A program made the position numbers and the translations under genes. From contig JAFGRD010000093.1 in assembly GCA_016935315.1 (NCBI GenBank), forward strand, positions 1 through 64,000: a DNA stretch of 64,000 bases, given 5' to 3'. Of the stretch, positions 1-64,000 are shown in pieces. The stretch's first letter is position 1. Each line of letters opens with the position of its first letter. A model generated the notes under the pieces. It was not told the origin of the DNA and ran no database searches. It saw nothing but the letters and a program-made list of their open reading frames with translations. Source of the stretch: Pirellulales bacterium (GTDB lineage: Bacteria > Planctomycetota > Planctomycetia > Pirellulales > Thermoguttaceae).

Positions 1-281
1 AAGTAGTTGCCCGTCACACCGTCGTTCTTGTGATAGGCGGCCTTGTACCACTCGTTCTCCGTCGGAATGAAGTACTTCGCGCCGGGCCTCCGCATGAACG
101 TGTTCTGGTCGCTAACGTTCAGGTACGCCCCGCTCTCCCTGTCGCCGTTGCCGGTGTCGTCGTTTGGGTTGCCGGGGTTGCCGACCGGCACCATTTCGAT
201 CGTCACGCCCCCGGCCGCGCCTGCCAGCAGCGCGATCGCCGCCACGGCCGCCAGCGATCGGGATAGGCACATCTCAAACAT
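1..281 (-). CDS. Formylglycine-generating-enzyme-like (SUMF1 family) secreted protein, C-terminus beyond window edge
   Basis: The minus strand from 281 is open to the window edge (93 codons visible). It starts with a signal peptide (positive CLSR then an AAVAAIALLAGAAG core), followed by VTIEMVPVGNPGNPNDDTG and then RRPGAKYFIPTENEWYKAAY. Both pieces are hallmarks of planctomycete formylglycine-generating-enzyme-like proteins, in which the ENEWYKAAY motif normally lies well over 100 residues from the N-terminus. Here it follows after about 75 residues, so the central part seems missing. It lies 23 bp downstream of the propeller-transglutaminase gene and is probably the last gene of that run. 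The real function (sulfatase activation or a structural C-type-lectin-like role) cannot be decided from this fragment. Confidence 0.75.
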   Translation of the reverse strand, partial: MFEMCLSRSLAAVAAIALLAGAAGGVTIEMVPVGNPGNPNDDTGNGDRESGAYLNVSDQNTFMRRPGAKYFIPTENEWYKAAYHKNDGVTGNY

Positions 282-304
282 AGCGGTCCTCAGGATGGCC
301 ATCG

Positions 305-1951
305 TCAGTCGGGCAGTGGCGACCATTCTCCGAAGCGTTCCGTCTCGACGCGGCAGGGGCCTTTCGACCTCCAGGTGGCGTTGGAGTTGTACTCCCACTG
401 GAGCTGCTCCGAGCCGCCGCCGCCAATGGTCGTGATCAGATAGCGGTTGTCGCGATACCCGATCACGGCGGCCTTGCGGGCGGGATACTCGAAGACGCCG
501 CGGCCGCTGGAAGGGTCGAGCGGCACCCAGCCGTAGTTCGGCAGATAGACCTCCGGCCAGCGGTGGAAGACGCCGTTGTCGGTCGAGGCGTCGTCGCCGC
601 GGATGACGACCGACCCGACGTAGCGGGCGGGCAGCCCGGCCGCGCGGCACAAGGAGATAAACACGAAGCTGTATTCGGAGCAGGAGCCGCTGCCGCGCTT
701 CAGCACCGTGGGCGCCACGTTCCACCCGCCGGTCAGCTCGTAGTGCATCTTGCGGGTCACGTGCTCGAACAGCTTCCGGGCGATCCCGTAGCAGTTTTTC
801 TCGTCGCCGACGACGTCGCGGACCGTCCGGCGGATGTACGGGTCGTTGATCCAGTACTTCGAGCCGTCGCTCAGATAGCGATCTCGAATCTCCTTGGGGA
901 TCTCGGAGAGCGTTCCGACTTTCTCGGGGAAGAGGAAGTGCCTGACCTTGAACAGCTCGACCTTGGCCTCCCACGAGACGGTGATGAACCGGCCGGCCGC
1001 CACGTTGTCGAAATGGTAGTGCGCCAGCTTCTGGTCCCACTGGTCGGTGACGAACTCGTCCGGCTCGGGCGAGAAGACCAGCGGCCCCAGGAGCGTTTGG
1101 GCGGGCAGATCGCGGGGGACGGCCAGATAGACGTCGAGCGAGACGAGCTCGCCGGGGCCGTAGTTGCGCACCTGGTGCACGAACTCGAGCGTTTCCTTCT
1201 TGCCGTCGCTGCGGGCAAAAGCGGCCGTGTCCCGCGGCTTGATCTGGTACAAGGTGTCGCTCTGGTAGTCGACGTTCCAGAGGCATTGGCCGTCGAAGGC
1301 CAGGCCCCGGGGAAACTTCGACGGGGAGGGCAAGGCGACGATCACGTCCCCGGTCTTCGGAGAGACCATGTAGATCATGTCTTCGGTCCGCTCCGACACC
1401 CAAAGGTACTTGCCGTCGTAGGTCAGGCCGTAAGGTTCCGCCGCCGGCGACGGGAGCTCGAGAATCGTCGTGCCGTCCTCGGCCGAGATCTGATACAGGC
1501 GATGGCGCTTGACGTCGGCCACCCAGAGGTGCTTGCCGTCGAAGGCCAACCCCTGCGGGCTGCTGCACCGGACCTGGATCGTCTTCTCGGCGATGCCCGT
1601 CTTGGGGTCCAGCCGCAGGGCCTTCTTCTCGTCGGCGTCGAGCACCCAGAGCAGCTCGCCGTCGGACGTGAGGCCTTCGATCTGATAGCCGGGGGCGGGC
1701 AGCGACTCGACGACGTGGCCGTCCGCCGGATCGATCCGGTAAAGGAGATCGGTCCGCCGGTCCGCCAGCCAGAGGGACTTTCCGTGGAACGTCAGGCCGG
1801 TCGGGCAGCGCCCCGGCGTGGGAAACTGTTTGACTACGTCGCCCGGGTCGGCCAGCAGGGGCAACGGCATCAGCAGCAGCAACACGACCTGAATTCTCGC
1901 GAATGCAGCTAGGCGTTGCAGGACGGGCCGGGGCAGACGTTGCGTCGTCAT
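305..1951 (-). CDS. Secreted beta-propeller plus transglutaminase-like protein
   Basis: About 548 residues with an N-terminal signal peptide (hydrophobic VVLLLLMPLPLLA). Residues about 40-250 hold five propeller-like repeats of the form GLxxDGKxLWVxD...LYxIxPxTG, as in NHL/YVTN-type streptogramin-lyase-like propellers. The C-terminal half is a transglutaminase-like (papain-fold) domain: catalytic Cys in GSGSCSEYSFVF (about residue 424), His in HRWPEVYLP (about 463) and Asp in VPLDPSSG (about 479), the complete triad order. It probably acts outside the cytoplasm as a peptidase or cross-linking enzyme on an unknown substrate. An ATG at 1978 is in frame, but 1951 has GAGAGGG at good spacing and gives a cleaner signal peptide. 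It follows the HEAT gene by 70 bp and likely shares its transcript. Confidence 0.85.
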   Translation of the reverse strand: MTTQRLPRPVLQRLAAFARIQVVLLLLMPLPLLADPGDVVKQFPTPGRCPTGLTFHGKSLWLADRRTDLLYRIDPADGHVVESLPAPGYQIEGLTSDGELLWVLDADEKKALRLDPKTGIAEKTIQVRCSSPQGLAFDGKHLWVADVKRHRLYQISAEDGTTILELPSPAAEPYGLTYDGKYLWVSERTEDMIYMVSPKTGDVIVALPSPSKFPRGLAFDGQCLWNVDYQSDTLYQIKPRDTAAFARSDGKKETLEFVHQVRNYGPGELVSLDVYLAVPRDLPAQTLLGPLVFSPEPDEFVTDQWDQKLAHYHFDNVAAGRFITVSWEAKVELFKVRHFLFPEKVGTLSEIPKEIRDRYLSDGSKYWINDPYIRRTVRDVVGDEKNCYGIARKLFEHVTRKMHYELTGGWNVAPTVLKRGSGSCSEYSFVFISLCRAAGLPARYVGSVVIRGDDASTDNGVFHRWPEVYLPNYGWVPLDPSSGRGVFEYPARKAAVIGYRDNRYLITTIGGGGSEQLQWEYNSNATWRSKGPCRVETERFGEWSPLPD

Positions 1952-2021
1952 GGATGGACCCTCTCGGTTGGATTGCATCTGCCCCGGCTCGTGTCCCGGA
2001 CCTCCGTGTCGCTGCGTTTGA

Positions 2022-4178
2022 TTATTTCGGCACGGGAAGCAGGATCGTGGCGTTTTCCGGGAACGACGCCTCGCCGGCCTTGCCGTTGATCCGGTACTGG
2101 ACCTTCAACTGCTTGACGGTGTTGGGCACCGGGTCGCCGCCGAAGCTGGAGTTGTAGTTGGCCGACGGCAAGACGATCAGCGGAAAGTCGCTGGCGTGCC
2201 GTTGCAGCGTCTCGGTCACGTCCTTGAACTTCGTGCCCGCACCGTACTCGGCCTTGATGATCTCCACCTTCACCGGGTCGTGGCCGACCTGGGCCAGGAG
2301 CTTCTGGACGTCGCCCGAGCGGCCGCCGATCTTCTGGGCGATGGCCAGCGAGACGGCGGCGGCTTCGGCCTTGGCCGCGGGGGCGCCGGCGGCGTCGGCC
2401 GCCTTGGCCAGGTCGACGGCCAGCCGGAGCATGTCGAGGCTGGGGTAGCGCTGCATTACTTCCAGCACCAGCTTCTTCTCGGCGTCGCGCTCGGCGACGG
2501 CCAAGACGGCGCGGCACATCTCGGCCCGCTGCTGGTCCGGCACGGTGAACTGCCGCACCAGGCGGATGTAGCCGCGCACGGCCCGGATCTTGTACTTCTC
2601 CTCCGGCGCGGTCTTGGCCAGATCGAGCAGCACGGGCGACGCGTCGACGTCCATCCACTCGCCCAACAGCCGGCTGGCGGTGTCCTGGAGCTCGGGGCTG
2701 GCGTCTTTGGCCGCCGCGCCGATCGCTTCGAGGGCCTTGCTGCCGCCCATGGCGCCGAGGATCTCCAGCATGGTGCATTGCGCCGACAGGGGCGCCTCGG
2801 GCATCGCCGCCACGAGCCGCGCCGCGCAGGCTTCGCGGTCGGGCATGCGGATACACGCGGCGCGGAGCGCCTGCCGAGCCGGCCGGGCGTCCTCCGGCTT
2901 CTCGGGACCGGCAACCCGCGTGATCAACACCGCGAGGTTATCGGCCCCGACGGTCTCGCCCAAGGCCAGCAGCGCGGCGGCGCGGATCTCGGCGTCCGGA
3001 TCGTCGGCAGCACTAAGCAGGGCGTCCGTCGCGTCGATGCGCCGCTGTCCGACCAGCTCGATCAGCAACCGGCGGGTTGCCCCTTCGGCCTCGGGCAGGC
3101 GCGCGGCCAGATCCGCGTCGACCTGCCGGCCCGGCAGGTTGGCCAGCGTGCCGCGGGCCGCCTCGGCCACGTCCTCGTCGGCCCCGGTGGCAATCTCCAG
3201 CAGCGTGGGCACGCAGGAGACGTCGCCCAATCGCTCTAGGACGCCGATCGCCGCGATCCGTGCCCGGGGTGTACCGTCCTTGGCCGCCTCCATCACGGCA
3301 GGCAGCGCCGCCCTGTCGCCGCGGTCGGCCATGGCCAGCAGGATCAGGGCCGCGCGGTCGGGCGGCGCCTGCTTCAGCTCGGCGACCAGGGCCTCGGCCA
3401 CCTCGTTTCCGGGAAGCTCGCGGGCCGTGCTCAGTCCGATTTGCAGCAGCGACCGGTCGTCCGAGCGCAACTGCTCGATCAGCAGCGGCACGCCGGCCGA
3501 CCGTCGGGCGAGGATGGCCCCGCGGGTCGCCTCGACGATGCGTTGCTTGGGCAGGTCGGTCTTGCGGACCAGGTCGTACAGCGCGGCGGCTTCCTGGGCC
3601 TTGTCTTCGGCCAGGAGCTTCTCGGCGCAGAGGATGCAGCCTTCGGCCACTGCCGAACGGACGGCGGGCGGCGCGTCGGGCAGCGACTGTTTGAGGATTC
3701 GCGTGGCCGCCGCGTTGCCAATGTGTCCCAGGGCAACGGCTGCCGCCGAGGCCACCCCGGCGTCGGCGTCCTGAAGCCGCCCGGCCAAGGCGTCCACCGC
3801 TCCGGCGTCGCGGCGAACGCCGATCGAATTGATCACGCCGATCAGCACGCGGCCTTGTGTTTTTCCCATGGCCTCGCGCAGCGCCGCGTCGGCTTCCGGG
3901 CCGGGGATCACTTCCAGGGCGATGCGTGCCCAGGAGGTGAGCTCTTCGTCCGGCAACAGCGCCGCCAGCGCCGGCACGGCGTCCTTGGTGCCCCAGACGG
4001 CCAGTCGCTTACAGGTGATCGCCTTCTCGGCCCGCGGGGCGTCCGAGGTGAGCACGTCGATCAGTTGGCCCTCGGCCGGCTCGGCGGCCTGAGCGGGGCC
4101 GGGGTGCGTTGCCGCAACCGCTGCCACAACCGCGGCAATCAGCGCGGCGCACATCGTGAAGTGTCGAATCGTATGCAT
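2022..4178 (-). CDS. Exported HEAT-repeat protein with planctomycete C-terminal domain
   Basis: 718 residues. A signal peptide (MHTIRHFTMCAALIAAVVAAVAA, cleavage likely after AQA) is followed by a long alpha-solenoid of about 12-15 HEAT-type repeats (for example DPDAEIRAAALLALGETV and DADAGVASAAAVALGHIG). The last 100 residues (VGHDPVKVEIIKAEYGAG through NATILLPVP) form a separate, beta-rich segment that I associate with exported planctomycete proteins but cannot name. No catalytic motif is visible, so the likely role is a scaffold or protein-binding surface in the periplasm. It lies between the oxidoreductase (59 bp upstream) and the propeller-transglutaminase gene on the same strand. Confidence 0.8.
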   Translation of the reverse strand: MHTIRHFTMCAALIAAVVAAVAATHPGPAQAAEPAEGQLIDVLTSDAPRAEKAITCKRLAVWGTKDAVPALAALLPDEELTSWARIALEVIPGPEADAALREAMGKTQGRVLIGVINSIGVRRDAGAVDALAGRLQDADAGVASAAAVALGHIGNAAATRILKQSLPDAPPAVRSAVAEGCILCAEKLLAEDKAQEAAALYDLVRKTDLPKQRIVEATRGAILARRSAGVPLLIEQLRSDDRSLLQIGLSTARELPGNEVAEALVAELKQAPPDRAALILLAMADRGDRAALPAVMEAAKDGTPRARIAAIGVLERLGDVSCVPTLLEIATGADEDVAEAARGTLANLPGRQVDADLAARLPEAEGATRRLLIELVGQRRIDATDALLSAADDPDAEIRAAALLALGETVGADNLAVLITRVAGPEKPEDARPARQALRAACIRMPDREACAARLVAAMPEAPLSAQCTMLEILGAMGGSKALEAIGAAAKDASPELQDTASRLLGEWMDVDASPVLLDLAKTAPEEKYKIRAVRGYIRLVRQFTVPDQQRAEMCRAVLAVAERDAEKKLVLEVMQRYPSLDMLRLAVDLAKAADAAGAPAAKAEAAAVSLAIAQKIGGRSGDVQKLLAQVGHDPVKVEIIKAEYGAGTKFKDVTETLQRHASDFPLIVLPSANYNSSFGGDPVPNTVKQLKVQYRINGKAGEASFPENATILLPVPK

Positions 4179-4237
4179 GGTTCCTTGTCCTTTTCGTCAG
4201 GTAAGCGGTAGTCAAGCATTCCCTGGGGGCAATATTT

Positions 4238-5524
4238 CTACAGCCTCCACGGTGCGCGGAGTGCCTCGGACCGCAGCCGGTTCGCTTGTTCGTCGTCGAT
4301 GAATTCGTTCTTGACCGGGTCGTAATTGACCTGGCGATCGAGAAAGACGGCGATATTGGCGGCATGGCAGGCGATGTGGGAATAGCAGGCCGCGTCGGCG
4401 TGCGCCCGCGGCTTCTGGCGAGTCTTCACGCAGTCGAGGAAATCGCGGACATGGAACGTGGCCGGGTAGCCGCCGATTTCGGCGACCTTTCTGCCTGCCA
4501 GCAGGGCGGGCGAGCTGAGGACCATCTTGCCGCTGTCGCCCGCCTCGACCCAGCCCTGATCGCCTTCGAACCGCACCGGGCAGGAGCCCAGGGGGAGCCA
4601 GCCGTCGTTGCGGATGACCAGCTCGACGCCGTTTGCGTAGCGTGCGACGACGCGTCCGTCTTGCGGCGGGTTGTACTCGACCGGGGCCGTGTTGTCGGCA
4701 CCGGCGGCCCACTGGCAGAGGTCCACGCAGTGGGAGCCCCATTCCAGGACTCCCCCGCCGACCATGCCGCCGCCCTTCTCGAAGTTGAACCCGTCCAGCA
4801 GCGCCCGATTGAACGGCCGCCAGGCCGCGGGCCCCAGATAGAGGTCCCAGTCGACCTCTTCCTTGGGCGGTTCGGGCTCCGGGGCGGCCCAGCCGCTGCT
4901 GCTGGTCGACATCCCGGCCGGATGGGCATGGACGGCCTTGAGTTTGCCGAGCCTTCCGGTGCGGGCCAGCTCACAGGCGAAGGCGAAGTGCGGCAGATTG
5001 CGCCGCTGGGTGCCCGCCTGGAAAACGCGCCCGGTGCGGCGCATCGTCTCGGCCAGCAGCAGACTCTGCGAGATATTCTTCGTGCAGGGTTTTTCGCAGT
5101 ACATGTCCTTGCCCGCCCTGGCCGTGTAAATCGCGGCCGTGGCGTGCCAGTTCGGCCCGGTGGCGATCAGCACGGCGTCGATGTCGGGGCGGTCCAACAA
5201 CTCGCGGAAGTCGCGATAGGTATCGCAATTCTGGTTGCCGTATTTCTGATCGGCCATCTTCTTGACGGCGGCGCGCCGGGCGGCCTTGACGTCGCAGACC
5301 GCCACGAATTGCACGTCCGGCTCCGGCAGGAAGCACCCCAGGTCGTAGGTGCCCCGGTTTCCGATTCCGATTCCCCCGAGCACGATCCGCTCGCTGGCGG
5401 CGGCCATGCCGCCTCTGCCCAGCGCGGTGCCCGGAATCACCTGCGGCGCCATCACCGCGGCCCCGACTCCCAGCGCGGTCTTCAGGAACCGCCGCCGATC
5501 TAGGGATGCCATGCGTTTGCTCAT
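4238..5524 (-). CDS. Tat-exported Gfo/Idh/MocA family oxidoreductase
   Basis: 428 residues. A twin-arginine signal (DRRRFLKTALGVGAAV, residues about 10-25) precedes a Rossmann domain with GIGIGNRGTYDLG and the family signature DMYCEKPCTKNI, whose EKP lysine is the conserved catalytic/NAD(P)-proximal residue. The C-terminal Gfo/Idh/MocA alpha-beta domain carries GGGVLEWGSHCVDLCQW. Family members oxidise or reduce sugars, inositols and related polyols with NAD(P); planctomycetes have many Tat-exported copies whose substrates are mostly unknown. It lies 34 bp downstream of the GH127 gene, which suggests it handles a sugar released or modified by that enzyme (inference). Confidence 0.88.
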   Translation of the reverse strand: MSKRMASLDRRRFLKTALGVGAAVMAPQVIPGTALGRGGMAAASERIVLGGIGIGNRGTYDLGCFLPEPDVQFVAVCDVKAARRAAVKKMADQKYGNQNCDTYRDFRELLDRPDIDAVLIATGPNWHATAAIYTARAGKDMYCEKPCTKNISQSLLLAETMRRTGRVFQAGTQRRNLPHFAFACELARTGRLGKLKAVHAHPAGMSTSSSGWAAPEPEPPKEEVDWDLYLGPAAWRPFNRALLDGFNFEKGGGMVGGGVLEWGSHCVDLCQWAAGADNTAPVEYNPPQDGRVVARYANGVELVIRNDGWLPLGSCPVRFEGDQGWVEAGDSGKMVLSSPALLAGRKVAEIGGYPATFHVRDFLDCVKTRQKPRAHADAACYSHIACHAANIAVFLDRQVNYDPVKNEFIDDEQANRLRSEALRAPWRL

Positions 5525-5558
5525 GATTGGTCTCCTGGTTTGTCGGTCTGTTCAGTGT

Positions 5559-8036
5559 TTATTCGCCTTCGACTTTCCACTCGTGGATGCCTCCGGCCCA
5601 GCGCTGTTGCGATTGAACTTCGATACGCAGCCCGTCGGTCGTGACCGGATCGAACGTGGTGCGGTTGTAGCAGTCGATCTCGACGCCGTAGCCGCTGGGG
5701 TTGGCCACCGGCGTCCACGCGTCGCCGCGGCGATAGAGAAGGGTCCACGACTCGGGCAGCCGGCATTCGCCGCGGCCCGTATCGTCGAGCCAATAGACCG
5801 CCACCGCGTGGACTTTGGCGGGCCGGGCGAAGCGGTACTCGCCCCATTCCTTAGTGCCCTTGTTGGGCCACCAGTGCAAGAAACGGTTCGCGTGGTCGCC
5901 CGAGGAACGGGGTTCTCGCTGGTCGTTCAGCGCGGCCACCTCGCCGTGCGACGCCGCGGCCCGGCTGGTCGAGGCGATCGTCGGCAGCGGCTCCGGGCGG
6001 ACGCCCTCGGCGGTGCGGCCGATCCAGACGGCCATGCCCCCGGCGTCGCGATGGGCCCAGGCGTAGTACGGAATGGCGCGAAACGCCACGGGCGTTTGCC
6101 CCAACCGCTTCGCGCCGTCGGGGCCTTTCTCCCAGCGGGTTTCCCGGGCCGTGCCCTGGACGACCGACACGCCGCCGAGCAGGTCGGCGTCGAATCGGGT
6201 GGTCAGCGGGGCGTCGTCCTCCAGCAACAAGCCGGGAATCGATTGCACCTCGACGTCGGCCCCTTCGATGCAGTAGACGATCGGGCCACGCTGGATGGCC
6301 ACCTTGCCGCGGTCCTCGACGATCCGCGCGTCGGCCGTCAGGCGACGCACCGGCATGGGCAGATCGAGCTGTACCCGGTCCCCCTTCCGCCAATGGCGGT
6401 CCAGGGTCGCGTATCCCTGCTCGACGCTGAGCGGAACGGCCTGGCCGTTGACCGACAGGGTCGGCTTCGGCACGTCGTTTCCCAGAAACTTGTAGAGTCC
6501 GCCGGGCACGGCCTCGCCCCGCGACCAGCCGGGAATGCGGAGTTTCAGAGCCAGATCGGCCTCGGTCTCCAGCGTGATGCTCACCTTGCCGTCCCAGGGA
6601 TACCGCGTGGCCTGGCGGATGCGGAGGGTCTGGTCGCCGACCGGCAGCACCGCCTCCGAGGCGACGTACAAGTTCACAAAGACCCGGTGCTTCGGCTGCG
6701 CATCGTCGACGGCGTAGACGTAGCCGGGCATCGAGGGGATGAATCGCGAGATGTTGCTCGGGCAGCACGCGCAGCCGAACCAGGGGCTGCGGGCGCGGCG
6801 CCCCTCCGTTTCGAGCGGGTTGGGGTAAAAGAACGTGTTTCCCTCCAGCGACACGCCGGAGAGCAAGGCGTTGTAGAGCGTGCGTTCCAGCACGTCGATG
6901 TACTTCCCGTCGCCGGTCAGGCAGAACAGCCGGTGGTTGAAGTAGACGTTGGCGATCGAGGCGCAGGTCTCGCAGTAGGCCACGCGGTTGGGCAGGTCGT
7001 AGGCATCTCCAAAACCTTCGTGGCCGCCCGCCGCGCCAATGCCGCCGGTGACATAGAGCTTCGTCTCGACCACGTCGTGCCAGATGCGGTCGATGGCCGC
7101 AACGTACGACGGATCGCCGGTCAACGCCGCCACGTCGGCCATGCCCGCATACATGTAGGCCGCCCGCACCGCGTGCCCCACGGCCTTCTCCTGCTCGACC
7201 ACGGGCCGGTGGTCCTGGCTGTACTCGCCCATCAGGCCGAACTTGCGGCCTTCGGCGCGGCCCCGGGCGTCGAGAAAGAACTTCGCCGTGTCGAGATACT
7301 TCTTCCGGCCCGTCAGGCGATAGAGCCGCCCCAGGCCGATCTCGATTTCCTGGTGTCCGGGCGGCCAGTTCTCCTTCTTGTCGGCTCCGAATGTCTCGCA
7401 GATCAAATCGGCGTTCTTCAGGGCCACGTCAAGCAGGTTGCGCTTTCCCGTGGCCACGTGATGGGCCACGGCCGCTTCGTAGAGATGGCCCACGCAATAG
7501 AGCTCATGGCCGCCGGGATCCGACCAGCGCGCCGCGCCGCCGGGCGGGTTGTACTTCTCCTCGTCCGCGCCGGCCTTCTGGAAGATGGTGCGCGAGGTGT
7601 AGAGATAGCCGTCGTCTTCCTGGGCGGCCGCGATCTTGGCAATCACTTCGTCGAGATACTTGTCGAGCTTCTCGTTCTCTTGCAGGGTCAGGACGTAGCT
7701 GGCCCCTTCGATGATCTTGTAGACGTCGGAATCGTTGAAGTAGATGCCTTCAAACTTGCCGCCGAGCAGCCCGCCGGCCCGCGCGAAGTTGGCGATCCGC
7801 TGCGTCTGTTCGCACTTCTCGAAACAATAGGGAATCGTCGTCTCGCGGCTGGTGACCAGGCGGGGGGCCCAGAACTGGTCGGCCACCTCCACGGCCGTAA
7901 AGGGCACCGGGCGGACGGGATACTCGTGGGACGACTGGACTGAGACCGCTTGACCCAAGGCAACTTGGGCCGAGGCAGCCGCGGTCGAGACGACGACGGC
8001 CGCCGCCAGACCGACGAGCGAGGATTGAAAAGGCAT
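5559..8036 (-). CDS. Secreted GH127 glycosidase (beta-L-arabinofuranosidase-like) with discoidin-like tail
   Basis: 825 residues from ATG 8036. Signal peptide (SSLVGLAAAVVVSTAAASAQ), then a GH127 (formerly DUF1680) catalytic domain. The cysteine-dependent active site of the family is recognisable: Glu and Cys in YCETCAS (about residue 353-357) and the adjacent cysteines in FGCACCPSN (about 421-425), which in characterised GH127 enzymes bind zinc and include the nucleophile. The last 110 residues (RFLHWWPNKG to IHEWKVEGE) resemble a coagulation-factor/discoidin-type carbohydrate-binding fold. The frame is open further upstream to 8228, but a promoter-like sequence at 8189-8216 and the AGGACAGG before 8036 favour the shorter start. 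It heads a five-gene minus-strand run. The exact sugar specificity is not decidable. Confidence 0.9.
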   Translation of the reverse strand: MPFQSSLVGLAAAVVVSTAAASAQVALGQAVSVQSSHEYPVRPVPFTAVEVADQFWAPRLVTSRETTIPYCFEKCEQTQRIANFARAGGLLGGKFEGIYFNDSDVYKIIEGASYVLTLQENEKLDKYLDEVIAKIAAAQEDDGYLYTSRTIFQKAGADEEKYNPPGGAARWSDPGGHELYCVGHLYEAAVAHHVATGKRNLLDVALKNADLICETFGADKKENWPPGHQEIEIGLGRLYRLTGRKKYLDTAKFFLDARGRAEGRKFGLMGEYSQDHRPVVEQEKAVGHAVRAAYMYAGMADVAALTGDPSYVAAIDRIWHDVVETKLYVTGGIGAAGGHEGFGDAYDLPNRVAYCETCASIANVYFNHRLFCLTGDGKYIDVLERTLYNALLSGVSLEGNTFFYPNPLETEGRRARSPWFGCACCPSNISRFIPSMPGYVYAVDDAQPKHRVFVNLYVASEAVLPVGDQTLRIRQATRYPWDGKVSITLETEADLALKLRIPGWSRGEAVPGGLYKFLGNDVPKPTLSVNGQAVPLSVEQGYATLDRHWRKGDRVQLDLPMPVRRLTADARIVEDRGKVAIQRGPIVYCIEGADVEVQSIPGLLLEDDAPLTTRFDADLLGGVSVVQGTARETRWEKGPDGAKRLGQTPVAFRAIPYYAWAHRDAGGMAVWIGRTAEGVRPEPLPTIASTSRAAASHGEVAALNDQREPRSSGDHANRFLHWWPNKGTKEWGEYRFARPAKVHAVAVYWLDDTGRGECRLPESWTLLYRRGDAWTPVANPSGYGVEIDCYNRTTFDPVTTDGLRIEVQSQQRWAGGIHEWKVEGE

Positions 8037-8188
8037 GGGCCTGTCCTGTGGGTGAAGATGCGTGCCCCGATCCGGCCAGATGCGAGGGCCGCAGATGTCG
8101 GTAGGGCAAATTCCCGGCCAGGAATTCGCCGTAGGCGAGTCCTCAACTCCGGCAAGCGCCGTTGCGACCGCCGCCTGCCACAGCGTCC

Positions 8189-8216
8189 AGTGTACCCGAA
8201 TCCCCGCCCGTTTCAA
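8189..8216 (-). promoter_or_regulatory. Sigma-70-like promoter for the GH127 run
   Basis: On the minus strand TTGAAA (8216-8211), a 16-bp spacer, then TACACT (8194-8189). The -10 lies about 150 nt before the chosen ATG at 8036. It is the only good promoter match ahead of the five-gene run. Confidence 0.45.
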
Positions 8217-8221
8217 GACAT

Positions 8222-8301
8222 AGGGCAAGCGTTATGGTCAGAAAGGCGCCTGTACCGCCTTTCCACCCATAAGAATGCCCAACCCATTCTCTTGCGAGTC
8301 C
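8222..8301 (+). repeat. Dispersed repeat family 2, copy 1
   Basis: 80 bp running from GGGCAAGCGTTATGG to CTTGCGAGTCC. It aligns along its whole length with 24851-24971, except that the latter has about 41 bp inserted. The core AAGAATGCCCAAC is shared with shorter copies at 15763 and 33163. No open frame or transposase is linked to it. Confidence 0.7.
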
Positions 8302-8433
8302 TCAAGTGGCACCAGGCATCCTCGGCCCCCACCCTCGTCCGTCCGCCACGTGCAGAGCACCGCCGCGGCAACCGACTGCCGGCAGCCTGCCAGCGGGGCC
8401 GCGGTGCGGGCGGTCGCCGGATGGTGGACGCCG

Positions 8434-10230
8434 TCAGGCGTCGGCGTCCTCGCGAACGCTGAACTCCAGCTTCCAGCGGGCGTCGGTCGTGGTGCTTACG
8501 CACCAGAGCTCGAACGTGCCCAGCTCCGTGATCTTGGAGTGAAACCGCACCGGCACGCACGGCTCTTCGACCGCCTGGTCGGCCGCCAATTCGGTTTCCA
8601 GCGAGTCGGTTTCGGAGAGCTCTTCGTCGGTCCAGGTGGCCAGCACGTCACCGGAGCGGTCGTCTTTGCGGACCGGCGAACTGAAGAAGCGGAAATGGGC
8701 CGGCTCGCCGACGACCAGGCCGATCGGCTCACCCGGCACGTCGGTCTCGGTGCCCTCCTCCATGCCGACCGGCACCACGCACAGCGCCCGCAACGGCCGG
8801 GCGGCGCCGGGAATCGCCAGTCCGGCCGTTTCGACACCCACGTAATAGGACCGGGCCGTGCCGCCGCGGATGCGGATCCCGCCGCAGTGTTTCGTCCAGC
8901 CGTAGTAGGCCGCGCCGCGGGCGGCCGCGTGGTCCAAGTCCTGCTCGCCGGCGAGCACCTGGGGCGCCCCCCGGTCGCCGAACCACTCGCCCAACACCTC
9001 CAGCAGCCGGCCGCGAAGCGCGTCGGATTTGAACACGCCGCCGTTGAACAGCACGTGGCTTGGGCGGACCGGCTCGGCGTCGGTCGGGCCGTGGGCGGCC
9101 AGAAACGCCGCCAGGTGCCGCGTCAGCGCCGTGTCGGACTCGAACGGCAGGCCGATCTCCTGGAAGCCGGAGGTTCTCCGCCGGGCGGGGCGGTCGCTGA
9201 GCTTGCAGCGGGGGAAAAACCCGTCGACCAGCAGCGTGGCCACGTCCGCGCGCTCCACCTCGACCGAAACGGTCCCGCCGATCAGCTTACTGCCGCGGCC
9301 CAGGACGGCGACCGGGTGCGTCTTCTGGCCGTCCGGCCGCAGCAGGCTCTCCTTGGCCGCGCGGCACGAATGCCACAGCGCGACCGATTGCCAGGGGTCG
9401 AGTCGGACTCCCTTTTCGGCAAACCGGCCGGCCACGTGATGGGCCAGGGCCAGGTCCATGTTGTCGCCGCCGGCCAGCAGGTGGTTGCCCACCGCGATCC
9501 GCCGCAGCATCAGCTCGCCGCCCTCTTCGGCCGCGCCGACCAGCGTCAGGTCGGTCGTGCCGCCGCCGACGTCGCAGACCAGCAGGGTATTGCCGACCGA
9601 CAGCATCCGGCGCCACCGCTGACCGCTGGCCGCCAGCCACGAGTAGACGGCTGCCTGGGGTTCTTCCAGGAGCACCAGGCCGTTGGGCAGCCCGGCCGCC
9701 AGGGCGGCCTCGCGGGTCAGTTCCCGGGCACTGGCGTCGAACGAGGCCGGCACGGTGAGCACGACGTGCTGCTCGGCGACCGGGGCGTCGGGAAAGGCCG
9801 CTTCCCAGGCCGCCACCAGGTGCTCCAGATAGCGGCGCGAGGCCGCCACCGGCGAAATCTTGGGTACCTCCGCCGGCGCGTTCCAGGGCAGAATCGGCTG
9901 GTGGCGGTCGACGCGGCTGTGGCAGAGCCAGGACTTGGCGGCGGCGATCGTGCGGTCGGGCACCTCCGCCCCTTGCCGGCGGGCGAAATCGCCGACCGCG
10001 AAATCCCGCCCCGACTGCCACGGCAAGTCGTACGACCCCTGACCCGTCTCGTGCTCGCTGGCAAGGTACAGAAACGAGGGCAAGGCCGTCAGCGACTCGA
10101 TCGTGCTGGCGGCAACCAGTTGCGGGATCGGCAACAGCTCGATCCGTGGCTGCTCGGCCTCCAGCGCCGTGTAGGCCAGCACGCTGTTGGTCGTGCCGAG
10201 GTCGATGCCCAGGACGTATCGTGCGCTCAT
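8434..10230 (-). CDS. Hsp70 (DnaK-type ATPase) family protein, short form
   Basis: 598 residues. All three actin/Hsp70 nucleotide motifs are present: phosphate 1 GIDLGTTNSVLAY (residues about 8-20), phosphate 2 LLVCDVGGGTTDLTLV (about 215), and the adenosine motif HVLFNGGVF (about 395). After the ATPase domain only about 190 residues remain, without a recognisable DnaK substrate-binding domain or EEVD-like tail, so it is not a housekeeping DnaK. It follows a DUF2760 gene by 135 bp; DUF2760 proteins are known to be encoded next to such divergent Hsp70s. The role is unknown, presumably ATP-dependent handling of a specific partner. A larger paralogue is at 21925-24783. Confidence 0.88.
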   Translation of the reverse strand: MSARYVLGIDLGTTNSVLAYTALEAEQPRIELLPIPQLVAASTIESLTALPSFLYLASEHETGQGSYDLPWQSGRDFAVGDFARRQGAEVPDRTIAAAKSWLCHSRVDRHQPILPWNAPAEVPKISPVAASRRYLEHLVAAWEAAFPDAPVAEQHVVLTVPASFDASARELTREAALAAGLPNGLVLLEEPQAAVYSWLAASGQRWRRMLSVGNTLLVCDVGGGTTDLTLVGAAEEGGELMLRRIAVGNHLLAGGDNMDLALAHHVAGRFAEKGVRLDPWQSVALWHSCRAAKESLLRPDGQKTHPVAVLGRGSKLIGGTVSVEVERADVATLLVDGFFPRCKLSDRPARRRTSGFQEIGLPFESDTALTRHLAAFLAAHGPTDAEPVRPSHVLFNGGVFKSDALRGRLLEVLGEWFGDRGAPQVLAGEQDLDHAAARGAAYYGWTKHCGGIRIRGGTARSYYVGVETAGLAIPGAARPLRALCVVPVGMEEGTETDVPGEPIGLVVGEPAHFRFFSSPVRKDDRSGDVLATWTDEELSETDSLETELAADQAVEEPCVPVRFHSKITELGTFELWCVSTTTDARWKLEFSVREDADA

Positions 10231-10260
10231 GGTCTTGCTTCCTCCGGGATCCGTCGCGAT

Positions 10261-10290
10261 AAGGGCCTGTCAAACAACGCGTGGCCCTTC
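10261..10290 (-). repeat. Dispersed repeat family 2, short fragment
   Basis: AAGGGCCTGTCAAACAACG matches the outer end of the copy at 33163-33197 (GTAAGGGCCTGTCAAGAAGC). It sits in the 135-bp gap between the DUF2760 gene and the Hsp70 gene. Confidence 0.4.
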
Positions 10291-10365
10291 CGGGTATTGG
10301 GGTGGGCCAAGCCGGGGCTCCGCCCCAGACCCCGCCGTCTTGTGAGGCCCCGACGGGCGGCCGCG

Positions 10366-10902
10366 TCATTTCAATTCCACTTCTACTGGGGCGATTACTC
10401 TAGCGGCTTGCCGCGAGCCCGACCAGGCCGGCAACTCGCACTTGGCTGCCTCCCAGCCGTGATGGACCAGCGGGCCGCGGAAAGGGGGCTCGCCGACGAC
10501 GTTGCCCGTCAGACGGTAGCGGCCGGCGTCGAAGCCCGGGCTTACCTCCACCTCCGCTCCCTCTTCGTCGGCATGAATCGGCCGGATGGCGAACAGTCGC
10601 AGCAGGACCTTGGCGCAGTCGCGGTGGACGTCGCGGGCCGCCGCCCCGATTTGGGCGTCGCTGTAGCCCTCCAGCGACTCCTGGATGAAATCGATGAACC
10701 GGGCCTCCCTCTGTAGGGTGGAAAGTAACGTAACGGCCTCGCTTCTCGCCGGCGGCGGAGGCGCGGAAGGTCGCTTCGGTTCCGTCTGCCGCTGGGGGGG
10801 CTCGGCAGGGCCACCGCAGAGGGCCTGCTCGATCTCTCGGGCCGTTGCCGCGCTGCACAGGGCGCCGAAGAACGCCCGGATCGCCAAGATAATGCGTCGC
10901 AT
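10366..10902 (-). CDS. DUF2760 domain-containing protein
   Basis: 178 residues. A short hydrophobic N-terminus (IILAIRAFFGALCSAA) precedes a Pro-rich stretch (PPQRQTEPKRPSAPPPPA). The C-terminal 110 residues (LLSTLQREARFIDFIQESL to VIAPVEVELK) match my memory of the DUF2760 family, including ESLEGYSDAQIGAAARDVHRDC and a closing PVEVEL. The function of the family is unknown; its recurrent neighbour is an Hsp70-like ATPase, as here, so it is probably a partner or client of that ATPase. It is the first gene of a two-gene minus-strand unit. Confidence 0.82.
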   Translation of the reverse strand: MRRIILAIRAFFGALCSAATAREIEQALCGGPAEPPQRQTEPKRPSAPPPPARSEAVTLLSTLQREARFIDFIQESLEGYSDAQIGAAARDVHRDCAKVLLRLFAIRPIHADEEGAEVEVSPGFDAGRYRLTGNVVGEPPFRGPLVHHGWEAAKCELPAWSGSRQAARVIAPVEVELK

Positions 10903-11271
10903 TTTCTCTGCCTTTGGTCAACCTCTGGTCAACGAACCTCGATGCGCGTACGCCCAGCCTGCTTTTCCACGAGTTCTCGGCCGCACGGCGACATGGGCCG
11001 CCAGCCGGCGGAACCCACTATGGAAGCACATTTCAGGATACAACGCAACATGATCCACCGGACCGTACACCCCCTGAAGGTGGCGGCAATGCGGCAAACC
11101 CGGTCGTGGATGACCTCCGTGTCGGTGTCGTATAATTGCAGGATTGTCGGCCGATTCGTCACGGCCGATAGCCATAGGATTGTCGGCCACGCGGGGCCGG
11201 ATCGGAGCGAGGAAGGTCAATCGACGCATAGAGGCCGCCACCCAGACAGGTGGACCCCGGGAGAGAGCACC
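10903..11271. other. 369-bp divergent intergenic region
   Basis: Separates the minus-strand DUF2760/Hsp70 unit from the plus-strand aldolase-like gene. It holds a -10-like TATAAT at 11131-11136 and a 13-bp direct repeat just after it (11140-11152 and 11176-11188). No gene of its own is supported. Confidence 0.5.
11131..11188 (+). promoter_or_regulatory. -10 element followed by a 13-bp direct repeat
   Basis: TATAAT at 11131-11136 has no convincing -35. Immediately downstream AGGATTGTCGGCC occurs twice, at 11140-11152 and 11176-11188 (36 bp start to start). This arrangement could be a repressor site over the transcription start of the aldolase-like gene, but it rests on one sequence only. Confidence 0.35.
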
Positions 11272-12438
11272 ATGGATAAATCGTTGGACTGCAAGATCGC
11301 TCACATCCTTGCGGACCCGTCGTGCGGAGACTTCGTCCTGGCCGACGCCAAGGACGCCGACATGGCATTCGGGCTGTCCGCCCCCGGCCGCAGCCCCGAG
11401 CACCACGCCCAGGAGGGGCGGTTCCGCAGCCTCGACGAGTATCGCCAACTGATGCGCGAGATCGTCGCTCAGGGGCTGGTCGATATCATGTTGATGAGCG
11501 CTAGCTCGAACGACGTGCTGACGATCCAGGAGCGGCTGTTCGAGAGCAGCCGCGTGACGCCGGCGGTCCGGGCCAACGACACCACTGATATCTGGCTTGC
11601 CGCAGGCACGGGGCGTTATGGGGCGCAGCCTTCCCAGCCGTTCCGCACGGCCACCATCGACCACATCATGTGCGGCAAAGTCGAATGCGCCCCGGGAGAA
11701 CGCCGCCTGGGGGCCGATCTGGGGCTGTATTCGGTGACCTTCAACAACGACGTCGATCTCGACCACCGAACGCTGGAGGCCTATAAGGACTTCCGCCTGG
11801 AGGCCGAAGCCAAGGGGTTCCGCCACTTCCTCGAAGTCTTCGACCCGAACGCCGCCGGCGAACACGCGCCGAAGGACCTGCCGCGGTTCATCAACGACCA
11901 CATCGTGCGGGCCCTGGCCGGCGTGACCAGCCGGGGGCGGCCGCTGTTTTTGAAGATCGCCTATCACGGGCCGGCCGCCATGGAGGCCTTGGCCGGCTAC
12001 GACAAGTCGCTGGTGGTGGGCATCCTCGGCGGCTCGGCCGGCACCACGTTCGACGCCTTCCACATGCTCTGGGAGGCCAAGAAGCATGGCGCCCGGGTGG
12101 CGCTGTACGGACGCAAGATCAACAACGCCGAGCACCAGTTGACGTTCGTCAAGCACCTGCGGGCGGTGGCCGACGACCAGCTCGGGCCGGAGGAGGCGGT
12201 CAGGGCCTATCACGGGGATCTGCAGCGACTGGGCATTCAGCCCTATCGCCGCCTGGAAGACGATCTGCGGCGGACCGACACGGCCTCCAGCTACAGCGGC
12301 TCGACACGGCGACCCGCCGCCGCAGCCACACCGTCGTCCAGGCTGGGTCGATCCGCCGACGAACCCGACTTCGGTAAGATGACGCCGGCCGAGAAGGCCC
12401 AATGGAATCTCGAACGTTGGAAGCGGATCCTGGGGTAA
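11272..12438 (+). CDS. Class I aldolase-like (DhnA/DeoC-LacD fold) protein
   Basis: 388 residues; ATG 11272 preceded by GGGAGAGAG at good spacing. The pattern fits a TIM-barrel class I aldolase: alternating strands with PLFLKIAYHGPAAME (candidate Schiff-base lysine), LVVGILGGSAGTTFDAFHML and ARVALYGRKIN near the end. The final 70 residues (SSYSGSTRRPAAAATPSSR and MTPAEKAQWNLERWKRILG) are a low-complexity tail with a short helix. Family members cleave or form C-C bonds in sugar phosphates and related compounds; the substrate cannot be told here. The stop codon is followed after 9 bp by a 101-bp palindromic repeat. Confidence 0.65.
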   Translation: MDKSLDCKIAHILADPSCGDFVLADAKDADMAFGLSAPGRSPEHHAQEGRFRSLDEYRQLMREIVAQGLVDIMLMSASSNDVLTIQERLFESSRVTPAVRANDTTDIWLAAGTGRYGAQPSQPFRTATIDHIMCGKVECAPGERRLGADLGLYSVTFNNDVDLDHRTLEAYKDFRLEAEAKGFRHFLEVFDPNAAGEHAPKDLPRFINDHIVRALAGVTSRGRPLFLKIAYHGPAAMEALAGYDKSLVVGILGGSAGTTFDAFHMLWEAKKHGARVALYGRKINNAEHQLTFVKHLRAVADDQLGPEEAVRAYHGDLQRLGIQPYRRLEDDLRRTDTASSYSGSTRRPAAAATPSSRLGRSADEPDFGKMTPAEKAQWNLERWKRILG

Positions 12439-12447
12439 CCCGACCCT

Positions 12448-12548
12448 ATTGATGTTTGCATTGTGAATGATCCAGGCCGACCAACGGGAGGCCGGACAGG
12501 TCGGCCTCCCGTTGGTCGGCCTCGCGCGTTGAGTGTGCAAGCGTCGAC
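12448..12548 (+). repeat. 101-bp palindromic element, family 1, copy A
   Basis: Begins ATTGATGTTTGCA and ends with the imperfect inverted repeat TGCAAGCGTCGAC. Inside is a perfect 20-bp stem (12475-12494 with 12502-12521) closed by a 7-nt loop. It lies 9 bp behind the aldolase-like stop codon, so it may act as a terminator or 3' stabiliser. Full copies also occur at 39920-40020 and 53859-53959. Confidence 0.85.
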
Positions 12549-12723
12549 AAACTGGCCTGGATTCTGAGCCCCCCTCGCACTATGATGCGACGCCCGATTT
12601 CTCGGGCGCTCGACCTTCCCTCAATCTCGTGTCTTTTCTGGTTTGCGCATTTTGCGTTAAGCGGCATCGCCGCGGAGATTGCCTCCGGGACCGCGACGCC
12701 GATGCCGTTGAAGGATGCTACGG

Positions 12724-13551
12724 ATGTCTGAGTTGCTCTGGGCTGCGAATCCGCTGGCGGTGGCGCGGCACTACCGCCGCTATCGGTACCTGCTCTGGCA
12801 ATTGACCCGGCGGGAGGTGGAGGCTCGGTATCGCGGGTCGTTTCTAGGTCTGCTCTGGTCGCTGTTGACGCCGCTGATCATGCTGGCCGTCTACACGTTT
12901 GTGTTCACCGTGGTGCTTCAGGTCCGATGGGGCACGGCGGTGGGGGAGAATCGCGCGGACTTCGCCTTGGCCCTGTTTGCCGGACTGACGGCGTTTGGCC
13001 TGTTCTCCGAGACCATCGGCACGGCGCCGGAGTTGATCCTGGCCAACCGCAACTACGTTACACGCGTTGTGTTTCCGCTGGAGATCCTACCGGTCGCCCG
13101 ATTTCTGGCGAACCTCGTCCAGGCGGCCTTCAGCACGGCGATCCTGGTATTGGCGTTGCTGGTGCTTCGCGGGGGCGTTCCTTGGACGTTCGCCCTGCTG
13201 CCGGTGGCGCTGTTGCCCCTGGCCCTGTTGAGTCTGGGCGGCGCCTTCTTTCTTTCGTCGCTGGGCGTCTTCATCCGCGACATCCAGCAGGTGATCGGGC
13301 TGGTGACCACGGCGCTGTTGTTTCTCTCGGCTGTCTTCTATCCGCTTTCCAGTCTCGATCCCTCGTTGCGGCCGATCTTCATGCTCAATCCGCTGGTGCC
13401 CATGATCGAGGACGTTCGCCGCGTGACCCTGGACGGCTTACCGCCCGACTGGGCGCTTTGGGGTCCGATGACACTACTTAGCGCAGTGCTGGCCACGGCG
13501 GGGCTGGCCTGGTTCATGAAATCGAAGCACGCCTTTGCCGACGTGCTGTAG
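12724..13551 (+). CDS. ABC-2 type polysaccharide exporter permease (Wzm/TagG type)
   Basis: 275 residues, six predicted membrane helices. The N-terminal amphipathic segment (YLLWQLTRREVEARYRGSF) and LGLLWSLLTPLIMLAVYTFVF are typical of O-antigen/teichoic-acid export permeases, as is the late FYPLSSLDPSLRPIFMLNPL. It would form the channel for an undecaprenyl-linked polysaccharide with the ATPase encoded 39 bp downstream. ATG 12724 is preferred over 12715 because AAGG at 12711-12714 lies 9 nt before it. Confidence 0.92.
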   Translation: MSELLWAANPLAVARHYRRYRYLLWQLTRREVEARYRGSFLGLLWSLLTPLIMLAVYTFVFTVVLQVRWGTAVGENRADFALALFAGLTAFGLFSETIGTAPELILANRNYVTRVVFPLEILPVARFLANLVQAAFSTAILVLALLVLRGGVPWTFALLPVALLPLALLSLGGAFFLSSLGVFIRDIQQVIGLVTTALLFLSAVFYPLSSLDPSLRPIFMLNPLVPMIEDVRRVTLDGLPPDWALWGPMTLLSAVLATAGLAWFMKSKHAFADVL

Positions 13552-13590
13552 GAGGCTGGCAGGCTCAACGAATCTCCGATTGCGGTTCTC

Positions 13591-15003
13591 ATGGCGACGT
13601 CGAAAGAAACACCTGGCAACACACCAACCCGCGCACGGCCCGCGGCCATCTCGCCGCCGGAGGTCGCCGTGGCGGCGCGCGACTTGGGCAAATGCTATCG
13701 CATCTACCAGCGTCCCCAGGACCGGTTGAAACAGGCGTTGTTGCGCGGGCGGCGGCAGTATTATCGCGAGTTCTGGGCGCTGCGCGATCTCTGCATGGAG
13801 GTCCGTCGCGGCGAGACGGTGGGCATCATGGGCCGCAACGGCTGCGGCAAATCGACGCTGCTGCAGTTGATCTGCAGAACGCTGCGGCCGACCGTCGGGC
13901 GCGTCGAGGTCCATGGCCGCGTGGCTGCCCTGCTGGAACTGGGGGCCGGATTCAGCCCGGAGTTCTCCGGCCGCGACAACGTCTATACCAACGCCGCCGT
14001 GTTGGGGCTCTCGCGCCAGGAAACCGACGACCGCTATGAAGACATCGTGGCGTTTGCCGGCCTGGGCGATTTCATCGAGCGGCCGGTGAAGACCTATTCC
14101 AGCGGGATGTTCGTGCGGCTGGCGTTCGCCGTGGCCATCAGCGTCGATCCCGACGTGCTGGTGATCGACGAGGCCCTCTCGGTCGGCGACGAGGCGTTCC
14201 AGCGGAAGTGTTTTGCGCGGATCCAGGCGATCCAGGATCGCGGCGGCACGATCCTCTTCGTTTCCCATAGCGCGGGAGCGATCCTCGATTTGTGCAACCG
14301 CGCCGTCCTGCTGGATCAGGGCGAGCTGTTGCTGGAAGGCCATCCCCGCACGGTCGTCAACCGGTATCACAAGCTGCTCTACGCCCCGGCCGACCGGGCC
14401 GAAGCGGTTCGCGAGGAGATCCAGCGGTGTGCGGCGACGGACTCGGAGCCTGAAGAGGCGGCCGGCGCCGCGGCCGCATCGGGAGAGGTGGAATCGGGCA
14501 AGGCCTACTTCGAGCCTGGACTGAAGCCCGAAAGTACCGTGGTGTATCCACCCTGCGGCGCGGAGATCCTCGATCCGCACATCACCACGCCGTCCGGGCG
14601 CCGGGTGAACATGCTGGTGCCGCACGAGCAGTACGTCGTGCGGTATCGCGTGCGGTTCTCAGAGCCGGCCTGTCGCGTCGTGTACGGCAGCATGATCAAG
14701 ACGCTTCAGGGGACCGACGTCAGCGGTCTGGCGTCGCTCGACCGGCCGATGGATCGGGTCCCCGCCGGAAAAGAGATCGAGGTGGCCGTGCGGTTCCGGT
14801 GCATGCTCAGGCCGGGCGTCTACTTCGTCAACACGGGTGTGGCCGGCGTGGTTTCCGGCCACGAGGGCTTCCTGCACCGGATCACCGACGTGCTGATGTT
14901 CCGCGTGATGAACGAACCCCACCGATCGACGGTGGGGATTGTCGACCTCTTTCTGGACGCCGAGCTGAAAACCCGCGATCCCGGTGCCGAGCGAGCCGCC
15001 TGA
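13591..15003 (+). CDS. Polysaccharide ABC transporter ATPase with Wzt-like C-terminal domain
   Basis: 470 residues. Walker A GRNGCGKST (81-89), signature YSSGM (169-173), Walker B VLVIDE (189-194) and the H-loop VSHSAGA (about 226) are all intact. Residues 300-470 form an extra beta-rich domain (from VVYPPCGAEILDPHI) like the C-terminal domain of Wzt, which in E. coli O9a recognises the modified non-reducing end of the glycan. This predicts export of a polysaccharide with a terminal cap, consistent with the methyltransferase and sulfotransferase genes that follow. Confidence 0.93.
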   Translation: MATSKETPGNTPTRARPAAISPPEVAVAARDLGKCYRIYQRPQDRLKQALLRGRRQYYREFWALRDLCMEVRRGETVGIMGRNGCGKSTLLQLICRTLRPTVGRVEVHGRVAALLELGAGFSPEFSGRDNVYTNAAVLGLSRQETDDRYEDIVAFAGLGDFIERPVKTYSSGMFVRLAFAVAISVDPDVLVIDEALSVGDEAFQRKCFARIQAIQDRGGTILFVSHSAGAILDLCNRAVLLDQGELLLEGHPRTVVNRYHKLLYAPADRAEAVREEIQRCAATDSEPEEAAGAAAASGEVESGKAYFEPGLKPESTVVYPPCGAEILDPHITTPSGRRVNMLVPHEQYVVRYRVRFSEPACRVVYGSMIKTLQGTDVSGLASLDRPMDRVPAGKEIEVAVRFRCMLRPGVYFVNTGVAGVVSGHEGFLHRITDVLMFRVMNEPHRSTVGIVDLFLDAELKTRDPGAERAA

Positions 15004-15039
15004 ACACCGAACACACGACTGGACACTGGGGAGTTTGCC

Positions 15040-15702
15040 ATGCTCAACGCGTATGGGAGGCAGATGACGGAGAGCGAGGTGGCCGAGGGCGTCCACCGCC
15101 AGTTCGTCGGCGGCCTGTGGGAGCCGGTCGGCCACCGCCAGTTCGAGTTCCTCGTCGAGCGGGGATTGAAGCCGTCGCAGCGCCTGCTGGACGTGGGGTG
15201 CGGGTGTTTGCGCGGAGGTATTCACTTCGTCCGCTATCTCGATCCCGGCAACTACTACGGAATCGACGTCAACGCCTCGTTGATCCAGGCTGCCGAGCGG
15301 TTCGAGCTTCCCGCGGCCGGCCTGACGGATCGGTGCCCCCACCTGCTGGTCGACGGCCAGTTCACCTTCACCCGATTCGCAACCACCTTTCCGGTGGCCA
15401 TCGCCCTGAGCGTTTTCACCCATCTGCCGGCCAACTCGATCGAGCGGTGCCTGGTGCGGCTGGCCGAGGTGATCGAGCCGGGCGGACGTTTCTACGCATC
15501 CTACTTTGAGTCGCCCCGGCCGCACCACGTCGAGCCGCTGGCGCATCCCGGCGGTGTTCGCACCCACTGCGACGCCGATCCATTCCACTACCACTTTTCG
15601 CTCTTCCCGTTTCTCATCGAGGGTCTTCCCTGGTCCGTCCACAACCTGGGCGACTGGCAGCACCCGCGATCCCAGCACATGCTCGAATTCACTCGAAAGT
15701 AG
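15040..15702 (+). CDS. SAM-dependent class I methyltransferase
   Basis: 220 residues; ATG 15040 with GGGGAG upstream. Motif I LLDVGCGCLRGG (about 49-60) binds SAM; NYYGIDVN (about 71) carries the acidic motif II residue, and VAIALSVFTHLP (about 121) is motif IV. It lies between the Wzt-like ATPase and the sulfotransferase, so methylation of the exported glycan (possibly the chain-terminating cap) is the likely role, by inference from context. The stop is followed after 5 bp by a half copy of the 101-bp element. Confidence 0.85.
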   Translation: MLNAYGRQMTESEVAEGVHRQFVGGLWEPVGHRQFEFLVERGLKPSQRLLDVGCGCLRGGIHFVRYLDPGNYYGIDVNASLIQAAERFELPAAGLTDRCPHLLVDGQFTFTRFATTFPVAIALSVFTHLPANSIERCLVRLAEVIEPGGRFYASYFESPRPHHVEPLAHPGGVRTHCDADPFHYHFSLFPFLIEGLPWSVHNLGDWQHPRSQHMLEFTRK

Positions 15703-15707
15703 GCACG

Positions 15708-15738
15708 ATTGGTGTTTGCATCGTGAATGATCCAGGTC
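15708..15738 (+). repeat. 101-bp element family 1, partial copy B (left half)
   Basis: ATTGGTGTTTGCATCGTG and GAATGATCCAGG match the left end of copies A and C. The sequence then diverges and runs after 24 bp into a fragment of repeat family 2 (15763-15790). Confidence 0.75.
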
Positions 15739-15762
15739 GCTGCACCTCCTTGCACATTCATC

Positions 15763-15790
15763 GATGCCCAACTTGTTCTTTTGCGAGTCC
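15763..15790 (+). repeat. Dispersed repeat family 2, short copy
   Basis: GATGCCCAACTTGTTCTTTT followed by GCGAGTCC, identical over 26 bp to the end of the copy at 24851-24971. It lies directly ahead of the sulfotransferase start codon (15796), so it may supply part of that gene's leader. Confidence 0.65.
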
Positions 15791-15795
15791 TAACC

Positions 15796-17214
15796 ATGGG
15801 GAACCAACCGATGTATGAGGGCAAGACGCTGATCATCGTGTTGAGCATGCACCGCAGCGGGTCGAGCATGACGGCCGCCGTGCTGCAGCGGCTGGGAACC
15901 TCGCTGGGGCCGTTTCCGCTGCTGGGGGCCGATCCGCACAACAAGCACGGCCACTTCGAGGCCGCGCCGCTGGTCCGGCTCGACCGGCACGTGCAGCGCC
16001 TGGCCTTCGGGTTCAGCGAGGACGTCCCCCGATCCAACAAGCAGCTCCGCCGACTGCTGGCCCGCCAGGGTCGCTGGCGACCGGGACAGGCCGTGCCCGA
16101 GCCGATGCTCGACGAGGGCGAACAATGGCTGCGGGGCTTGATCGAATCGGGTCCGGTCTCGGGTTTCAAGGACCCGCGGGTGCCGCTGGTGTGGCCCTTC
16201 TGGAAGCAGGTGATTGCCCGTCTTGACGGTCTGCGCGTGGTTCCGCTGTTTGTGATGCGTTCGCCCCATGAGATCGCGATGAGCATGTTTGCCCGCGGCC
16301 CGGGCAAGGTGTCGTACGCGACCGGCCTGGACCTGGCATTGGTGCACATGAAGCGGATGCGCGAGATTCGCGACACGTGGCAGGGGGATCGTGCGTTGGT
16401 GCGATTCGATTCTCGCACGCTGGCCGAGGATCTCCGCCGCGCCGCGGCGACGTGTGGCTTGCCTTGGCGCGACGACGTCCTGGACGACGTCTACGACCAA
16501 AGCTGCAAGCACCACGAACCGGTCGTGGTGGCCCACGAGGCCCAGGCGGTGTTCGAGGATCTCGCCGAGTTGCCGTCGGGCACGGCCACGTTCGGGAAAG
16601 AGCAGCTTGCCCGGCTCCAACACGACGCCGGCCTGAGGGAGACGATCCTCCAACGCGGCTGGGCCGGACTTCGGAAAGAAGTCGACCGACTCTGGAAGGA
16701 AAACCAGGATGCCGGGAGCGAGGTGGAGAGGCTCGGGCACCGGCTCCAGGACGCCTGGAGAGAGAACCAGGAGGCCGGGCGGCACATCGCACACATGGCG
16801 GGGGAGATCGATCAGGCGCGACTCGTCAACGAAGAGGTCCAGCTCCTGGCCCGGCAACTCGAAGAATCCTGGAGCCAGAACGACCGGGCCCAGCGGCAGA
16901 TCCGAGAACTCGAGGACCATCTCGCACAGGCCCGGGAGGAAAGCGAGCAGGCCCGTGAGGAAAGCGAGCAGGCCGCGCGACTGGTCGAGCGATTCGTGCT
17001 GGAGTTGGCACAATCCAGAGAGCAATGCCACCAGGCGGAGCGGGAAATCGAGGACTCGCGCAAGCAGAGCAAAGTCCGACAGCGGGCGCAAGCGGAAGAC
17101 CAACGGAGAATTCTGCAACTCGAAGCCGAGCTGGCATTGATCAAAGGCTCGCGAACGTGGAGAGCCAGGAACCGGATCATGGCCGCCATGCACCACTTGC
17201 CGTTGGTGGGGTAA
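15796..17214 (+). CDS. Sulfotransferase family protein with long C-terminal coiled coil
   Basis: 472 residues from ATG 15796 (a second ATG at 15811 is possible). The N-terminal 270 residues fit a PAPS-dependent sulfotransferase: the 5'-phosphosulfate loop TLIIVLSMHRSGSSM (residues about 11-25) and a 3'-phosphate-like segment GFKDPRVPLVWPFW (about 122). From about residue 290 to 450 the chain is almost entirely heptad-like (QLLARQLEESWSQ, IRELEDHLAQ), including a duplicated QAREESE heptad. It ends in IKGSRTWRARNRI, a tail also seen in polysaccharide glycosyltransferases. Expected role: sulfation of the exported glycan or its precursor, with the coiled coil for oligomerisation. Confidence 0.8.
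   Translation: MGNQPMYEGKTLIIVLSMHRSGSSMTAAVLQRLGTSLGPFPLLGADPHNKHGHFEAAPLVRLDRHVQRLAFGFSEDVPRSNKQLRRLLARQGRWRPGQAVPEPMLDEGEQWLRGLIESGPVSGFKDPRVPLVWPFWKQVIARLDGLRVVPLFVMRSPHEIAMSMFARGPGKVSYATGLDLALVHMKRMREIRDTWQGDRALVRFDSRTLAEDLRRAAATCGLPWRDDVLDDVYDQSCKHHEPVVVAHEAQAVFEDLAELPSGTATFGKEQLARLQHDAGLRETILQRGWAGLRKEVDRLWKENQDAGSEVERLGHRLQDAWRENQEAGRHIAHMAGEIDQARLVNEEVQLLARQLEESWSQNDRAQRQIRELEDHLAQAREESEQAREESEQAARLVERFVLELAQSREQCHQAEREIEDSRKQSKVRQRAQAEDQRRILQLEAELALIKGSRTWRARNRIMAAMHHLPLVG
16927..16968 (+). repeat. 21-bp tandem duplication encoding a heptad
   Basis: Two near-identical 21-bp units (16927-16947 and 16948-16968) encode QAREESE twice within the sulfotransferase coiled coil. The repeat unit is exactly one heptad, so the duplication lengthens the coil without breaking its register. 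Confidence 0.75.
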
Positions 17215-17223
17215 CCGCCCGTG

Positions 17224-17243
17224 AGGGCCCGTCAAGAACAAAC
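17224..17243 (-). repeat. Dispersed repeat family 2, short fragment
   Basis: AGGGCCCGTCAAGAACAAAC resembles the outer end of the copies at 33163 and 10261. It lies in the 67-bp gap before the large glycosyltransferase gene. Confidence 0.4.
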
Positions 17244-17281
17244 TGAAGCCACGATGTTTCCTTCCCCTGGGAGCTGACACC

Positions 17282-20200
17282 ATGCCCCATCAGACTTCGG
17301 ATCACCCGGCCCTCGATTTCGCCGCCTACCAGCGAACGGGCAGCCGAAAGTCGTGGGTGGACGTGACCGACGGCCGTTGGCCCAATCTGGGCCCGGGCTG
17401 GCATCCCGTGGAGCCGTTTGCCGACGACCCGGGCATCTTGTTCCGATGGTCGCGGAAGACGGCCGCCGTGTACCTCTACAACAACTACGGCCCGGCCGTG
17501 CTCCGCATGCAGGTGCTGGGCCGGGGCTTTCGGGTAAAGCGGCCCCGGGTGTTCCACGTCTCGGTCAACGCGCGGCCGCCGGTGCGGTTCGAGCTGGAAT
17601 CGGACGATTGGGAGGAGGTCTCGCTGCAGTACTTGGGGCGCCCCGGCCCCATGGAAGTGAGAATCGGCGTGGATGAAACCTGGTCGCCGCACGAGGTGTT
17701 TCACAACGGTGACCATCGGCAACTGGGGATCGCCGTGCGGAGGCTCGATCTGCGGCCCGCCATGGCCGAAACCGACGGGCTGGACCAGATCAGCGTCGTC
17801 ATTCCCACCTACAACCGGATCGAAAAGCTGAGGCAAGTGCTCGCCGCGCTGGAAGCCCAGTCGGTGGACCCCGAGCGCTTCGAGGTGATCGTCATCGACG
17901 ACGGCTCGACCGACGCGACGGGCCGGACCATGGCCGCGTACGTCACCAGCGCGCCGCTGGACGTGCGCTACTACAAGCAGGAAAACAAGCTGCAAGGGGC
18001 GGCCCGCAATTGGGGCATCCAGCTCGCCCGCAAGCCGCTGGTGGCGTTCATCGGCGACGACATCATCCCGCACCGCGACTTCCTGCGGCAGCACCTCGAC
18101 AGCCATCGCACCCACAACCGATACGGCGATGTGGTCGTGGTCGGATACACGACTTGGGCGGCCGGCAACCGGGTAACGCCGTTCATGGAGTTCATCGGCG
18201 AGCGGGGCCCGCAGTTCGGCTACGCCTGCTTCAACGGCAACGGCCCCTTGTCGTTCGACTGCTTCTACACGTCGAACATCTCCATGCCGCGGAAGATGCT
18301 CCAAGAGCTGGAGTACGTCTTCGACGAGGACTTCAACACCTACGGCTGGGAGGACATCGAGCTGGGCTACCGCCTGGAGCGCAACGGCATGCGGCTGCTG
18401 TACAATCCCCGGGCAACGGCCTACCACGACCATCCCACCGACGTGAGGGCGTTCTGCCGACGCCAGTTTCTCGTCGGCCGGGGCTCGCGGATCTTCGTTC
18501 GCAAACACCCCCATCTGGAAACCATGCTCGGCAGCCTCGACCGCGAGCGGAACCGCTTGCGCAACCGCTTCGTCTGGAAGACGCTCGAGACGGCCGTCGC
18601 TATCCTCGATCGGCGCCTGGCAGTAGGCTTTTCACCGCTGCTGTATCACGCCATCCTCTCACGCAACTACGCCGAGGGCGTGGTGGCCGAGGCGACGGCG
18701 AACGGGTCGGGCAACGGCCAACGGCCAACGGCCGGCGTCGCGTGGCCCGCGCGGGTCGCCGCCGCAGCCGAGGCCGACCGGCCACGGCCGGCCCGCGAGA
18801 ACCCCGCGGCGGTCCCCGTCCACGCCGCCGGCGGCTCGCAGCAGAATCCCCACGTCTTTTTCTACGTGACCTCGCAAGGCAACGAGTTCATGACCGAGAT
18901 CGCCGAAGCCTTCCAGGAGGGTTTCGCGGGCCTGGGCGTGCGCGCGTCGCTGCGGGTCGACGAGTTGCCGCCGGCGGACGACGCCGACAACCTCCATGTT
19001 CTGGCGGCTCCTCATGAAATCATCCCCCTGCTGCTCGAGCGGAAGCTGGAAGGGAAAGCCCTGCGCGACGTGCTGGCCAACTGCTGTCTGTTGAACGTCG
19101 AACAGCCGGGCAGCATCTGGTTCGAGATCGTCGCCGCTTCCGCCGCCAAGGCCCGGGGCATCTTCGATATCAATCGCCTCGGCGTGCAGGAATTTCGGCG
19201 TCGCGGGGTGCACGCCTGGTACACGCCGCTGGGATACCGCCCGTCGCTCGAACAGTATCCCGGCTGCGAGCACGAGCGGAAGGACATTGATCTGCTCTTC
19301 CTGGGACACCACTTCGAGAAACGCGAGCTGTTCCTCGCCCGCAACGCCGATGTGCTGCAGAAGTACCGCTGCCACCTGACGCTGATCAACGTCAACAAGC
19401 CACTGAAGACGACCACTTCGGGCTACTACGCGGGCGACCGGCTGAAGCAGTTGCTGCGGCGCTCGAAGATCCTGATCAACGTCCACTCGACCGACCGCAA
19501 CTACTTCGAGTGGCAAAGGGTGTTGTGGTGCATGGCGCACCGCTGCCTGGTCGTCTCGGAGCTCAGCCGCGATACGCAACCGCTGGTCGACCGGGAACAC
19601 CTCGTGCTGGCGCCCGTCGAGAAGTTGGCCGAGCAGTGCGAGCAGTACCTTGCCGACGAGGCACTGCGCAGCAAGGTGACCGAGCAGGCGTATCAGTTCG
19701 TCCGCGGCGAGCTGCGGATCGAAAACGCCTGCCGCACGATGCTTCAGGCCTGGCGCCGCGACCCGCATCAGGCCGAGCCGGCCGGATCCCCGATGCCGGA
19801 AACGGAGTTGCCCGGCGTCTCGCCGCCAACCGACACGCGGAACGACGACCCGACCGCACACGCCGCCCGCGAATTGCGGCGCCGGGTCTGGGCCCGCTGC
19901 CGGCAGGCCGTCTATTGCCGGCCGGCACTGCGCGAGATGTACTTCCGCGTCCGAGCGCTTCACGGCCGGATGCGCAGGGCGTGTGACGAGAAGGCACCGC
20001 CTGACGTCGAGGCCGAGCGTCGGGCCCTGCTCGAGCGGCTCCAGCGGCAGCGGGCCTCGGCCGCGGGTGACCGCAGCGGCCCACGCGCGTTTTTCCCCAA
20101 CGCGGGCTATCAGCACACGTCACGGCCGGCGGTTTCCGTCATCGTGACGGTGCATAACGACGCGAGATACGTCACCGAGTGCCTCGAGAGCGTGGCCGCC

Positions 20201-20926
20201 TCGCGGCGTGACCGGCTGCCCGGCGGCCTCGAGGTGCTGGTCGTCGACGACGGCTCCACCGACGCGTCGATCCGGGTCGTCAGGCGGTGGCTGCGGCGGT
20301 CCGATGTACCGGCATGCCTGGTGCAGAAGCCGCTGAACACGGGCCTGGCGTCGTCGCGGAACCTGGGGTTGGCGTTGGCGCGGGCGCCGCTGGTGTTCGT
20401 GCTCGACGCCGACGACCTGGTCTATCCCGGCTGCCTGCAGCGGCTTCGCGAGACGATCACGTCCTGCGGATCGGCTGCGGCGTATGCGGCCATCAAGCGT
20501 TTCGACGGCCGTACGGGCAGCGCGCTGGGGCTGCTTTCCTACAACGCGTGGGACGTCGAGCGGCTGATCGAAGGGCCGTACCTCGATTCGATGGCCATGT
20601 TCGATCGGGAGAAGGTTTTGGCGGTCGGTGGCTACAGCGAGGAGCTGCTCGAGCACGGAATCGGCCTGGAAGGCTACGATCTGTGGCTGAAGCTGGCCCA
20701 GGCGGGCGAGTGGGCCGCCTTCCGCCCGGAGATCCTCTCGGCCCATCGCGAGCACCCCGCCTGTATGGCCCACAAACAGAGCCGATACCACGCGGCGCTT
20801 GCGGCCCATTTTCGCGAGAAATTCGCGGACTTGTTGAGGCGCTATTCGATGGAAGAGACGCAGTTCACGTGTCCGGAGGCGTTGGAGGGGGCCCAGTGGA
20901 CCACCGAGCGCCGACGCGCTGCCTAG
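17282..20926 (+). CDS. Three-module glycosyltransferase (GT2 - CgeB-like GT - GT2)
   Basis: 1214 residues. Residues 1-165 are a beta-rich N-terminal domain without a known motif. Residues about 170-400 are a GT2 domain: ISVVIPTYNRIEKL, VIDDGSTDATG, AFIGDDIIPH (metal site) and YGWEDIELGYRL (catalytic region). Residues about 523-833 resemble the CgeB-type glycosyltransferase fold (HVLAAPHEIIPLLLE; INVHSTDRNYFEW). Residues about 948-1214 form a second GT2 domain: VSVIVTVHNDARYV, VVDDGSTDASI, FVLDADDLVYPG. One polypeptide thus carries three potential transferase sites, suggesting stepwise assembly of a repeat unit for the ABC exporter upstream. The stop overlaps that of the convergent methyltransferase within a shared CTAG. 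Confidence 0.88.
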   Translation: MPHQTSDHPALDFAAYQRTGSRKSWVDVTDGRWPNLGPGWHPVEPFADDPGILFRWSRKTAAVYLYNNYGPAVLRMQVLGRGFRVKRPRVFHVSVNARPPVRFELESDDWEEVSLQYLGRPGPMEVRIGVDETWSPHEVFHNGDHRQLGIAVRRLDLRPAMAETDGLDQISVVIPTYNRIEKLRQVLAALEAQSVDPERFEVIVIDDGSTDATGRTMAAYVTSAPLDVRYYKQENKLQGAARNWGIQLARKPLVAFIGDDIIPHRDFLRQHLDSHRTHNRYGDVVVVGYTTWAAGNRVTPFMEFIGERGPQFGYACFNGNGPLSFDCFYTSNISMPRKMLQELEYVFDEDFNTYGWEDIELGYRLERNGMRLLYNPRATAYHDHPTDVRAFCRRQFLVGRGSRIFVRKHPHLETMLGSLDRERNRLRNRFVWKTLETAVAILDRRLAVGFSPLLYHAILSRNYAEGVVAEATANGSGNGQRPTAGVAWPARVAAAAEADRPRPARENPAAVPVHAAGGSQQNPHVFFYVTSQGNEFMTEIAEAFQEGFAGLGVRASLRVDELPPADDADNLHVLAAPHEIIPLLLERKLEGKALRDVLANCCLLNVEQPGSIWFEIVAASAAKARGIFDINRLGVQEFRRRGVHAWYTPLGYRPSLEQYPGCEHERKDIDLLFLGHHFEKRELFLARNADVLQKYRCHLTLINVNKPLKTTTSGYYAGDRLKQLLRRSKILINVHSTDRNYFEWQRVLWCMAHRCLVVSELSRDTQPLVDREHLVLAPVEKLAEQCEQYLADEALRSKVTEQAYQFVRGELRIENACRTMLQAWRRDPHQAEPAGSPMPETELPGVSPPTDTRNDDPTAHAARELRRRVWARCRQAVYCRPALREMYFRVRALHGRMRRACDEKAPPDVEAERRALLERLQRQRASAAGDRSGPRAFFPNAGYQHTSRPAVSVIVTVHNDARYVTECLESVAASRRDRLPGGLEVLVVDDGSTDASIRVVRRWLRRSDVPACLVQKPLNTGLASSRNLGLALARAPLVFVLDADDLVYPGCLQRLRETITSCGSAAAYAAIKRFDGRTGSALGLLSYNAWDVERLIEGPYLDSMAMFDREKVLAVGGYSEELLEHGIGLEGYDLWLKLAQAGEWAAFRPEILSAHREHPACMAHKQSRYHAALAAHFREKFADLLRRYSMEETQFTCPEALEGAQWTTERRRAA

Positions 20927-21831
20927 GGTTCGGCAACCACGACGGTGAAATCGCTCGGCAGCTCGCCCGTTTCCAGCAGGGCGTCTTCCACCTCGAAGAG
21001 CATGCCGAGTATCCGCACGTCTTCCGGCCTCGCCTGGTCGAAGTTGAAGGCGATGCCCTCCAGCAACAGGTGCAGCAGCGTCCCGCCGTAGTCCCGCTTT
21101 TGGACGATCCGGAACCGAGACGAAAGCACGTCGAGAATCTCGCCGGAGCGAATCGCCTCGGAGGGGTCGATGGCGTCCATTTCGGCGACGGTGGGCCGGA
21201 CGATCTGGGTTTTGAGGTTCCGCTTCTTGCCCATGCGGTATCGCTCGGGCAGGATCTTCAGCAAGGCGTTCATGACGTCCAATTGCCGGTCGGTCCATTG
21301 GAACTTGGTGGGGCCGACGAACTCGTTGAGGAAGAACAGCCCGCCCGGCTTCAGCGAGCGGCGGACCTCATCAAAGATGTGCTCGAGATTCGTGAAATGG
21401 TGGACCGACATCACGCCGAACACCACGTCGTAGGTATCGGCCGGCAGCGCGATCTGATTCAGATCGACCACGTCGTAGTGGATATGGGAGAGGTTTTCGT
21501 CCTTGGCCGCCTTGCGGGCTTGCTCGATCGATTTGTCGGCGATGTCATAGGCGTCGTGTTGCCGGCAGAAGCCGTGGTTGTGCAGCCCGCGCTCGAGCCG
21601 GCCCGCGCCGCATCCCAACGTCAAACATCGCTCGACCGGCAGCGAGACGCCTCGCTGCTGGAGGAAATCGATCAGGAACACGAAGGGGTTCTTGCGGGGA
21701 TCTCCGGAAACCTTCCGGTTGATCCTCTCCTGGACGGCCGCGTGCTCCGTCCAGTGCAACCCGCGGCCCACTTGCCACTCTCCCTGCTTTCCCCAGTGCT
21801 TCTTGACCTTGGCGATCAACGATCGGTCCAT
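20923..21831 (-). CDS. SAM-dependent methyltransferase
   Basis: 302 residues. Motif I CLTLGCGAGRLERGL (about 65-79) with the acidic residue in HDAYDIADKS, motif II-like VVDLNQIALPADTYDVVF and post-motif SLKPGGLFFLNEF place it in the class I (UbiE-like) methyltransferases. Unlike the rest of the polysaccharide cluster it is on the minus strand, with its own promoter (21874-21902), but its position end-to-end with the big glycosyltransferase suggests a glycan-related substrate. The two convergent genes share a CTAG that supplies both stop codons. Confidence 0.85.
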   Translation of the reverse strand: MDRSLIAKVKKHWGKQGEWQVGRGLHWTEHAAVQERINRKVSGDPRKNPFVFLIDFLQQRGVSLPVERCLTLGCGAGRLERGLHNHGFCRQHDAYDIADKSIEQARKAAKDENLSHIHYDVVDLNQIALPADTYDVVFGVMSVHHFTNLEHIFDEVRRSLKPGGLFFLNEFVGPTKFQWTDRQLDVMNALLKILPERYRMGKKRNLKTQIVRPTVAEMDAIDPSEAIRSGEILDVLSSRFRIVQKRDYGGTLLHLLLEGIAFNFDQARPEDVRILGMLFEVEDALLETGELPSDFTVVVAEP

Positions 21832-21873
21832 CTCGACTGCTCCGCACTTTGGCTGCGTGCTTGGGAAGCGGGG

Positions 21874-21902
21874 ATTGTAACGCGCCGGCCTCGTTGCGAC
21901 AA
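21874..21902 (-). promoter_or_regulatory. Sigma-70-like promoter of the convergent methyltransferase
   Basis: Minus strand TTGTCG (21902-21897), 17-bp spacer, TACAAT (21879-21874). The -10 lies about 43 nt before the ATG at 21831. Both hexamers match consensus in four or five positions. Confidence 0.55.
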
Positions 21903-21924
21903 CACGGAACGGCCCGAGCCGGCG

Positions 21925-24783
21925 CTACATCGCCCGCAGCCCCTTCGGCAGTGCCTCGCCGAAGACCAGCCCTTGCTCTTGGCGGTCGAGCTGCCCGCCC
22001 TCGCGCACCAGTTCAAGGAAGTGGTCCGGGGCCTCATGCAGTGCAAGCCAGTCGAGCACCTTGCGGCGGAGTTTCTCGGGCAGCTCGCGGTAGCGGTCGC
22101 CGGTCCGCCGGGCCATTTGCATCGCCGCCAGGTGGCCGGCCGGCTCGTCGCCGCCAAGGTCCATCAGCTTCAGCAGCCAATCGCACACGGCCTCGGGCGG
22201 CACGACAGTGTTCAACGGGCCGTAGACGGGCACCCGGGCGCCGAGGCGTCCCAGCGCCCAGGCCATCGCCGGCCGCACCGGCTCCATCTTGCGCTTTGGC
22301 GCCAGCTCCAGCAGGATGTTGCCCAGCTCGACCTTCCCCGCCACCCCCAGCAGCTCCAACGACCCCAGCAGTCGCCAGACTTCGGCCGTATCCTGGGTGC
22401 TGAAGGTGAACTCGCCGCCGCGCCGCTTCCCCGTGGTCATTTGGCGGTGCAATCCCCGCACGGGCGCCAGCAGCGGCTCGGCGATCGCCTGTTGTTGTCC
22501 GGCCGCCAGCCCGCCGCCGATCCGCCGCCAGAGGATCCACCCTTCGACCCGCGTGGCCGCGCCGGGGTGCAAGATCTTGCCCTGCAGCGCGCTCCAGGTT
22601 TGGGCCACCCGCCAGTCGTCCACGGCCAACCCGTACCCGGGGCGGAGAGAAAACCCCAGCAGGTTCAGCCATCGCGCCTCGTGCACGGGGCTGCGCCGTC
22701 GGCCCGGTTCAAGTTCCATCAAGGCTTCCCAGATCCGCCGCAACAGCGACGCGGGCCAGTTGTTGCGGCTGCTGCCGATGGCCCGGGCGAGCCGCTTGAC
22801 CAGGTCCGCCGGCTTGTCGTGCCCCTCGGGGCCGAAGGTGTTTCTCAACAGCTTTCCGCAAGCGCTCCAGGTCGCCTCGTCCACCACCCCTTCCGATTCG
22901 GCGGCCGACTCGTGGGCGGCCACGTCGGTCTGCGTCGCCGAGCGGACGTCGAATTGCAGCCGCCAGCTTCGCCGCCGGTCGATCTGGCTGCACCAGAGAA
23001 CAAGCGTGCCGATCTCGGTCAGTCGGGCGTGCAACTGGACGCCCACCGTGCCCGCCTCGGTCTTCTTCCGCGTGCGCAGCACCGTACGGATCGGCGGCAG
23101 CGGAGTCATCTGCTCGCGATCGATCGGCACCAACTCGCCGGGCCTGTCGGTCAGCCGCGTGCTGGAGACATAGAGCGGGAATTCGACCGGCTCGAAAACC
23201 CGCAGATCGAATCGCCGCTCGGTCAGCTCGACGTCCTGTCCCGGCTCGACCTGGGCCGGCACGAGACAGACGGCGGCCGGCGGCTCGCTCTCCACGCCGA
23301 CGTAGTACGTCCGCGCCAAGGCGGCGGCGATCCGCACGCCTTCGCCGCGCCGCACCATGCCGTAGTACGCGGCCCCCCGGGCAACCGCCAGGTCGAGCCG
23401 TGGGTTGTCCAGCACCAGCGGCTCCCACTGGCCCCGCGGCGGCTGGAACCACGACTGCACGACCGCCAACAGCCGCCGGCGCAGCACGGGCGAGGCGAAC
23501 AGCCCGCCGTTGAACAGCACGACGTCGGGCCGGGCCGGATCGTGATCGTCGCCAACCGGCGTCTCGTCCAAAGCCACGTGGCGGTGGGCCGTCAGAAAGC
23601 CCGCCAGGCACCGCGTAATCGCCGGGTCGGGGGCGTAGGGAAGCCCGAACTCCTGGAAACCGGACTGCCGGCTGAGCGGCTTCTCGTCCAGGCCCACCCG
23701 GGGAAAAAAGCCCTCGAGCAAGACTTCCCGCACCTCGTCGCGGGTGACTTCGAGCTGCCGGCCGCCGCCGATCAGCCGGGCGCCGCCGCCGGGCAGGTTG
23801 ACCGTGTAGCGCTCGGGGGCGGCCTCGCCCAGCAGCGCCTCTTTCAACTGCCGGCAGCTTCCCACCAGCGCGGCCCATTGCCGCGGTTGAAGCTTTTGCC
23901 CCGTCGGATCGCCGGCCGTCGGATCGCCGCCCTGTCCGCTGAGCTTCCGCTCCAGATAATGGGCCAGTGCCAAATCGAGGTTGTCGCCGCCGAGGATCAA
24001 ATGGTCGCCCACGGCCACGCGATGGAACTGGACGTTGCCGGCCTCGCCGCGGCGGACGCGGATCAGCGTGAAGTCGGAGGTCCCGCCGCCGATGTCGCAG
24101 ACGAGGATCTTCTGGCCCGGCTCGACGAGCCGCTGCCAGTCGTCGGCATGGCGGTCGAGCCAGGCGTAGAAGGCAGCCTGCGGCTCCTCGATCAGCACCA
24201 CCCGCGGCAACCCCGCCTCGGACGCCGCCTTGACGGTCAGCTCGCGGGCGATCTCGTCGAACGAGGCGGGCAACGTGAGCACGACGTCCTGCTGCGGCAG
24301 CGGGTCTTGGGGGAAGGTGGCGCCCCAGGCGTCGGCGATGTGTCGCAGATAGCGGGCGCTGGCCTGGACCGGCGAGATCCGCTCGACATCGGCCGCCCCG
24401 TGCCAGGGCAACAAAGCGGCCGTGCGGTCCACGCCCGAGTGGCACAGCCACGACTTGGCCGAGGCAATCAGCCGCCCCGGGGCCACGGTCCCCTGATCTC
24501 GGGCGAAGATGCCCACGGCCTCGGTCGGCTCCTGCCGGCTGAAAGGCGTCCGCAGGGCCCCGGCGGCCAGCTCCCCGCTGGCCGGCTGGTAGTGGAACGA
24601 GGGCAGCGTTTCCCGGGCTTCGACCTGGCCCGGGGCCACAAGCTGCGGCACGGCGAACGTCTCGACCCGCCAGGGCGACCGCGACGTGTCCACGTACGTT
24701 ACGGCCGAGTTGGTCGTGCCCAGATCGATCCCGACCACATAGCGGGAGGGTTTGTCGGTTTCGGTGGTGCGAAGATTCGTCAT
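21925..24783 (-). CDS. Hsp70 (DnaK-type ATPase) family protein, long form
   Basis: 952 residues. The ATPase domain (about 1-440) has phosphate 1 GIDLGTTNSAVTYV, phosphate 2 ILVCDIGGGTSDFTLI and adenosine motif DVVLFNGGLF. Residues about 450-620 are a beta-rich region, and the last 330 residues are largely helical (for example LLRRIWEALMELEPG and KLRRKVLDWLALHE), much longer than the DnaK lid. It shares many segments with the 598-residue Hsp70 at 8434 (WLCHSxVDR, FARxQG), so the two are paralogues. In related genomes such long and short forms tend to lie together with DUF2760; here a polysaccharide cluster separates them. Not a general DnaK. Confidence 0.87.
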   Translation of the reverse strand: MTNLRTTETDKPSRYVVGIDLGTTNSAVTYVDTSRSPWRVETFAVPQLVAPGQVEARETLPSFHYQPASGELAAGALRTPFSRQEPTEAVGIFARDQGTVAPGRLIASAKSWLCHSGVDRTAALLPWHGAADVERISPVQASARYLRHIADAWGATFPQDPLPQQDVVLTLPASFDEIARELTVKAASEAGLPRVVLIEEPQAAFYAWLDRHADDWQRLVEPGQKILVCDIGGGTSDFTLIRVRRGEAGNVQFHRVAVGDHLILGGDNLDLALAHYLERKLSGQGGDPTAGDPTGQKLQPRQWAALVGSCRQLKEALLGEAAPERYTVNLPGGGARLIGGGRQLEVTRDEVREVLLEGFFPRVGLDEKPLSRQSGFQEFGLPYAPDPAITRCLAGFLTAHRHVALDETPVGDDHDPARPDVVLFNGGLFASPVLRRRLLAVVQSWFQPPRGQWEPLVLDNPRLDLAVARGAAYYGMVRRGEGVRIAAALARTYYVGVESEPPAAVCLVPAQVEPGQDVELTERRFDLRVFEPVEFPLYVSSTRLTDRPGELVPIDREQMTPLPPIRTVLRTRKKTEAGTVGVQLHARLTEIGTLVLWCSQIDRRRSWRLQFDVRSATQTDVAAHESAAESEGVVDEATWSACGKLLRNTFGPEGHDKPADLVKRLARAIGSSRNNWPASLLRRIWEALMELEPGRRRSPVHEARWLNLLGFSLRPGYGLAVDDWRVAQTWSALQGKILHPGAATRVEGWILWRRIGGGLAAGQQQAIAEPLLAPVRGLHRQMTTGKRRGGEFTFSTQDTAEVWRLLGSLELLGVAGKVELGNILLELAPKRKMEPVRPAMAWALGRLGARVPVYGPLNTVVPPEAVCDWLLKLMDLGGDEPAGHLAAMQMARRTGDRYRELPEKLRRKVLDWLALHEAPDHFLELVREGGQLDRQEQGLVFGEALPKGLRAM

Positions 24784-24850
24784 GCGATGGGGGTGCGGCG
24801 CCTTTCATTTCACTGGCGTGGCCGACTTGTCCCTTCACGGGGTGCGAAAA

Positions 24851-24971
24851 GGGTAGGCGCTATGGCCGGAAAGGCGTCTGCACCGCCCTTCCTCTTTCCT
24901 ATAGGCCTAAGTGCCGTTTTTTCAGAAAGGGCAGAGCCATAAGAATGCCCAACTTGTTCTTTTGCGAGTCC
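24851..24971 (+). repeat. Dispersed repeat family 2, long copy
   Basis: 121 bp, from GGGTAGGCGCTATGG to TTTTGCGAGTCC. Compared with 8222-8301 it has about 41 extra bp in the middle, flanked by CTTTC and GAAAG and containing CTATAGGCCTAA and a T6 run. A similar CTATAGGCCT plus T7 motif is at 52727-52749. Confidence 0.7.
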
Positions 24972-25000
24972 CAAGCGTATCACGATCCGCACCGTGCAGG

Positions 25001-25083
25001 AAGGGTAGCTGAATTCGCAAGCATTCAGCTTGTTGTGCCCATAGAAGGGCCCCCATCTGAAGTCTTGCGACTTCAGCCACCAT
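25001..25083 (+). repeat. Two-hairpin dispersed repeat, family 3, copy 1
   Basis: First hairpin AGCTGAAT / ATTCAGCT (25007-25014 with 25023-25030), second hairpin CTGAAGTC / GACTTCAG (25057-25064 with 25069-25076). The same order of segments recurs at 48810-48898. Confidence 0.7.
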
Positions 25084-25209
25084 CGGGCCGAAGTGCAGAT
25101 AGAAACAAAAGCGGCACCAGCCGAACGTTGGCCGGTGCCGCCCGAGGAGGTGGATGCCCGAGCAGGCCCTGGAGGCGGTGCCCACTGGACTCGATCGTTT
25201 GGCGAGATC

Positions 25210-26898
25210 CTACTGCTTGCGGGTGGCCGCGCCGATCAGTTTCAGCACGCCCTGCTCGGCTTCCAGGCGATACTTCACGCCGCGTTCGATGGGCGAGGCC
25301 GTCAGGCGGATGTGATCCTTGCCGTCGACCGTCTCCAACAGTTCGGCGGCCTTCTGCGCCTTCTCTCGCTCCCGTGGCGGTCCGGCCTGGGCGACGAACT
25401 GTGCCACCGGGCTTAAGGCCAGCGAGATTTCCATCGGCAGGCTGGTCTCCGCGGCGGCCGACTGCGAGCGATCGATGGCCTCTTTGAGCGTCGCCATGGC
25501 GTTCTTGCCCGCGGCCCAGTAGAAGCTCTGCTGGCCGATGCCCACGACCACGTCGAGCTTCTCGCCGACGAGCTGCACGACCTGGGCGCGGTTCTTGACC
25601 TGTCCGGGCAGCGGCAGCGAGAGCGTGTGGAAGCGGACGCCCTTATGCTCGCCGGCGTCGATCGTCAGCACGTTGTTGACGAAGTCGGGGTGCTTGCGGC
25701 GAACGGCTTCGACGAAGTCGCCGAGCGTTTCTTCCAGCGCGGCGGCGTCGGCCACGTACTTGCCCACGGCCACGGTCAAGGCGTCCGGCTTCAGCACGAC
25801 CGACGCCGCGCCGTCGGCCCGGCCGCTGGCCAGGGTTTCCCGGGTAGCCTGCAGCAACCCGTCGGCCAACTGCTTGACGGCCGCAGCTTCCTCCGGCATG
25901 TGCTTCAGATCGATTTCGCGGAAGGCGGCGTCACGGATCGCCTTGAAGACGGCGCCCAGCTCTTCGCCGCCGCCCAAGTCGTAGTTGGCCGCCAGGCTCC
26001 AGGAGAGGGCCGCGCCCGGAATGCAAAAGCCGGCGAAGCGAGTCTTTGCCTTGGTCAGCCCGGCCAGGTCGGCCGCGGCGGAGGTGCCTTCCAGGGCGGT
26101 CACGCTCAACTCGACTCCCGCGACCTCGTCCTGGTTGTCCAGCGACCAGCCGAGCGTGATCTGCTGCAGCTCGTTGGCGGCGCCGGAGACCGCCTTCAGC
26201 ACGGCCTTGGCAAGGATCTTGCGGGCGGCCAGCTCCTCATCGCTTTCGCCTGAGCGGCGCTCGAGCTCCTTCTTGGCGTCCCGCTTCAGCTTGGCCAACA
26301 GCTTCTCGCGGTCCTCGGCCGGGACGTTGCAGACGTAGAGGCGGACGGCCACGTCGTATTGTCCGTCGAGCCCCTCGAGCAACGCTGAGGGATTGTCGGG
26401 CGCCTTGGAGAGCACGTCGGCATTGTCGCTGGCCAGCAACCAACCGTTTTGCTCCTTGACATACAGTGGCTTGTCGCCCCGTTTGCCCTCGAGCTTGTAG
26501 ACCTCGCCGCCGACGTCGGTCACCTCGCGAAGGTGCGGCTTGACGACTTCGTGCAACTGATCCAGATCGGTAATCGGCAGGAAGGCGAACCCGACCGGCC
26601 GCTCGTCGGCGGGCAGGATCACCGCCCCCCAGGGTCGCTCCTTGTCCAGACCGGCCAGGCCGTGGCCCTGCGTGGCCAGGGTCAACACGGCCTCGAACAT
26701 CTGGGGAACTTCGGGGCGGTCGGCCAGCTTGCCGACCAGTGCCAGGTCGTCCAGCAGCTCGCCGTAACCGGCGAACGACGCCACGGCCAACGGCTTCAGA
26801 TCGCCGGCCGCATCGGCCCGAGCCGGGCTCCAGCAGGCTGCGCCCAGCAGAAGAGCCACCATCAGGGTCAACAACAGGGGTTTGCGCATGGTTTGCAC
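25210..26898 (-). CDS. Secreted hypothetical protein of an ECF sigma operon
   Basis: 562 residues. Signal peptide (KPLLLTLMVALLLGAACW, cleavage likely after ARA). The mature part is acidic and mixed alpha-beta, with segments such as ERPWGAVILPADERPVGF and GEVYKLEGKRGDKPLYV, and no recognisable catalytic motif. It may be a distant relative of the secreted protein at 28054-29016, which has a similar opening (a hydrophobic KWLAHIDF/LKPLAVASF region) and similar length of structured core, but I could not align them securely. Last gene of the sigma factor operon; 30 bp after the membrane protein gene. Function unknown, possibly an envelope protein under control of that sigma factor. Confidence 0.75.
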   Translation of the reverse strand: MQTMRKPLLLTLMVALLLGAACWSPARADAAGDLKPLAVASFAGYGELLDDLALVGKLADRPEVPQMFEAVLTLATQGHGLAGLDKERPWGAVILPADERPVGFAFLPITDLDQLHEVVKPHLREVTDVGGEVYKLEGKRGDKPLYVKEQNGWLLASDNADVLSKAPDNPSALLEGLDGQYDVAVRLYVCNVPAEDREKLLAKLKRDAKKELERRSGESDEELAARKILAKAVLKAVSGAANELQQITLGWSLDNQDEVAGVELSVTALEGTSAAADLAGLTKAKTRFAGFCIPGAALSWSLAANYDLGGGEELGAVFKAIRDAAFREIDLKHMPEEAAAVKQLADGLLQATRETLASGRADGAASVVLKPDALTVAVGKYVADAAALEETLGDFVEAVRRKHPDFVNNVLTIDAGEHKGVRFHTLSLPLPGQVKNRAQVVQLVGEKLDVVVGIGQQSFYWAAGKNAMATLKEAIDRSQSAAAETSLPMEISLALSPVAQFVAQAGPPREREKAQKAAELLETVDGKDHIRLTASPIERGVKYRLEAEQGVLKLIGAATRKQ

Positions 26899-26928
26899 TC
26901 CTTCCGTCAGTGGAAAAGAAACAGGGAA

Positions 26929-27417
26929 CTAGGGTTCGTGGTTCGACGCCAGCAAGTCCAGCGGCAGCTTGTCCATCAGCAGCCGGGCGGCCACCTGGGC
27001 GTCCTGATCGAGGTAGGCCCACCGCCGCGTATTGAGTGCCGCTTGCACGGCCGTGCCGACGTTCTCCGCGGTGACGTTCGGCATCTCGACCAATTGGTCC
27101 AACTCCCGCAGCGGATCGCCCGGCTCCGGCACGGCGGCCACATTGCGCCGCTTTGGTGTCGGTGCCGGCGGCCGGTTCCATTGCGAGGCGATCCACCACG
27201 CGCCGGCCAGACAGACCGCGGCGGTCGCCGCCAGGGCCAGGCCCGACTGCCAAGTCCGCGGTTGCGGCCGACGGACCACGGACGGCCGACGGCTGCCGAC
27301 GGCCTGGCAGATCCGCGCGTGCAACGGCTCGGAAAACGCGGGCCGCGACGCCGCGGCCTCCCGTTTCAGCCGCCGGGCCAAAGCCCTCTCGTCGTCGGGC
27401 AGGATGGGCTTAGCCAT
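26929..27417 (-). CDS. Single-pass membrane protein, putative anti-sigma partner
   Basis: 162 residues: a basic cytoplasmic N-terminal half (ALARRLKREAAASRPAF), one membrane helix (SGLALAATAAVCLAGAWWI, about 76-94) and a 65-residue outer domain. Its start overlaps the end of the ECF sigma gene by 8 bp, indicating translational coupling. Size, topology and position fit an anti-sigma factor, but the HxxxCxxC zinc motif of the ZAS family is absent, so this is inference from context. Confidence 0.7.
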   Translation of the reverse strand: MAKPILPDDERALARRLKREAAASRPAFSEPLHARICQAVGSRRPSVVRRPQPRTWQSGLALAATAAVCLAGAWWIASQWNRPPAPTPKRRNVAAVPEPGDPLRELDQLVEMPNVTAENVGTAVQAALNTRRWAYLDQDAQVAARLLMDKLPLDLLASNHEP

Positions 27418-28051
27418 GGTTCACCTCCGCCGCCGTCCGGCAGGACGACGCGCCGAGCCGCTGCTGGCGGCAGTCGGCCGTGTCCGGGGTTTCGCTCTCT
27501 TGCTTTTGCAGCAACGGCAACAGCTTCTTTCGCGCTCGAAACAGCATGGTCTTCACTCCCACCCGCGTGCGACTTTGTACCCGGGCGATCTCTTGAACCG
27601 ACATCTCTTCGACGTAAAACAACCACATGGCGGTCACCTGCGGCTCACTGAGCACCTTGGCCGCCAGGTCCCATAGCCGCTGCCGCGATTCCTTCTCGGC
27701 CGCGAGCTGCGGCGGGGCGGGCGCCTCGTCGCGGGCGGCTTCCACGGCCTCGGAGTCGGCCGTCGGCCGCCGCCGACGCTGCCGGTTGACGCTCAGCCGA
27801 TGGGCGATCGTGAACAGCCACGCGGGAAAACGGCACCCTGCACGGTACTGATGCAGTTTTTCGTAGGCCCGCACGAACGTGTCCTGCACCAGGTCTTCGG
27901 CGTCGGCAGCCGCGGTGCGCCGCTGGAGGAAGTGCAGCAGCGGCACCTGGTACCGCCGCACCAGCTCCTCGAAGCTGGCGGAACACCCTTGTTGGGCCCG
28001 GCTCGCCAATTGCTCGTCGCTGGGCGGCTCGGCCGTCGGCTGGCTCCGCAT
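27410..28051 (-). CDS. ECF-type RNA polymerase sigma factor
   Basis: 213 residues from ATG 28051 (the frame continues upstream but overlaps the preceding gene). Region 2 is clear: DAEDLVQDTFVRAYEKLHQY and FPAWLFTIAHRLSVNRQRRR. Region 4 has the HTH EMSVQEIARVQSRTRVGVKTMLFRARKKL. The start codon comes 2 bp after the stop of the secreted protein gene and the stop overlaps the start of the membrane protein gene. Four co-directional genes with this spacing form an operon in which the sigma factor is flanked by extracytoplasmic proteins. Confidence 0.92.
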   Translation of the reverse strand: MRSQPTAEPPSDEQLASRAQQGCSASFEELVRRYQVPLLHFLQRRTAAADAEDLVQDTFVRAYEKLHQYRAGCRFPAWLFTIAHRLSVNRQRRRRPTADSEAVEAARDEAPAPPQLAAEKESRQRLWDLAAKVLSEPQVTAMWLFYVEEMSVQEIARVQSRTRVGVKTMLFRARKKLLPLLQKQESETPDTADCRQQRLGASSCRTAAEVNHG

Positions 28052-28053
28052 CG

Positions 28054-29016
28054 CTATTGCGTCCCGTTGGGGTTGTGTCGCTTGTCCCACTCGTCCTCGA
28101 TCAGCTCGATCACCACGTCGGCCGGCATCCGCCAATCGACGGTCACGGTCTTCTCGGCCACGGTCACCTTCAGCGCGCCCAGGGCCGCCATCGCGTTCTC
28201 ATTGTCGCCGTGCTGCAATTCGGCCAGTGCCCGCAGGCCTTGCACGATGTTGCCGACGCGGGTGGCGACTTCGGTCGAGCGGCCTTCGTAACGGGCCTGG
28301 ACGAAGACCTTGTCTTCGTGCTCGCCGGCGGCCAGCGCCAGGAAGCGGCACTGGTGGGCCAGGGGCGAGACAAAGGGAACCTCGGCCTCGGCCAGGTCGG
28401 CCAGCCCGGTCACCTTGGCCTCGAAGGCCGTGCCCGGCGGGACGTTCGCGCTCAGCGGCGAGTCGCCGCCGGCCAGCCCCGGCGCGTCGCCGTCGAGCAC
28501 GTCGATCGCCGTGCGGACCTCGGCCGCGTCCTGCCCGAGCACGATCAGCTCGGGCCCATAGAAACATCCGGTGAGCGTCTGTTTTCCGTCAGAGGCTTGG
28601 GGATCGTCCTTGCGTGTCTGCCAGTTGTGGAGCGTGTAGTCGCCGTAGGTCGACGTCCGGTAGCTGGGTTCCCGTTCGAGAAGGTTCAGCAGGCTTTGCC
28701 GGTCGACCTTGGCGCGGACGATCACCACGCCGCTTTGCGGCACGAATCGGGTGCCGTAGGCGCTGATGCTGTGCAGATCGCGAGCCAGGTCCATTCCCGT
28801 GGTGCTGCGGATCAACTGCAGGCCCCACTTCGCCTGCTGCAGGCCGAGCCAACGGTCGTGGACCCGCTGGGCCGTTTTGGTATTCTTGGCCGCGTCGAAG
28901 TCGATATGGGCCAGCCACTTGGCGTCGGCCGCCACCTGGCCGCGATCCAGCGGCTCGGCCCAGACGGCCGACCCGAGGCACGCGGTCAACGCGGCCGTTT
29001 GAAGCAACACTCTCAC
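28054..29016 (-). CDS. Secreted hypothetical protein, first gene of ECF sigma operon
   Basis: 320 residues from GTG 29016, chosen because GAGG lies 7 nt upstream and it gives a compact signal peptide (VRVLLQTAALTACLGSAVWA). The mature protein starts EPLDRGQVAADAKWLAHIDF and has no motif I recognise. A stretch such as DVLDGDAPGLAGGDSPL followed by FEAKVTGLADL suggests a two-layer alpha-beta domain. As the leading gene of an operon with an ECF sigma factor it may be an envelope sensor or target of that regulon (inference). Confidence 0.72.
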   Translation of the reverse strand: MRVLLQTAALTACLGSAVWAEPLDRGQVAADAKWLAHIDFDAAKNTKTAQRVHDRWLGLQQAKWGLQLIRSTTGMDLARDLHSISAYGTRFVPQSGVVIVRAKVDRQSLLNLLEREPSYRTSTYGDYTLHNWQTRKDDPQASDGKQTLTGCFYGPELIVLGQDAAEVRTAIDVLDGDAPGLAGGDSPLSANVPPGTAFEAKVTGLADLAEAEVPFVSPLAHQCRFLALAAGEHEDKVFVQARYEGRSTEVATRVGNIVQGLRALAELQHGDNENAMAALGALKVTVAEKTVTVDWRMPADVVIELIEDEWDKRHNPNGTQ

Positions 29017-29318
29017 GGAGACACCTCGTTGGGAGAATCTTGGGGATTGGGGATCATGACGCGAAATCCAGTGCGGGATATTTGTGGTCGCCGTCTGCCT
29101 TCTATACACTGGGAACCAGCGATCGGTTACCTTTCGGCCAGTTCAGCTACGGTTCCTCCAAACCCAGCGACAGCCCCACTGGTAATTCGCCGGATACCCC
29201 GTTCGATTGGGCCGGTGTGTCCGAGCACCATAATCGCCCTGTGGCCGCAAAGCGCGGGCGTACAGGACCCACCTGAAGGAAGGGCCCCGGCAATGACCAG
29301 ACCGATGCGGAGAATCCC
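29017..29318. other. 302-bp divergent intergenic region
   Basis: Between the ECF operon (minus) and the serine hydrolase/NamZ gene (plus). It contains one plus-strand promoter candidate (29081-29108). No gene supported. Confidence 0.5.
29081..29108 (+). promoter_or_regulatory. Promoter candidate for the serine hydrolase/NamZ fusion
   Basis: TTTGTG (29081-29086), 16-bp spacer, TATACA (29103-29108). It points to the gene at 29319 with a leader of about 205 nt. Confidence 0.35.
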
Positions 29319-31655
29319 ATGATAATCAGAACTCGCTTGGCCGTGCTCGCCTGCTGGCCGCTGCTGGTCGTTTTCTCGGCTTTTGCGGGCCAGGCCCTGA
29401 CTTCTGCGGGCGAAACGGGGTCGGCGGCCGTGCCGAAGCTGCCCCATGCCGGACCGCAAGACGTCGGCATGGACGCTGCCTGCCTGCGGCAGATCGACCA
29501 GCTCGTTGCCGAGGGCTTGCAGGCCGGCAACATGCCCGGTTGCGTGGTGGCCGTGGGGCGCCATGGAAAAATCGTGCTGCTGCGAGCCTATGGGCACAAG
29601 CAGATCGAGCCGACACGCGTGCCGATGACCACCGACACCGTGTTCGACCTGGCCTCGCTGACCAAACCGATCGCCACGGCCACCAGCGTGATGATGCTCG
29701 AGGAGCGGCAGGCGATTGCCCTGGACGACCCGGTCGCCCGGTATCTCCCCGAGTTCGCGGCCAACGGCAAACAGCAGATCACCGTCTTTCATCTCCTGAC
29801 TCACCAGGGCGGCCTGATCCCCGACAATTCGCTGGACGACTACGCCGACGGGCCGCAAGAGGCCTGGCAGCGGATCTTCGCGCTGAAGCCCAAGGCACCG
29901 CCGGGCTCGACGTTCATCTATTCCGACGTGGGTTATCTGGTTCTGGGAGAGCTCGTGCAGCGGGTCTCGGGAAAGGACCTCGGCGAATTCACCCGGGAAC
30001 ATCTCTTCCAGCCGCTGGGAATGACCGAGACGGGCTATCTGCCCGACGAGCCGTTGCGCCGACGCGCCGCGCCGACCGAGCAGCGCGACGGCCGTTGGAT
30101 GCAAGGCGAGGTGCACGACCCGCGGGCGTATCGCCTGGGCGGAATTGCCGGACACGCCGGCCTGTTCTCCACGGCGACCGACCTGGCCGTTTACGCCCGG
30201 ATGATGCTCGGCGGCGGCCAGTACGGCGGCGTGCGCGTGCTCAGCCAGCGCGCCGTGGCCGAGATGACCAAGGCCTATCCGGTATCCAGCGGTTTGCGCG
30301 GACTGGGATGGGACGTGAAGACCGGCTACTCGTCCAATCGCGGCAAGTCGTTCTCCTCCCGCGCGTTCGGCCATGGGGGTTTTACGGGAACGGTCCTCTG
30401 GATCGACCCCGAGCTGGACTTGTTCGTGATCTTCCTGAGCAACCGATTGCACCCCGACGGCCGGGGCGCGGTCAACGCCTTGGCCGGACGCATCGCCACG
30501 ATCGCCGCCGACGCGATCGACCGGCCGGTGCTCACGGGCATCGACGTTTTGCGCCGCGACGGCTTCCGCCCGTTGCAGGGCCGCCGCGTCGGGCTGATCA
30601 CCAACCACACGGCCGTCGACCGCGACGGCACCGGCACGGCCCGACTGTTGCACGAAGCGGCCGGCGTGACGCTGGTGGCGTTGTTCAGCCCCGAGCACGG
30701 GCTGGAGGGCAAGCTGGACGTGCCCCGAATTGCCGACGCCCGCCACGGCGAGTCCGGGCTGCCCGTCTACAGCCTCTACGGCGCCACCCGCACGCCCACC
30801 GCCGAGATGCTTCGCGACCTCGATACGCTGGTCTTCGACATTCAGGACATCGGGGCCCGTTTCTACACGTACGTTTCCACGATGGGCAACGCCATGCGGG
30901 CGGCGGCCGAGCACGAAATCCGTTTTGTGGTGCTCGACCGGCCGAATCCGATCGGCGGTCGGGAGGTGGCCGGGCCGGTGCTCGACGCGGGCCGCGAGTC
31001 GTTCGTCGCCTTCCATCGCCTGCCGATCCGCCACGGCATGACGGTCGGCGAACTGGCGGAGCTGTTCAAGGCGGAGCTCGACCTGAAGCTGGATCTGCAA
31101 GTCGTCCGTATGGAAGGCTGGCGGCGAGACGATTTCTACGACGCGGCCGGCCTGCTGTGGATCAACCCTTCGCCCAACATGCGCAGCCTGACGCAGGCAC
31201 TGCTCTATCCGGGCATCGGGCTGCTGGAGACGACGAACCTTTCGGTGGGCCGGGGGACCGACACGCCGTTCGAGGTCTTCGGGGCCCCATGGCTGGACGG
31301 TGTTCGGCTGGCGCGGCAATTGAATCGCTGCGGCCTGGCCGGCGTCCGTTTCGTGCCGATCGCCTTCACGCCCCGGTCGAGCAAGTTCGCCGAGGAGCGT
31401 TGCGGCGGCGTCAACGTGATCGTGACCGAACGCAACCGCTTCCGGCCGGTTCGCACGGGCCTGGAAATCGCCCGGCAGCTCCACGCGCTGTACCCCGACA
31501 CATGGAATATCCAGGCGTACGATCGGCTGTTGGGGAGCCGCCAGACGCTTCGGGCGATTGCGGAGGAAAAGACGGTCGCAGAGATCGAGTCCGGCTACGA
31601 CGCCGGCCTGCGCGACTTCCTCGAGCGGCGCCGCAAAGTGTTGCTGTATCAGTAG
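29319..31655 (+). CDS. Beta-lactamase-fold serine hydrolase fused to NamZ-like exo-muramidase (DUF1343/GH171)
   Basis: 778 residues with a signal peptide (LAVLACWPLLVVFSAFAG). Residues about 50-395 are a class C beta-lactamase/PBP-like hydrolase: SxxK in LASLTKPIA (Ser about 113), the second motif in YSDVGYLVLGEL and the late HGG in GHGGFTGTV. Residues about 405-778 are DUF1343, the NamZ family, with RRVGLITNHTAV and the acidic FSPEHGLEG characteristic of the active site, and NLSVGRGTDTPFE. NamZ of Bacillus subtilis removes N-acetylmuramic acid from the non-reducing end of peptidoglycan fragments. The fusion would couple a peptidase or esterase to an exo-muramidase in the periplasm, consistent with cell-wall turnover. 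ATG 29319 has GGAG upstream. Confidence 0.9.
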   Translation: MIIRTRLAVLACWPLLVVFSAFAGQALTSAGETGSAAVPKLPHAGPQDVGMDAACLRQIDQLVAEGLQAGNMPGCVVAVGRHGKIVLLRAYGHKQIEPTRVPMTTDTVFDLASLTKPIATATSVMMLEERQAIALDDPVARYLPEFAANGKQQITVFHLLTHQGGLIPDNSLDDYADGPQEAWQRIFALKPKAPPGSTFIYSDVGYLVLGELVQRVSGKDLGEFTREHLFQPLGMTETGYLPDEPLRRRAAPTEQRDGRWMQGEVHDPRAYRLGGIAGHAGLFSTATDLAVYARMMLGGGQYGGVRVLSQRAVAEMTKAYPVSSGLRGLGWDVKTGYSSNRGKSFSSRAFGHGGFTGTVLWIDPELDLFVIFLSNRLHPDGRGAVNALAGRIATIAADAIDRPVLTGIDVLRRDGFRPLQGRRVGLITNHTAVDRDGTGTARLLHEAAGVTLVALFSPEHGLEGKLDVPRIADARHGESGLPVYSLYGATRTPTAEMLRDLDTLVFDIQDIGARFYTYVSTMGNAMRAAAEHEIRFVVLDRPNPIGGREVAGPVLDAGRESFVAFHRLPIRHGMTVGELAELFKAELDLKLDLQVVRMEGWRRDDFYDAAGLLWINPSPNMRSLTQALLYPGIGLLETTNLSVGRGTDTPFEVFGAPWLDGVRLARQLNRCGLAGVRFVPIAFTPRSSKFAEERCGGVNVIVTERNRFRPVRTGLEIARQLHALYPDTWNIQAYDRLLGSRQTLRAIAEEKTVAEIESGYDAGLRDFLERRRKVLLYQ

Positions 31656-31735
31656 CCCGGTGCATGCGACGCGATTGGCTTGCCGACGGCCGATGGCGGG
31701 TGAATAATGGATGGTCCGGGGGCGTCGAGGCTGCC

Positions 31736-33148
31736 ATGGCCCTCTCGCAAACGAGCTTGGTTTTTTCCGAAGGTACGCTGCTGCTGCGGGGGATGTCGCG
31801 CGACGAGGTTTCGGGCGTATTCGGCCCGGCGCCCTGGGTTTGGGACCAGCGGGTGGAAGCCTGGCGATGCGACGCGAAGGAGTACACGGCCGTCCGACAG
31901 CGGCTCGTGCAGGCCGGCCGGGCACTCGATGACGAGGTCGCCCAGTGGACGCCGGTTCGCTGGCCTCGTGTGGACATCCATCGGCTGCGCGAGGAACAAG
32001 ACGCCGCCGTGGCCGCGTGGGACCGCATGCGGCGGGGCTGCGTCGTGATGCCCACGGGCACGGGCAAGACCGAGGTGGCCTTGGCGATCATGGCCCGAAC
32101 CGCCGTGGCCACGCTGGTGGTCGCCCCGGTACGCGACCTGATGTATCAGTGGCACCGCCGGATCCTCGAAGGGCTGGGGTACGACGCGGGCATCATCGGC
32201 GACAACGTGTTTCGCGTGCGGCCCGTCTCGGCGACCACCTACGACAGCGCCTGCATCCACATGGACAAGCTGGGCAATCGGTTCGGGTTGATCATCTTCG
32301 ACGAGTGCCATCATCTGCCGGGACCGATTCGCCGCGACGCGGCCCGGATGTCGGCCGCGACGCTGCGACTGGGCCTGACCGCCACGCCCGAGCGATCCGA
32401 CGGGCGGCAGGTGGATCTCGACTGGCTGATCGGACCGATCGTCTACGAGATGCCGATCTCGGCGGCCAAGGGGCAAACGCTGGCCGACTACGAAGTGGTG
32501 CGGATTCCGGTCCATCTTTCCGCCGAAGAGCAGGTCCGCTACGACCAGCTCTCCGGCGAAGTCCGCGCCTACATGGCCCAGCGCCGCCAGGACAATCCCG
32601 ATTTCGCCTGGGAGGATCTCTGCGCCGAAACGGGTTCGACTCCGGAAGCACGACGCGCGCTGCGGGCGTACCGCGCCAAGCAATCGATCGAAGATCGGGC
32701 GGAGGAGAAGCTCCGCGTGTTGGAGGACCTCTTTCGGCTGCACGCCGGCGAGCCGTGCATGGTGTTTGCCGGCTCCAACGCCATGGCCCGGGACGTCTCG
32801 CGGCGGTTCCTGGTCCCCTGCCTGTTGAGCCACTGCGGGAAACATGAGCGGCTGGAGGTCCTCCGCGGTCTGGAGCAAGGTACGTATCCCGCGCTGGTCG
32901 CCAACCGCGTGCTCGACGAGGGTGTCGACCTGCCGGAGGTGAAGGTGGCCGTGGTGATCGGCGGCACGGCCTCGAGCCGGCAGGCCAAACAGCGGCTGGG
33001 GCGAATCCTCCGCAAGTCGGGCAACGCCCGGGCAACGCTCTACGAGATCGTCACCGCCGACACCAACGAAGAACGCCGCTCAAGCCGTCGCAGGAAGAGC
33101 GACGCCTATCAAGGCACCCGCCGCCGTCGGGCAGGAAAACGGCGGTAG
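31736..33148 (+). CDS. XPB-like superfamily 2 DNA helicase
   Basis: 470 residues from ATG 31736. The N-terminal 90 residues match the damage-recognition-like domain of XPB homologues (LVFSEGTLLLRGM). Helicase motifs follow: Walker A MPTGTGKTEVA (about 103-113), DECHH (motif II), LGLTATPERSDGR (motif III), VLDEGVDLPEVKVAVV (motif V) and QRLGRILRKSG (motif VI). A basic tail (RRRKSD...RRRRAGKRR) could bind DNA. The next gene encodes a Bax1-like nuclease, which in archaea forms a helicase-nuclease complex with XPB for nucleotide excision repair. An upstream in-frame ATG at 31664 is less likely because its extension has no XPB similarity. Confidence 0.9.
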   Translation: MALSQTSLVFSEGTLLLRGMSRDEVSGVFGPAPWVWDQRVEAWRCDAKEYTAVRQRLVQAGRALDDEVAQWTPVRWPRVDIHRLREEQDAAVAAWDRMRRGCVVMPTGTGKTEVALAIMARTAVATLVVAPVRDLMYQWHRRILEGLGYDAGIIGDNVFRVRPVSATTYDSACIHMDKLGNRFGLIIFDECHHLPGPIRRDAARMSAATLRLGLTATPERSDGRQVDLDWLIGPIVYEMPISAAKGQTLADYEVVRIPVHLSAEEQVRYDQLSGEVRAYMAQRRQDNPDFAWEDLCAETGSTPEARRALRAYRAKQSIEDRAEEKLRVLEDLFRLHAGEPCMVFAGSNAMARDVSRRFLVPCLLSHCGKHERLEVLRGLEQGTYPALVANRVLDEGVDLPEVKVAVVIGGTASSRQAKQRLGRILRKSGNARATLYEIVTADTNEERRSSRRRKSDAYQGTRRRRAGKRR

Positions 33149-33420
33149 CATCGGTTGGCGGTAAGGGCCTGTCAAGAAGCAAGTTGGGCATTCTTGTACG
33201 CCGAGAGCCGGCGCGTCACGGCGAGGCGAACATCTCCGCTTCCGCCCGCCGGAACTCCGGTAAGACATCGCCGCCACACTTCCATCATGAGTGCCATTTC
33301 AGCTATAGTGAACAGCCATAGGAGGCACGTCGCCTCCCGGCGACCTGTATTCGCGCGGCGTCTTCCTCATTTTGGCCGAAGTGTGGCGAGTTTCCTTGCC
33401 CGGTGCGCCGGTAGAAAACC
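33149..33420. other. 272-bp gap between helicase and nuclease genes, with repeat copy
   Basis: Contains a minus-oriented family 2 repeat (33163-33197) and a weak promoter-like TTCCAT-N18-TATAGT (33280-33309). No gene of its own. Confidence 0.45.
33163..33197 (-). repeat. Dispersed repeat family 2, short copy
   Basis: Reads on the minus strand AAGAATGCCCAACTTGCTTC then TTGACAGGCCCTTA. The first part matches the cores at 8222 and 24851; the second part matches fragments at 10261 and 17224. Confidence 0.65.
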
Positions 33421-34629
33421 ATGTTGACCAGGGACCTGGCGATCGCCGCATACGACGCCGGAAGGATCGTTCCCGACCGGCTTGCGCGAAAGACGCACCG
33501 GCAGTATCTCGACTACGCCGAGCGGATGCTGGAGATCTATCGCGGAGGGATCGGGCAAACGCGCCGGCAGTTGCACCGGGCCGTGGGGGCCGTCTTCGGC
33601 AACGAGCCCGATTGCCCGGCGCGGCGGATCGACGCCTTCTGCAAACTGCTGGACGACGTCGCGACGTATCAGCGTGATACGCGCGGGCGGGCCGCTGCGC
33701 TGCGGCGCGACGTGTTCCATGCGGCGGCCCAGCGGCATCCCCTGGTGCGCCAGGCCGACCGGCTGTTCGAGTACGAGGAGGCCCGGGTGAAGGCGGAGAT
33801 CGCAGGCCGGCTCGGCCGCTCCTGGGACGAGATCGACCGCGAGCTGTTTGCCGACGTGATCGAGTTCCACCGGCTGGTCGGGTTCGAGGGCTATCCGAGC
33901 GCCGCGGCGCTGCTCGCCCGCTACAACGTGGCCCAGGTGCAGGCGGCCCTGTTCGGTGCCGTGTCGATGACCGTTTGGGCCACCGACCAGTTCAAGACGA
34001 TCTTGCGTTACGCCAAGCTGGCCCGATTGATGCACACGATCACCCGCACGGGCGAAGGCCGCTACTGCCTGCGCTTCGATGGTCCGGCGTCGGTGCTGCG
34101 CCGGACCCGCCGCTATGGCGCGGCCATGGCGCGATTCCTGCCGGCGTTGATTGCCTGTCGCGGTTGGCGGATGCACGCGGTCATCCAGACTCGGCGTCGG
34201 GGCTACCAGGTGCGGCTGGGGCTCTCTTCACAGGACGGATTGCACAGTCACTTGCCGCCGCCGGAGGAGTTCGATTCAAGCGTCGAGCAGGGACTGGCAC
34301 AGAAGTGGGGGCCCGCGCCGCGCGAGGGCTGGCTGCTGGTCCGCGAAGGAGAGATTCTGCACCGGGGCCAAAAGGTGTTCGTGCCCGACTTCGTCTTCCG
34401 CCACGACGACGGCCGCAACGTCCTGATGGAAATCGTTGGCTTCTGGACGCCCGAATACCTCCAGGTCAAGTACGAGACGCTGCGGGCCTTTCAGGAGCAC
34501 CGCATTCTGCTGGCCGTGGCCAGCACGGTCGGCCAGCGGCTTCCCGAGTTGCCGGGCGAGCCGATCACGTTCAAGTCGGGGCTGCTGGTCCGGGACGTGC
34601 TCGAGCGCTTGCAGACGTTCAGCCCGTAG
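33421..34629 (+). CDS. Bax1-like nuclease (DUF790), partner of XPB
   Basis: 402 residues. The sequence follows the DUF790 family throughout: N-terminal MLTRDLAIAAYDAGRIVP, central VAQVQAALFGA and FKTILRYAKLARLMHTI, and a C-terminal PD-(D/E)xK nuclease core with FVPDFVFRHDDGRNVLMEIV (Asp, then Glu) and FWTPEYLQVKYETLRAF. Archaeal Bax1 binds XPB and cuts DNA at junctions in nucleotide excision repair. Here it follows the XPB-like gene on the same strand after 272 bp. The pairing gives a coherent repair module; activity is inferred from the family. Confidence 0.9.
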   Translation: MLTRDLAIAAYDAGRIVPDRLARKTHRQYLDYAERMLEIYRGGIGQTRRQLHRAVGAVFGNEPDCPARRIDAFCKLLDDVATYQRDTRGRAAALRRDVFHAAAQRHPLVRQADRLFEYEEARVKAEIAGRLGRSWDEIDRELFADVIEFHRLVGFEGYPSAAALLARYNVAQVQAALFGAVSMTVWATDQFKTILRYAKLARLMHTITRTGEGRYCLRFDGPASVLRRTRRYGAAMARFLPALIACRGWRMHAVIQTRRRGYQVRLGLSSQDGLHSHLPPPEEFDSSVEQGLAQKWGPAPREGWLLVREGEILHRGQKVFVPDFVFRHDDGRNVLMEIVGFWTPEYLQVKYETLRAFQEHRILLAVASTVGQRLPELPGEPITFKSGLLVRDVLERLQTFSP

Positions 34630-35125
34630 CTTTCCGTACCACTTCAGCCGCCGCCTGCCGGCGTTTTTTGCGCCCGCACAACATGTCCTCCACTCTGCCC
34701 TATTCACCCATTTTGCGTTAAACCTGCTTGGCTGGCGGTCTTGCAGGGTTTGAAGATCCGACGACTGGGCCGGTGTCGGCCCGAATGACGATTTGGCGCG
34801 GCAAAACGTACGGTTTGGCTTCACCGAAGCGACCTTCATCGCCGAAGTTAGCCGAAGTAGGGCTCGGCCATGCCTGAATGTATTGCGGAGCCATACGTTA
34901 CGATCGGCTGAACCGGTTGCCACGGCGGATTCCCCTGATGCAGTCTATGCATTTTGCCTCTATTTCCGAGGCGGTCTTTCACGATGCATATCGGGGTGGC
35001 GCCCATGGGGCAAGGCCCAAACGGCTCCGGCCGCAAGGTCGGTACGGGAGTACAGCAACGAAGACGATCGCTGGGACTGATTGATTTCGACAGGTTTGGC
35101 TGAGACGGAGCTCGGGGGGGAAGCT
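34630..35125. other. 496-bp non-coding region ahead of a glycosyltransferase gene
   Basis: Begins with a terminator (34649-34669). After that I see only short open frames without family similarity. The stretch about 34985-35100 has a run of G/C-rich complementary blocks (GGCAAGGCCC, CTCCGGCCGCAAGG) that could form a structured leader, but it matches no riboswitch consensus I can verify. A 39-codon frame at 34985-35104 is not supported as a gene. Confidence 0.45.
34649..34669 (+). terminator. Rho-independent terminator after the nuclease gene
   Basis: Stem CGCCG (34649-34653) and CGGCG (34659-34663) with a 5-nt loop, followed by six T. It lies 20 bp after the stop codon of the Bax1-like gene. 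Confidence 0.6.
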
Positions 35126-36013
35126 ATGCGGGTATTTGCCGGCGAATCGCATCTCGCCGCAACGACGCCCGATGTCGACATCGGGGTCATCTATACCTAC
35201 GAACGTCATCTCGTGCCCCGGCTCCTCTCGTCCCTCGGGCCATCGGCCGCCGGCTTGCGGCAGCGGCTGATCCTGATCGACAACGACTCCAACGACGGCG
35301 TCGGGCAATGGCTCCGGCACGCTCCCGACACAAAGGTGCTTCGCAACGCGAAACGCCTAAGCTACTCCGCCAATCTCAATCGCATCTTGCAGACTTCCGC
35401 GGGGCGGTACGTGCTGATGTTGAACACGGACATGTTCTTCGATCCGCAGGAGCAATGTATCTCGAAGATGGTGCGCTTCATGGACGAGCACCCCGATTGC
35501 GGGATCGCCGGCTGCCGCCTCTACCACGAGGACGGCAGGCACGCGCCCTCGGCCAGACGATTCCAGACGATCCCCACGATCCTAGCCAGGAAGCTCGGCT
35601 TGGGCGCCCTGATGCGCCGCACCTTGGGCAGCTATTTCTATCGCGAGCACGCGATTCGCGATTGCTGGGAGTGCGACTGGCTCTCCGGCTGCTTCATGAT
35701 GATCCGCCGCGAGGCCTTCGAACAGGTGGGCTACTTCGACGTGGGGTTCTCCAAGTACTTTGAAGACGTCGACATGTGTCTGCGGATGGCCCGGGCAGGC
35801 TGGCGCGTGATGTATAACGGGGCCACCTACTGCTACCATCTCGAGCAGCGGGCCAGCAAGAACCTCTTGTCGGCCGACGCCAGGAAGCACGCGCGCTCCT
35901 ACCTTCGCTGGCTGCTGAAATGGGGATTCTCTCCCTATCGGGCCGTGGCGGAGAGGCGAGAGCCGGCGATCGGCAAGGCCGCGGACGAGCCGTCGCGACG
36001 CCGGGCGGCGTAG
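35126..36013 (+). CDS. GT2 glycosyltransferase, rhamnosyltransferase-like
   Basis: 295 residues from ATG 35126 (GGGGGGAA upstream). GT2 features: IGVIYTYERHL start, LILIDNDSNDG, the metal-binding MLNTDMFFDP and the acceptor region CDWLSGCFMMIRREAFEQ with KYFEDVDMCLRMARAGW. This pattern is typical of WbbL-type rhamnosyltransferases in O-antigen and exopolysaccharide synthesis. Nearby dTDP-sugar genes (37359-39915) could supply the donor. Convergent with the next glycosyltransferase; only 3 bp separate the two stop codons. Confidence 0.85.
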   Translation: MRVFAGESHLAATTPDVDIGVIYTYERHLVPRLLSSLGPSAAGLRQRLILIDNDSNDGVGQWLRHAPDTKVLRNAKRLSYSANLNRILQTSAGRYVLMLNTDMFFDPQEQCISKMVRFMDEHPDCGIAGCRLYHEDGRHAPSARRFQTIPTILARKLGLGALMRRTLGSYFYREHAIRDCWECDWLSGCFMMIRREAFEQVGYFDVGFSKYFEDVDMCLRMARAGWRVMYNGATYCYHLEQRASKNLLSADARKHARSYLRWLLKWGFSPYRAVAERREPAIGKAADEPSRRRAA

Positions 36014-36016
36014 ATT

Positions 36017-37057
36017 CTACTCGCGACGGGGCTCCCCGCGCTGCCTTGCCCCGGGCCGCTGCGCCAGCAGGCGAGCATAGAAGGAAAGTCGCTTCGACAG
36101 GTCGACCGTTTGGGGAATCCCCAGCCGGTGTATCCCGTGGATCCGGTGCAGTGTGCCGGTCCGGGTTTCCAGCGACCGGCAGTAGCCCTCCAGCAATTCC
36201 AGCGTCTGGTGGCTGCACCGCGCGGCCCGCTGCCGCAGTCGGTCGCGCAGCGCGCGGGCCTGCTCGACGTGCCGGGCGAAGTGGATTCGGCTTTGCCGCC
36301 ATCGCGTCCGGAAACCTTTTGCCAACGGATTGACGGACGCCCATCCACCCCGCGCGCCGACTGTGTTGTGGCCGTGCTGGCGGTAGAGGAGCATCGCTTG
36401 GGACACACAGGCCAACCGGCCTGCGGCCGCCGCGCACAGGGCAATCCACCAGTCGTGCATGGGCACGCACGGGGGCACGGGAAGCACCAGCTCCAACAGC
36501 GGGCGGTTGAGCAGCATGGCACAGGCCGGAATGAAGTTGTGGGCCAAGAGCGTTCGCAGCGGATCCGGCGGGTTGCGGCGGAAACGGCCATGGCGAAAGA
36601 AAGACGGATGGACGGTTCGCAGCCCCGCGTCGACCACCGACAGATCGGAGTAAACCAGCACCGGCTCGCCGGCACCCGCCTCCACTTCCGTCCGGCGCAT
36701 CAGCTCCATCTGCCGGCTGATCTTCTCGGGCAGCCAGACGTCGTCCTGGTCGGCCGGCAACACGTAGTCGGCGCCGCGATCGCGGGCCGACTCCAGCAGC
36801 CGTGCGAAGTTGCCGATAGGTCCCTCTCGCCGAGAATCGCCCGGGAGGATCACCAGCCGCGGGTCCTCGGCGGCGAGTTGTTCCAGTAGGGCGGCCGTGC
36901 CGTCGTCGGACTGGTCGTCGCGGACCAGCATTGTCCAGTCGCGGTACGACTGGCGGCGGACGCTATCGACCAGCTCGCTGAGATATCGCGCGCCGTTGCA
37001 TGTGCCCAAGACGATGAACGCCTTGGGGGAATCGGCTGGCTGGCGAGGGCTGGACAT
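36017..37057 (-). CDS. GT2 glycosyltransferase
   Basis: 346 residues from ATG 37057 (the frame extends upstream to 37186, but the extension has no GT2 character). Conserved segments: AFIVLGTCNGARYLSELVDS, LVRDDQSDDGTAALL and the metal site LPADQDDVWLPEKI, as in RfbG/WbbP-like transferases that add rhamnose or related deoxysugars. The C-terminal 120 residues are basic and helical with no predicted membrane helix. Divergent from rfbB across a 301-bp region. Confidence 0.82.
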   Translation of the reverse strand: MSSPRQPADSPKAFIVLGTCNGARYLSELVDSVRRQSYRDWTMLVRDDQSDDGTAALLEQLAAEDPRLVILPGDSRREGPIGNFARLLESARDRGADYVLPADQDDVWLPEKISRQMELMRRTEVEAGAGEPVLVYSDLSVVDAGLRTVHPSFFRHGRFRRNPPDPLRTLLAHNFIPACAMLLNRPLLELVLPVPPCVPMHDWWIALCAAAAGRLACVSQAMLLYRQHGHNTVGARGGWASVNPLAKGFRTRWRQSRIHFARHVEQARALRDRLRQRAARCSHQTLELLEGYCRSLETRTGTLHRIHGIHRLGIPQTVDLSKRLSFYARLLAQRPGARQRGEPRRE

Positions 37058-37358
37058 GGTTTTCACCGGCCCCGGCCGAAGTCGCAACGCATCGGCGACG
37101 GCCACGGAGGGTTTCTCGGCGCGTCGCGCCACCCGCGACGCGAGACGAAGATCATAGGGGCATCGAGACCGCCGAGGCAAGGCCAATCCCGGCGAAAAAC
37201 GGGGGATGACACAGGCCGCCGACCGCCGTGGCGGCCGACGGCCCTCGCCCCGCCCAAGCCCCTCGATTTCCCCTGTTTACAGCCACGCGATGGTGTTGAT
37301 ATACTGCCGCTGATGCCCGATCCGCCGAAAGCCAGCCATTTCAAACCATCCCCTGCCC
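37058..37358. other. 301-bp divergent intergenic region
   Basis: Separates the minus-strand glycosyltransferase from rfbB. It contains a strong promoter for rfbB (37276-37305). Nothing else recognisable. Confidence 0.5.
37276..37305 (+). promoter_or_regulatory. Sigma-70-like promoter for the rfb genes
   Basis: TTTACA (37276-37281), 18-bp spacer, TATACT (37300-37305), both five of six to consensus. The -10 is 54 nt before the rfbB ATG. Confidence 0.6.
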
Positions 37359-38420
37359 ATGGAAACGATTCTCGTCACCGGAGGAGCCGGGTTTATCGGC
37401 AGCAATTTCGTCCGGCAGTGGATCGCTGAGGAGCAGACTCGGCTGGTCAATCTCGATTGTCTGACCTACGCCGGTGACCTCGATTCGCTGGCCGATCTGG
37501 ACGGCCACCCGTCGCACGTCTTCGTCGAGGGCGATATTCGCGACGGGCTGATGGTCGGCCGGCTGCTGGAAGAATATCGTCCCCGCGCGGTGGTCCATTT
37601 TGCGGCCGAGTCGCACGTCGACCGTTCGATCGACGGCCCGGCCGCGTTTGTGGAGACCAACGTTGTGGGAACGTTCCGTCTGCTGGAGGCTGCCCGGGCC
37701 TATTGGAGCCGGCTGCCCCGGCCCGACCAGGCGCGTTTCCGCTTTCTGCACGTTTCGACCGACGAGGTGTACGGTTCGCTGGGTCCGACGGGCAAGTTCA
37801 CCGAGGAGACGCCCTACGCTCCCAACTCGCCTTATTCGGCCTCGAAGGCCGCCAGCGACCATTTCGCCCGGGCGTATCACCGCACTTACGGGCTGCCGGT
37901 GTTGATCACGAATTGCTCGAACAACTACGGACCGCTACAGTTCCCCGAGAAGCTGATTCCGCTGATGATCCTCAACGCCCTGGAAGGCAAGCCGCTGCCC
38001 GTCTACGGCGATGGCCGGCAGATCCGCGACTGGCTCTACGTGGAGGACCATTGCCGGGCGATCCGCGCCGTGCTGGCGGGGGGCGCGCCGGGCGACGTCT
38101 ACAACATCGGCGGCGACTGCGAGCGGGCCAATCTCGAGGTAGTCCAGGTGATTTGTGCCACCGTCGACCGGTTGCGCCCGGGACTGCCCCACGGGCCCTG
38201 CTCGTCGCTGATCACCTTCGTTGCCGACCGCCCCGGCCACGACCGCCGCTACGCCATCGACAGCAGCAAGATCCGGCGTGAACTGGGCTGGCGGCCCCGC
38301 GAAGATTTCGAGTCCGGCTTGCAGCGGACCGTGCAATGGTATCTCGACAACCGCGCGTGGGTCGAGAAGATCACCTCCGGCCAACACCGCCGTCAGCGGC
38401 TCGGACTAGGCACCTCGTAG
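37359..38420 (+). CDS. rfbB: dTDP-glucose 4,6-dehydratase
   Basis: 353 residues, the usual length. The short-chain dehydrogenase NAD site [11 protein letters not shown] (residues 7-17), the [13 protein letters not shown] motif, [12 protein letters not shown] (catalytic Thr-Asp-Glu) and [11 protein letters not shown] (Tyr and Lys) are all typical of RfbB/RmlB. It converts dTDP-glucose to dTDP-4-keto-6-deoxyglucose, the precursor of dTDP-rhamnose and other deoxysugars. First gene of rfbB-rfbA-epimerase; 20 bp to rfbA. Confidence 0.95.
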
Positions 38421-38440
38421 GCCGGTTTTCGGGAGAACCG

Positions 38441-39343
38441 ATGGACACCACGCCGCAATGCAAGAAGGGGATCATCCTGGCCGGGGGGGCGGGCACGCGG
38501 TTGCACCCCGTGACCCAGGCCGTCAGCAAGCAACTGTTGCCCGTCTACGACAAGCCCATGGTCTTCTACCCGCTCTCCACGCTGATGCTGGCCGGCATCC
38601 GCGACATCCTCCTGATCTCCACGCCCGAAGACATCGGCTCCTTCGAACGCCTCTTGGGCGACGGCAGCCAGGTGGGAATCTCGATCCGATACGCCGTGCA
38701 GCCGAAGCCCGAAGGGCTGGCCCAAGCCTTCCTCATCGGGCGGGAGTTCGTCGGCAGCGACAACGTGGCCCTGGTGCTCGGCGACAACATCTTCTACGGC
38801 CAGGGTTTCCGGGGGCTGCTGCAGAAGGTCGCCGCCCGCACGACCGGCGCGACCGTCTTCGGCTATTCCGTCAAAGACCCCCAACGATACGGCGTGGCGG
38901 AGATCGACGGTGACGGCCGGGCCGTCTCGCTCGAAGAGAAGCCGGCCCGGCCCAAGTCGAGCTACGCGGTGACCGGCCTGTATTTCTACGACAACCAGGT
39001 CTTGGACGTCGCCGCGGGCATTCGGCCTTCCGCCCGGGGCGAGTTGGAGATTACCGACGTCAACCGAACGTACTTGCAACGGGGGCAATTGCAGGTGGAG
39101 CTGCTCGGTCGCGGGTTCGCCTGGCTCGACACGGGCACGCACGAGTCGCTGTTGAAGGCGGCCAACTTCGTGGAAATGATCGAGCAGCGCCAGGGGCTGA
39201 AGATCGCCTGCATCGAAGAAGTCGCCTGGAACAAGGGGTTCATTACCACCGAGCAGTTCGAGAAGCTGGCCGCCGCCGAGAAGAACAGCTACGGCCAATA
39301 CCTGCTCGATTTGCTGGTCCGGCCGGGCGGCAGAACGCGGTGA
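38441..39343 (+). CDS. rfbA: Glucose-1-phosphate thymidylyltransferase
   Basis: 300 residues from ATG 38441, with GGGAGAA upstream. Nucleotidyltransferase signature [16 protein letters not shown] followed by [17 protein letters not shown]; metal-binding [13 protein letters not shown]; sugar-binding [20 protein letters not shown]. RfbA/RmlA makes dTDP-glucose from glucose-1-phosphate and dTTP, the step before RfbB. The length and motifs are those of the short RmlA type. Confidence 0.95.
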
Positions 39344-39441
39344 GCCGGCCGCTTCGACGGCCCACGGGTTGGCGTGAGGCGGCTTGGGAGGTGGGTGGCG
39401 AGGAATCCAAATGCACACTCTTCCGGCTTCAGGGAGCGATC

Positions 39442-39915
39442 ATGTTCGAGCAAGGCATCATCGACGGAGTGGTCATCAGACCACTGAGGCAATTCCAGGA
39501 CCAGCGCGGCTGGCTGATCGAGCTCTATCGCGAGGATGAGCTGCCACCGGCCGACCGTCCCGCGATGGCCTACATCAGCCAGACGCTCTCCGGCGTCGCC
39601 CGCGGCCCCCACGAACACCGCGAGCAGACCGACGTCTTTGCCTTCGTCGGCCCGGGCGATTTCAAGCTCTATCTATGGGACACCCGCCCCGATTCGCCGA
39701 CGCGCGGCGTCAAGCAGACGCTGGTCGCCGGGCAGTCGAACCACCAGGCAGTCGTGGTGCCGCCGGGCATCATCCACGCGTACAAGAACATCAGCGACGT
39801 GGCGGGGCTGGTCTTCAACTGCCCGAATCGCCTCTACGCCGGCGAAGGCCGCCGGGAGCCGGTCGACGAGACCCGTCACGAGGACCTGGCGGAGAGCCCG
39901 TACGTGCTGGATTGA
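39442..39915 (+). CDS. RmlC-like cupin, dTDP-4-dehydrorhamnose 3,5-epimerase family
   Basis: 157 residues from ATG 39442 (AGGGAG upstream). The frame opens at 39340 but the upstream part is not conserved-looking. The cupin core includes FQDQRGWLIELYRED, ARGPHEHREQTDVFAFVG (the His takes the place of the RmlC active-site His) and PPGIIHAYKNIS. RmlC enzymes are usually about 180 residues; this shorter form may be a 3,5-epimerase or a single-position epimerase or isomerase of the same fold. No rfbD reductase follows, so the final product is not clearly dTDP-rhamnose. The stop is followed after 4 bp by a 101-bp element. Confidence 0.78.
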   Translation: MFEQGIIDGVVIRPLRQFQDQRGWLIELYREDELPPADRPAMAYISQTLSGVARGPHEHREQTDVFAFVGPGDFKLYLWDTRPDSPTRGVKQTLVAGQSNHQAVVVPPGIIHAYKNISDVAGLVFNCPNRLYAGEGRREPVDETRHEDLAESPYVLD

Positions 39916-39919
39916 GATT

Positions 39920-40020
39920 ATTGATGTTTGCATTGTGAATGATCCAGGCCAACCAACGAGAGGCCGGACAAGTCGGGCTCCCGTTGTTCGCCCTCGCGCA
40001 TTGAGTGTGCAAACGTCAAT
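39920..40020 (+). repeat. 101-bp palindromic element, family 1, copy C
   Basis: Starts ATTGATGTTTGCA and ends TGCAAACGTCAAT, a 13-bp terminal inverted repeat with one mismatch. The internal stem present in copy A is degraded here by several mismatches. Same length and orientation as copy A; located 4 bp behind the epimerase stop codon. Confidence 0.85.
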
Positions 40021-40077
40021 CAAGGAGCCTTTGTTTTTGACCTGCACCTTCTGGAAAAACGGCACATAGGCCCATGT

Positions 40078-40112
40078 GAAAGAGGAAAGGCGCGCAGCGG
40101 CTTTCCTCTTTC
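40078..40112. terminator. Bidirectional hairpin between convergent genes
   Basis: Perfect 12-bp stem GAAAGAGGAAAG (40078-40089) and CTTTCCTCTTTC (40101-40112) with an 11-nt loop. It lies between the plus-strand epimerase (end 39915) and the minus-strand gene ending at 40131. There is no long T run, so termination is likely but not certain. Confidence 0.55.
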
Positions 40113-40130
40113 GTGGCATATCTTCCCGCG

Positions 40131-40613
40131 TCAGCTCTTCGCGGCGTAGAGTTCGGCGTATTCGAGCACCCAGAGGTCGATCATCTCGGTGAATGAGGTC
40201 AGATCGACCTCGGTCAGCCGCTGGTAGTGGGAGCGGTTGAAAAGCTCCTTGTTGCGGATGGTGGCCTTCGCCGCCAGGTCGAGCACGTGATAGGCGGAGG
40301 CCGGGCGGATGACCATCTCCAGCCGGCTGAAGTAGTTGGTGCGGCGACCGCCGCGCACGGCAATGTCGTCGCGGCTGATCGCGCCGCCCCAGCCACGCTC
40401 GCCGACGATCGTCTCGAAGCGGAAGCCGGGCAGGTGGTCGGGCAGTTGCTTCAGACAGGCTTCGATCCGCTCGGAAAGCTCCAGGCGATACTGGGAGTGG
40501 AGCCGGGTGATCTCCTTCTGCGACATCGCCTTTTCGGCCGCCGCCCGGGCCCGGGCGCTGCCGGCTCGCTGCCCGCGTTCAATCGCTTTTGAGAGTCGCT
40601 TGCGAAAATCCAT
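40131..40613 (-). CDS. Hypothetical protein, downstream of tex
   Basis: 160 residues, basic and helical at the N-terminus (FRKRLSKAIERGQRAGSARA), then a mixed domain with FRFETIVGERGWGGAISRDD and LEMVIRPASAYHVLDLAAKA. No signal peptide, membrane helix or known motif. It follows tex by 13 bp and is probably co-transcribed. I do not recognise the family; the charged N-terminus would allow nucleic-acid or ribosome binding. Confidence 0.7.
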   Translation of the reverse strand: MDFRKRLSKAIERGQRAGSARARAAAEKAMSQKEITRLHSQYRLELSERIEACLKQLPDHLPGFRFETIVGERGWGGAISRDDIAVRGGRRTNYFSRLEMVIRPASAYHVLDLAAKATIRNKELFNRSHYQRLTEVDLTSFTEMIDLWVLEYAELYAAKS

Positions 40614-40626
40614 GGAACCGGGTGGG

Positions 40627-43600
40627 CTACGGCTGGTCGTCCTGCCGGCCCTGTTCGCCCGGGGGCGGCGTCTGTTGCGGTGGGGGCGGACTGGCGGCCG
40701 CGTCGTCGGGCCCTTCGGCCGGTGGCCCGGCCGGCGGGATCTGGGCCATTTCTTTCGGCCCGCTTTCCGGCACGGCGTGCTGCTTGGCTTCGGCAGCCTG
40801 CGGCGGAGCCTCCACCGGCGGGCCGTCCGCGGAAGCCGGCAACTGGGCCTGCTCGGCCACGGTGGCCTGGGGCGGTGTTTCTTGCGGTGTCTCGACCTCT
40901 TGGGGCGTTCCCACCTCTTCCGGCGTCTTAACTTCTGGGGAACTCTCGACCTGTTCCGGCGTCTTGGTCTCTTGCGGCTCAGGCTTGGCCTTGGGCTTTT
41001 TGGGTTGCTTCTTCTTGGCCTGGCGGCTGTTGGGCTCGTCGTCGTGTTGCTGATTCTGGAAGAACTGGGCCAGGTCGCCGAAAGTCCGCATCGGCTCCTT
41101 GCCGGTTTTCATGGCGTCGGTGATGGGCACAATCGGTTTGGGCGGGGCCTTGGGGCGGTATGTCGGTCTGGGCGGCCCCTTGCCTCGGGGCGGGCGCCTG
41201 CCGCCGGGGGCGGTCCGGCCTTGCGACGGGCCCTTCGGCCGGGGACGACGCGACTCGCCGGCGGCGCGCGACTTCTCGCCGCGCGGCCCACCCCGGTCGG
41301 AGCGGCCCTCGGCGCGGCCTTTTCCGTCGCCGGCCTTTTCGTCACGGTGTTGGCGGCGGGGGCGCTCGGAGCCGGGTTGGATCATCGTCAGCGAGACGCG
41401 ACGCCGCTGCTTGTCGACCTCCAGCACCCAGACCTTGACGATGTCGCCCACGGCAACCAGGTCGTGCGGATCGCGGATGAAGCGGTCGGCCAGTTGGCTA
41501 ACGTGGACCAGGCCGCTGTCGTGCATGCCGATGTCGACGAAGGCCCCGAAATCGACCACGTTGAGCACGGTCCCGGTCAGCTCCATGCCCGGCTCGAGGT
41601 CCTCCAGCTTCAGCACCCCCTGTTTGAAGACCGGCGCGGGCAGGTCTTCGCGCGGGTCGCGTCCCGGGCGGGCGAACTGTGCGAGGATGTCCTTTAGGGT
41701 AAGGACACCTATCTCCAGCTCTTTGGCCATTTCGTCCAGATCGACCTCGGCCACCTGTTTCGCCAGGTCGGCGGTCGCTTCCTTGTTGGACAGATCCGCC
41801 GGCGTGCGTCCCAGTTTCGCCAGCAGCCGCTGCGTGGCGTCGTAGCTTTCCGGATGGATCCAGGTCGCGTCCAGGGGGTTTTCGCCGGAGGCGATCTTCA
41901 GGAACCCGACCGCCTGGACGAAGGTGGCCTCGCCGAAGCCGGGCACCTCGCGGAGCTGTTGGCGGCTGCGGAAGGGGCCCAGTTGGTGCCGCCGCTCGTA
42001 AACCCGGCGGGCGGTCAACTGGTTCAGCCCGGAAACGTATCGCAGCAAGGAGGGGCTGGCCGTGTTGACGTCCACGCCCACGTAGTTGACGCACGACTCA
42101 ACCACTTCGTCGAGCGAGGTGCGCAGATGCTTGGCTTTGACGTCGTGTTGATAAAGCCCCACGCCGATATTGGCCGCGTCGATTTTGACCAGCTCGCTCA
42201 AGGGGTCCTGCAGGCGGCGGCCGATGGAGATCGCCCCGCGAAGGCTGGCGTCGTAGCCGGGGAACTCCTCGCGGCCGACGTGGCTGGTGGAATAGACGCT
42301 GGCCCCGGCCTCGTTGACGATCACGTAGGCCACGTTGCGGTCTTTCAACTGGTCGGCGACCAACTCGGAGAAGAAATCCTCGCACTCACGACAGGCGGTG
42401 CCGTTGCCGATGGCCACCACCGAAAGCTGGAACCGGTCGATCAGCTCGATTACCTTTCGCCGGGCCTGTTCTCGGCGTTCCGGCTTGCCGATCAGATAAA
42501 TCACGCCCTTTTCGAGCATGTTGCCGAACTGGTCCAACGCGGCCAGCTTGCAGCCGCTCTTGTAGCCCGGGTCGACCGCCAACACGCGACGGTCGTGAAC
42601 CGGCGGCTGCAACAGCAGATTGCGGAGGTTCTTGGCGAAGACGCCCACCGCGTGGGCCTCCGCCCGATCGGTCAGCTCGCGGCGGATCTCCCGCTCGAGG
42701 CTGGGCAGAATCAGGCGGTTCAGGGCGTCCCGGGCACAACCGCGCAGGTAGTCGGCATGGGGATGGTCGGCCGGGACGAGCATCTCGTCGAGCACCTGGT
42801 ACATCGCCTCGACGTCCAACTCGATCTTCACCCGTAAAACCTTGGCCCGTTCGCCCCGGTTGATGGCTAAGACCCGATGGGGCGGGATCTTCTTGACCTC
42901 CTCGCTGAAGTCGAAGTAGTCCAGGTAGGCCTTGATCCTTTGCTGCTCGATCCGCTTCTTCTTCTGCTCCCGCCGGTTGATCTTCTGCTTGGGTTTGGTC
43001 TGCGTCGGTGGAGCCTTGGCGGCGCGCACCGGCTTGGGCGCCGGCGGAGGCTCTGGCGGCGGGGATTCGGCGGGCGGCAATTCGGTGGGCGGGCTCTCTG
43101 CCGATGGAGCCGGTGTCGCTTCCGCGGGTTCCGACGGAGGCTCACCGAGATTGGCCGCCGGGTCCCCGCCAGGGTTGCCCGGGGGGTTGTCTGTTGGATT
43201 ACCCGTTGGCTTCTCCGTTGGATTGCCCGCTGGGTCGTCCGCAGCCTCGTCTGCTGGGTTGTCTGTTGAGTTGCTTGGGTTGGTTGGGTTGTTGTCTGTT
43301 GGGTTGCTTGTATTGGTTGCCGGCTCGCCCGCGTGGTTTTCGGTGTTTTCGGCGGGCAGGGAAGACCCCGCGGGTTCGTTGCCGACCTCGTTGGGCCGTT
43401 CCGACTCGGGCGGCGTCTCGGGAGCTTCTGCTTCGGGCGGCGTTTCGGGAGCTTTCCCCTCGGGCGGCGTCTCGGGAGCTTTTGCTTCGGGCGGCGTTTC
43501 GGGAGCTTCCCCCTCGGGCGGCGTCTCGGGAGCTTCTGCCTCGGGCGGCGTCCGGGGCGCTTTTGCCTCGAGTTTTTCAGCCTTGGCCGCTGGGGGCTTG

Positions 43601-44208
43601 GTCTCGGTGTCGATGCGAGAGGTGACGAACTTGCCGGTGCGTTGGAGGATCTCGCGGAGTCGCTGCCGCAGCTCGGCCTGCTCACTAAACTGTTCGGCCA
43701 GGATATGGCCCGCGCCCAGCAAGGCATCGGCGGCCGTGGGGATTTGGCGGTCCGTGTTAACGAAATCGGCGGCTCGGGCGTCCAGATCGGCACAGGCCGG
43801 GTCGGCCGCGAGGATTTCGCTGGCTAGGGGCTCCAGGCCTCGCGTGCGGGCCAGGGTGGCCAGAGTCTGCTTCTTGGGCTTAAACGGCAGATAGAGGTCT
43901 TCGAGCCGCTTGGTCGTGCCGGCCGAGAGGATCTGCTTGGCTAGCTTCTCGGTTAGTTTGCCCTGCGACTCGATCGAGCGGAGGATGGTCTGTTTCCGTT
44001 CGGCCAACTGGCGCATCTTGGCCAGACGTGCTTGGACATGACGGATCTGCTCCTCGTCCAACCCCCCGGTCTGGTCTTTTCGATACCGGGTGATGAAGGG
44101 GACCGTATTACCTTCGTCCAACAACTCGACGACAGCCTGAACTTGCCGCAAGGGGATGTTCAAGCCACGAGCCACGTGCCGCAGATCGATAGTTACCGTA
44201 GTGGCCAT
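40627..44208 (-). CDS. tex: Tex-family RNA-binding transcription accessory protein with large insertion
   Basis: 1193 residues; canonical Tex is about 770. The normal parts are in order: N-terminal HTH region (residues 1-200), the YqgF-like RNase H fold (VLAVDPGYKSGCKLAALD, about 535), HhH region (LTARRVYERRHQLGPFRSRQ) and an S1 domain (GMELTGTVLNVVDFGAFVDIG, about 870-940). Between VTSRIDTET (about 196) and AYLDYFDF (about 426) lies roughly 210 residues of low complexity: six 9-residue units of the APETPPEG type, then Asn/Pro/Thr-rich and Pro/Glu-rich stretches. The C-terminal 250 residues are a Lys/Pro/Glu-rich tail. It presumably binds nucleic acid in transcription or RNA turnover; the insertion sits on a surface loop. 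Confidence 0.93.
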   Translation of the reverse strand: MATTVTIDLRHVARGLNIPLRQVQAVVELLDEGNTVPFITRYRKDQTGGLDEEQIRHVQARLAKMRQLAERKQTILRSIESQGKLTEKLAKQILSAGTTKRLEDLYLPFKPKKQTLATLARTRGLEPLASEILAADPACADLDARAADFVNTDRQIPTAADALLGAGHILAEQFSEQAELRQRLREILQRTGKFVTSRIDTETKPPAAKAEKLEAKAPRTPPEAEAPETPPEGEAPETPPEAKAPETPPEGKAPETPPEAEAPETPPESERPNEVGNEPAGSSLPAENTENHAGEPATNTSNPTDNNPTNPSNSTDNPADEAADDPAGNPTEKPTGNPTDNPPGNPGGDPAANLGEPPSEPAEATPAPSAESPPTELPPAESPPPEPPPAPKPVRAAKAPPTQTKPKQKINRREQKKKRIEQQRIKAYLDYFDFSEEVKKIPPHRVLAINRGERAKVLRVKIELDVEAMYQVLDEMLVPADHPHADYLRGCARDALNRLILPSLEREIRRELTDRAEAHAVGVFAKNLRNLLLQPPVHDRRVLAVDPGYKSGCKLAALDQFGNMLEKGVIYLIGKPERREQARRKVIELIDRFQLSVVAIGNGTACRECEDFFSELVADQLKDRNVAYVIVNEAGASVYSTSHVGREEFPGYDASLRGAISIGRRLQDPLSELVKIDAANIGVGLYQHDVKAKHLRTSLDEVVESCVNYVGVDVNTASPSLLRYVSGLNQLTARRVYERRHQLGPFRSRQQLREVPGFGEATFVQAVGFLKIASGENPLDATWIHPESYDATQRLLAKLGRTPADLSNKEATADLAKQVAEVDLDEMAKELEIGVLTLKDILAQFARPGRDPREDLPAPVFKQGVLKLEDLEPGMELTGTVLNVVDFGAFVDIGMHDSGLVHVSQLADRFIRDPHDLVAVGDIVKVWVLEVDKQRRRVSLTMIQPGSERPRRQHRDEKAGDGKGRAEGRSDRGGPRGEKSRAAGESRRPRPKGPSQGRTAPGGRRPPRGKGPPRPTYRPKAPPKPIVPITDAMKTGKEPMRTFGDLAQFFQNQQHDDEPNSRQAKKKQPKKPKAKPEPQETKTPEQVESSPEVKTPEEVGTPQEVETPQETPPQATVAEQAQLPASADGPPVEAPPQAAEAKQHAVPESGPKEMAQIPPAGPPAEGPDDAAASPPPPQQTPPPGEQGRQDDQP
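43401..43562 (-). repeat. Six 27-bp tandem repeats inside tex
   Basis: Six consecutive 27-bp units encode the nonapeptide APETPPE(A/G/S)(E/K) in the insertion of Tex. The first unit (APRTPPEAE) and the last (ending ESE) are divergent; the inner four are nearly identical. Copy number could vary by slippage without changing the frame. Confidence 0.85.
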
Positions 44209-44544
44209 TTAGGGTTGACAGGCGTCGGATCGGGGCCGACGCAAGTTTCGCGTGGGTAGCGGGTTGCGCGTAGAAGGCGAATCGCCAGTCTGTGACTGTA
44301 GCGCAATGCCGACCAGATGTCAAGACGCCCCGGTCACGAATACGTCTGCGCGGCAAACCCCTTGCTCAACGAACCCAATCAACCGGCGCCGTGCAGAAGA
44401 CCGCTTTGTTGGGTACCACCGTGCCAGCAGAGCTGGCAAGCAGAAACCGCATTTTCCAACAAATAGATCAAACCCGCAAGATGCCTTCCGCCGATATACG
44501 GGGAGGATACCAGGGTGGGCACATCCGCATAAGGAATTTGTGCC
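44209..44544. other. 336-bp divergent intergenic region with tex promoter
   Basis: Separates tex (minus) from a small plus-strand gene. It holds a near-consensus minus-strand promoter (44295-44323). No other feature is supported. Confidence 0.55.
44295..44323 (-). promoter_or_regulatory. Near-consensus sigma-70 promoter for tex
   Basis: Minus strand TTGACA (44323-44318), 17-bp spacer, TACAGT (44300-44295). The -35 is perfect. The -10 lies 86 nt before the tex ATG at 44208. Confidence 0.7.
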
Positions 44545-44790
44545 ATGCGTTCGAATCACTTGCGAGTCTATTACGGCCCCGACGGGAACCCGGGCGCCGG
44601 CGTTGTCGAAGCCCAACCCCAGCGGGAAAGGGTCACCGTCCCGTTGATAGAGGTCATGCCGCTGCTGGCCGACGCCGTTCAATCGGAGCGGACCTGGCTG
44701 CGGGATTTCGAGGACGACGAGGTGACGATCTCGATGGACCTTTACGAAGTACTACTGGCCTATCAGCACTACCGCCGCCCGTCGGCCTAA
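44545..44790 (+). CDS. Small hypothetical protein
   Basis: 81 residues, acidic in the second half (RDFEDDEVTISMDLYEVLLAY). ATG 44545 has AAGGAA at 8 nt. The opening LRVYYGPDGNPG and a following VTVPLIEVMPLLADAV suggest a compact alpha-beta fold without membrane segment. It is followed by two terminator hairpins, supporting a real monocistronic gene. Function unknown. Confidence 0.7.
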   Translation: MRSNHLRVYYGPDGNPGAGVVEAQPQRERVTVPLIEVMPLLADAVQSERTWLRDFEDDEVTISMDLYEVLLAYQHYRRPSA

Positions 44791-44810
44791 CTCGACTCTC
44801 TTGACGGTCT

Positions 44811-44887
44811 GCCCGGCCCGTTAGCCGGGCGGCACCTCAGAACCAGGATCGGATCAGCCCGGCTCCAGCGCCCCGGGCTGTTTTTTT
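44811..44887 (+). terminator. Double-hairpin rho-independent terminator
   Basis: First hairpin GCCCGGC / GCCGGGC (44811-44817 with 44824-44830). Second hairpin AGCCCGG / CCGGGCT (44856-44862 with 44873-44879), followed by G and seven T (44881-44887). The second is a textbook intrinsic terminator, 65 bp after the stop of the small gene. Confidence 0.8.
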
Positions 44888-44950
44888 GCGCCTTTGGGCC
44901 GAGGAATTCCGAACAGGCCGTCGTCGGGGCGATTTGAGGGGCAAAACCGG

Positions 44951-44979
44951 TTACACCGCACTTGGCGGTGGACTACAAT
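44951..44979 (+). promoter_or_regulatory. Promoter for the sigma factor gene at 45067
   Basis: TTACAC (44951-44956), 17-bp spacer, TACAAT (44974-44979). It starts 63 bp after the preceding terminator and about 88 bp before the ATG. Confidence 0.5.
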
Positions 44980-45066
44980 GGCCAGCGGGGGCGGTGGCCC
45001 GTGCGGCCCGAGGCCGCCGGCGGCCGTCCGGTTGCCGTGGCAACTTGGCTCGAGGAGGACTGCATC

Positions 45067-45843
45067 ATGTCGGCGGGAAAGTACGGCAGTGGGCCCGAGG
45101 CTTTCCCATCCACGCGATGGTCCCTGGTGGCCCAAGCCGGACTGGAAGACTCCCAGGCTCGCCGCGAGGCCCTGCAGCAATTGTTGGAGCGGTACGTTCC
45201 GGCCCTGCGTGCCCACCTGGTCCAGCAAAAACGGCTTCCGGCCGAGAAGGCCGACGATCTGGTCCAGGAATTCGTGACCGGTAAGATCCTGGAAAAGGAC
45301 CTGATCGCCCGGGCCGACCAGCGGCTGGGCAAGCTTCGCACCTTCCTGCTGACCGCGCTGGATCGCTTCGTCAAGAATCAGCTCCGCGATGAGCGGGCCA
45401 AGAAGCGGGCGCCCACCGACGGGGCGATCTTGTCTTTCGACGACCGGTACGGAGGGCTGCCAGGCGGCCAGCAACCCTCGCAAATCTTCGACGTCGCGTG
45501 GGCCCACGGCGTGATCGGCGAGGCCTTGGACCAGATGCGCCAAGAGTGCGAGGTGTCGGATCGGCTGGAAGTCTGGGGGGTGTTCGAGTGCCGCGTCGTC
45601 AAGCCGATCCTCGAAGGGGCCGAGCCGGTCGACTACGACCAGCTTGTCGCGCGATTCGGGTTCCGCTCGCCCACGCAGGCCTCGAACATTCTGACCACGG
45701 CCAAGCGGATGTACGCCCGCGCACTGCGAGCGGCCGTGGGACAGTATGCCGAAAGCCAACAGGAAATCGAGTCGGAGCTGCGGGAGCTGCGGGAGATCCT
45801 CGCCCAATCGGGCACAGGCCAGCGGAAAGGGAGGAAAACGTGA
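45067..45843 (+). CDS. Sigma-70 family (ECF-like) RNA polymerase sigma factor
   Basis: 258 residues from ATG 45067, preceded by GAGGAGGA. Region 2 is visible: EKADDLVQEFVTGKILEKDL, RLGKLRTFLLTALDRFVKNQ and LRDERAKKRAP. The region 4 part (DYDQLVARFGFRSPTQASN and TTAKRMYARALRAAVGQY) is diverged but keeps the HTH spacing. The N-terminal PSTRWSLVAQAG is a signature I associate with planctomycete ECF-like sigma factors. It overlaps the next gene by 4 bp, so the two are translationally coupled. Confidence 0.85.
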   Translation: MSAGKYGSGPEAFPSTRWSLVAQAGLEDSQARREALQQLLERYVPALRAHLVQQKRLPAEKADDLVQEFVTGKILEKDLIARADQRLGKLRTFLLTALDRFVKNQLRDERAKKRAPTDGAILSFDDRYGGLPGGQQPSQIFDVAWAHGVIGEALDQMRQECEVSDRLEVWGVFECRVVKPILEGAEPVDYDQLVARFGFRSPTQASNILTTAKRMYARALRAAVGQYAESQQEIESELRELREILAQSGTGQRKGRKT

Positions 45844-46328
45844 ACGACCACGATGCCTTCCCGAGCGATCCTCATTCTCTGAGCCAGATGATGGATCTGG
45901 GGCTCGAAGACACCGATCTCTGGGATCGCAAGGAGTTGGGGGCGATGTTGAAGCACCAACTTGCGGCCCCGGTGCTGGACGATCTGGGGCACTCGGAGAA
46001 GCATCTGGCCGAGCAACTCGAAGCGGCCGATCCGCCGATCCGCAGCTTTCAGGATCTGTTGCACCACACGCATCCACCCGTCGAGGCCTTGGACATGACG
46101 AAGCGGTTCGCCAAGGCCTGCCGCAAGCATCCCGACAGCCCATTGCCCGACGAAATCGCCACCGTGCTGTACTTCCTCAGCATCGCCGCCGCGTTGATCA
46201 AGTGCGGCCGCCGCATCACCCGCATGGACGATCAGGCACTGAAACACAGCCTGGAGTGGGCATTGAGGCAACGCTGGGTGGATCCGGCATCCCGGGAATT
46301 GCTCCGGGAAGGGCGCGAAGCGATCTGA
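45840..46328 (+). CDS. Hypothetical partner of the sigma factor
   Basis: 162 residues from GTG 45840; the GTGA overlap with the sigma factor stop and AGGAAA upstream fix the start. The acidic N-terminus (DPHSLSQMMDLGLEDTDLWD) is followed by a helical part with ILHH-like SFQDLLHHTHPPVEALDMTK and IATVLYFLSIAAALIKCGRR. No membrane segment strong enough for an anti-sigma topology, no zinc motif. Its coupling suggests a cytoplasmic regulator of, or sensor for, the sigma factor; this is inference. Confidence 0.75.
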   Translation: MNDHDAFPSDPHSLSQMMDLGLEDTDLWDRKELGAMLKHQLAAPVLDDLGHSEKHLAEQLEAADPPIRSFQDLLHHTHPPVEALDMTKRFAKACRKHPDSPLPDEIATVLYFLSIAAALIKCGRRITRMDDQALKHSLEWALRQRWVDPASRELLREGREAI

Positions 46329-46436
46329 TGGACTGCACGATTCGGGCAGTCCCAAAGTCCGCCGCCACCCTTCGGGAGGCGGCTCCACGGCCATGGGCAA
46401 TTCCCGGAATCACGCCCCCCCCAGGCGCGAAGCGAT

Positions 46437-46442
46437 TATAAT
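46437..46442 (+). promoter_or_regulatory. -10 element ahead of the LOG-family gene
   Basis: TATAAT at 46437-46442, 55 bp before GTG 46497. No acceptable -35 is present, so it would depend on context or an activator. Confidence 0.3.
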
Positions 46443-46496
46443 AGAGACTGAAACGGCTTTTCTCTCGGCAACCGATCTGCTACGGCGAGGCTCCTG

Positions 46497-47585
46497 GTGA
46501 CCAGTCGCAACCGCTCGAAATCGCCAGACGCGCAACCCCGACCGGACGGCGAGGGCGCCAACCGCGCCGCCGGGTCCGGCAACACCGGTCGGACCGGGCA
46601 ACGGCCGGTGGAGGCGATCCCCCAGCGAATCGCCGGGCTGATCGAGCGGATCAAGGAATCGGCCGACAAGATGGCCCACGACAAGACCAGCCGCGGGGAT
46701 CTGAAGATTCTCAGCCGCACGCTGCGGGAGCTGCGCTACGCCTTCAAGGTCTTCACGCCGTATCGCGGTTGTCGCAAGGTCACCGTGTTCGGCTCGGCCC
46801 GAACCGAGTCCAAAGCCCCCGCCTACCGCCAGGCGGTCGACTTCGGCCGGGCCATGGCAGGAAACGGATGGCTGGTAATCACCGGCGCGGCTCAGGGGAT
46901 CATGGAAGCGGGGCACGTGGGGGCCGGCCGCGAACACTCGATGGGCCTGAACATCCTGCTGCCGTTCGAGCAGATCGCCAATCCCATCATCGCCGGCGAC
47001 CACAAGCTGGTCCACATGAAGTATTTCTTCACTCGCAAGCTGATGTTCGTGAAGGAAAGCCACGCCATCTGCCTGCTGCCGGGAGGATTCGGAACGCTGG
47101 ATGAAGGCCTGGAGGTCCTCACCCTGCTGCAGACCGGCAAACGCGATACGGTCCCGGTGGTGTTTCTGGACGAACCGGGCGGTGACTATTGGGCCTCGTT
47201 CCAGGAGTTCGTCAAAGCGAAGCTGCTCGGCGGCGGGATGATCGAGCCGGAAGACCTCTCGCTGTACAGGCTGACCGACAGCGTCGAAGAGGCCGTTGCG
47301 GAAATCCTCCAGTTCTTCCGCGTCTATCACAGCATGCGCTACGTCCATGAAAACCTGGTGTTTCGCCTGAACGAGCCGCTGGGCGAGGAGTTGCTCGATC
47401 AGATCAACACCCACTTCCAAGACATTCTGTCCGAGGGGCAATTCACACTGGCCGGTCCATTACCGGAGGAGAAGGACGAGCCGGAACTGGCCGACTTGCC
47501 GAGGCTGGTCTTCCGGTTCAATCGTCGTGGCTACGGGCGGCTGCGGAGCCTGATCGACTGCATCAACCGCGGGTTGGTCGCGTAG
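46497..47585 (+). CDS. LOG-family (TIGR00730) Rossmann-fold nucleotide hydrolase-like protein
   Basis: 362 residues from GTG 46497 (GGCGAGG upstream). The central domain has VTVFGSARTESKAPAY, ITGAAQGIMEAGHVGAG and the family signature LLPGGFGTLDEGLE. LOG proteins hydrolyse nucleoside 5'-monophosphates at the N-glycosidic bond (in plants releasing cytokinins). This form has about 90 extra N-terminal and 110 extra C-terminal residues, similar in plan to the larger bacterial PpnN type. The N-terminal 35 residues are low complexity (QPRPDGEGANRAAGSGNTG). The physiological nucleotide is unknown. Confidence 0.85.
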   Translation: MTSRNRSKSPDAQPRPDGEGANRAAGSGNTGRTGQRPVEAIPQRIAGLIERIKESADKMAHDKTSRGDLKILSRTLRELRYAFKVFTPYRGCRKVTVFGSARTESKAPAYRQAVDFGRAMAGNGWLVITGAAQGIMEAGHVGAGREHSMGLNILLPFEQIANPIIAGDHKLVHMKYFFTRKLMFVKESHAICLLPGGFGTLDEGLEVLTLLQTGKRDTVPVVFLDEPGGDYWASFQEFVKAKLLGGGMIEPEDLSLYRLTDSVEEAVAEILQFFRVYHSMRYVHENLVFRLNEPLGEELLDQINTHFQDILSEGQFTLAGPLPEEKDEPELADLPRLVFRFNRRGYGRLRSLIDCINRGLVA

Positions 47586-47898
47586 CTTGGCCCCACCCCG
47601 GGGGCCTGGCGGTGCAACTCCTTGTTGTAAAGTACTTTACGGCTTCCCCAGCACGACCAGAGTCCGTGCTGTCCGGGTGAGCCGCGTTCTCGGGCAACGT
47701 GTCGATTGGCACCGAGGCGGGGTCGGGCCATCGGAACGAGGCCTGGCCCACAGGTTTGTGATGTAGAATTGTATGGTTTAAGCGAAGTTTGCCGGCCAAT
47801 CGCCCGATATGGGATGACAACGCGGGCAATATGCGCGCTGCGCGTCGATTCGTGTCCTGGCATCGGCATGTGGATCGCGCGCGCTCGGCGAGAACGAC
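47586..47898. other. 313-bp intergenic region with a 14-bp perfect palindrome
   Basis: Lies between the LOG-family gene and fliN. It contains GTAAAGTACTTTAC (47627-47640), a perfect palindrome that could be an operator, and a -10-like TAGAAT near 47764. No gene supported. Confidence 0.4.
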
Positions 47899-48780
47899 AT
47901 GGCCGACTTGACTCCGGAAATCGTTGACGATGTGGTGGCTGCCTGCACGGCGGGCGCGGGCGAAGCGGGCGAGGCCTTCAGCCGGGCGCTGGACGCGGAG
48001 ATCAGCGTCTCGGTTGGCAATCCCGGCACGCTCGATCTGGACAACCTGCCCGAGGGGTTTTCGGGACCCGGACTCGCCGTGGTTCTGATGGCCGGCGGCT
48101 CGGGGGCCCTGCTGTTGCTGCCCGAGAGTGCGGGCCTCGTGCCTGCGTGGTGTGCGGATCCCGATCCCACCGGCGCCAGCAAGCTGACCACGTTGGCCCA
48201 AGAATTGGGCATGTTGGTCTTGCCCGAGCAGTTCATGCCCGACGATTTCAAGGCAGCCTGCGTCAAGAACCTCATGGGGGCCATCCAACGCGGCGGCGTG
48301 GACGACGGCGCGGCGATCGTGCCGCTGGAATTATCGGCCGCGGACAAGCAGGGCACAGCCAGCCTGATCTGGCCGGCGCCGAGGCCGACCACGGTGGTTG
48401 GGTCCGCTCAGGCGAAAACGGCTGCCACAGCGAAGCCGCCCGCCGCGCCCCAACCGGCCGAGACACCCCGGCCGACGAGAAAACACGGTGCGCGGCTGGA
48501 GAACCTGCCCGAATACACTCGCAGCCTGTTGCGGGTCAAGGTGCCGGTGGTCGTCACCCTGGCGGAGAAGCGGCAGCCGTTGGGTCGGGTCGTCGAGATT
48601 GGCCCGGGCTCGATCCTCCAGTTCGACAAGTCGTGCGAAGACATGCTCGATCTGGACGTCGGCGAGCATCGGATTGCCACCGGCGAGGCCGTCAAGATCG
48701 GCGACAAGTTCGGCCTGCGCATCACTTCCATGATCCTGCCCGAGGAACGCTTCAAACCCGTGAAGCGGACATCGCCGTAG
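47899..48780 (+). CDS. fliN: FliN/FliY-like flagellar motor switch protein
   Basis: 293 residues. The C-terminal 85 residues are a SpoA (FliN) domain: LLRVKVPVVVTLAEKRQPLG, EIGPGSILQFDKSCEDMLDL and GEAVKIGDKFGLRITSM. The N-terminal 150 residues (VVAACTAGAGEAGEAFSRAL, LAVVLMAGGSGALLLLPES) resemble the CheC-like part of FliY, joined by a Pro/Ala-rich linker. FliN/FliY forms the switch ring of the flagellar C-ring and FliY adds CheY-P phosphatase activity, though the CheC active-site motif is not evident here. No other flagellar gene is in the window. ATG 47899 begins MADLTPEIV. Confidence 0.82.
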   Translation: MADLTPEIVDDVVAACTAGAGEAGEAFSRALDAEISVSVGNPGTLDLDNLPEGFSGPGLAVVLMAGGSGALLLLPESAGLVPAWCADPDPTGASKLTTLAQELGMLVLPEQFMPDDFKAACVKNLMGAIQRGGVDDGAAIVPLELSAADKQGTASLIWPAPRPTTVVGSAQAKTAATAKPPAAPQPAETPRPTRKHGARLENLPEYTRSLLRVKVPVVVTLAEKRQPLGRVVEIGPGSILQFDKSCEDMLDLDVGEHRIATGEAVKIGDKFGLRITSMILPEERFKPVKRTSP

Positions 48781-48809
48781 CCGGCCCGGCCGCCGCCGTG
48801 CCGGGAATT

Positions 48810-48898
48810 GCAGCTGAGTTGGCAAGCATGCCGCAGGCATTCAGATTGTCGTCCTCGTAGAAGGTCCCAAATCTGAAGTCGTGCGACTTCAGCTACTA
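48810..48898 (+). repeat. Two-hairpin dispersed repeat, family 3, copy 2
   Basis: Same segment order as 25001-25083: AGCTGA with a following TCAG arm, then the perfect inverted repeat CTGAAGTCG / CGACTTCAG (48873-48892). It lies between fliN and trpG, 30 bp after the fliN stop. Confidence 0.7.
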
Positions 48899-49015
48899 TT
48901 CCTTGCCCGAAATGCTGCGAATTCTACGGAATGGCGAATTGGCGGCAGTATGGTCGAATCTGGCCAAACCGGGTAGACTGTGGGTTCCGAAGGAATTCGC
49001 AACGCGGAGCGCGCG

Positions 49016-49600
<585 letters not shown>

Positions 49601-49623
49601 TCACCGTTTTGCAGCAGTCCAGC

Positions 49624-51327
49624 ATGAAGACGCCCGAAACCGCCAACGACGGCCGAATCCGGAAGTGGTATCGCTCTACCTTCGGCCAGGCGGCCGTTTC
49701 GGCGGGTCTGCTGTGGGCGGCGCTGCCGCCGTGCGACCTTTGGCCGCTGGCGTGGATCGCGCCGCTGTGGTGGCTCTTGCTGGTGCGGCGCAAGGAGTGG
49801 CCGGGCCGCCGGCCGTATCGGGCCCTTTGGCTGGTCGGTTTCCTCTTCTGGCTGGCCGCGTTGCACTGGCTTCGCCTGCCGCATTGGACCACCGCCTTCG
49901 GCTGGGTCGCCCTGTCGTTCTACCTCTCGTTCTACCTGCCCGTCTTCGTCGGGCTGAGCCGCACGGCCGTCCATACGCTCCGCGTCCCGGTTGTCCTGGC
50001 GGCGCCGGTGGTCTGGACCGGCCTGGAACTGCTCCGCGGTCACCTGTTGACCGGTTTCACGATGGCCAGCCTCGGACATACGCAATACCGCTGGATCGAT
50101 CTGATCCAACTGAGCGACCTGGCCGGGGCGTACGGCGTCAGCTTCGTGGTGATGTTGGTGGCGGCTTGCCTTGCGCGGATGGTCCCTTGCGAGAACCGCC
50201 CGCGGGCCTTCTGGCCGCTGGCGCCGGCCCTGGTCGTGGTGGCGGCGGCCGTGTTGTACGGGCAGGTCCGCAATCTGGGTTGCGTGGTCAAGCCGCAGGC
50301 CAGCGTGGCGCTGATCCAGGGAAGCATCGACGCCGAGATGAAGTCCGATCCCGAGAGACGGGCAATGATCTTCGATCACTACTACGAGCTGTCGGGCAAC
50401 GCACTGGCCCGCTTCGATCGAGTGGACCTGATCATCTGGCCGGAGACCATGTTTCGCGATCCGCTGGTCAGCTACCATCCCAGTGCGGCGAAGCCGGCGG
50501 ATTTCGACGGCAGCGAAGCCGAGTTCCAATTGCGATTGAAGGAGTCTGCCCGCATCGGTCGCACCATGTTGGCGGAAACGGCCAAGGCGCTGGACACACC
50601 GATGTTGGTGGGCGTGGATCGACACGACTTCGGGCCGCAAGAGGTGCAGTCTTTCAACTCGGCCGTCTTCGTTGCCCGAGACGGACGGCTGATGGCGTGC
50701 TACGACAAGATGCACCTGGTCGTTTTCGGCGAGTTCGTTCCCTTGGCCCGCCATTTCCCCTGGCTGCACCGGCTGACGCCGCTGCGCACCAGTCTCACTA
50801 CGGGCGAGGAACCGGTGGCCTTTGAGATCCGCGGCCTGCGGATCGCGCCGAACATCTGCTACGAAACGGTGATTCCCCATCGGATTCGCGAGCAGGTCAA
50901 CACGTTGCGGGCCCGGGGCGTCGAGCCGGACGTGCTGGTGAACCTGACCAACGACGGTTGGTTCTGGGGGTCCAGCGAATTGGACATGCACCTGATCTGC
51001 GGGGTGTTTCGCGCGGTGGAATGTCGCAAGCCCCTGTTGATTGCCGCCAACACGGGTTTCTCGGCCTGGATCGACGGTTCCGGGCGGATACGCCGCCAAG
51101 GTCGGCGGCACGCGACCGACGCCATTCTGGCACACGTCGGCCGCGACCCTCGCCAGAGTTGGTATCTGCGCCATGGCGACTGGCTGGCAGGGATTTGTCT
51201 AGCGGCCTGCGTGTTTCTTGCGATGGTCGGATGTTGGGGCAGGCTACCCCCTCGTAGTGACGCTACGCCGGCGTCCGTGCCGGAGCCTGTTTCGAGCGGG
51301 CGCAAGTCCTTTGGCGAAAAACAGTAA
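49624..51327 (+). CDS. lnt: Apolipoprotein N-acyltransferase
   Basis: 567 residues from ATG 49624. The first 210 residues contain 6-7 membrane helices (WLVGFLFWLAALHWL, FGWVALSFYLSFYLPVFVGL). The periplasmic nitrilase domain holds the Glu-Lys-Cys triad: IIWPETMFRDP, CYDKMHLVVFGEFVP and IAPNICYETVIPH. A C-terminal helix (LAGICLAACVFLAMVGCW) returns to the membrane. Lnt adds the third acyl chain to the N-terminal Cys of lipoproteins, a step typical of didermic bacteria, and so supports an outer membrane with Lol-type lipoprotein traffic. Likely co-transcribed with trpG. Confidence 0.93.
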   Translation: MKTPETANDGRIRKWYRSTFGQAAVSAGLLWAALPPCDLWPLAWIAPLWWLLLVRRKEWPGRRPYRALWLVGFLFWLAALHWLRLPHWTTAFGWVALSFYLSFYLPVFVGLSRTAVHTLRVPVVLAAPVVWTGLELLRGHLLTGFTMASLGHTQYRWIDLIQLSDLAGAYGVSFVVMLVAACLARMVPCENRPRAFWPLAPALVVVAAAVLYGQVRNLGCVVKPQASVALIQGSIDAEMKSDPERRAMIFDHYYELSGNALARFDRVDLIIWPETMFRDPLVSYHPSAAKPADFDGSEAEFQLRLKESARIGRTMLAETAKALDTPMLVGVDRHDFGPQEVQSFNSAVFVARDGRLMACYDKMHLVVFGEFVPLARHFPWLHRLTPLRTSLTTGEEPVAFEIRGLRIAPNICYETVIPHRIREQVNTLRARGVEPDVLVNLTNDGWFWGSSELDMHLICGVFRAVECRKPLLIAANTGFSAWIDGSGRIRRQGRRHATDAILAHVGRDPRQSWYLRHGDWLAGICLAACVFLAMVGCWGRLPPRSDATPASVPEPVSSGRKSFGEKQ

Positions 51328-51618
51328 GACCTCGCGGCAACCCCCTGTGGCCAGCCGATCTGCCCGGGCCGCAAGGCTTGGCAGTTTTCTCTGGTTGCCC
51401 CAGGTTTACGGGCATTATGATTGACACGTGAATTTGGGCGAAGTTATACTAACAAAATAGCTTCGCAGGTCTGTCAAGTGTTTGCAGGAACCTATCACGT
51501 GGTCCGGGCAGGCCGGGGCTTGGCGTTACGGATCGAGACGGAACGGAAGCGGTCTGCGGTCGTCGGAACAGAATCGCTGAGGCCGGTCTCTGCCGAGTGA
51601 TCGAAGGAGAGGTCTGGA
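51328..51618. other. 291-bp leader region
   Basis: Upstream of the coiled-coil protein gene. It contains the best promoter of the window (51421-51450), which leaves a leader of about 160 nt. No gene is seen in it. Confidence 0.55.
51421..51450 (+). promoter_or_regulatory. Consensus-like sigma-70 promoter
   Basis: TTGACA (51421-51426), 18-bp spacer, TATACT (51445-51450). Perfect -35 and five of six in the -10. It drives 51619-52741 and possibly the mre genes downstream. Confidence 0.75.
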
Positions 51619-52476
51619 ATGAACCTCGTCGGCAAGATTCTTACGGTATTGATCTTCGTCATGAGCCTCGTTTTCATGTCGTTTGCGGTCGCGGTCTACG
51701 CCACGCACAAGAACTGGAAAGAGGTGGTAACGAAACCCGATACCGGTCTGTCTGACCAACTGAAAAAGATCAAAAGCCGCAACCAGGAGCTCAAAGACCA
51801 GCAAACCAGCCTGGAGCGGGAAATGGCCGCTGAGAGGAGTGCCGGCGAGCAGAGGCTGGCCCAACTGCAATCGCAGTACAACCTCAGTGCTCAGCAGCTT
51901 AAGCAAGCGCAACTGCAAGAGGCCGATCTGAAGAAGGACGTTCGCGACGCCGTGGCGGCCATGAACGCCACGGAAACCAGGCTGCTGGCGCTGGACGGCG
52001 AGTTGAAGGCCATCCGAGCCAAGCTGGCACAGGCCGAACAGGACAAGGACACCAGCGTCAACGAAGTGATCCGGCTGACCGATGATCTGCACCAGGTGGT
52101 CAACGAATTGGCGCGGCTGAGAGATCGGCAGGTTGCCCTGGCCGGCGAATTGGCCAACGCGAAAGAGGTGCTGCAGAAGTTCAGCTTGAAGCCGGAACCC
52201 GAGTTGTATCGAGGCCAACCGGATATCGTCGATGGCCTGGTTCTGGCCGTCCCGGGAAGGGATCTTGTCGAAATCTCGATTGGGGCCGACGATGGTCTGC
52301 TGGCCGGGCACAAGCTGGAGGTCTACCGCGCCGGGGGCGCAGGCAATACGTACGTCGGCCGGATCGAAGTGGTCGAGACCCATCCTGACCGGGCGGTTTG
52401 CCGACCCGTTGCCGGATATCAACAGAGCCCCATACAGAGGGGTGACCGTGTCGCCAGCAGAATCAATCGGCAGTAA
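51619..52476 (+). CDS. Membrane-anchored coiled-coil protein, conserved planctomycete type
   Basis: 285 residues; AAGGAGAGG upstream of ATG 51619. One N-terminal membrane helix (ILTVLIFVMSLVFMSFAVAVY, about 7-27), then a long coiled coil (about 40-200; for example LKKIKSRNQELKDQQTSLE), then a C-terminal beta-rich domain (DIVDGLVLAVPGRDLVEISI and GLLAGHKLEVYRAG) similar in outline to MreC-like or SH3-like folds. It lies upstream of mreB, so a role in the envelope or the elongation machinery is plausible but inferred. Confidence 0.75.
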   Translation: MNLVGKILTVLIFVMSLVFMSFAVAVYATHKNWKEVVTKPDTGLSDQLKKIKSRNQELKDQQTSLEREMAAERSAGEQRLAQLQSQYNLSAQQLKQAQLQEADLKKDVRDAVAAMNATETRLLALDGELKAIRAKLAQAEQDKDTSVNEVIRLTDDLHQVVNELARLRDRQVALAGELANAKEVLQKFSLKPEPELYRGQPDIVDGLVLAVPGRDLVEISIGADDGLLAGHKLEVYRAGGAGNTYVGRIEVVETHPDRAVCRPVAGYQQSPIQRGDRVASRINRQ

Positions 52477-52741
52477 GCCCCGCGTACCGTATCGCAAGCC
52501 TCGGGCGGACATCTACACCGTCCTGTTGCTCATTGCGCTGATCGCCGTGTTGGTCGGCATCCTCTGTCTCTATTTGCAGATGGGCATATACGACTTCGAG
52601 ATCAAGGGCGGGCCCAGCGTGGCCGCCGACCGCCCGAACGTCCCAGCCATGGTCGCCGACCCGCAGCGGGAAACCGGCTCCCCGACCATGGCCGACCCGT
52701 CGGCCTGTACCTCGGTGGTCTTTCCTATAGGCCTGACCTGA
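52448..52741 (+). CDS. Small single-pass membrane protein
   Basis: 97 residues from GTG 52448, overlapping the previous gene by 29 bp; AGAGGGG lies just upstream. One membrane helix (IYTVLLLIALIAVLVGILCL, about 23-42) is followed by YDFEIKGGPSVAADRPNVP and a loose tail. Its stop lies inside a motif shared with repeat family 2 (CTATAGGCCTGA), so the last residues may derive from repeat insertion. Coupled to the coiled-coil membrane protein and probably works with it. Confidence 0.7.
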   Translation: MSPAESIGSKPRVPYRKPRADIYTVLLLIALIAVLVGILCLYLQMGIYDFEIKGGPSVAADRPNVPAMVADPQRETGSPTMADPSACTSVVFPIGLT

Positions 52742-52810
52742 CTTTTTTTGGGCGGGCTGCCAAGAGCTCTAACCCCTGTCAACCAACCTCCGACCCATTG
52801 TTGAGCACGG

Positions 52811-53863
52811 ATGCTCCAGCGTCTCTTCCATTACTTCAGCGCCGACCTGGCGGTCGATCTGGGCACCGCCAACACGCGGATCGGCGTCGTCGGTGAAGGG
52901 TTGGTGCTCGACGAGCCTTCGGTGGTTGCCGTCGCCGAGGGCAACGGCCGCGTGCTTTCGGGCGGCTGCGCGGTCGGACACATGGCCAAACAGATGCAAG
53001 GCCGCACCCCCGAGTCGATCTCGGTCGTCCGCCCCCTGGCCGACGGCGTGGTGGCCGACTTCCAGCTCTGCGAGGCGATGCTCCGCTATTTCCTCCACAA
53101 GGCCCAGCCGTCGGGATTCCGCCGCAAGCCCCGCGTGTTGGTCGCCGTGCCCGCACGGATTACGCCGGTCGAGAAGCGGGCCGTCTTCAACAGCACCCAG
53201 CGGGCCGGCGCCCGGCAGGTCTGGCTGACGACCGAAGCCAAAGCGGCCGCCATCGGCGTCGGGCTGCCGATCGCCGAGCCGGTGGCCAGCATGGTCTGCG
53301 ACATCGGCGGGGGAACCACCGAAACGGCCGTGCTGAGCCTGGCCGACACCGTCTCGGCCCGGTCGATCCGCACCGGCGGCGATGCGATGGACCAGGCGAT
53401 CGCTGATTATCTGCGGAGGCACTACAGCCTGCGGATTGGGCTGCCCGCCGCCGAACGCCTGCGGATCGACCTCGGAAGCGCCTATCCGCTGGAGGAGGAG
53501 CAGGTCGAAGAGATCAGCGGCGTGGACATGATCAGCGGGCTGCCCCGCAAGGCGACCGTGACCAGCGAGGAGGTTCGCCAGGCCCTGGAAGACCCGCTGC
53601 AACGGATCGTCGAATCGATCAAGAGCACCTTGGACGGCTGTAGCCCCGATCTGGCCGCCGATCTGGTCGACACGGGGCTGGTGCTCTGCGGCGGCGGCTC
53701 GCTGTTGCGGCGGATCGATCGCTTCCTCGGGGAACAGACGGGGCTGCCGGTTCGCGTGGCATCCGAGCCCCGGGCGGCCGTCGCCCAGGGGATGTTGATT
53801 TGCCTGGAACAGTTCGAGCGATGGCGGCCGTCGCTGCAGTCGAGCGATGAGGACGTTTATTGA
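52811..53863 (+). CDS. mreB: Rod shape-determining protein MreB
   Basis: 350 residues. Actin-fold motifs: DLAVDLGTANTRIGVVGEGL with a following LDEPSVVAV, phosphate 2 VCDIGGGTTETAVLSL (about 163) and adenosine LVLCGGGSLLRRIDRFL (about 293). MreB polymers organise lateral cell-wall synthesis with MreC, MreD, RodA and PBP2. An amphipathic N-terminus (MLQRLFHYFSADL) may bind membrane. The last codons and stop (53861-53863) lie inside the 101-bp element 53859-53959, so the C-terminus may have been set by insertion of that element. Confidence 0.95.
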   Translation: MLQRLFHYFSADLAVDLGTANTRIGVVGEGLVLDEPSVVAVAEGNGRVLSGGCAVGHMAKQMQGRTPESISVVRPLADGVVADFQLCEAMLRYFLHKAQPSGFRRKPRVLVAVPARITPVEKRAVFNSTQRAGARQVWLTTEAKAAAIGVGLPIAEPVASMVCDIGGGTTETAVLSLADTVSARSIRTGGDAMDQAIADYLRRHYSLRIGLPAAERLRIDLGSAYPLEEEQVEEISGVDMISGLPRKATVTSEEVRQALEDPLQRIVESIKSTLDGCSPDLAADLVDTGLVLCGGGSLLRRIDRFLGEQTGLPVRVASEPRAAVAQGMLICLEQFERWRPSLQSSDEDVY

Positions 53864-53959
53864 CGCTTGCACACTCCATGCGCGAGGGCGACCCACGGGA
53901 GCCCGACTTGTCCGGCCTCCCGTGGGTCGGCCTGGATCATCCACAATGCAAACACCAAT
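53859..53959 (-). repeat. 101-bp palindromic element, family 1, copy D, spanning the mreB-mreC junction
   Basis: Inverse orientation to copies A and C: begins ATTGACGCTTGCAC and ends AATGCAAACACCAAT. It has the same 101-bp length and an imperfect central stem (53895-53930 region). It contains the mreB stop codon (53861-53863) and the mreC start codon (53946-53948). Confidence 0.88.
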
Positions 53960-54926
53960 AGGACTCGCACCGAAAGCCGTGCAATCGCACCACCACCGGA
54001 CCGATCGATGGACTTCCCCGGCCGTGGTCTTGGCGATCGGGCTGGTGCTCGCGTTGGTGTTGGCCGTGTTGCCTCGACAGTTCAGTGGCTGGATCCGCGA
54101 CGGGGTGGCCGCGGTGCTGAAGCCGGGGCAGGTTGTCTCGCTGCGGTTGGGCCGGCAGAGCGAGCGTGCGGTCGCTTGGACCCGGGCCCATTTCCAAGCG
54201 GCCTCCCGACTGGTCGAGGCCGAACGGCAAGTGCAGGAGCTGAAGCGGGAGAATCAACAACTGGCCGGCGAGCTGGTGGCCGCGAGTCTGCAGCCGGTCT
54301 CGCCTCGCCAAGACGCCGACGAAGACGCCGACGCCTCGCGGCTTTTGCGGGCACGCTGCGTCTCGGCTCGCGTGCTCGGCCGCCAGGCACGGGCCTTCCT
54401 GGCTCGCCATCACCTGTTGGACGTCGGCACGGCCGCCGGCGTGCAGCCGGAGGCCTGGGTGGTGGCTGCCCCGGCGGTGATCGACCGCGGCCGCGACGCC
54501 GAGCTGCAGCCCGGACAGCTCGTGCTCCACGGCCGCCGGGTTTGGGGAAAGATCGTTCAACTCGGCGCGCAGACCAGCGCGGTCCGCGCGGTCACCGAGC
54601 CGGGCTATCGCGACCTGGTGGCCATTGGAAATCCTTCCGGTCCCCAAGGCATGGTCGAGGGCACCGGCGAGCCGCTGGCGCGGATCCGGCTCGTCGAGGC
54701 GACCGAGCCGGTCTCGATCGGCGACGCGGTCTATACGGCCGGCCAAGGGGTGCTGCCGGCACCGCTGTTGTATGGCCACGTCGTTCGCCTCCAGCGGCCC
54801 GTCGGCGGCCACTGGGAAATCTGGATGGAACCGGCCGTGGTCGGACCGCCGCAGCACGCCGCCGTGTTGAAGATCGAGCTCAACCCGTTGCGGACGGCAC
54901 AGCAGAAAACGGCCCGGAGTCAGTAG
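53946..54926 (+). CDS. mreC: Rod shape-determining protein MreC
   Basis: 326 residues from ATG 53946. After a short cytoplasmic part comes one membrane helix (PAVVLAIGLVLALVLAVL, about 21-38), a coiled coil (AASRLVEAERQVQELKREN) and the paired beta-barrel MreC core (ARVLGRQARAFLARHHLL, GQLVLHGRRVWGKIVQLG). The start codon is within the 101-bp element and its leader (GGATCATCCACA) has only a weak ribosome site. In-frame extension to 53847 would overlap mreB coding sequence and is less likely. MreC links MreB to PBP2 on the periplasmic side. Confidence 0.88.
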   Translation: MQTPIGLAPKAVQSHHHRTDRWTSPAVVLAIGLVLALVLAVLPRQFSGWIRDGVAAVLKPGQVVSLRLGRQSERAVAWTRAHFQAASRLVEAERQVQELKRENQQLAGELVAASLQPVSPRQDADEDADASRLLRARCVSARVLGRQARAFLARHHLLDVGTAAGVQPEAWVVAAPAVIDRGRDAELQPGQLVLHGRRVWGKIVQLGAQTSAVRAVTEPGYRDLVAIGNPSGPQGMVEGTGEPLARIRLVEATEPVSIGDAVYTAGQGVLPAPLLYGHVVRLQRPVGGHWEIWMEPAVVGPPQHAAVLKIELNPLRTAQQKTARSQ

Positions 54927-54989
54927 CGACGTTTCACGGGATCTGGACGATCGCAAAACGCCCGCCGGGGCGAAACGGAGTCACGGCCC

Positions 54990-55499
54990 ATGCGATTCGT
55001 GTGGTTGACACTCGCTGTCTATCTGGCGGCCGTGGCCGAGACGTCGCTGATCGACGTGCTGCGGATCGGCGAGGTGACCCCCGACCTGCTGGCCCTGGTC
55101 GCCGTCGTGTGGTTGCTGACGTCGGGCAGCCCGCGGGCCTTTCTGGGGGCCGGGGCGGTTGCCCTGGTGGGCGACCTGATTGCCCCGGGGCATCTCGGCG
55201 TGGGCATGGGCTGGATGCTGTTGGCCGGCTATGGGGTCGGCCGGCTCCGCGCCCGATTCCGCCTGGAGCATCTCGGCTGGCAAGTGCTCATCACGTTTGC
55301 CACCGTCGCCGCGTGGGCCGCCGCGGTCGGCGCGACCGGGCGGTTGATCGGAGACCTGTCGCTGGCCTGGTCGGCCGTCGTGCCACGCGCGCTGGGCGTC
55401 GGCCTTTACACGGCCGCCGTGGCACTTCCCGTGTGGATGGTCGTCGGGTGGATTCGCCAGCCGTTTCTCGCCCGAAAACGGAGGCTAGCGGAGTTCTGA
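54990..55499 (+). CDS. mreD: Rod shape-determining protein MreD
   Basis: 169 residues with four to five membrane helices: FVWLTLAVYLAAVAETSL, LLALVAVVWLLTSG, FLGAGAVALVGDLIAPG, AAWAAAVGATGRLIG and the final ALPVWMVVGWI. Sequence conservation of MreD is low; the call rests on length, topology and position between mreC (63 bp upstream) and the PBP2 gene (7 bp downstream), with the typical GDLIAPGHLGVGM loop. Confidence 0.85.
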   Translation: MRFVWLTLAVYLAAVAETSLIDVLRIGEVTPDLLALVAVVWLLTSGSPRAFLGAGAVALVGDLIAPGHLGVGMGWMLLAGYGVGRLRARFRLEHLGWQVLITFATVAAWAAAVGATGRLIGDLSLAWSAVVPRALGVGLYTAAVALPVWMVVGWIRQPFLARKRRLAEF

Positions 55500-55506
55500 G
55501 TCGCCC

Positions 55507-57561
55507 ATGCTGCACGACTGGCACCAATTCCACCTGGACGAGGCCGCCACGCCCGCCGTGGTCGATCCGCGGCGGCGGCTGCGACTCTGCCTGGCCGGTT
55601 TTCTGGTGCTGTTGCTGGTCGTGTTTTCCCGGCTGGTGCAGTTGGAGGTGACCCAGGGCTCGGCGTTTCGGGCCAAGGCGACCGAGCCGCTTAAGCGCGA
55701 GCGGAGTCTGCCGGGCGTGCGGGGCCGGATCCTGGCACACGACGGAACGGTGCTGGCCTGCGATCGGGAAATCCCCGCGCTGGCGGTGATGTACCGCTAT
55801 CTGCAGCAGCCGCCCGACCCACGCTGGCTCCGCACCATGGTCCGGCGACGCTTGTCGTCGGCCCAACGCAAAGACCCCGAACGCGTCGCCGCCGAAGAGG
55901 ACCGCCTGCGGCAACAGCGGAACGATCTGGCCCAACGGCTCGCGCGGCTCTGCGGCCTGTCGGCCGACGAATGGGCCCGCCGGGCAGCCCGCGTCCAGAG
56001 CCGCGTGGAGCGGATTGCCCAGAGCGTCCGCCGGCGTCGACGGGCCGACCTCACCGTGGCCGAAGAACTGGACTACCACGTGATGGTTGAAAACGTGCCG
56101 CTGGCGGTCGTGGCCGAGATCGAAGGGCTCCGCGAGCAATATCCGGGGGTGAAGATCCTCACGCGATCCCGGCGGGCCTATCCGTCCGGATCGCTGGCCG
56201 CCCACGTGCTGGGACACCTCGGCCCGGTGGCCGGAGACCGGCTCGACCAACCGGAGGCGGACTACGACGCGGACGAGCTGGTCGGAAAGACGGGCCTGGA
56301 ACGGCAATACGAGTCGCTGCTGCGGGGACGACGCGGCGTGGTTGTGGAGCTGACCGACCACGGCGGACGGATCCTCTCGACGTACCACCGCCTGGAGCCG
56401 GGCGCCGGCCGGGATCTGGTGCTCACGCTCAGCCCGCCGCTACAACGCGCGGCCGAGTCGCTCCTGGAAGCGGCGGTCCAACGTCGGGCCCTGCGCCGCC
56501 CGGACGACGAGCCGGCCGGCGGCGCCGTCGTGGTAATCGACGTCCATAGCGGGGCGGTGCGCGCGGCCGCCTCGGCGCCGCGTTTCGATCCGAACGTGTT
56601 CGTATCGGGCAAGGCGGAAGACCGGGCCGCGCTTTTGGGCGACGAGGCCCACCCGCTGTTCGACCGCGCCGTCCGCATGGCGATCCCGCCCGGCTCGGTG
56701 TTCAAGGTCGTCTCGGCCGTGGCCCTGCTCGAGGCCGCGGCCGTCGATCCGGACGAGCCGTTCTTCTGCCAGGGGTACTTGCACCAGCCCGACCGGCAGC
56801 GGTGCGCGATCTATCGCCGCACCGGGACCGGCCACGGCGAAGTGACCCTGAGCGACGCGCTGGCGCAAAGCTGCAACGTCTACTTCTTCCACCACGTCGA
56901 CGCGCTGGGGCCCGAGCCGCTGGCCGGTTGGGCAAGCCGCTTCGGCTTCGGCCGGACCACCGGCGTGGACCTGCCCTCCGAGGCCGACGGCAACCTGCCC
57001 CAGCCGGCAACCATCCAGCAGACGGCGGGCCATCGCTGGCGGCCGGGCGACACGCAATCGCTGGCCGTCGGGCAGGGCGGGCTGACGGCCACGCCGCTGC
57101 AAGTGGTCCGCATGATGGCGGCGATTGCCAACGGCGGCCGGCTGGTCACTCCGCACCTGGTCAGCGGCCTGGCGCTGCCGCAGCGGGCCGAGGACGCGGC
57201 CACGGCCGAGGACGACGCGGACGATCCGATCCGGATCGCGCCGCCGCGGCCCATCCCCGACCTCGGCGGCGAGACCATCGAAGCGATTCGCCAGGGTCTG
57301 CTCCGCGTGGTCTGCGACCCCCAGGGCACGGCCCACGCCACGGTCTATCTCGAAGGGGTTTCGGTGGCCGGCAAGACAGGCACGGCCGAGACCGGCGGCG
57401 GCCGCGGCGACCACGCCTGGTTTGCCGGCTACGTGCCGGCCGAGAAGCCCCGCTGGGCGATGGTCGTCGCCCTGGAGCACGCCGGCGACGCGGCCACGGC
57501 AGCCGGCCCGGTGGCCAAGCGCCTCGTGCTGCACATGCAACAATTGGGCATGCTCCCTTGA
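55507..57561 (+). CDS. mrdA: Penicillin-binding protein 2 (elongation transpeptidase)
   Basis: 684 residues. One N-terminal membrane helix (LCLAGFLVLLLVVFSRLVQL), the pedestal region with RGRILAHDGTVLACDREIPA, then the transpeptidase: SxxK in PPGSVFKVVSAVALL (Ser about 399), SxN in LAQSCNVYFFH and KTGT in SVAGKTGTAETGG. It cross-links new peptidoglycan in the elongation complex. The adjacent RodA glycosyltransferase gene, common at this position in many bacteria, is absent. The stop codon (57559-57561) lies inside a partial copy of the 101-bp element. Confidence 0.93.
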   Translation: MLHDWHQFHLDEAATPAVVDPRRRLRLCLAGFLVLLLVVFSRLVQLEVTQGSAFRAKATEPLKRERSLPGVRGRILAHDGTVLACDREIPALAVMYRYLQQPPDPRWLRTMVRRRLSSAQRKDPERVAAEEDRLRQQRNDLAQRLARLCGLSADEWARRAARVQSRVERIAQSVRRRRRADLTVAEELDYHVMVENVPLAVVAEIEGLREQYPGVKILTRSRRAYPSGSLAAHVLGHLGPVAGDRLDQPEADYDADELVGKTGLERQYESLLRGRRGVVVELTDHGGRILSTYHRLEPGAGRDLVLTLSPPLQRAAESLLEAAVQRRALRRPDDEPAGGAVVVIDVHSGAVRAAASAPRFDPNVFVSGKAEDRAALLGDEAHPLFDRAVRMAIPPGSVFKVVSAVALLEAAAVDPDEPFFCQGYLHQPDRQRCAIYRRTGTGHGEVTLSDALAQSCNVYFFHHVDALGPEPLAGWASRFGFGRTTGVDLPSEADGNLPQPATIQQTAGHRWRPGDTQSLAVGQGGLTATPLQVVRMMAAIANGGRLVTPHLVSGLALPQRAEDAATAEDDADDPIRIAPPRPIPDLGGETIEAIRQGLLRVVCDPQGTAHATVYLEGVSVAGKTGTAETGGGRGDHAWFAGYVPAEKPRWAMVVALEHAGDAATAAGPVAKRLVLHMQQLGMLP

Positions 57562-57596
57562 CGCGTGCACGCACAATGCGCGAGGGCGACCAACGG
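57557..57596 (-). repeat. 101-bp element family 1, partial copy E
   Basis: TTGACGCGTGCACGCACAAT followed by GCGCGAGGGCGACCAACGG matches the first 40 bp of copy D, in the same orientation. It overlaps the mrdA stop codon. The other half of the element is missing. Confidence 0.75.
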
Positions 57597-57787
57597 CTCG
57601 CTGGCAGATAGGCTCACAATCTGGCAGCGCCTGGGGGAGTCCCTTGGCAGTCCTCGATTGCAGGCACCTCGACGTTCACCTGTCTTTGCCCCATCTGCGA
57701 TTCCCTCAATGCCTGCAATCTGGTCGGAGCCGGTTCATAGCCCGAATGTGTGGCATTTGCCTCATCGTCGTCTTGCCTCTGTGGGAC

Positions 57788-58141
57788 CTAGCGAACGGCA
57801 TCGAGAAAAACCCCGATCAACAATCCGATGAACGCCCCCACGCAGATACAGGAAACCGTTTCCCACATTTGCGAGTCGATTGTACCGCCCTTGATCGCTG
57901 GGTCGAGGGCTATTCCAGCCAGGATGCCGAGGATCATGCATGGAACCGGCCATCCGAGCCGGAAGACGATGGCTACCGTCGAGCAGGCAAAGAGTGCCGC
58001 GAGCAGTTTCCATTCTAGCCCACTGCCGACCGACCAACTGGCAGCCGCAGTTAGGCCGGTCAATAGCGTCAGCGAAATCTGCAGGGCCAACAAAGCACAT
58101 GACTCGCAGCCATCGCCAGGCTTCTTTTTCGAGGGGGCCAT
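57788..58141 (-). CDS. Small membrane protein, hypothetical
   Basis: 117 residues from ATG 58141. Three membrane helices: SCALLALQISLTLLTGLTAAA (about 13-34), LLAALFACSTVAIVFRLGW (about 45-63) and CICVGAFIGLLIGVFLDA (about 98-115), separated by short loops. No known motif. It is in a cluster of small minus-strand hypothetical genes whose composition is less G+C-rich than the flanks, and the frame may start further upstream at 58243 though that extension looks non-coding. Confidence 0.6.
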   Translation of the reverse strand: MAPSKKKPGDGCESCALLALQISLTLLTGLTAAASWSVGSGLEWKLLAALFACSTVAIVFRLGWPVPCMILGILAGIALDPAIKGGTIDSQMWETVSCICVGAFIGLLIGVFLDAVR

Positions 58142-58262
58142 CGCACTTTGCCGCAGAACGGCCAGGGTAAGCGGGCGGAAATGGCGCCCGTGACGCCGGG
58201 TTGAGGTTGTGGCCAACCGCGGTTTCCGCTCGGCTTGGCCCACTTGTTACTTGGCCCTTCGA

Positions 58263-58940
58263 TCACAGACGACGGTGGAGATCGTCCACTTTTGCCGGCA
58301 CTATGTAGAGGTACTCAAGGAAATATTCCAAGAACTCGACCATCATGTTGGCCATCTCCTCGTCGGCTTCCTTGTCCAGGTCGAAGTGTGCGCCAATATT
58401 GCGGCCCTTTCGAAGACCATCAGTAAGTGTTCTCAATGTCTTCGGCAAATCAACTGTGTCTGGTAGTTCAGCCAGCATTTGAGCCAAGGGGAGCTTCTGT
58501 TTATCTTTGGGCATCAGGTTCTTCACGAGCCCTTCGAGCGCCCGGCCCACAAGAGCAGCGGTGCCGTTCCATACGCCGGCATTGAGGGCACTAAGGGCCG
58601 AAACATAGGCGCGAGCGATTTCCGGCGGAACTCTGTCGAGCCCGCGCATCATGCTACGTTTGACTGTCGGGGTGGGGTGCATGCAGAGTTCGGCACATTC
58701 CTTTGAGCCGGTGTCACCATATTTGGACGGGTCGATCGCCCAAAAACGCACTTCCTTGCGACAGCCCGGACAGTTGGCAGCGGCAGATGCAGCACTTCGC
58801 CTGTTGACGTGTTGCCAATTGGTGAGCGCGAAGTTTACCTCACGACCGCAATGTGGACACACGAAATCGACCGATTGCGGCAACCAGAAACTGCTCACGT
58901 TGATCCAGTTGGGAACGGCCTCAAGCGGAAGTGTAAACAC
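58263..58940 (-). CDS. DUF4145 domain-containing zinc-ribbon protein
   Basis: 225 residues from GTG 58940, chosen because GGAGGA lies 5 nt before it. An N-terminal zinc-ribbon is visible (VCPHCGREVNF and NCPGCRKEVRF). The C-terminal half fits DUF4145: ARAYVSALSALNAGVWNGTA, ALVGRALEGLV, and GLRKGRNIGAHFDLDKEA, the last being the conserved (K)xRNxGAH region. DUF4145 proteins are often small accessory proteins of unknown function, some linked to restriction or toxin-like genes; no such partner is seen here. Confidence 0.78.
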   Translation of the reverse strand: MFTLPLEAVPNWINVSSFWLPQSVDFVCPHCGREVNFALTNWQHVNRRSAASAAANCPGCRKEVRFWAIDPSKYGDTGSKECAELCMHPTPTVKRSMMRGLDRVPPEIARAYVSALSALNAGVWNGTAALVGRALEGLVKNLMPKDKQKLPLAQMLAELPDTVDLPKTLRTLTDGLRKGRNIGAHFDLDKEADEEMANMMVEFLEYFLEYLYIVPAKVDDLHRRL

Positions 58941-59309
58941 CGGCTTCCTCCAAAAGAGATCTTGCCAAATAGCTCTTAATCCTGCCGCCGGCCCCGTGCA
59001 GCCGTAATCAGGTATGGTGGCAATTCGGCGGCATAACATGCCTCGGACGAGGGGCAGTTTATCTTCTGAACAATCGGCGAGTCAAGCGCTTACCATATGT
59101 TCCCCTCAAATGGGGTGGCATGTTCTGTCGTCCGCATCACACGCTGGACACGGAGACTGACAGCGGCCGTGTGCGTTCCGCCGCCCGACGTGGCGGGATG
59201 ACAGGTGGTACGGGCGTGGCTTCGACGCGGCCACGGCAACCGGCGCGGCGGCCAAGCCGCCGCGCGCATCCCGTTGTTGCGTAATGGCTACCCTTGCAGG
59301 GCACGGCAG
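58941..59309. other. 369-bp intergenic region
   Basis: Upstream of the DUF4145 gene (minus strand). It contains a promoter candidate (59056-59085) and a 9-bp GC hairpin (59243-59265: GCGCGGCGG / CCGCCGCGC) without T run. No gene supported. Confidence 0.5.
59056..59085 (-). promoter_or_regulatory. Promoter candidate for the DUF4145 gene
   Basis: Minus strand TTGACT (59085-59080), 18-bp spacer, TAAACT (59061-59056). The leader to GTG 58940 is about 110 nt. Confidence 0.45.
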
Positions 59310-59789
59310 CTACTGCGAACAGCCGGTGTCTCCATTTCTTCGTCTAGGCTTGGCGGTCGAGACGGCAATGGCTCCTCCAATAATCGTGGCGGGGACAACC
59401 AGGTAGGGGTAGCATTCGTTGACGTACAAGCGATTCAGGGCTTCGGACGTCATGTTCAGGCAGGGAGTCAAGAAGAGCCATGCGAATCCTGCGGCAGCCA
59501 CTGAAGACGAAATCAGTCGCGGCAGCACCACTGGATGGCGTCTCGCGCCAAATGCGCCCGTCAGAAGCATCGGGCCAACCATAACCAAGAACGTCGCGAA
59601 ATCGTCACGAGAGGGCAATAGGCAACCCGACCGCTACAGCAGCGTGCAGCCTGCCCAACCGGCCGGTGAGCCAATCGCAAGCCATGCGAGGATGCTCAAG
59701 TTGCGCCGCCACGGACGCTCTGGACGCACCCTGTTCTCGTTTGCGTCGTCGGAGTCGAAATCAGGGGATTGGTACGGGTTCTCCGACAT
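59310..59789 (-). pseudogene. Small membrane protein gene interrupted by an in-frame TAG
   Basis: Reading from ATG 59789: MSENPYQSPDFDSDD, a basic stretch, a hydrophobic helix (LSILAWLAIGSPAGWAGC), then TAG at 59636-59634. The same frame goes on without another stop to 59310 for 107 codons: RSGCLLPSRDDFATFLVMVG, further helices (VAAAGFAWLFL, YLVVPATIIGGAIAV) and a basic end. NPYQSP is a typical N-terminus of small planctomycete membrane proteins. The most direct reading is one 159-codon gene with a nonsense mutation. Alternatives are two separate small proteins (the second from TTG 59618) or read-through. Confidence 0.7.
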
Positions 59790-59924
59790 GGCTGGTGAAC
59801 TTGCGTCCCTTACGCCCGTGTTCTGGCTCGCGTATCGTTGCGATAACCCGACGCGAATGGCGCCGAGTGACTTGGATTTCGTCCGAAACCCCGACCACCA
59901 TTCCCGCTCGGCTCCGTCGGGTGC

Positions 59925-60635
59925 TTACGTGGCTTCTTCCTGGATTTCGTGTTGTTCGAGTTCCCACAACGTTTCGATCTGAATGTCTTCCTGGCCATCA
60001 CCGTCCTCGTCATTCTCGCCGCACAGCGGAAGCCTCAATTTGACGTGGGCCGGCTTTTCGATCCCAAGCGTGTTAGTCACCCGACCCACATAGATGCCGC
60101 AACGGCTGCGCAGGAGCCGACCGCGCCCCTCTGGATAACGAACGGTCGCGGCCACGTCTAGGCTCTGTTTCTTGCCCTGATACTTCGATGGGATAGGCCA
60201 TCGACAGCGCGCAACGCCAAAAGCTGCGGGCGCGCAGTGAATCTCGACAACAACTCGTCGGAGTTTTGCCGCAAGGATGAACCCGCGTGATGGTGCGACC
60301 ATCACCGTTGCCTCAGATCGGTTCGCATATCGGTTTTGAAAAAAGACATCGAGAAAGCAGCACTCGGCGCGGACAGCAGGAACAACGGTGAAGCAGAATC
60401 CATCTCGCTCAAAGAAGTTCTTGCAGCGTCGAGCCAAGAAGTCAGGTACTGCGTCTTCGCGAAGGTGGATCTTCAAGAAGACCAACAGCGCGAGTATGCC
60501 GCAAGCTGGGGAACCAACCCGCCACGCCCACGTTTGCCCGTCAATGTCGGCGCCCATCGCAAACCAAGAGACCGCTGTTGCGACAATTGACACGATAATC
60601 ACGAGAGCGAGCGTGGACCTAATGGACTCTTGCAT
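59925..60635 (-). CDS. Membrane-anchored hypothetical protein
   Basis: 236 residues; ATG 60635 with GAGAGG 3 nt upstream. Two N-terminal membrane helices (STLALVIIVSIVATAVSWFA and VGSPACGILALLVFLKI), then a 175-residue soluble domain with several Cys (RRCKNFF, AECCFLDVFF) and beta-type segments (RRVVVEIHCAPAAFG). The C-terminus is acidic (ENDEDGDGQEDIQIETLWE). No known family recognised. It is the first of the small minus-strand genes before gyrA. Confidence 0.65.
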   Translation of the reverse strand: MQESIRSTLALVIIVSIVATAVSWFAMGADIDGQTWAWRVGSPACGILALLVFLKIHLREDAVPDFLARRCKNFFERDGFCFTVVPAVRAECCFLDVFFQNRYANRSEATVMVAPSRGFILAAKLRRVVVEIHCAPAAFGVARCRWPIPSKYQGKKQSLDVAATVRYPEGRGRLLRSRCGIYVGRVTNTLGIEKPAHVKLRLPLCGENDEDGDGQEDIQIETLWELEQHEIQEEAT

Positions 60636-61138
60636 GGACCTCTCGCGACGTAACTCGTTTATGGACAGTTTCTGTCTATCACCTCAAGGCCGTAGACCGG
60701 CGGTCTAACGCGCAGGCAGCCAATGGTCGCAGGTCGAATTGTAGCCGGCGGCTGTTCGCTGGTCACGCCGGTTTCGGCACGATAGGCCGTTTCGGCCTAG
60801 GGCTCGTCGCGCTCGGCGTTGGGCTGTCATCACTGAATGGGCAGGCTGAGAGGGAGGCTGCCTGGGGCCATTGTGGGCGGTGTCTTGCCCCGCTGAGGGC
60901 ACCATTTTCGGCCTGCGCCGCCCTCGTGGAAGCCCATGCGATGGGCGCCCAAAAGTCGTGTCGCAAGTTGTTTTCATAAAAAGGTTTACGACGCCCGTTT
61001 TCTCGCGGGACCCGTTGTGGGTCGGGGCGGAAAGCGGTATACTTTCGGTGGCGTTGGCGTCGGACCAGGACCGGCCAACGCACTCTCCCCAAAAGGGGTA
61101 TCGACACACCTCTAAAATGCCTGTCGAAAGGAGTCCCG
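60636..61138. other. 503-bp region upstream of gyrA
   Basis: No supported gene. It contains a short hairpin TAGGCCG/CGGCCTA (60783-60799) and the gyrA promoter (61015-61043). Open minus-strand frames here overlap the gyrA start and lack coding features. Confidence 0.5.
61015..61043 (+). promoter_or_regulatory. Sigma-70-like promoter of gyrA
   Basis: TTGTGG (61015-61020), 17-bp spacer, TATACT (61038-61043). The leader to TTG 61139 is about 90 nt. Confidence 0.6.
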
Positions 61139-63883
61139 TTGGCCACCGATTCCAGTCTTCCCCCCGAACCGCCCGAGGGCCCTGAAGCAATCCCGCCCAG
61201 CGATGGCGGCTCATCCGGCGGCACGCTTCGACTGCCTATCGAGGAGGAGCTCAAAGGCAGTTATCTGACCTACGCGATGAGCGTGATTGTCAGCCGGGCG
61301 TTGCCGGACGCGCGCGACGGGCTGAAGCCGTCTCAGCGGCGGATTCTGGTTGCCATGAACGACCTGAATCTGGGCCCCGGGTCTGGCCGTGTGAAATGCG
61401 CCAAGATTTCCGGCGACACCAGCGGCAATTACCACCCCCACGGCGAAAGCGTGATCTATCCCACCCTGGTCCGCATGGCCCAGGAGTGGAACATGCGCCA
61501 CGTGTTGATCGACAAGCAGGGAAACTTCGGCTCGATCGCGGGTCTGCCGCCGGCGGCCATGCGATACACCGAAGCCCGCATGTCGGCCACCGCCGCCTTG
61601 ATGCTCGAAGACATCAAGCTCGACACGGTTGATTACGTTCCGACCTACGACGAACGTCGGACCGAGCCGACGGTGCTGCCGTCGAAATTCCCCAGTCTGC
61701 TGGTCAACGGGGCCAGCGGGATCGCGGTGGGCATGGCCACTTCCATCCCGCCGCACAACCTGGGCGAAATCTGCGACGCGCTGATCAAGGTGATCGACGA
61801 TCCCGAGGTCTCGATTGACGAGCTGCTGGAGATCGTCCCGGGGCCCGATTTTCCCACCGGCGGTGTAATCTGCGGGCGCGCCGGCATCCGTCGCGGCTAC
61901 CATTCGGGCCGCAGCACGATCGTCGTTCGCGCCCGCGCACGTATCGAAGAGTTCGGCAAGAACCGCCACCGGATTGTCGTCACGGAGATTCCCTACCAGC
62001 AGGCCCGGGATCGCGTCGAAGAGCGGATTGCCTCGGCGGTCAACGACGGCAAGATCTCCGGGATTGCGGCCAGCCGCAACGAGAGCGACCTGAAGGAGCC
62101 CGTGCGGCTGGTGCTGGAGTTGAAGCGCGACGCCGATCCCGACGTGGTGCTCAACCAGCTCTACCAGTTCACACCGCTGCAAGACAGCTTCTCGCTGATC
62201 TTCCTGGCGCTGGTCGACGGCAAGCCGCGGGTGCTGTCGTTCAAGGAGCTGTTGGAGGAGTTCATCCGGCACCGGGTCGCGGTGATCCGCCGCCGCACCC
62301 AGTTCCTGCTGGCCAGGGCCCGGCAGCGCAAACACACCGTCGAAGGGCTGCTGCTGGCCCATGCCAACATCGACGAAGTGATTCGGGTGATCCGCTCGTC
62401 GAAGACGCAGGCCGAGGCCAAAGAGCGGCTGATGGAGATCGAGACGCCGGCGGCCCTGATGCGCCGGGCGTTGGGCGAGGACGGGTTCGCCGTGTTCGAG
62501 CAGGAACGCGGCCCCAGCCCGAGCTACCGGCTCACGCCCGTCCAGGCCGACGCCATCCTGCGCATGACGCTGGGCCAGTTGGTCAACCTGGAGCAGGAGA
62601 AGCTCAGCGACGAGTACCGCGATCTGCTCGAGAAGATCGCCGAGTACGACCACATCCTTTCCGACGAGCAGCACATACTGGACATCGTGCGCGAGGATCT
62701 CCGCGAGCTGAGACGGAAACACGCCGACGCCCGACGCACCGAAATCAGCGGCGAAGAGGTCGGCGAGATCGACCTGGAAGACCTGATTACCGAAGAGACG
62801 ATGGTCGTTTCGATCAGCAGCAACGGCTATATCAAACGCACGCCCGTGAAGGCCTACCGGATGCAGCGCCGCGGCGGCAAGGGGCTCAAGGGCGCCAAAA
62901 CCGAAGAGGAAGACCCCATCGAGCACCTCTTCGTGGCCAGCACCCACGCCTACCTGCTGTTCTTCACCAACCACGGCAAGGTCTATTGGCGGAAGGTCTA
63001 CGACCTGCCCCAGTTGGGCCGCGACAGCCGTGGCCGGGCGATCGTCAACCTGCTGAACCTCGGCGAGGGCGAGCAGATCGCCGATTGCCGGGCCGTGATG
63101 GATTTCGACCGGCCCGATCACTTCCTGGTGATGGCCACCGCCCGCGGATTGGTCAAGAAAACCGAACTGAAAGCCTACCGCCGCCCGCTGCGAAGCGGGA
63201 TCATCGCCATCAAGCTCCGCGAGGGCGACGAGCTGGTCGACGTGGTGGTGGCCGGGCCGGGCGACGAGCTGGTGCTCTCGACCGCCTCCGGCATGGCCAT
63301 CCGCTTCCAACAGTCCGACGTCCGCTCCATGGGCCGCAACGCCAGCGGCGTGAAGGGCATCAAGCTCAAGGGCGACGATTGCGTGGTGGGCATGGTCGTG
63401 GCCGACCCGGACACCGCGCTGATGACCGCCTGTGCCCACGGCTACGGCAAGCGGACTCCCTTCGGGCCAAACCTCGAAGCCGAGCCGGCCGAGGAAGAGG
63501 CCGGGGCGACGGCGAAAGAGGCCGAGCCGACGGCGGAAGCGCCGGAGCCGGGGACGGACGAGACCAACGGCGACGACGGCTATTCGTCCCAACGATGCTA
63601 TCGCACCCAGCGCCGCGGCGGCCAGGGACTCCGCGACATCAAGACGACCTCGCGCAACGGGCCGGTGATCGGCATTTGCCGGGTATCCGACGAGGACGAG
63701 CTGTTGATGATCACCGCCCGGGGCAAGATCCAACGCGTCCGCGCCGGCGAGATCAGCATGGTGGGCCGCAACACGCAGGGCGTGCGGATCATGAATCTCG
63801 GCGAAGGCGACACGCTGGTGGCCATCAAGCGCGTGCCCCAGGAGAGCGACGACAGCGAAGAAGAATCGGCCGAGCAGGAATGA
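61139..63883 (+). CDS. gyrA: DNA gyrase subunit A
   Basis: 914 residues from TTG 61139, fixed by AAAGGAG 5 nt upstream. The catalytic tyrosine is in [10 protein letters not shown] (Tyr143), after [10 protein letters not shown] and [17 protein letters not shown]. The C-terminal six-bladed DNA-wrapping domain has GyrA-box motifs QRRGGKG (about residue 578) and QRRGGQG (about 824), so it is gyrase rather than topoisomerase IV. An acidic Ala/Glu-rich insert (about 781-815) lies between blades. At the position of E. coli Asp87 the residue is Pro108. With GyrB it introduces negative supercoils. Confidence 0.96.
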
Positions 63884-64000
63884 TCCAATGGCAAGTCCAA
63901 CCTTGCGCACTGGCAGCTAGCGGGCGAGGCAATGCCGCTACCCTCGTTCTTGCCTCCGCCCCTCTTCGTCCTCAATGGCACTCCAGTGTCCGGCAGACGC
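63884..64000. other. Trailing sequence after gyrA
   Basis: A weak 6-bp hairpin TAGCGG / CCGCTA (about 63920-63942) follows the gyrA stop. No gene start is seen before the window ends. Confidence 0.4.

Follow-up and report, generated by a model that had tools for sequence, protein, structure and literature searches.

The cell-shape gene mreB and its neighbor mreC in a Pirellulales bacterium (GenBank assembly GCA_016935315.1) meet within a copy of a dispersed repeat, which raises the question of how a repeat came to hold the end of one gene and an in-frame start codon of the next, and of what its presence means for the two proteins. The locus lies in a window of 64,000 nucleotides (contig JAFGRD010000093.1, positions 1 to 64,000, forward strand). 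A preliminary description of this window placed the repeat at 53859-53959, starting 2 bp before the mreB stop codon and ending 11 bp past an ATG at 53946, and these coordinates are correct. With the TA dinucleotides on both sides included, the features needed below are as follows.

52811..53863, + strand: mreB, 350 aa (Pfam PF06723, E 1.1e-120)
53861..53863, + strand: mreB stop TGA, from the TTGA end of the element; the codon TAT at 53858-53860 adds one Tyr
53858..53960, + strand: MITE copy, 103 bp with TA at both ends, for a net insertion of 101 bp
53858..53871, + strand: left end, TA duplication plus terminal inverted repeat, TTGACGCTTGCA
53947..53960, - strand: right end, terminal inverted repeat with TA, reading TATTGGTGTTTGCA on the - strand
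53888..53930, + strand: inner hairpin stem with a 7-nt loop in the predicted RNA fold
53847..53849, + strand: ATG overlapping the end of mreB, outside the element and in frame with mreC through it
53946..53948, + strand: ATG within the element, in frame with mreC, the start in the preliminary description
53979..53981, + strand: GTG just 3' of the element, where the current mreC frame has its first start codon in the rebuilt empty site
53946..54926, + strand: mreC read from the ATG of the element, 326 aa (359 aa from 53847; PF04085)

The element is an imperfect palindrome that spans the mreB-mreC junction, with a predicted RNA fold of -51.5 kcal/mol over its whole length (z -5.86). That the junction sequence is a repeat copy, as first described, was borne out by a DNA search of the bacterium's own draft genome (7,102,429 bases in 172 contigs), which returned 47 matches. 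Of these, 41 are places with 90-100% identity, the junction among them, and six are weak matches on the opposite strand of such places. These counts are minima, from 40 scored of 414 first-look candidates. Within the element, 29 other loci of the genome can be aligned to the junction copy with no gaps, and the best of the other copies are 95% identical to it.

The exact 14-bp end of the element, TATTGAYGYTTGCA, occurs at 214 sites in the genome, compared with 0 for the same pattern read backwards as a control. We characterized the family in a sample of 0.849 Mb, made up of 40 stretches of four contigs plus the window, and found 60 non-overlapping matches, 49 of them full-length and 45 of these 49 exactly 103 bp long. 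Extrapolation from the 49 copies gives about 410 full-length copies per genome. Family copies carry the terminal inverted repeats TTGAYGYTTGCA at both ends and TA at both ends; 27 of the 49 start with TATT and 27 end with AATA, with variation at the outermost bases in the rest. The base before the left TA is a pyrimidine in 46 of 49 copies and the base after the right TA a purine in 46 of 49, giving the target Y|TA|R. Among 119 genomes of the same taxonomic family, the exact end is found at 214 sites here and at no more than three in each of the other 118, and the burst of copies thus belongs to this genome. The window itself holds further full copies at 12447-12548 and 39919-40020 and a half copy at 15708-15739. 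At another locus of the own genome (C78:191091-191291, in L178), two copies stand head to tail with one common TA, an arrangement that would arise if one had landed at the other's end.

Comparison with relatives bears on the origin of the mreB stop codon. MreB is 350 aa long here and ends in DVY, while in 27 compared loci, out of 91 mreB loci of relatives and with three contigs apparently included twice, its length is 349 aa exactly in 18 cases and between 347 and 355 aa in the remaining nine. In one relative (L034) the protein ends SSDEDV-TAG, one codon earlier than here; other ends include SSDDEP-TAG (L032) and SSEEDV-TGA (L037). The element was absent from all 91 loci at an E-value of 0.01 (best 0.13), including one whose MreB also ends Tyr-TGA (L067) and which was checked individually. 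When the element and one TA are removed in silico, the rebuilt empty site reads GAC GTT TAG, that is DEDV-TAG as in L034, with GGACTCGCACC expected directly after the mreB TAG; this empty allele is a reconstruction, and the relatives searched included no genome of the same genus. The comparison of mreB ends with element-free relatives that the preliminary description had proposed thus came out in favor of its view that the repeat supplies the present mreB stop: the L034-type TAG lies one codon earlier, removal of the element restores DEDV-TAG, and all 91 loci lack the element. Its label of an essential operon is unproven. The closest named relatives of this MreB are from Pirellulales, and a strong MreB match was found in just 12 of 30 genomes in the search of relatives (own genome included), with the remainder showing weak similarity in longer ORFs; mreB is either patchy in the order or missing from drafts.

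We consider it very probable that the junction arose by a single insertion of an IS630-type MITE into the TA of the mreB TAG stop. The target would have been the TA of TTAG, a YTAR site, and the insertion would have turned GTT-TAG into GTT-TAT-TGA, swapping the stop codon and adding one Tyr. Because both ends of the element begin with TTGA after the TA, the stop would be restored in either orientation. Mobilization was presumably by an IS630 family DDE transposase. For mreC, the insertion would have placed a structured stretch of 101 bp between the body of MreB and that of MreC.

The assignment to a new family of IS630-type MITEs, a kind of element already known, follows from its length of 103 bp, its high copy number, the terminal inverted repeats and TA duplication, and the lack of a transposase gene. 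The 2-bp TA duplication and the CTAG-like site preference (Y in 46/49, R in 46/49) are those of IS630/Tc1-mariner elements, and IS630, going by the title of a reference, reportedly prefers the TA in CTAG. Two other origins would account for some of the same features. A REP/REPIN-type palindrome moved by a RAYT would likewise be short, palindromic, abundant and near gene ends, and GTAG REPs are reported to give TAG stops to flanking ORFs (PMC3733652), yet the ends here are TTGA/TCAA with no GTAG or CGTC tag and the copies carry TA at both ends and sit at YTAR targets, which makes this origin most unlikely. An IS5-type MITE akin to MITEPsy1 is hardly more credible: MITEPsy1, at 100 nt and with a CTAG/YTAA target, is similar in length and target tetranucleotide but duplicates 4 nt (PMC3189936), whereas here TA alone can be duplicated because in most copies the left TA is followed by a T that belongs to the element.

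We also compared the element with known systems. The closest in kind is RUP, a pneumococcal MITE of 107 bp with 108 copies that is thought to be moved by IS630-Spn1 (PMC2229807). Both have TA-containing targets, and the RUP ends resemble those of an IS630 family element. All six reading frames of RUP are described as containing stop codons (PMC2229807), in contrast to the element here, which is open in the mreC frame; no partner with matching ends was found here, and the sequence and phylum of RUP are different. IS630 family members such as ISY100 insert at TA and duplicate it (PMC2170065), as do Tc1-mariner elements and as is seen here, but the repeat has no transposase gene. The GTAG REPs are also small palindromes whose ends often give stop codons to flanking ORFs (PMC3733652), although here there is no GTAG tag, TA is duplicated and the stop is a TGA after a TAT codon. 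Nemis/Correia repeats, ERIC and Rickettsia palindromic elements are, by description, also repeats in or beside genes with RNA hairpins and in-frame fusions (PMC2229807). The TAT-TGA swap is therefore a variant of a known effect, in which repeat ends give their neighbors stop codons; the literature searched, available in part, contained no account of Pirellulales MITEs or of stop swapping by IS630-type MITEs.

Across 296 genomes of the order, with at most three candidates scored per genome, at least 15 had a match to the element, and full-length copies outside its own genome occurred only in one genome of the same taxonomic family (G014). This genome has at least two full-length copies of 104 bp at 72 and 75% identity and one partial copy, with like ends, among the three scored of 23 first-look candidates. 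A genome from another family of the order (G040) carries a sister MITE that is also 104 bp long, with TATTGA...TCAATA ends and the common core AATGATCCAGGCCGACC, but differs in one half of the palindrome. There, every one of the 40 candidates scored, out of 134 at first look, was a match (at least 40 copies). At 12 loci of the same genome (L226-L237), the exact end was readable in nine, all nine of them with YTAR flanks.

Among 16 loci scanned for a mobilizing transposase, three hold IS630-type elements with TTGA-starting ends beside a TA: L209 in the own genome, with TA at the right side only, and L213 and L216 in relatives. DDE_3 matches were found in the IS630-type loci, and L209 and L213 also have helix-turn-helix domains. 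The ends of L209 match those of the element at 9 and 10 of 12 positions, making it the nearest candidate partner. None of the 16 loci has a transposase gene with the identical full terminal repeat, and inspection by eye of the first 100 of the 214 exact ends gave no facing pair 300-3000 bp apart. L210-L212, also considered as an autonomous partner, were set aside as they have partial matches only. The L209 element measures 1100 bp (959-2058); its DDE part is not in the frame of its helix-turn-helix part, and an ORF that begins upstream extends into the element.

We then asked of the sampled copies whether the loss and replacement of a stop codon at mreB is special or ordinary. Using genes called with a home-made caller on the 172-contig draft (coding fraction 0.87-0.90), we found 13 gene 3' ends, in 12 of the 49 elements, that stop exactly at the TGA of the element (TAA in one). 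Taking the left TA as it stands, the empty site reads as a stop in 8 of the 13. The purine after the far TA that an ancestral TAA or TAG needs is present in 11 of the 13, allowing for decayed TA ends; the remaining two have a C in this place, would not have been stops and do not fit. Ten of the 12 other genes that end in an element were scanned against Pfam, and seven have a family: endonuclease III-like, aldo/keto reductase, SpoIIE-like, prolyl oligopeptidase, heparinase-like, methyltransferase and dihydroxy-acid dehydratase-like. At one locus (C65:135239-135341; 15239-15341 of L208), a single element ends two convergent genes, and its empty site reads as two overlapping stop codons on opposite strands. 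The dihydroxy-acid dehydratase-like gene ends in this element, and in a second homolog comparison on the stop swap, made with this gene, its C-terminus varies among relatives.

Stop codons as a specially sought target were considered and rejected. The sample holds 346 free YTAR sites in coding sequence, 236 in intergenic sequence and 57 at stops, from which 9.1 elements would be expected at stops, compared with 12 of 47 observed (P 0.19; 10 of 47 if the purine is required), and only 2 of the 49 elements are inside a gene. Relative to the sites available, insertion at stop codons is thus about as frequent as insertion between genes, and insertion within genes is rare. With a count this near the expectation from free YTAR sites, the mreB-mreC junction does not appear as specially selected; the stop swap seems to be tolerated and not sought, and the gene-ending copies look like a side effect of the insertion preference of the repeat. 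Insertions into stop codons would persist, given that either end immediately supplies a new stop, and selection would purge those within genes. The orientation of genes around 47 elements (27 co-directional, 15 divergent and 5 convergent) follows that of the available YTAR sites (173, 80 and 27, respectively). A terminator-like preference for convergent genes was likewise rejected, with 5 of 47 observed and about 4.5 predicted by the YTAR sites. The called start of a neighboring gene falls inside the element in 4 of 49 cases.

At the other side of the junction, the start of mreC is less clear. The MreC barrel is found by Pfam at an E-value of 9.2e-14, and the ORF starting at 53946 also gives a PF04085 match. 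Five relatives in which Pfam confirms MreC (L034, L035, L064, L068 and L072) have the first ATG of the ORF 8-14 nt upstream of the mreB end, which is the position of the ATG at 53847 here; the context of this overlapping ATG is ATGAGGACGTGTAG in L034 and ATGAGGACGTTTA in the own genome. From 53847 the frame is open across the whole element into MreC, adding 34 element codons. The preliminary description had the repeat supplying the start and leader of mreC, and it does contain an in-frame ATG at 53946, but initiation there is unproven and an ATG of the relatives' type survives outside it. The predicted N-terminus reads MRTFIDACTLHAR.. with the element-coded extension, MQTPIGLAPK.. from 53946 and MQSHHHR.. 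from 53979. On our judgement, translation from the old overlapping ATG at 53847, with the 34 added codons, is the most probable, and is put forward tentatively; initiation at the element's own ATG is a less probable alternative, and a start at the GTG at 53979 or later is slightly less probable again. Codon usage between the element and the membrane segment, with scores of -1.6, -0.9 and -2.6, did not reveal the old mreC frame, and the home-made gene caller places the start at 54024, 3' of the element, a call that reflects codon usage only.

Whether the element has since acquired a role at this junction can be viewed in two ways. It may now be coding, such that MreC would begin at the ATG at 53847 and carry 34 element-derived residues before its membrane segment, in the manner of Rickettsia palindromic elements. 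The placement of this ATG as in the five relatives and the frame open through the entire element into MreC speak for such a role, but an in-frame path has a chance of about one in three and the frame is open in the family consensus too, by inspection. In addition, the same ATG is one base out of the mreC frame in the rebuilt empty site, and since the net insertion of 101 bp is not a multiple of three, an ancestor starting mreC at 53847 would need a later change of 1 nt. We infer either that such a compensating change came after the insertion or that mreC had a start further downstream in the ancestor. In others of the 27 mreB loci compared, the next ORF begins past the mreB stop or is a different gene. 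With these points on both sides, we regard a coding role as conceivable, if somewhat doubtful. The other view holds that the element is kept for hairpin regulation of the mre genes, lowering or uncoupling mreC translation, being cut, or terminating transcription, as has been proposed for nemis/Correia repeats. The very stable predicted RNA hairpin agrees with it, as does the separation by the element of two ORFs that overlap in the five relatives. However, covariation gave no sign of RNA function above shuffles. Over 70 distinct 103-bp copies, standard pairs make up 91% of paired cells, but there are 11 double-change cells compared with a shuffled mean of 10.4, which indicates that the copies are decaying with no selection on the fold to be seen. 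An Rfam scan of 53000-55000 gave no match at E-values up to 1, and gene orientation follows the available YTAR sites. These results, none of them a test on the copy at mre, argue against regulation and leave it improbable. The uncoupling of mreB and mreC by the hairpin, raised in the preliminary description, is a possibility only. The predicted fold places the mreB TGA on one side of the lower stem and the ATG at 53946 on the other; a ribosome that terminates at mreB could thus melt this stem and gain access to the ATG, which would keep the coupling and not break it.

Joining these results, we propose, as an uncertain and rather unlikely whole, a stop-swapping transposon that has hit on the order of 100 stops (extrapolated from 12/49) and a rod-complex protein, MreC, whose N-terminal stretch includes 34 transposon-written residues, the old overlapping start having been left in frame, and whose translation is still coupled to that of mreB. 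If this is true, stop codons would be nearly harmless landing sites, a TAA or TAG that is hit becoming TAT-TGA. The rule for the junction would be simple, in that a repeat which inserts at TA and has TTGA ends provides a new stop for the one it disrupts, and the many genes ending Tyr-TGA inside the repeat that it predicts genome-wide are present in the sample. For annotation, gene ends and starts beside such repeats would have to be taken as young, and the locus would offer a natural case for asking if overlapping, possibly coupled genes tolerate an intervening 101-bp hairpin.

Several other repeats were observed in the window. A decayed left half of the element at 57558-57596 gives the stop (CCT-TGA) of the PBP2-like transpeptidase gene at 55507-57561, and two genes of the mre cluster, mreB and the PBP2-like gene, thus end in family copies. 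A second dispersed repeat, with the varying core TTCTTTTGCGAGTCC, is found at 8267-8301, 15756-15790 and 24937-24971; outside these places, it also lies directly left of element copies in L007 (CTGTTCTTTTGCGAGTCC) and, less exactly, in L016. At 43379-43594, the window has 27-bp tandem repeats, listed as six overlapping copies.
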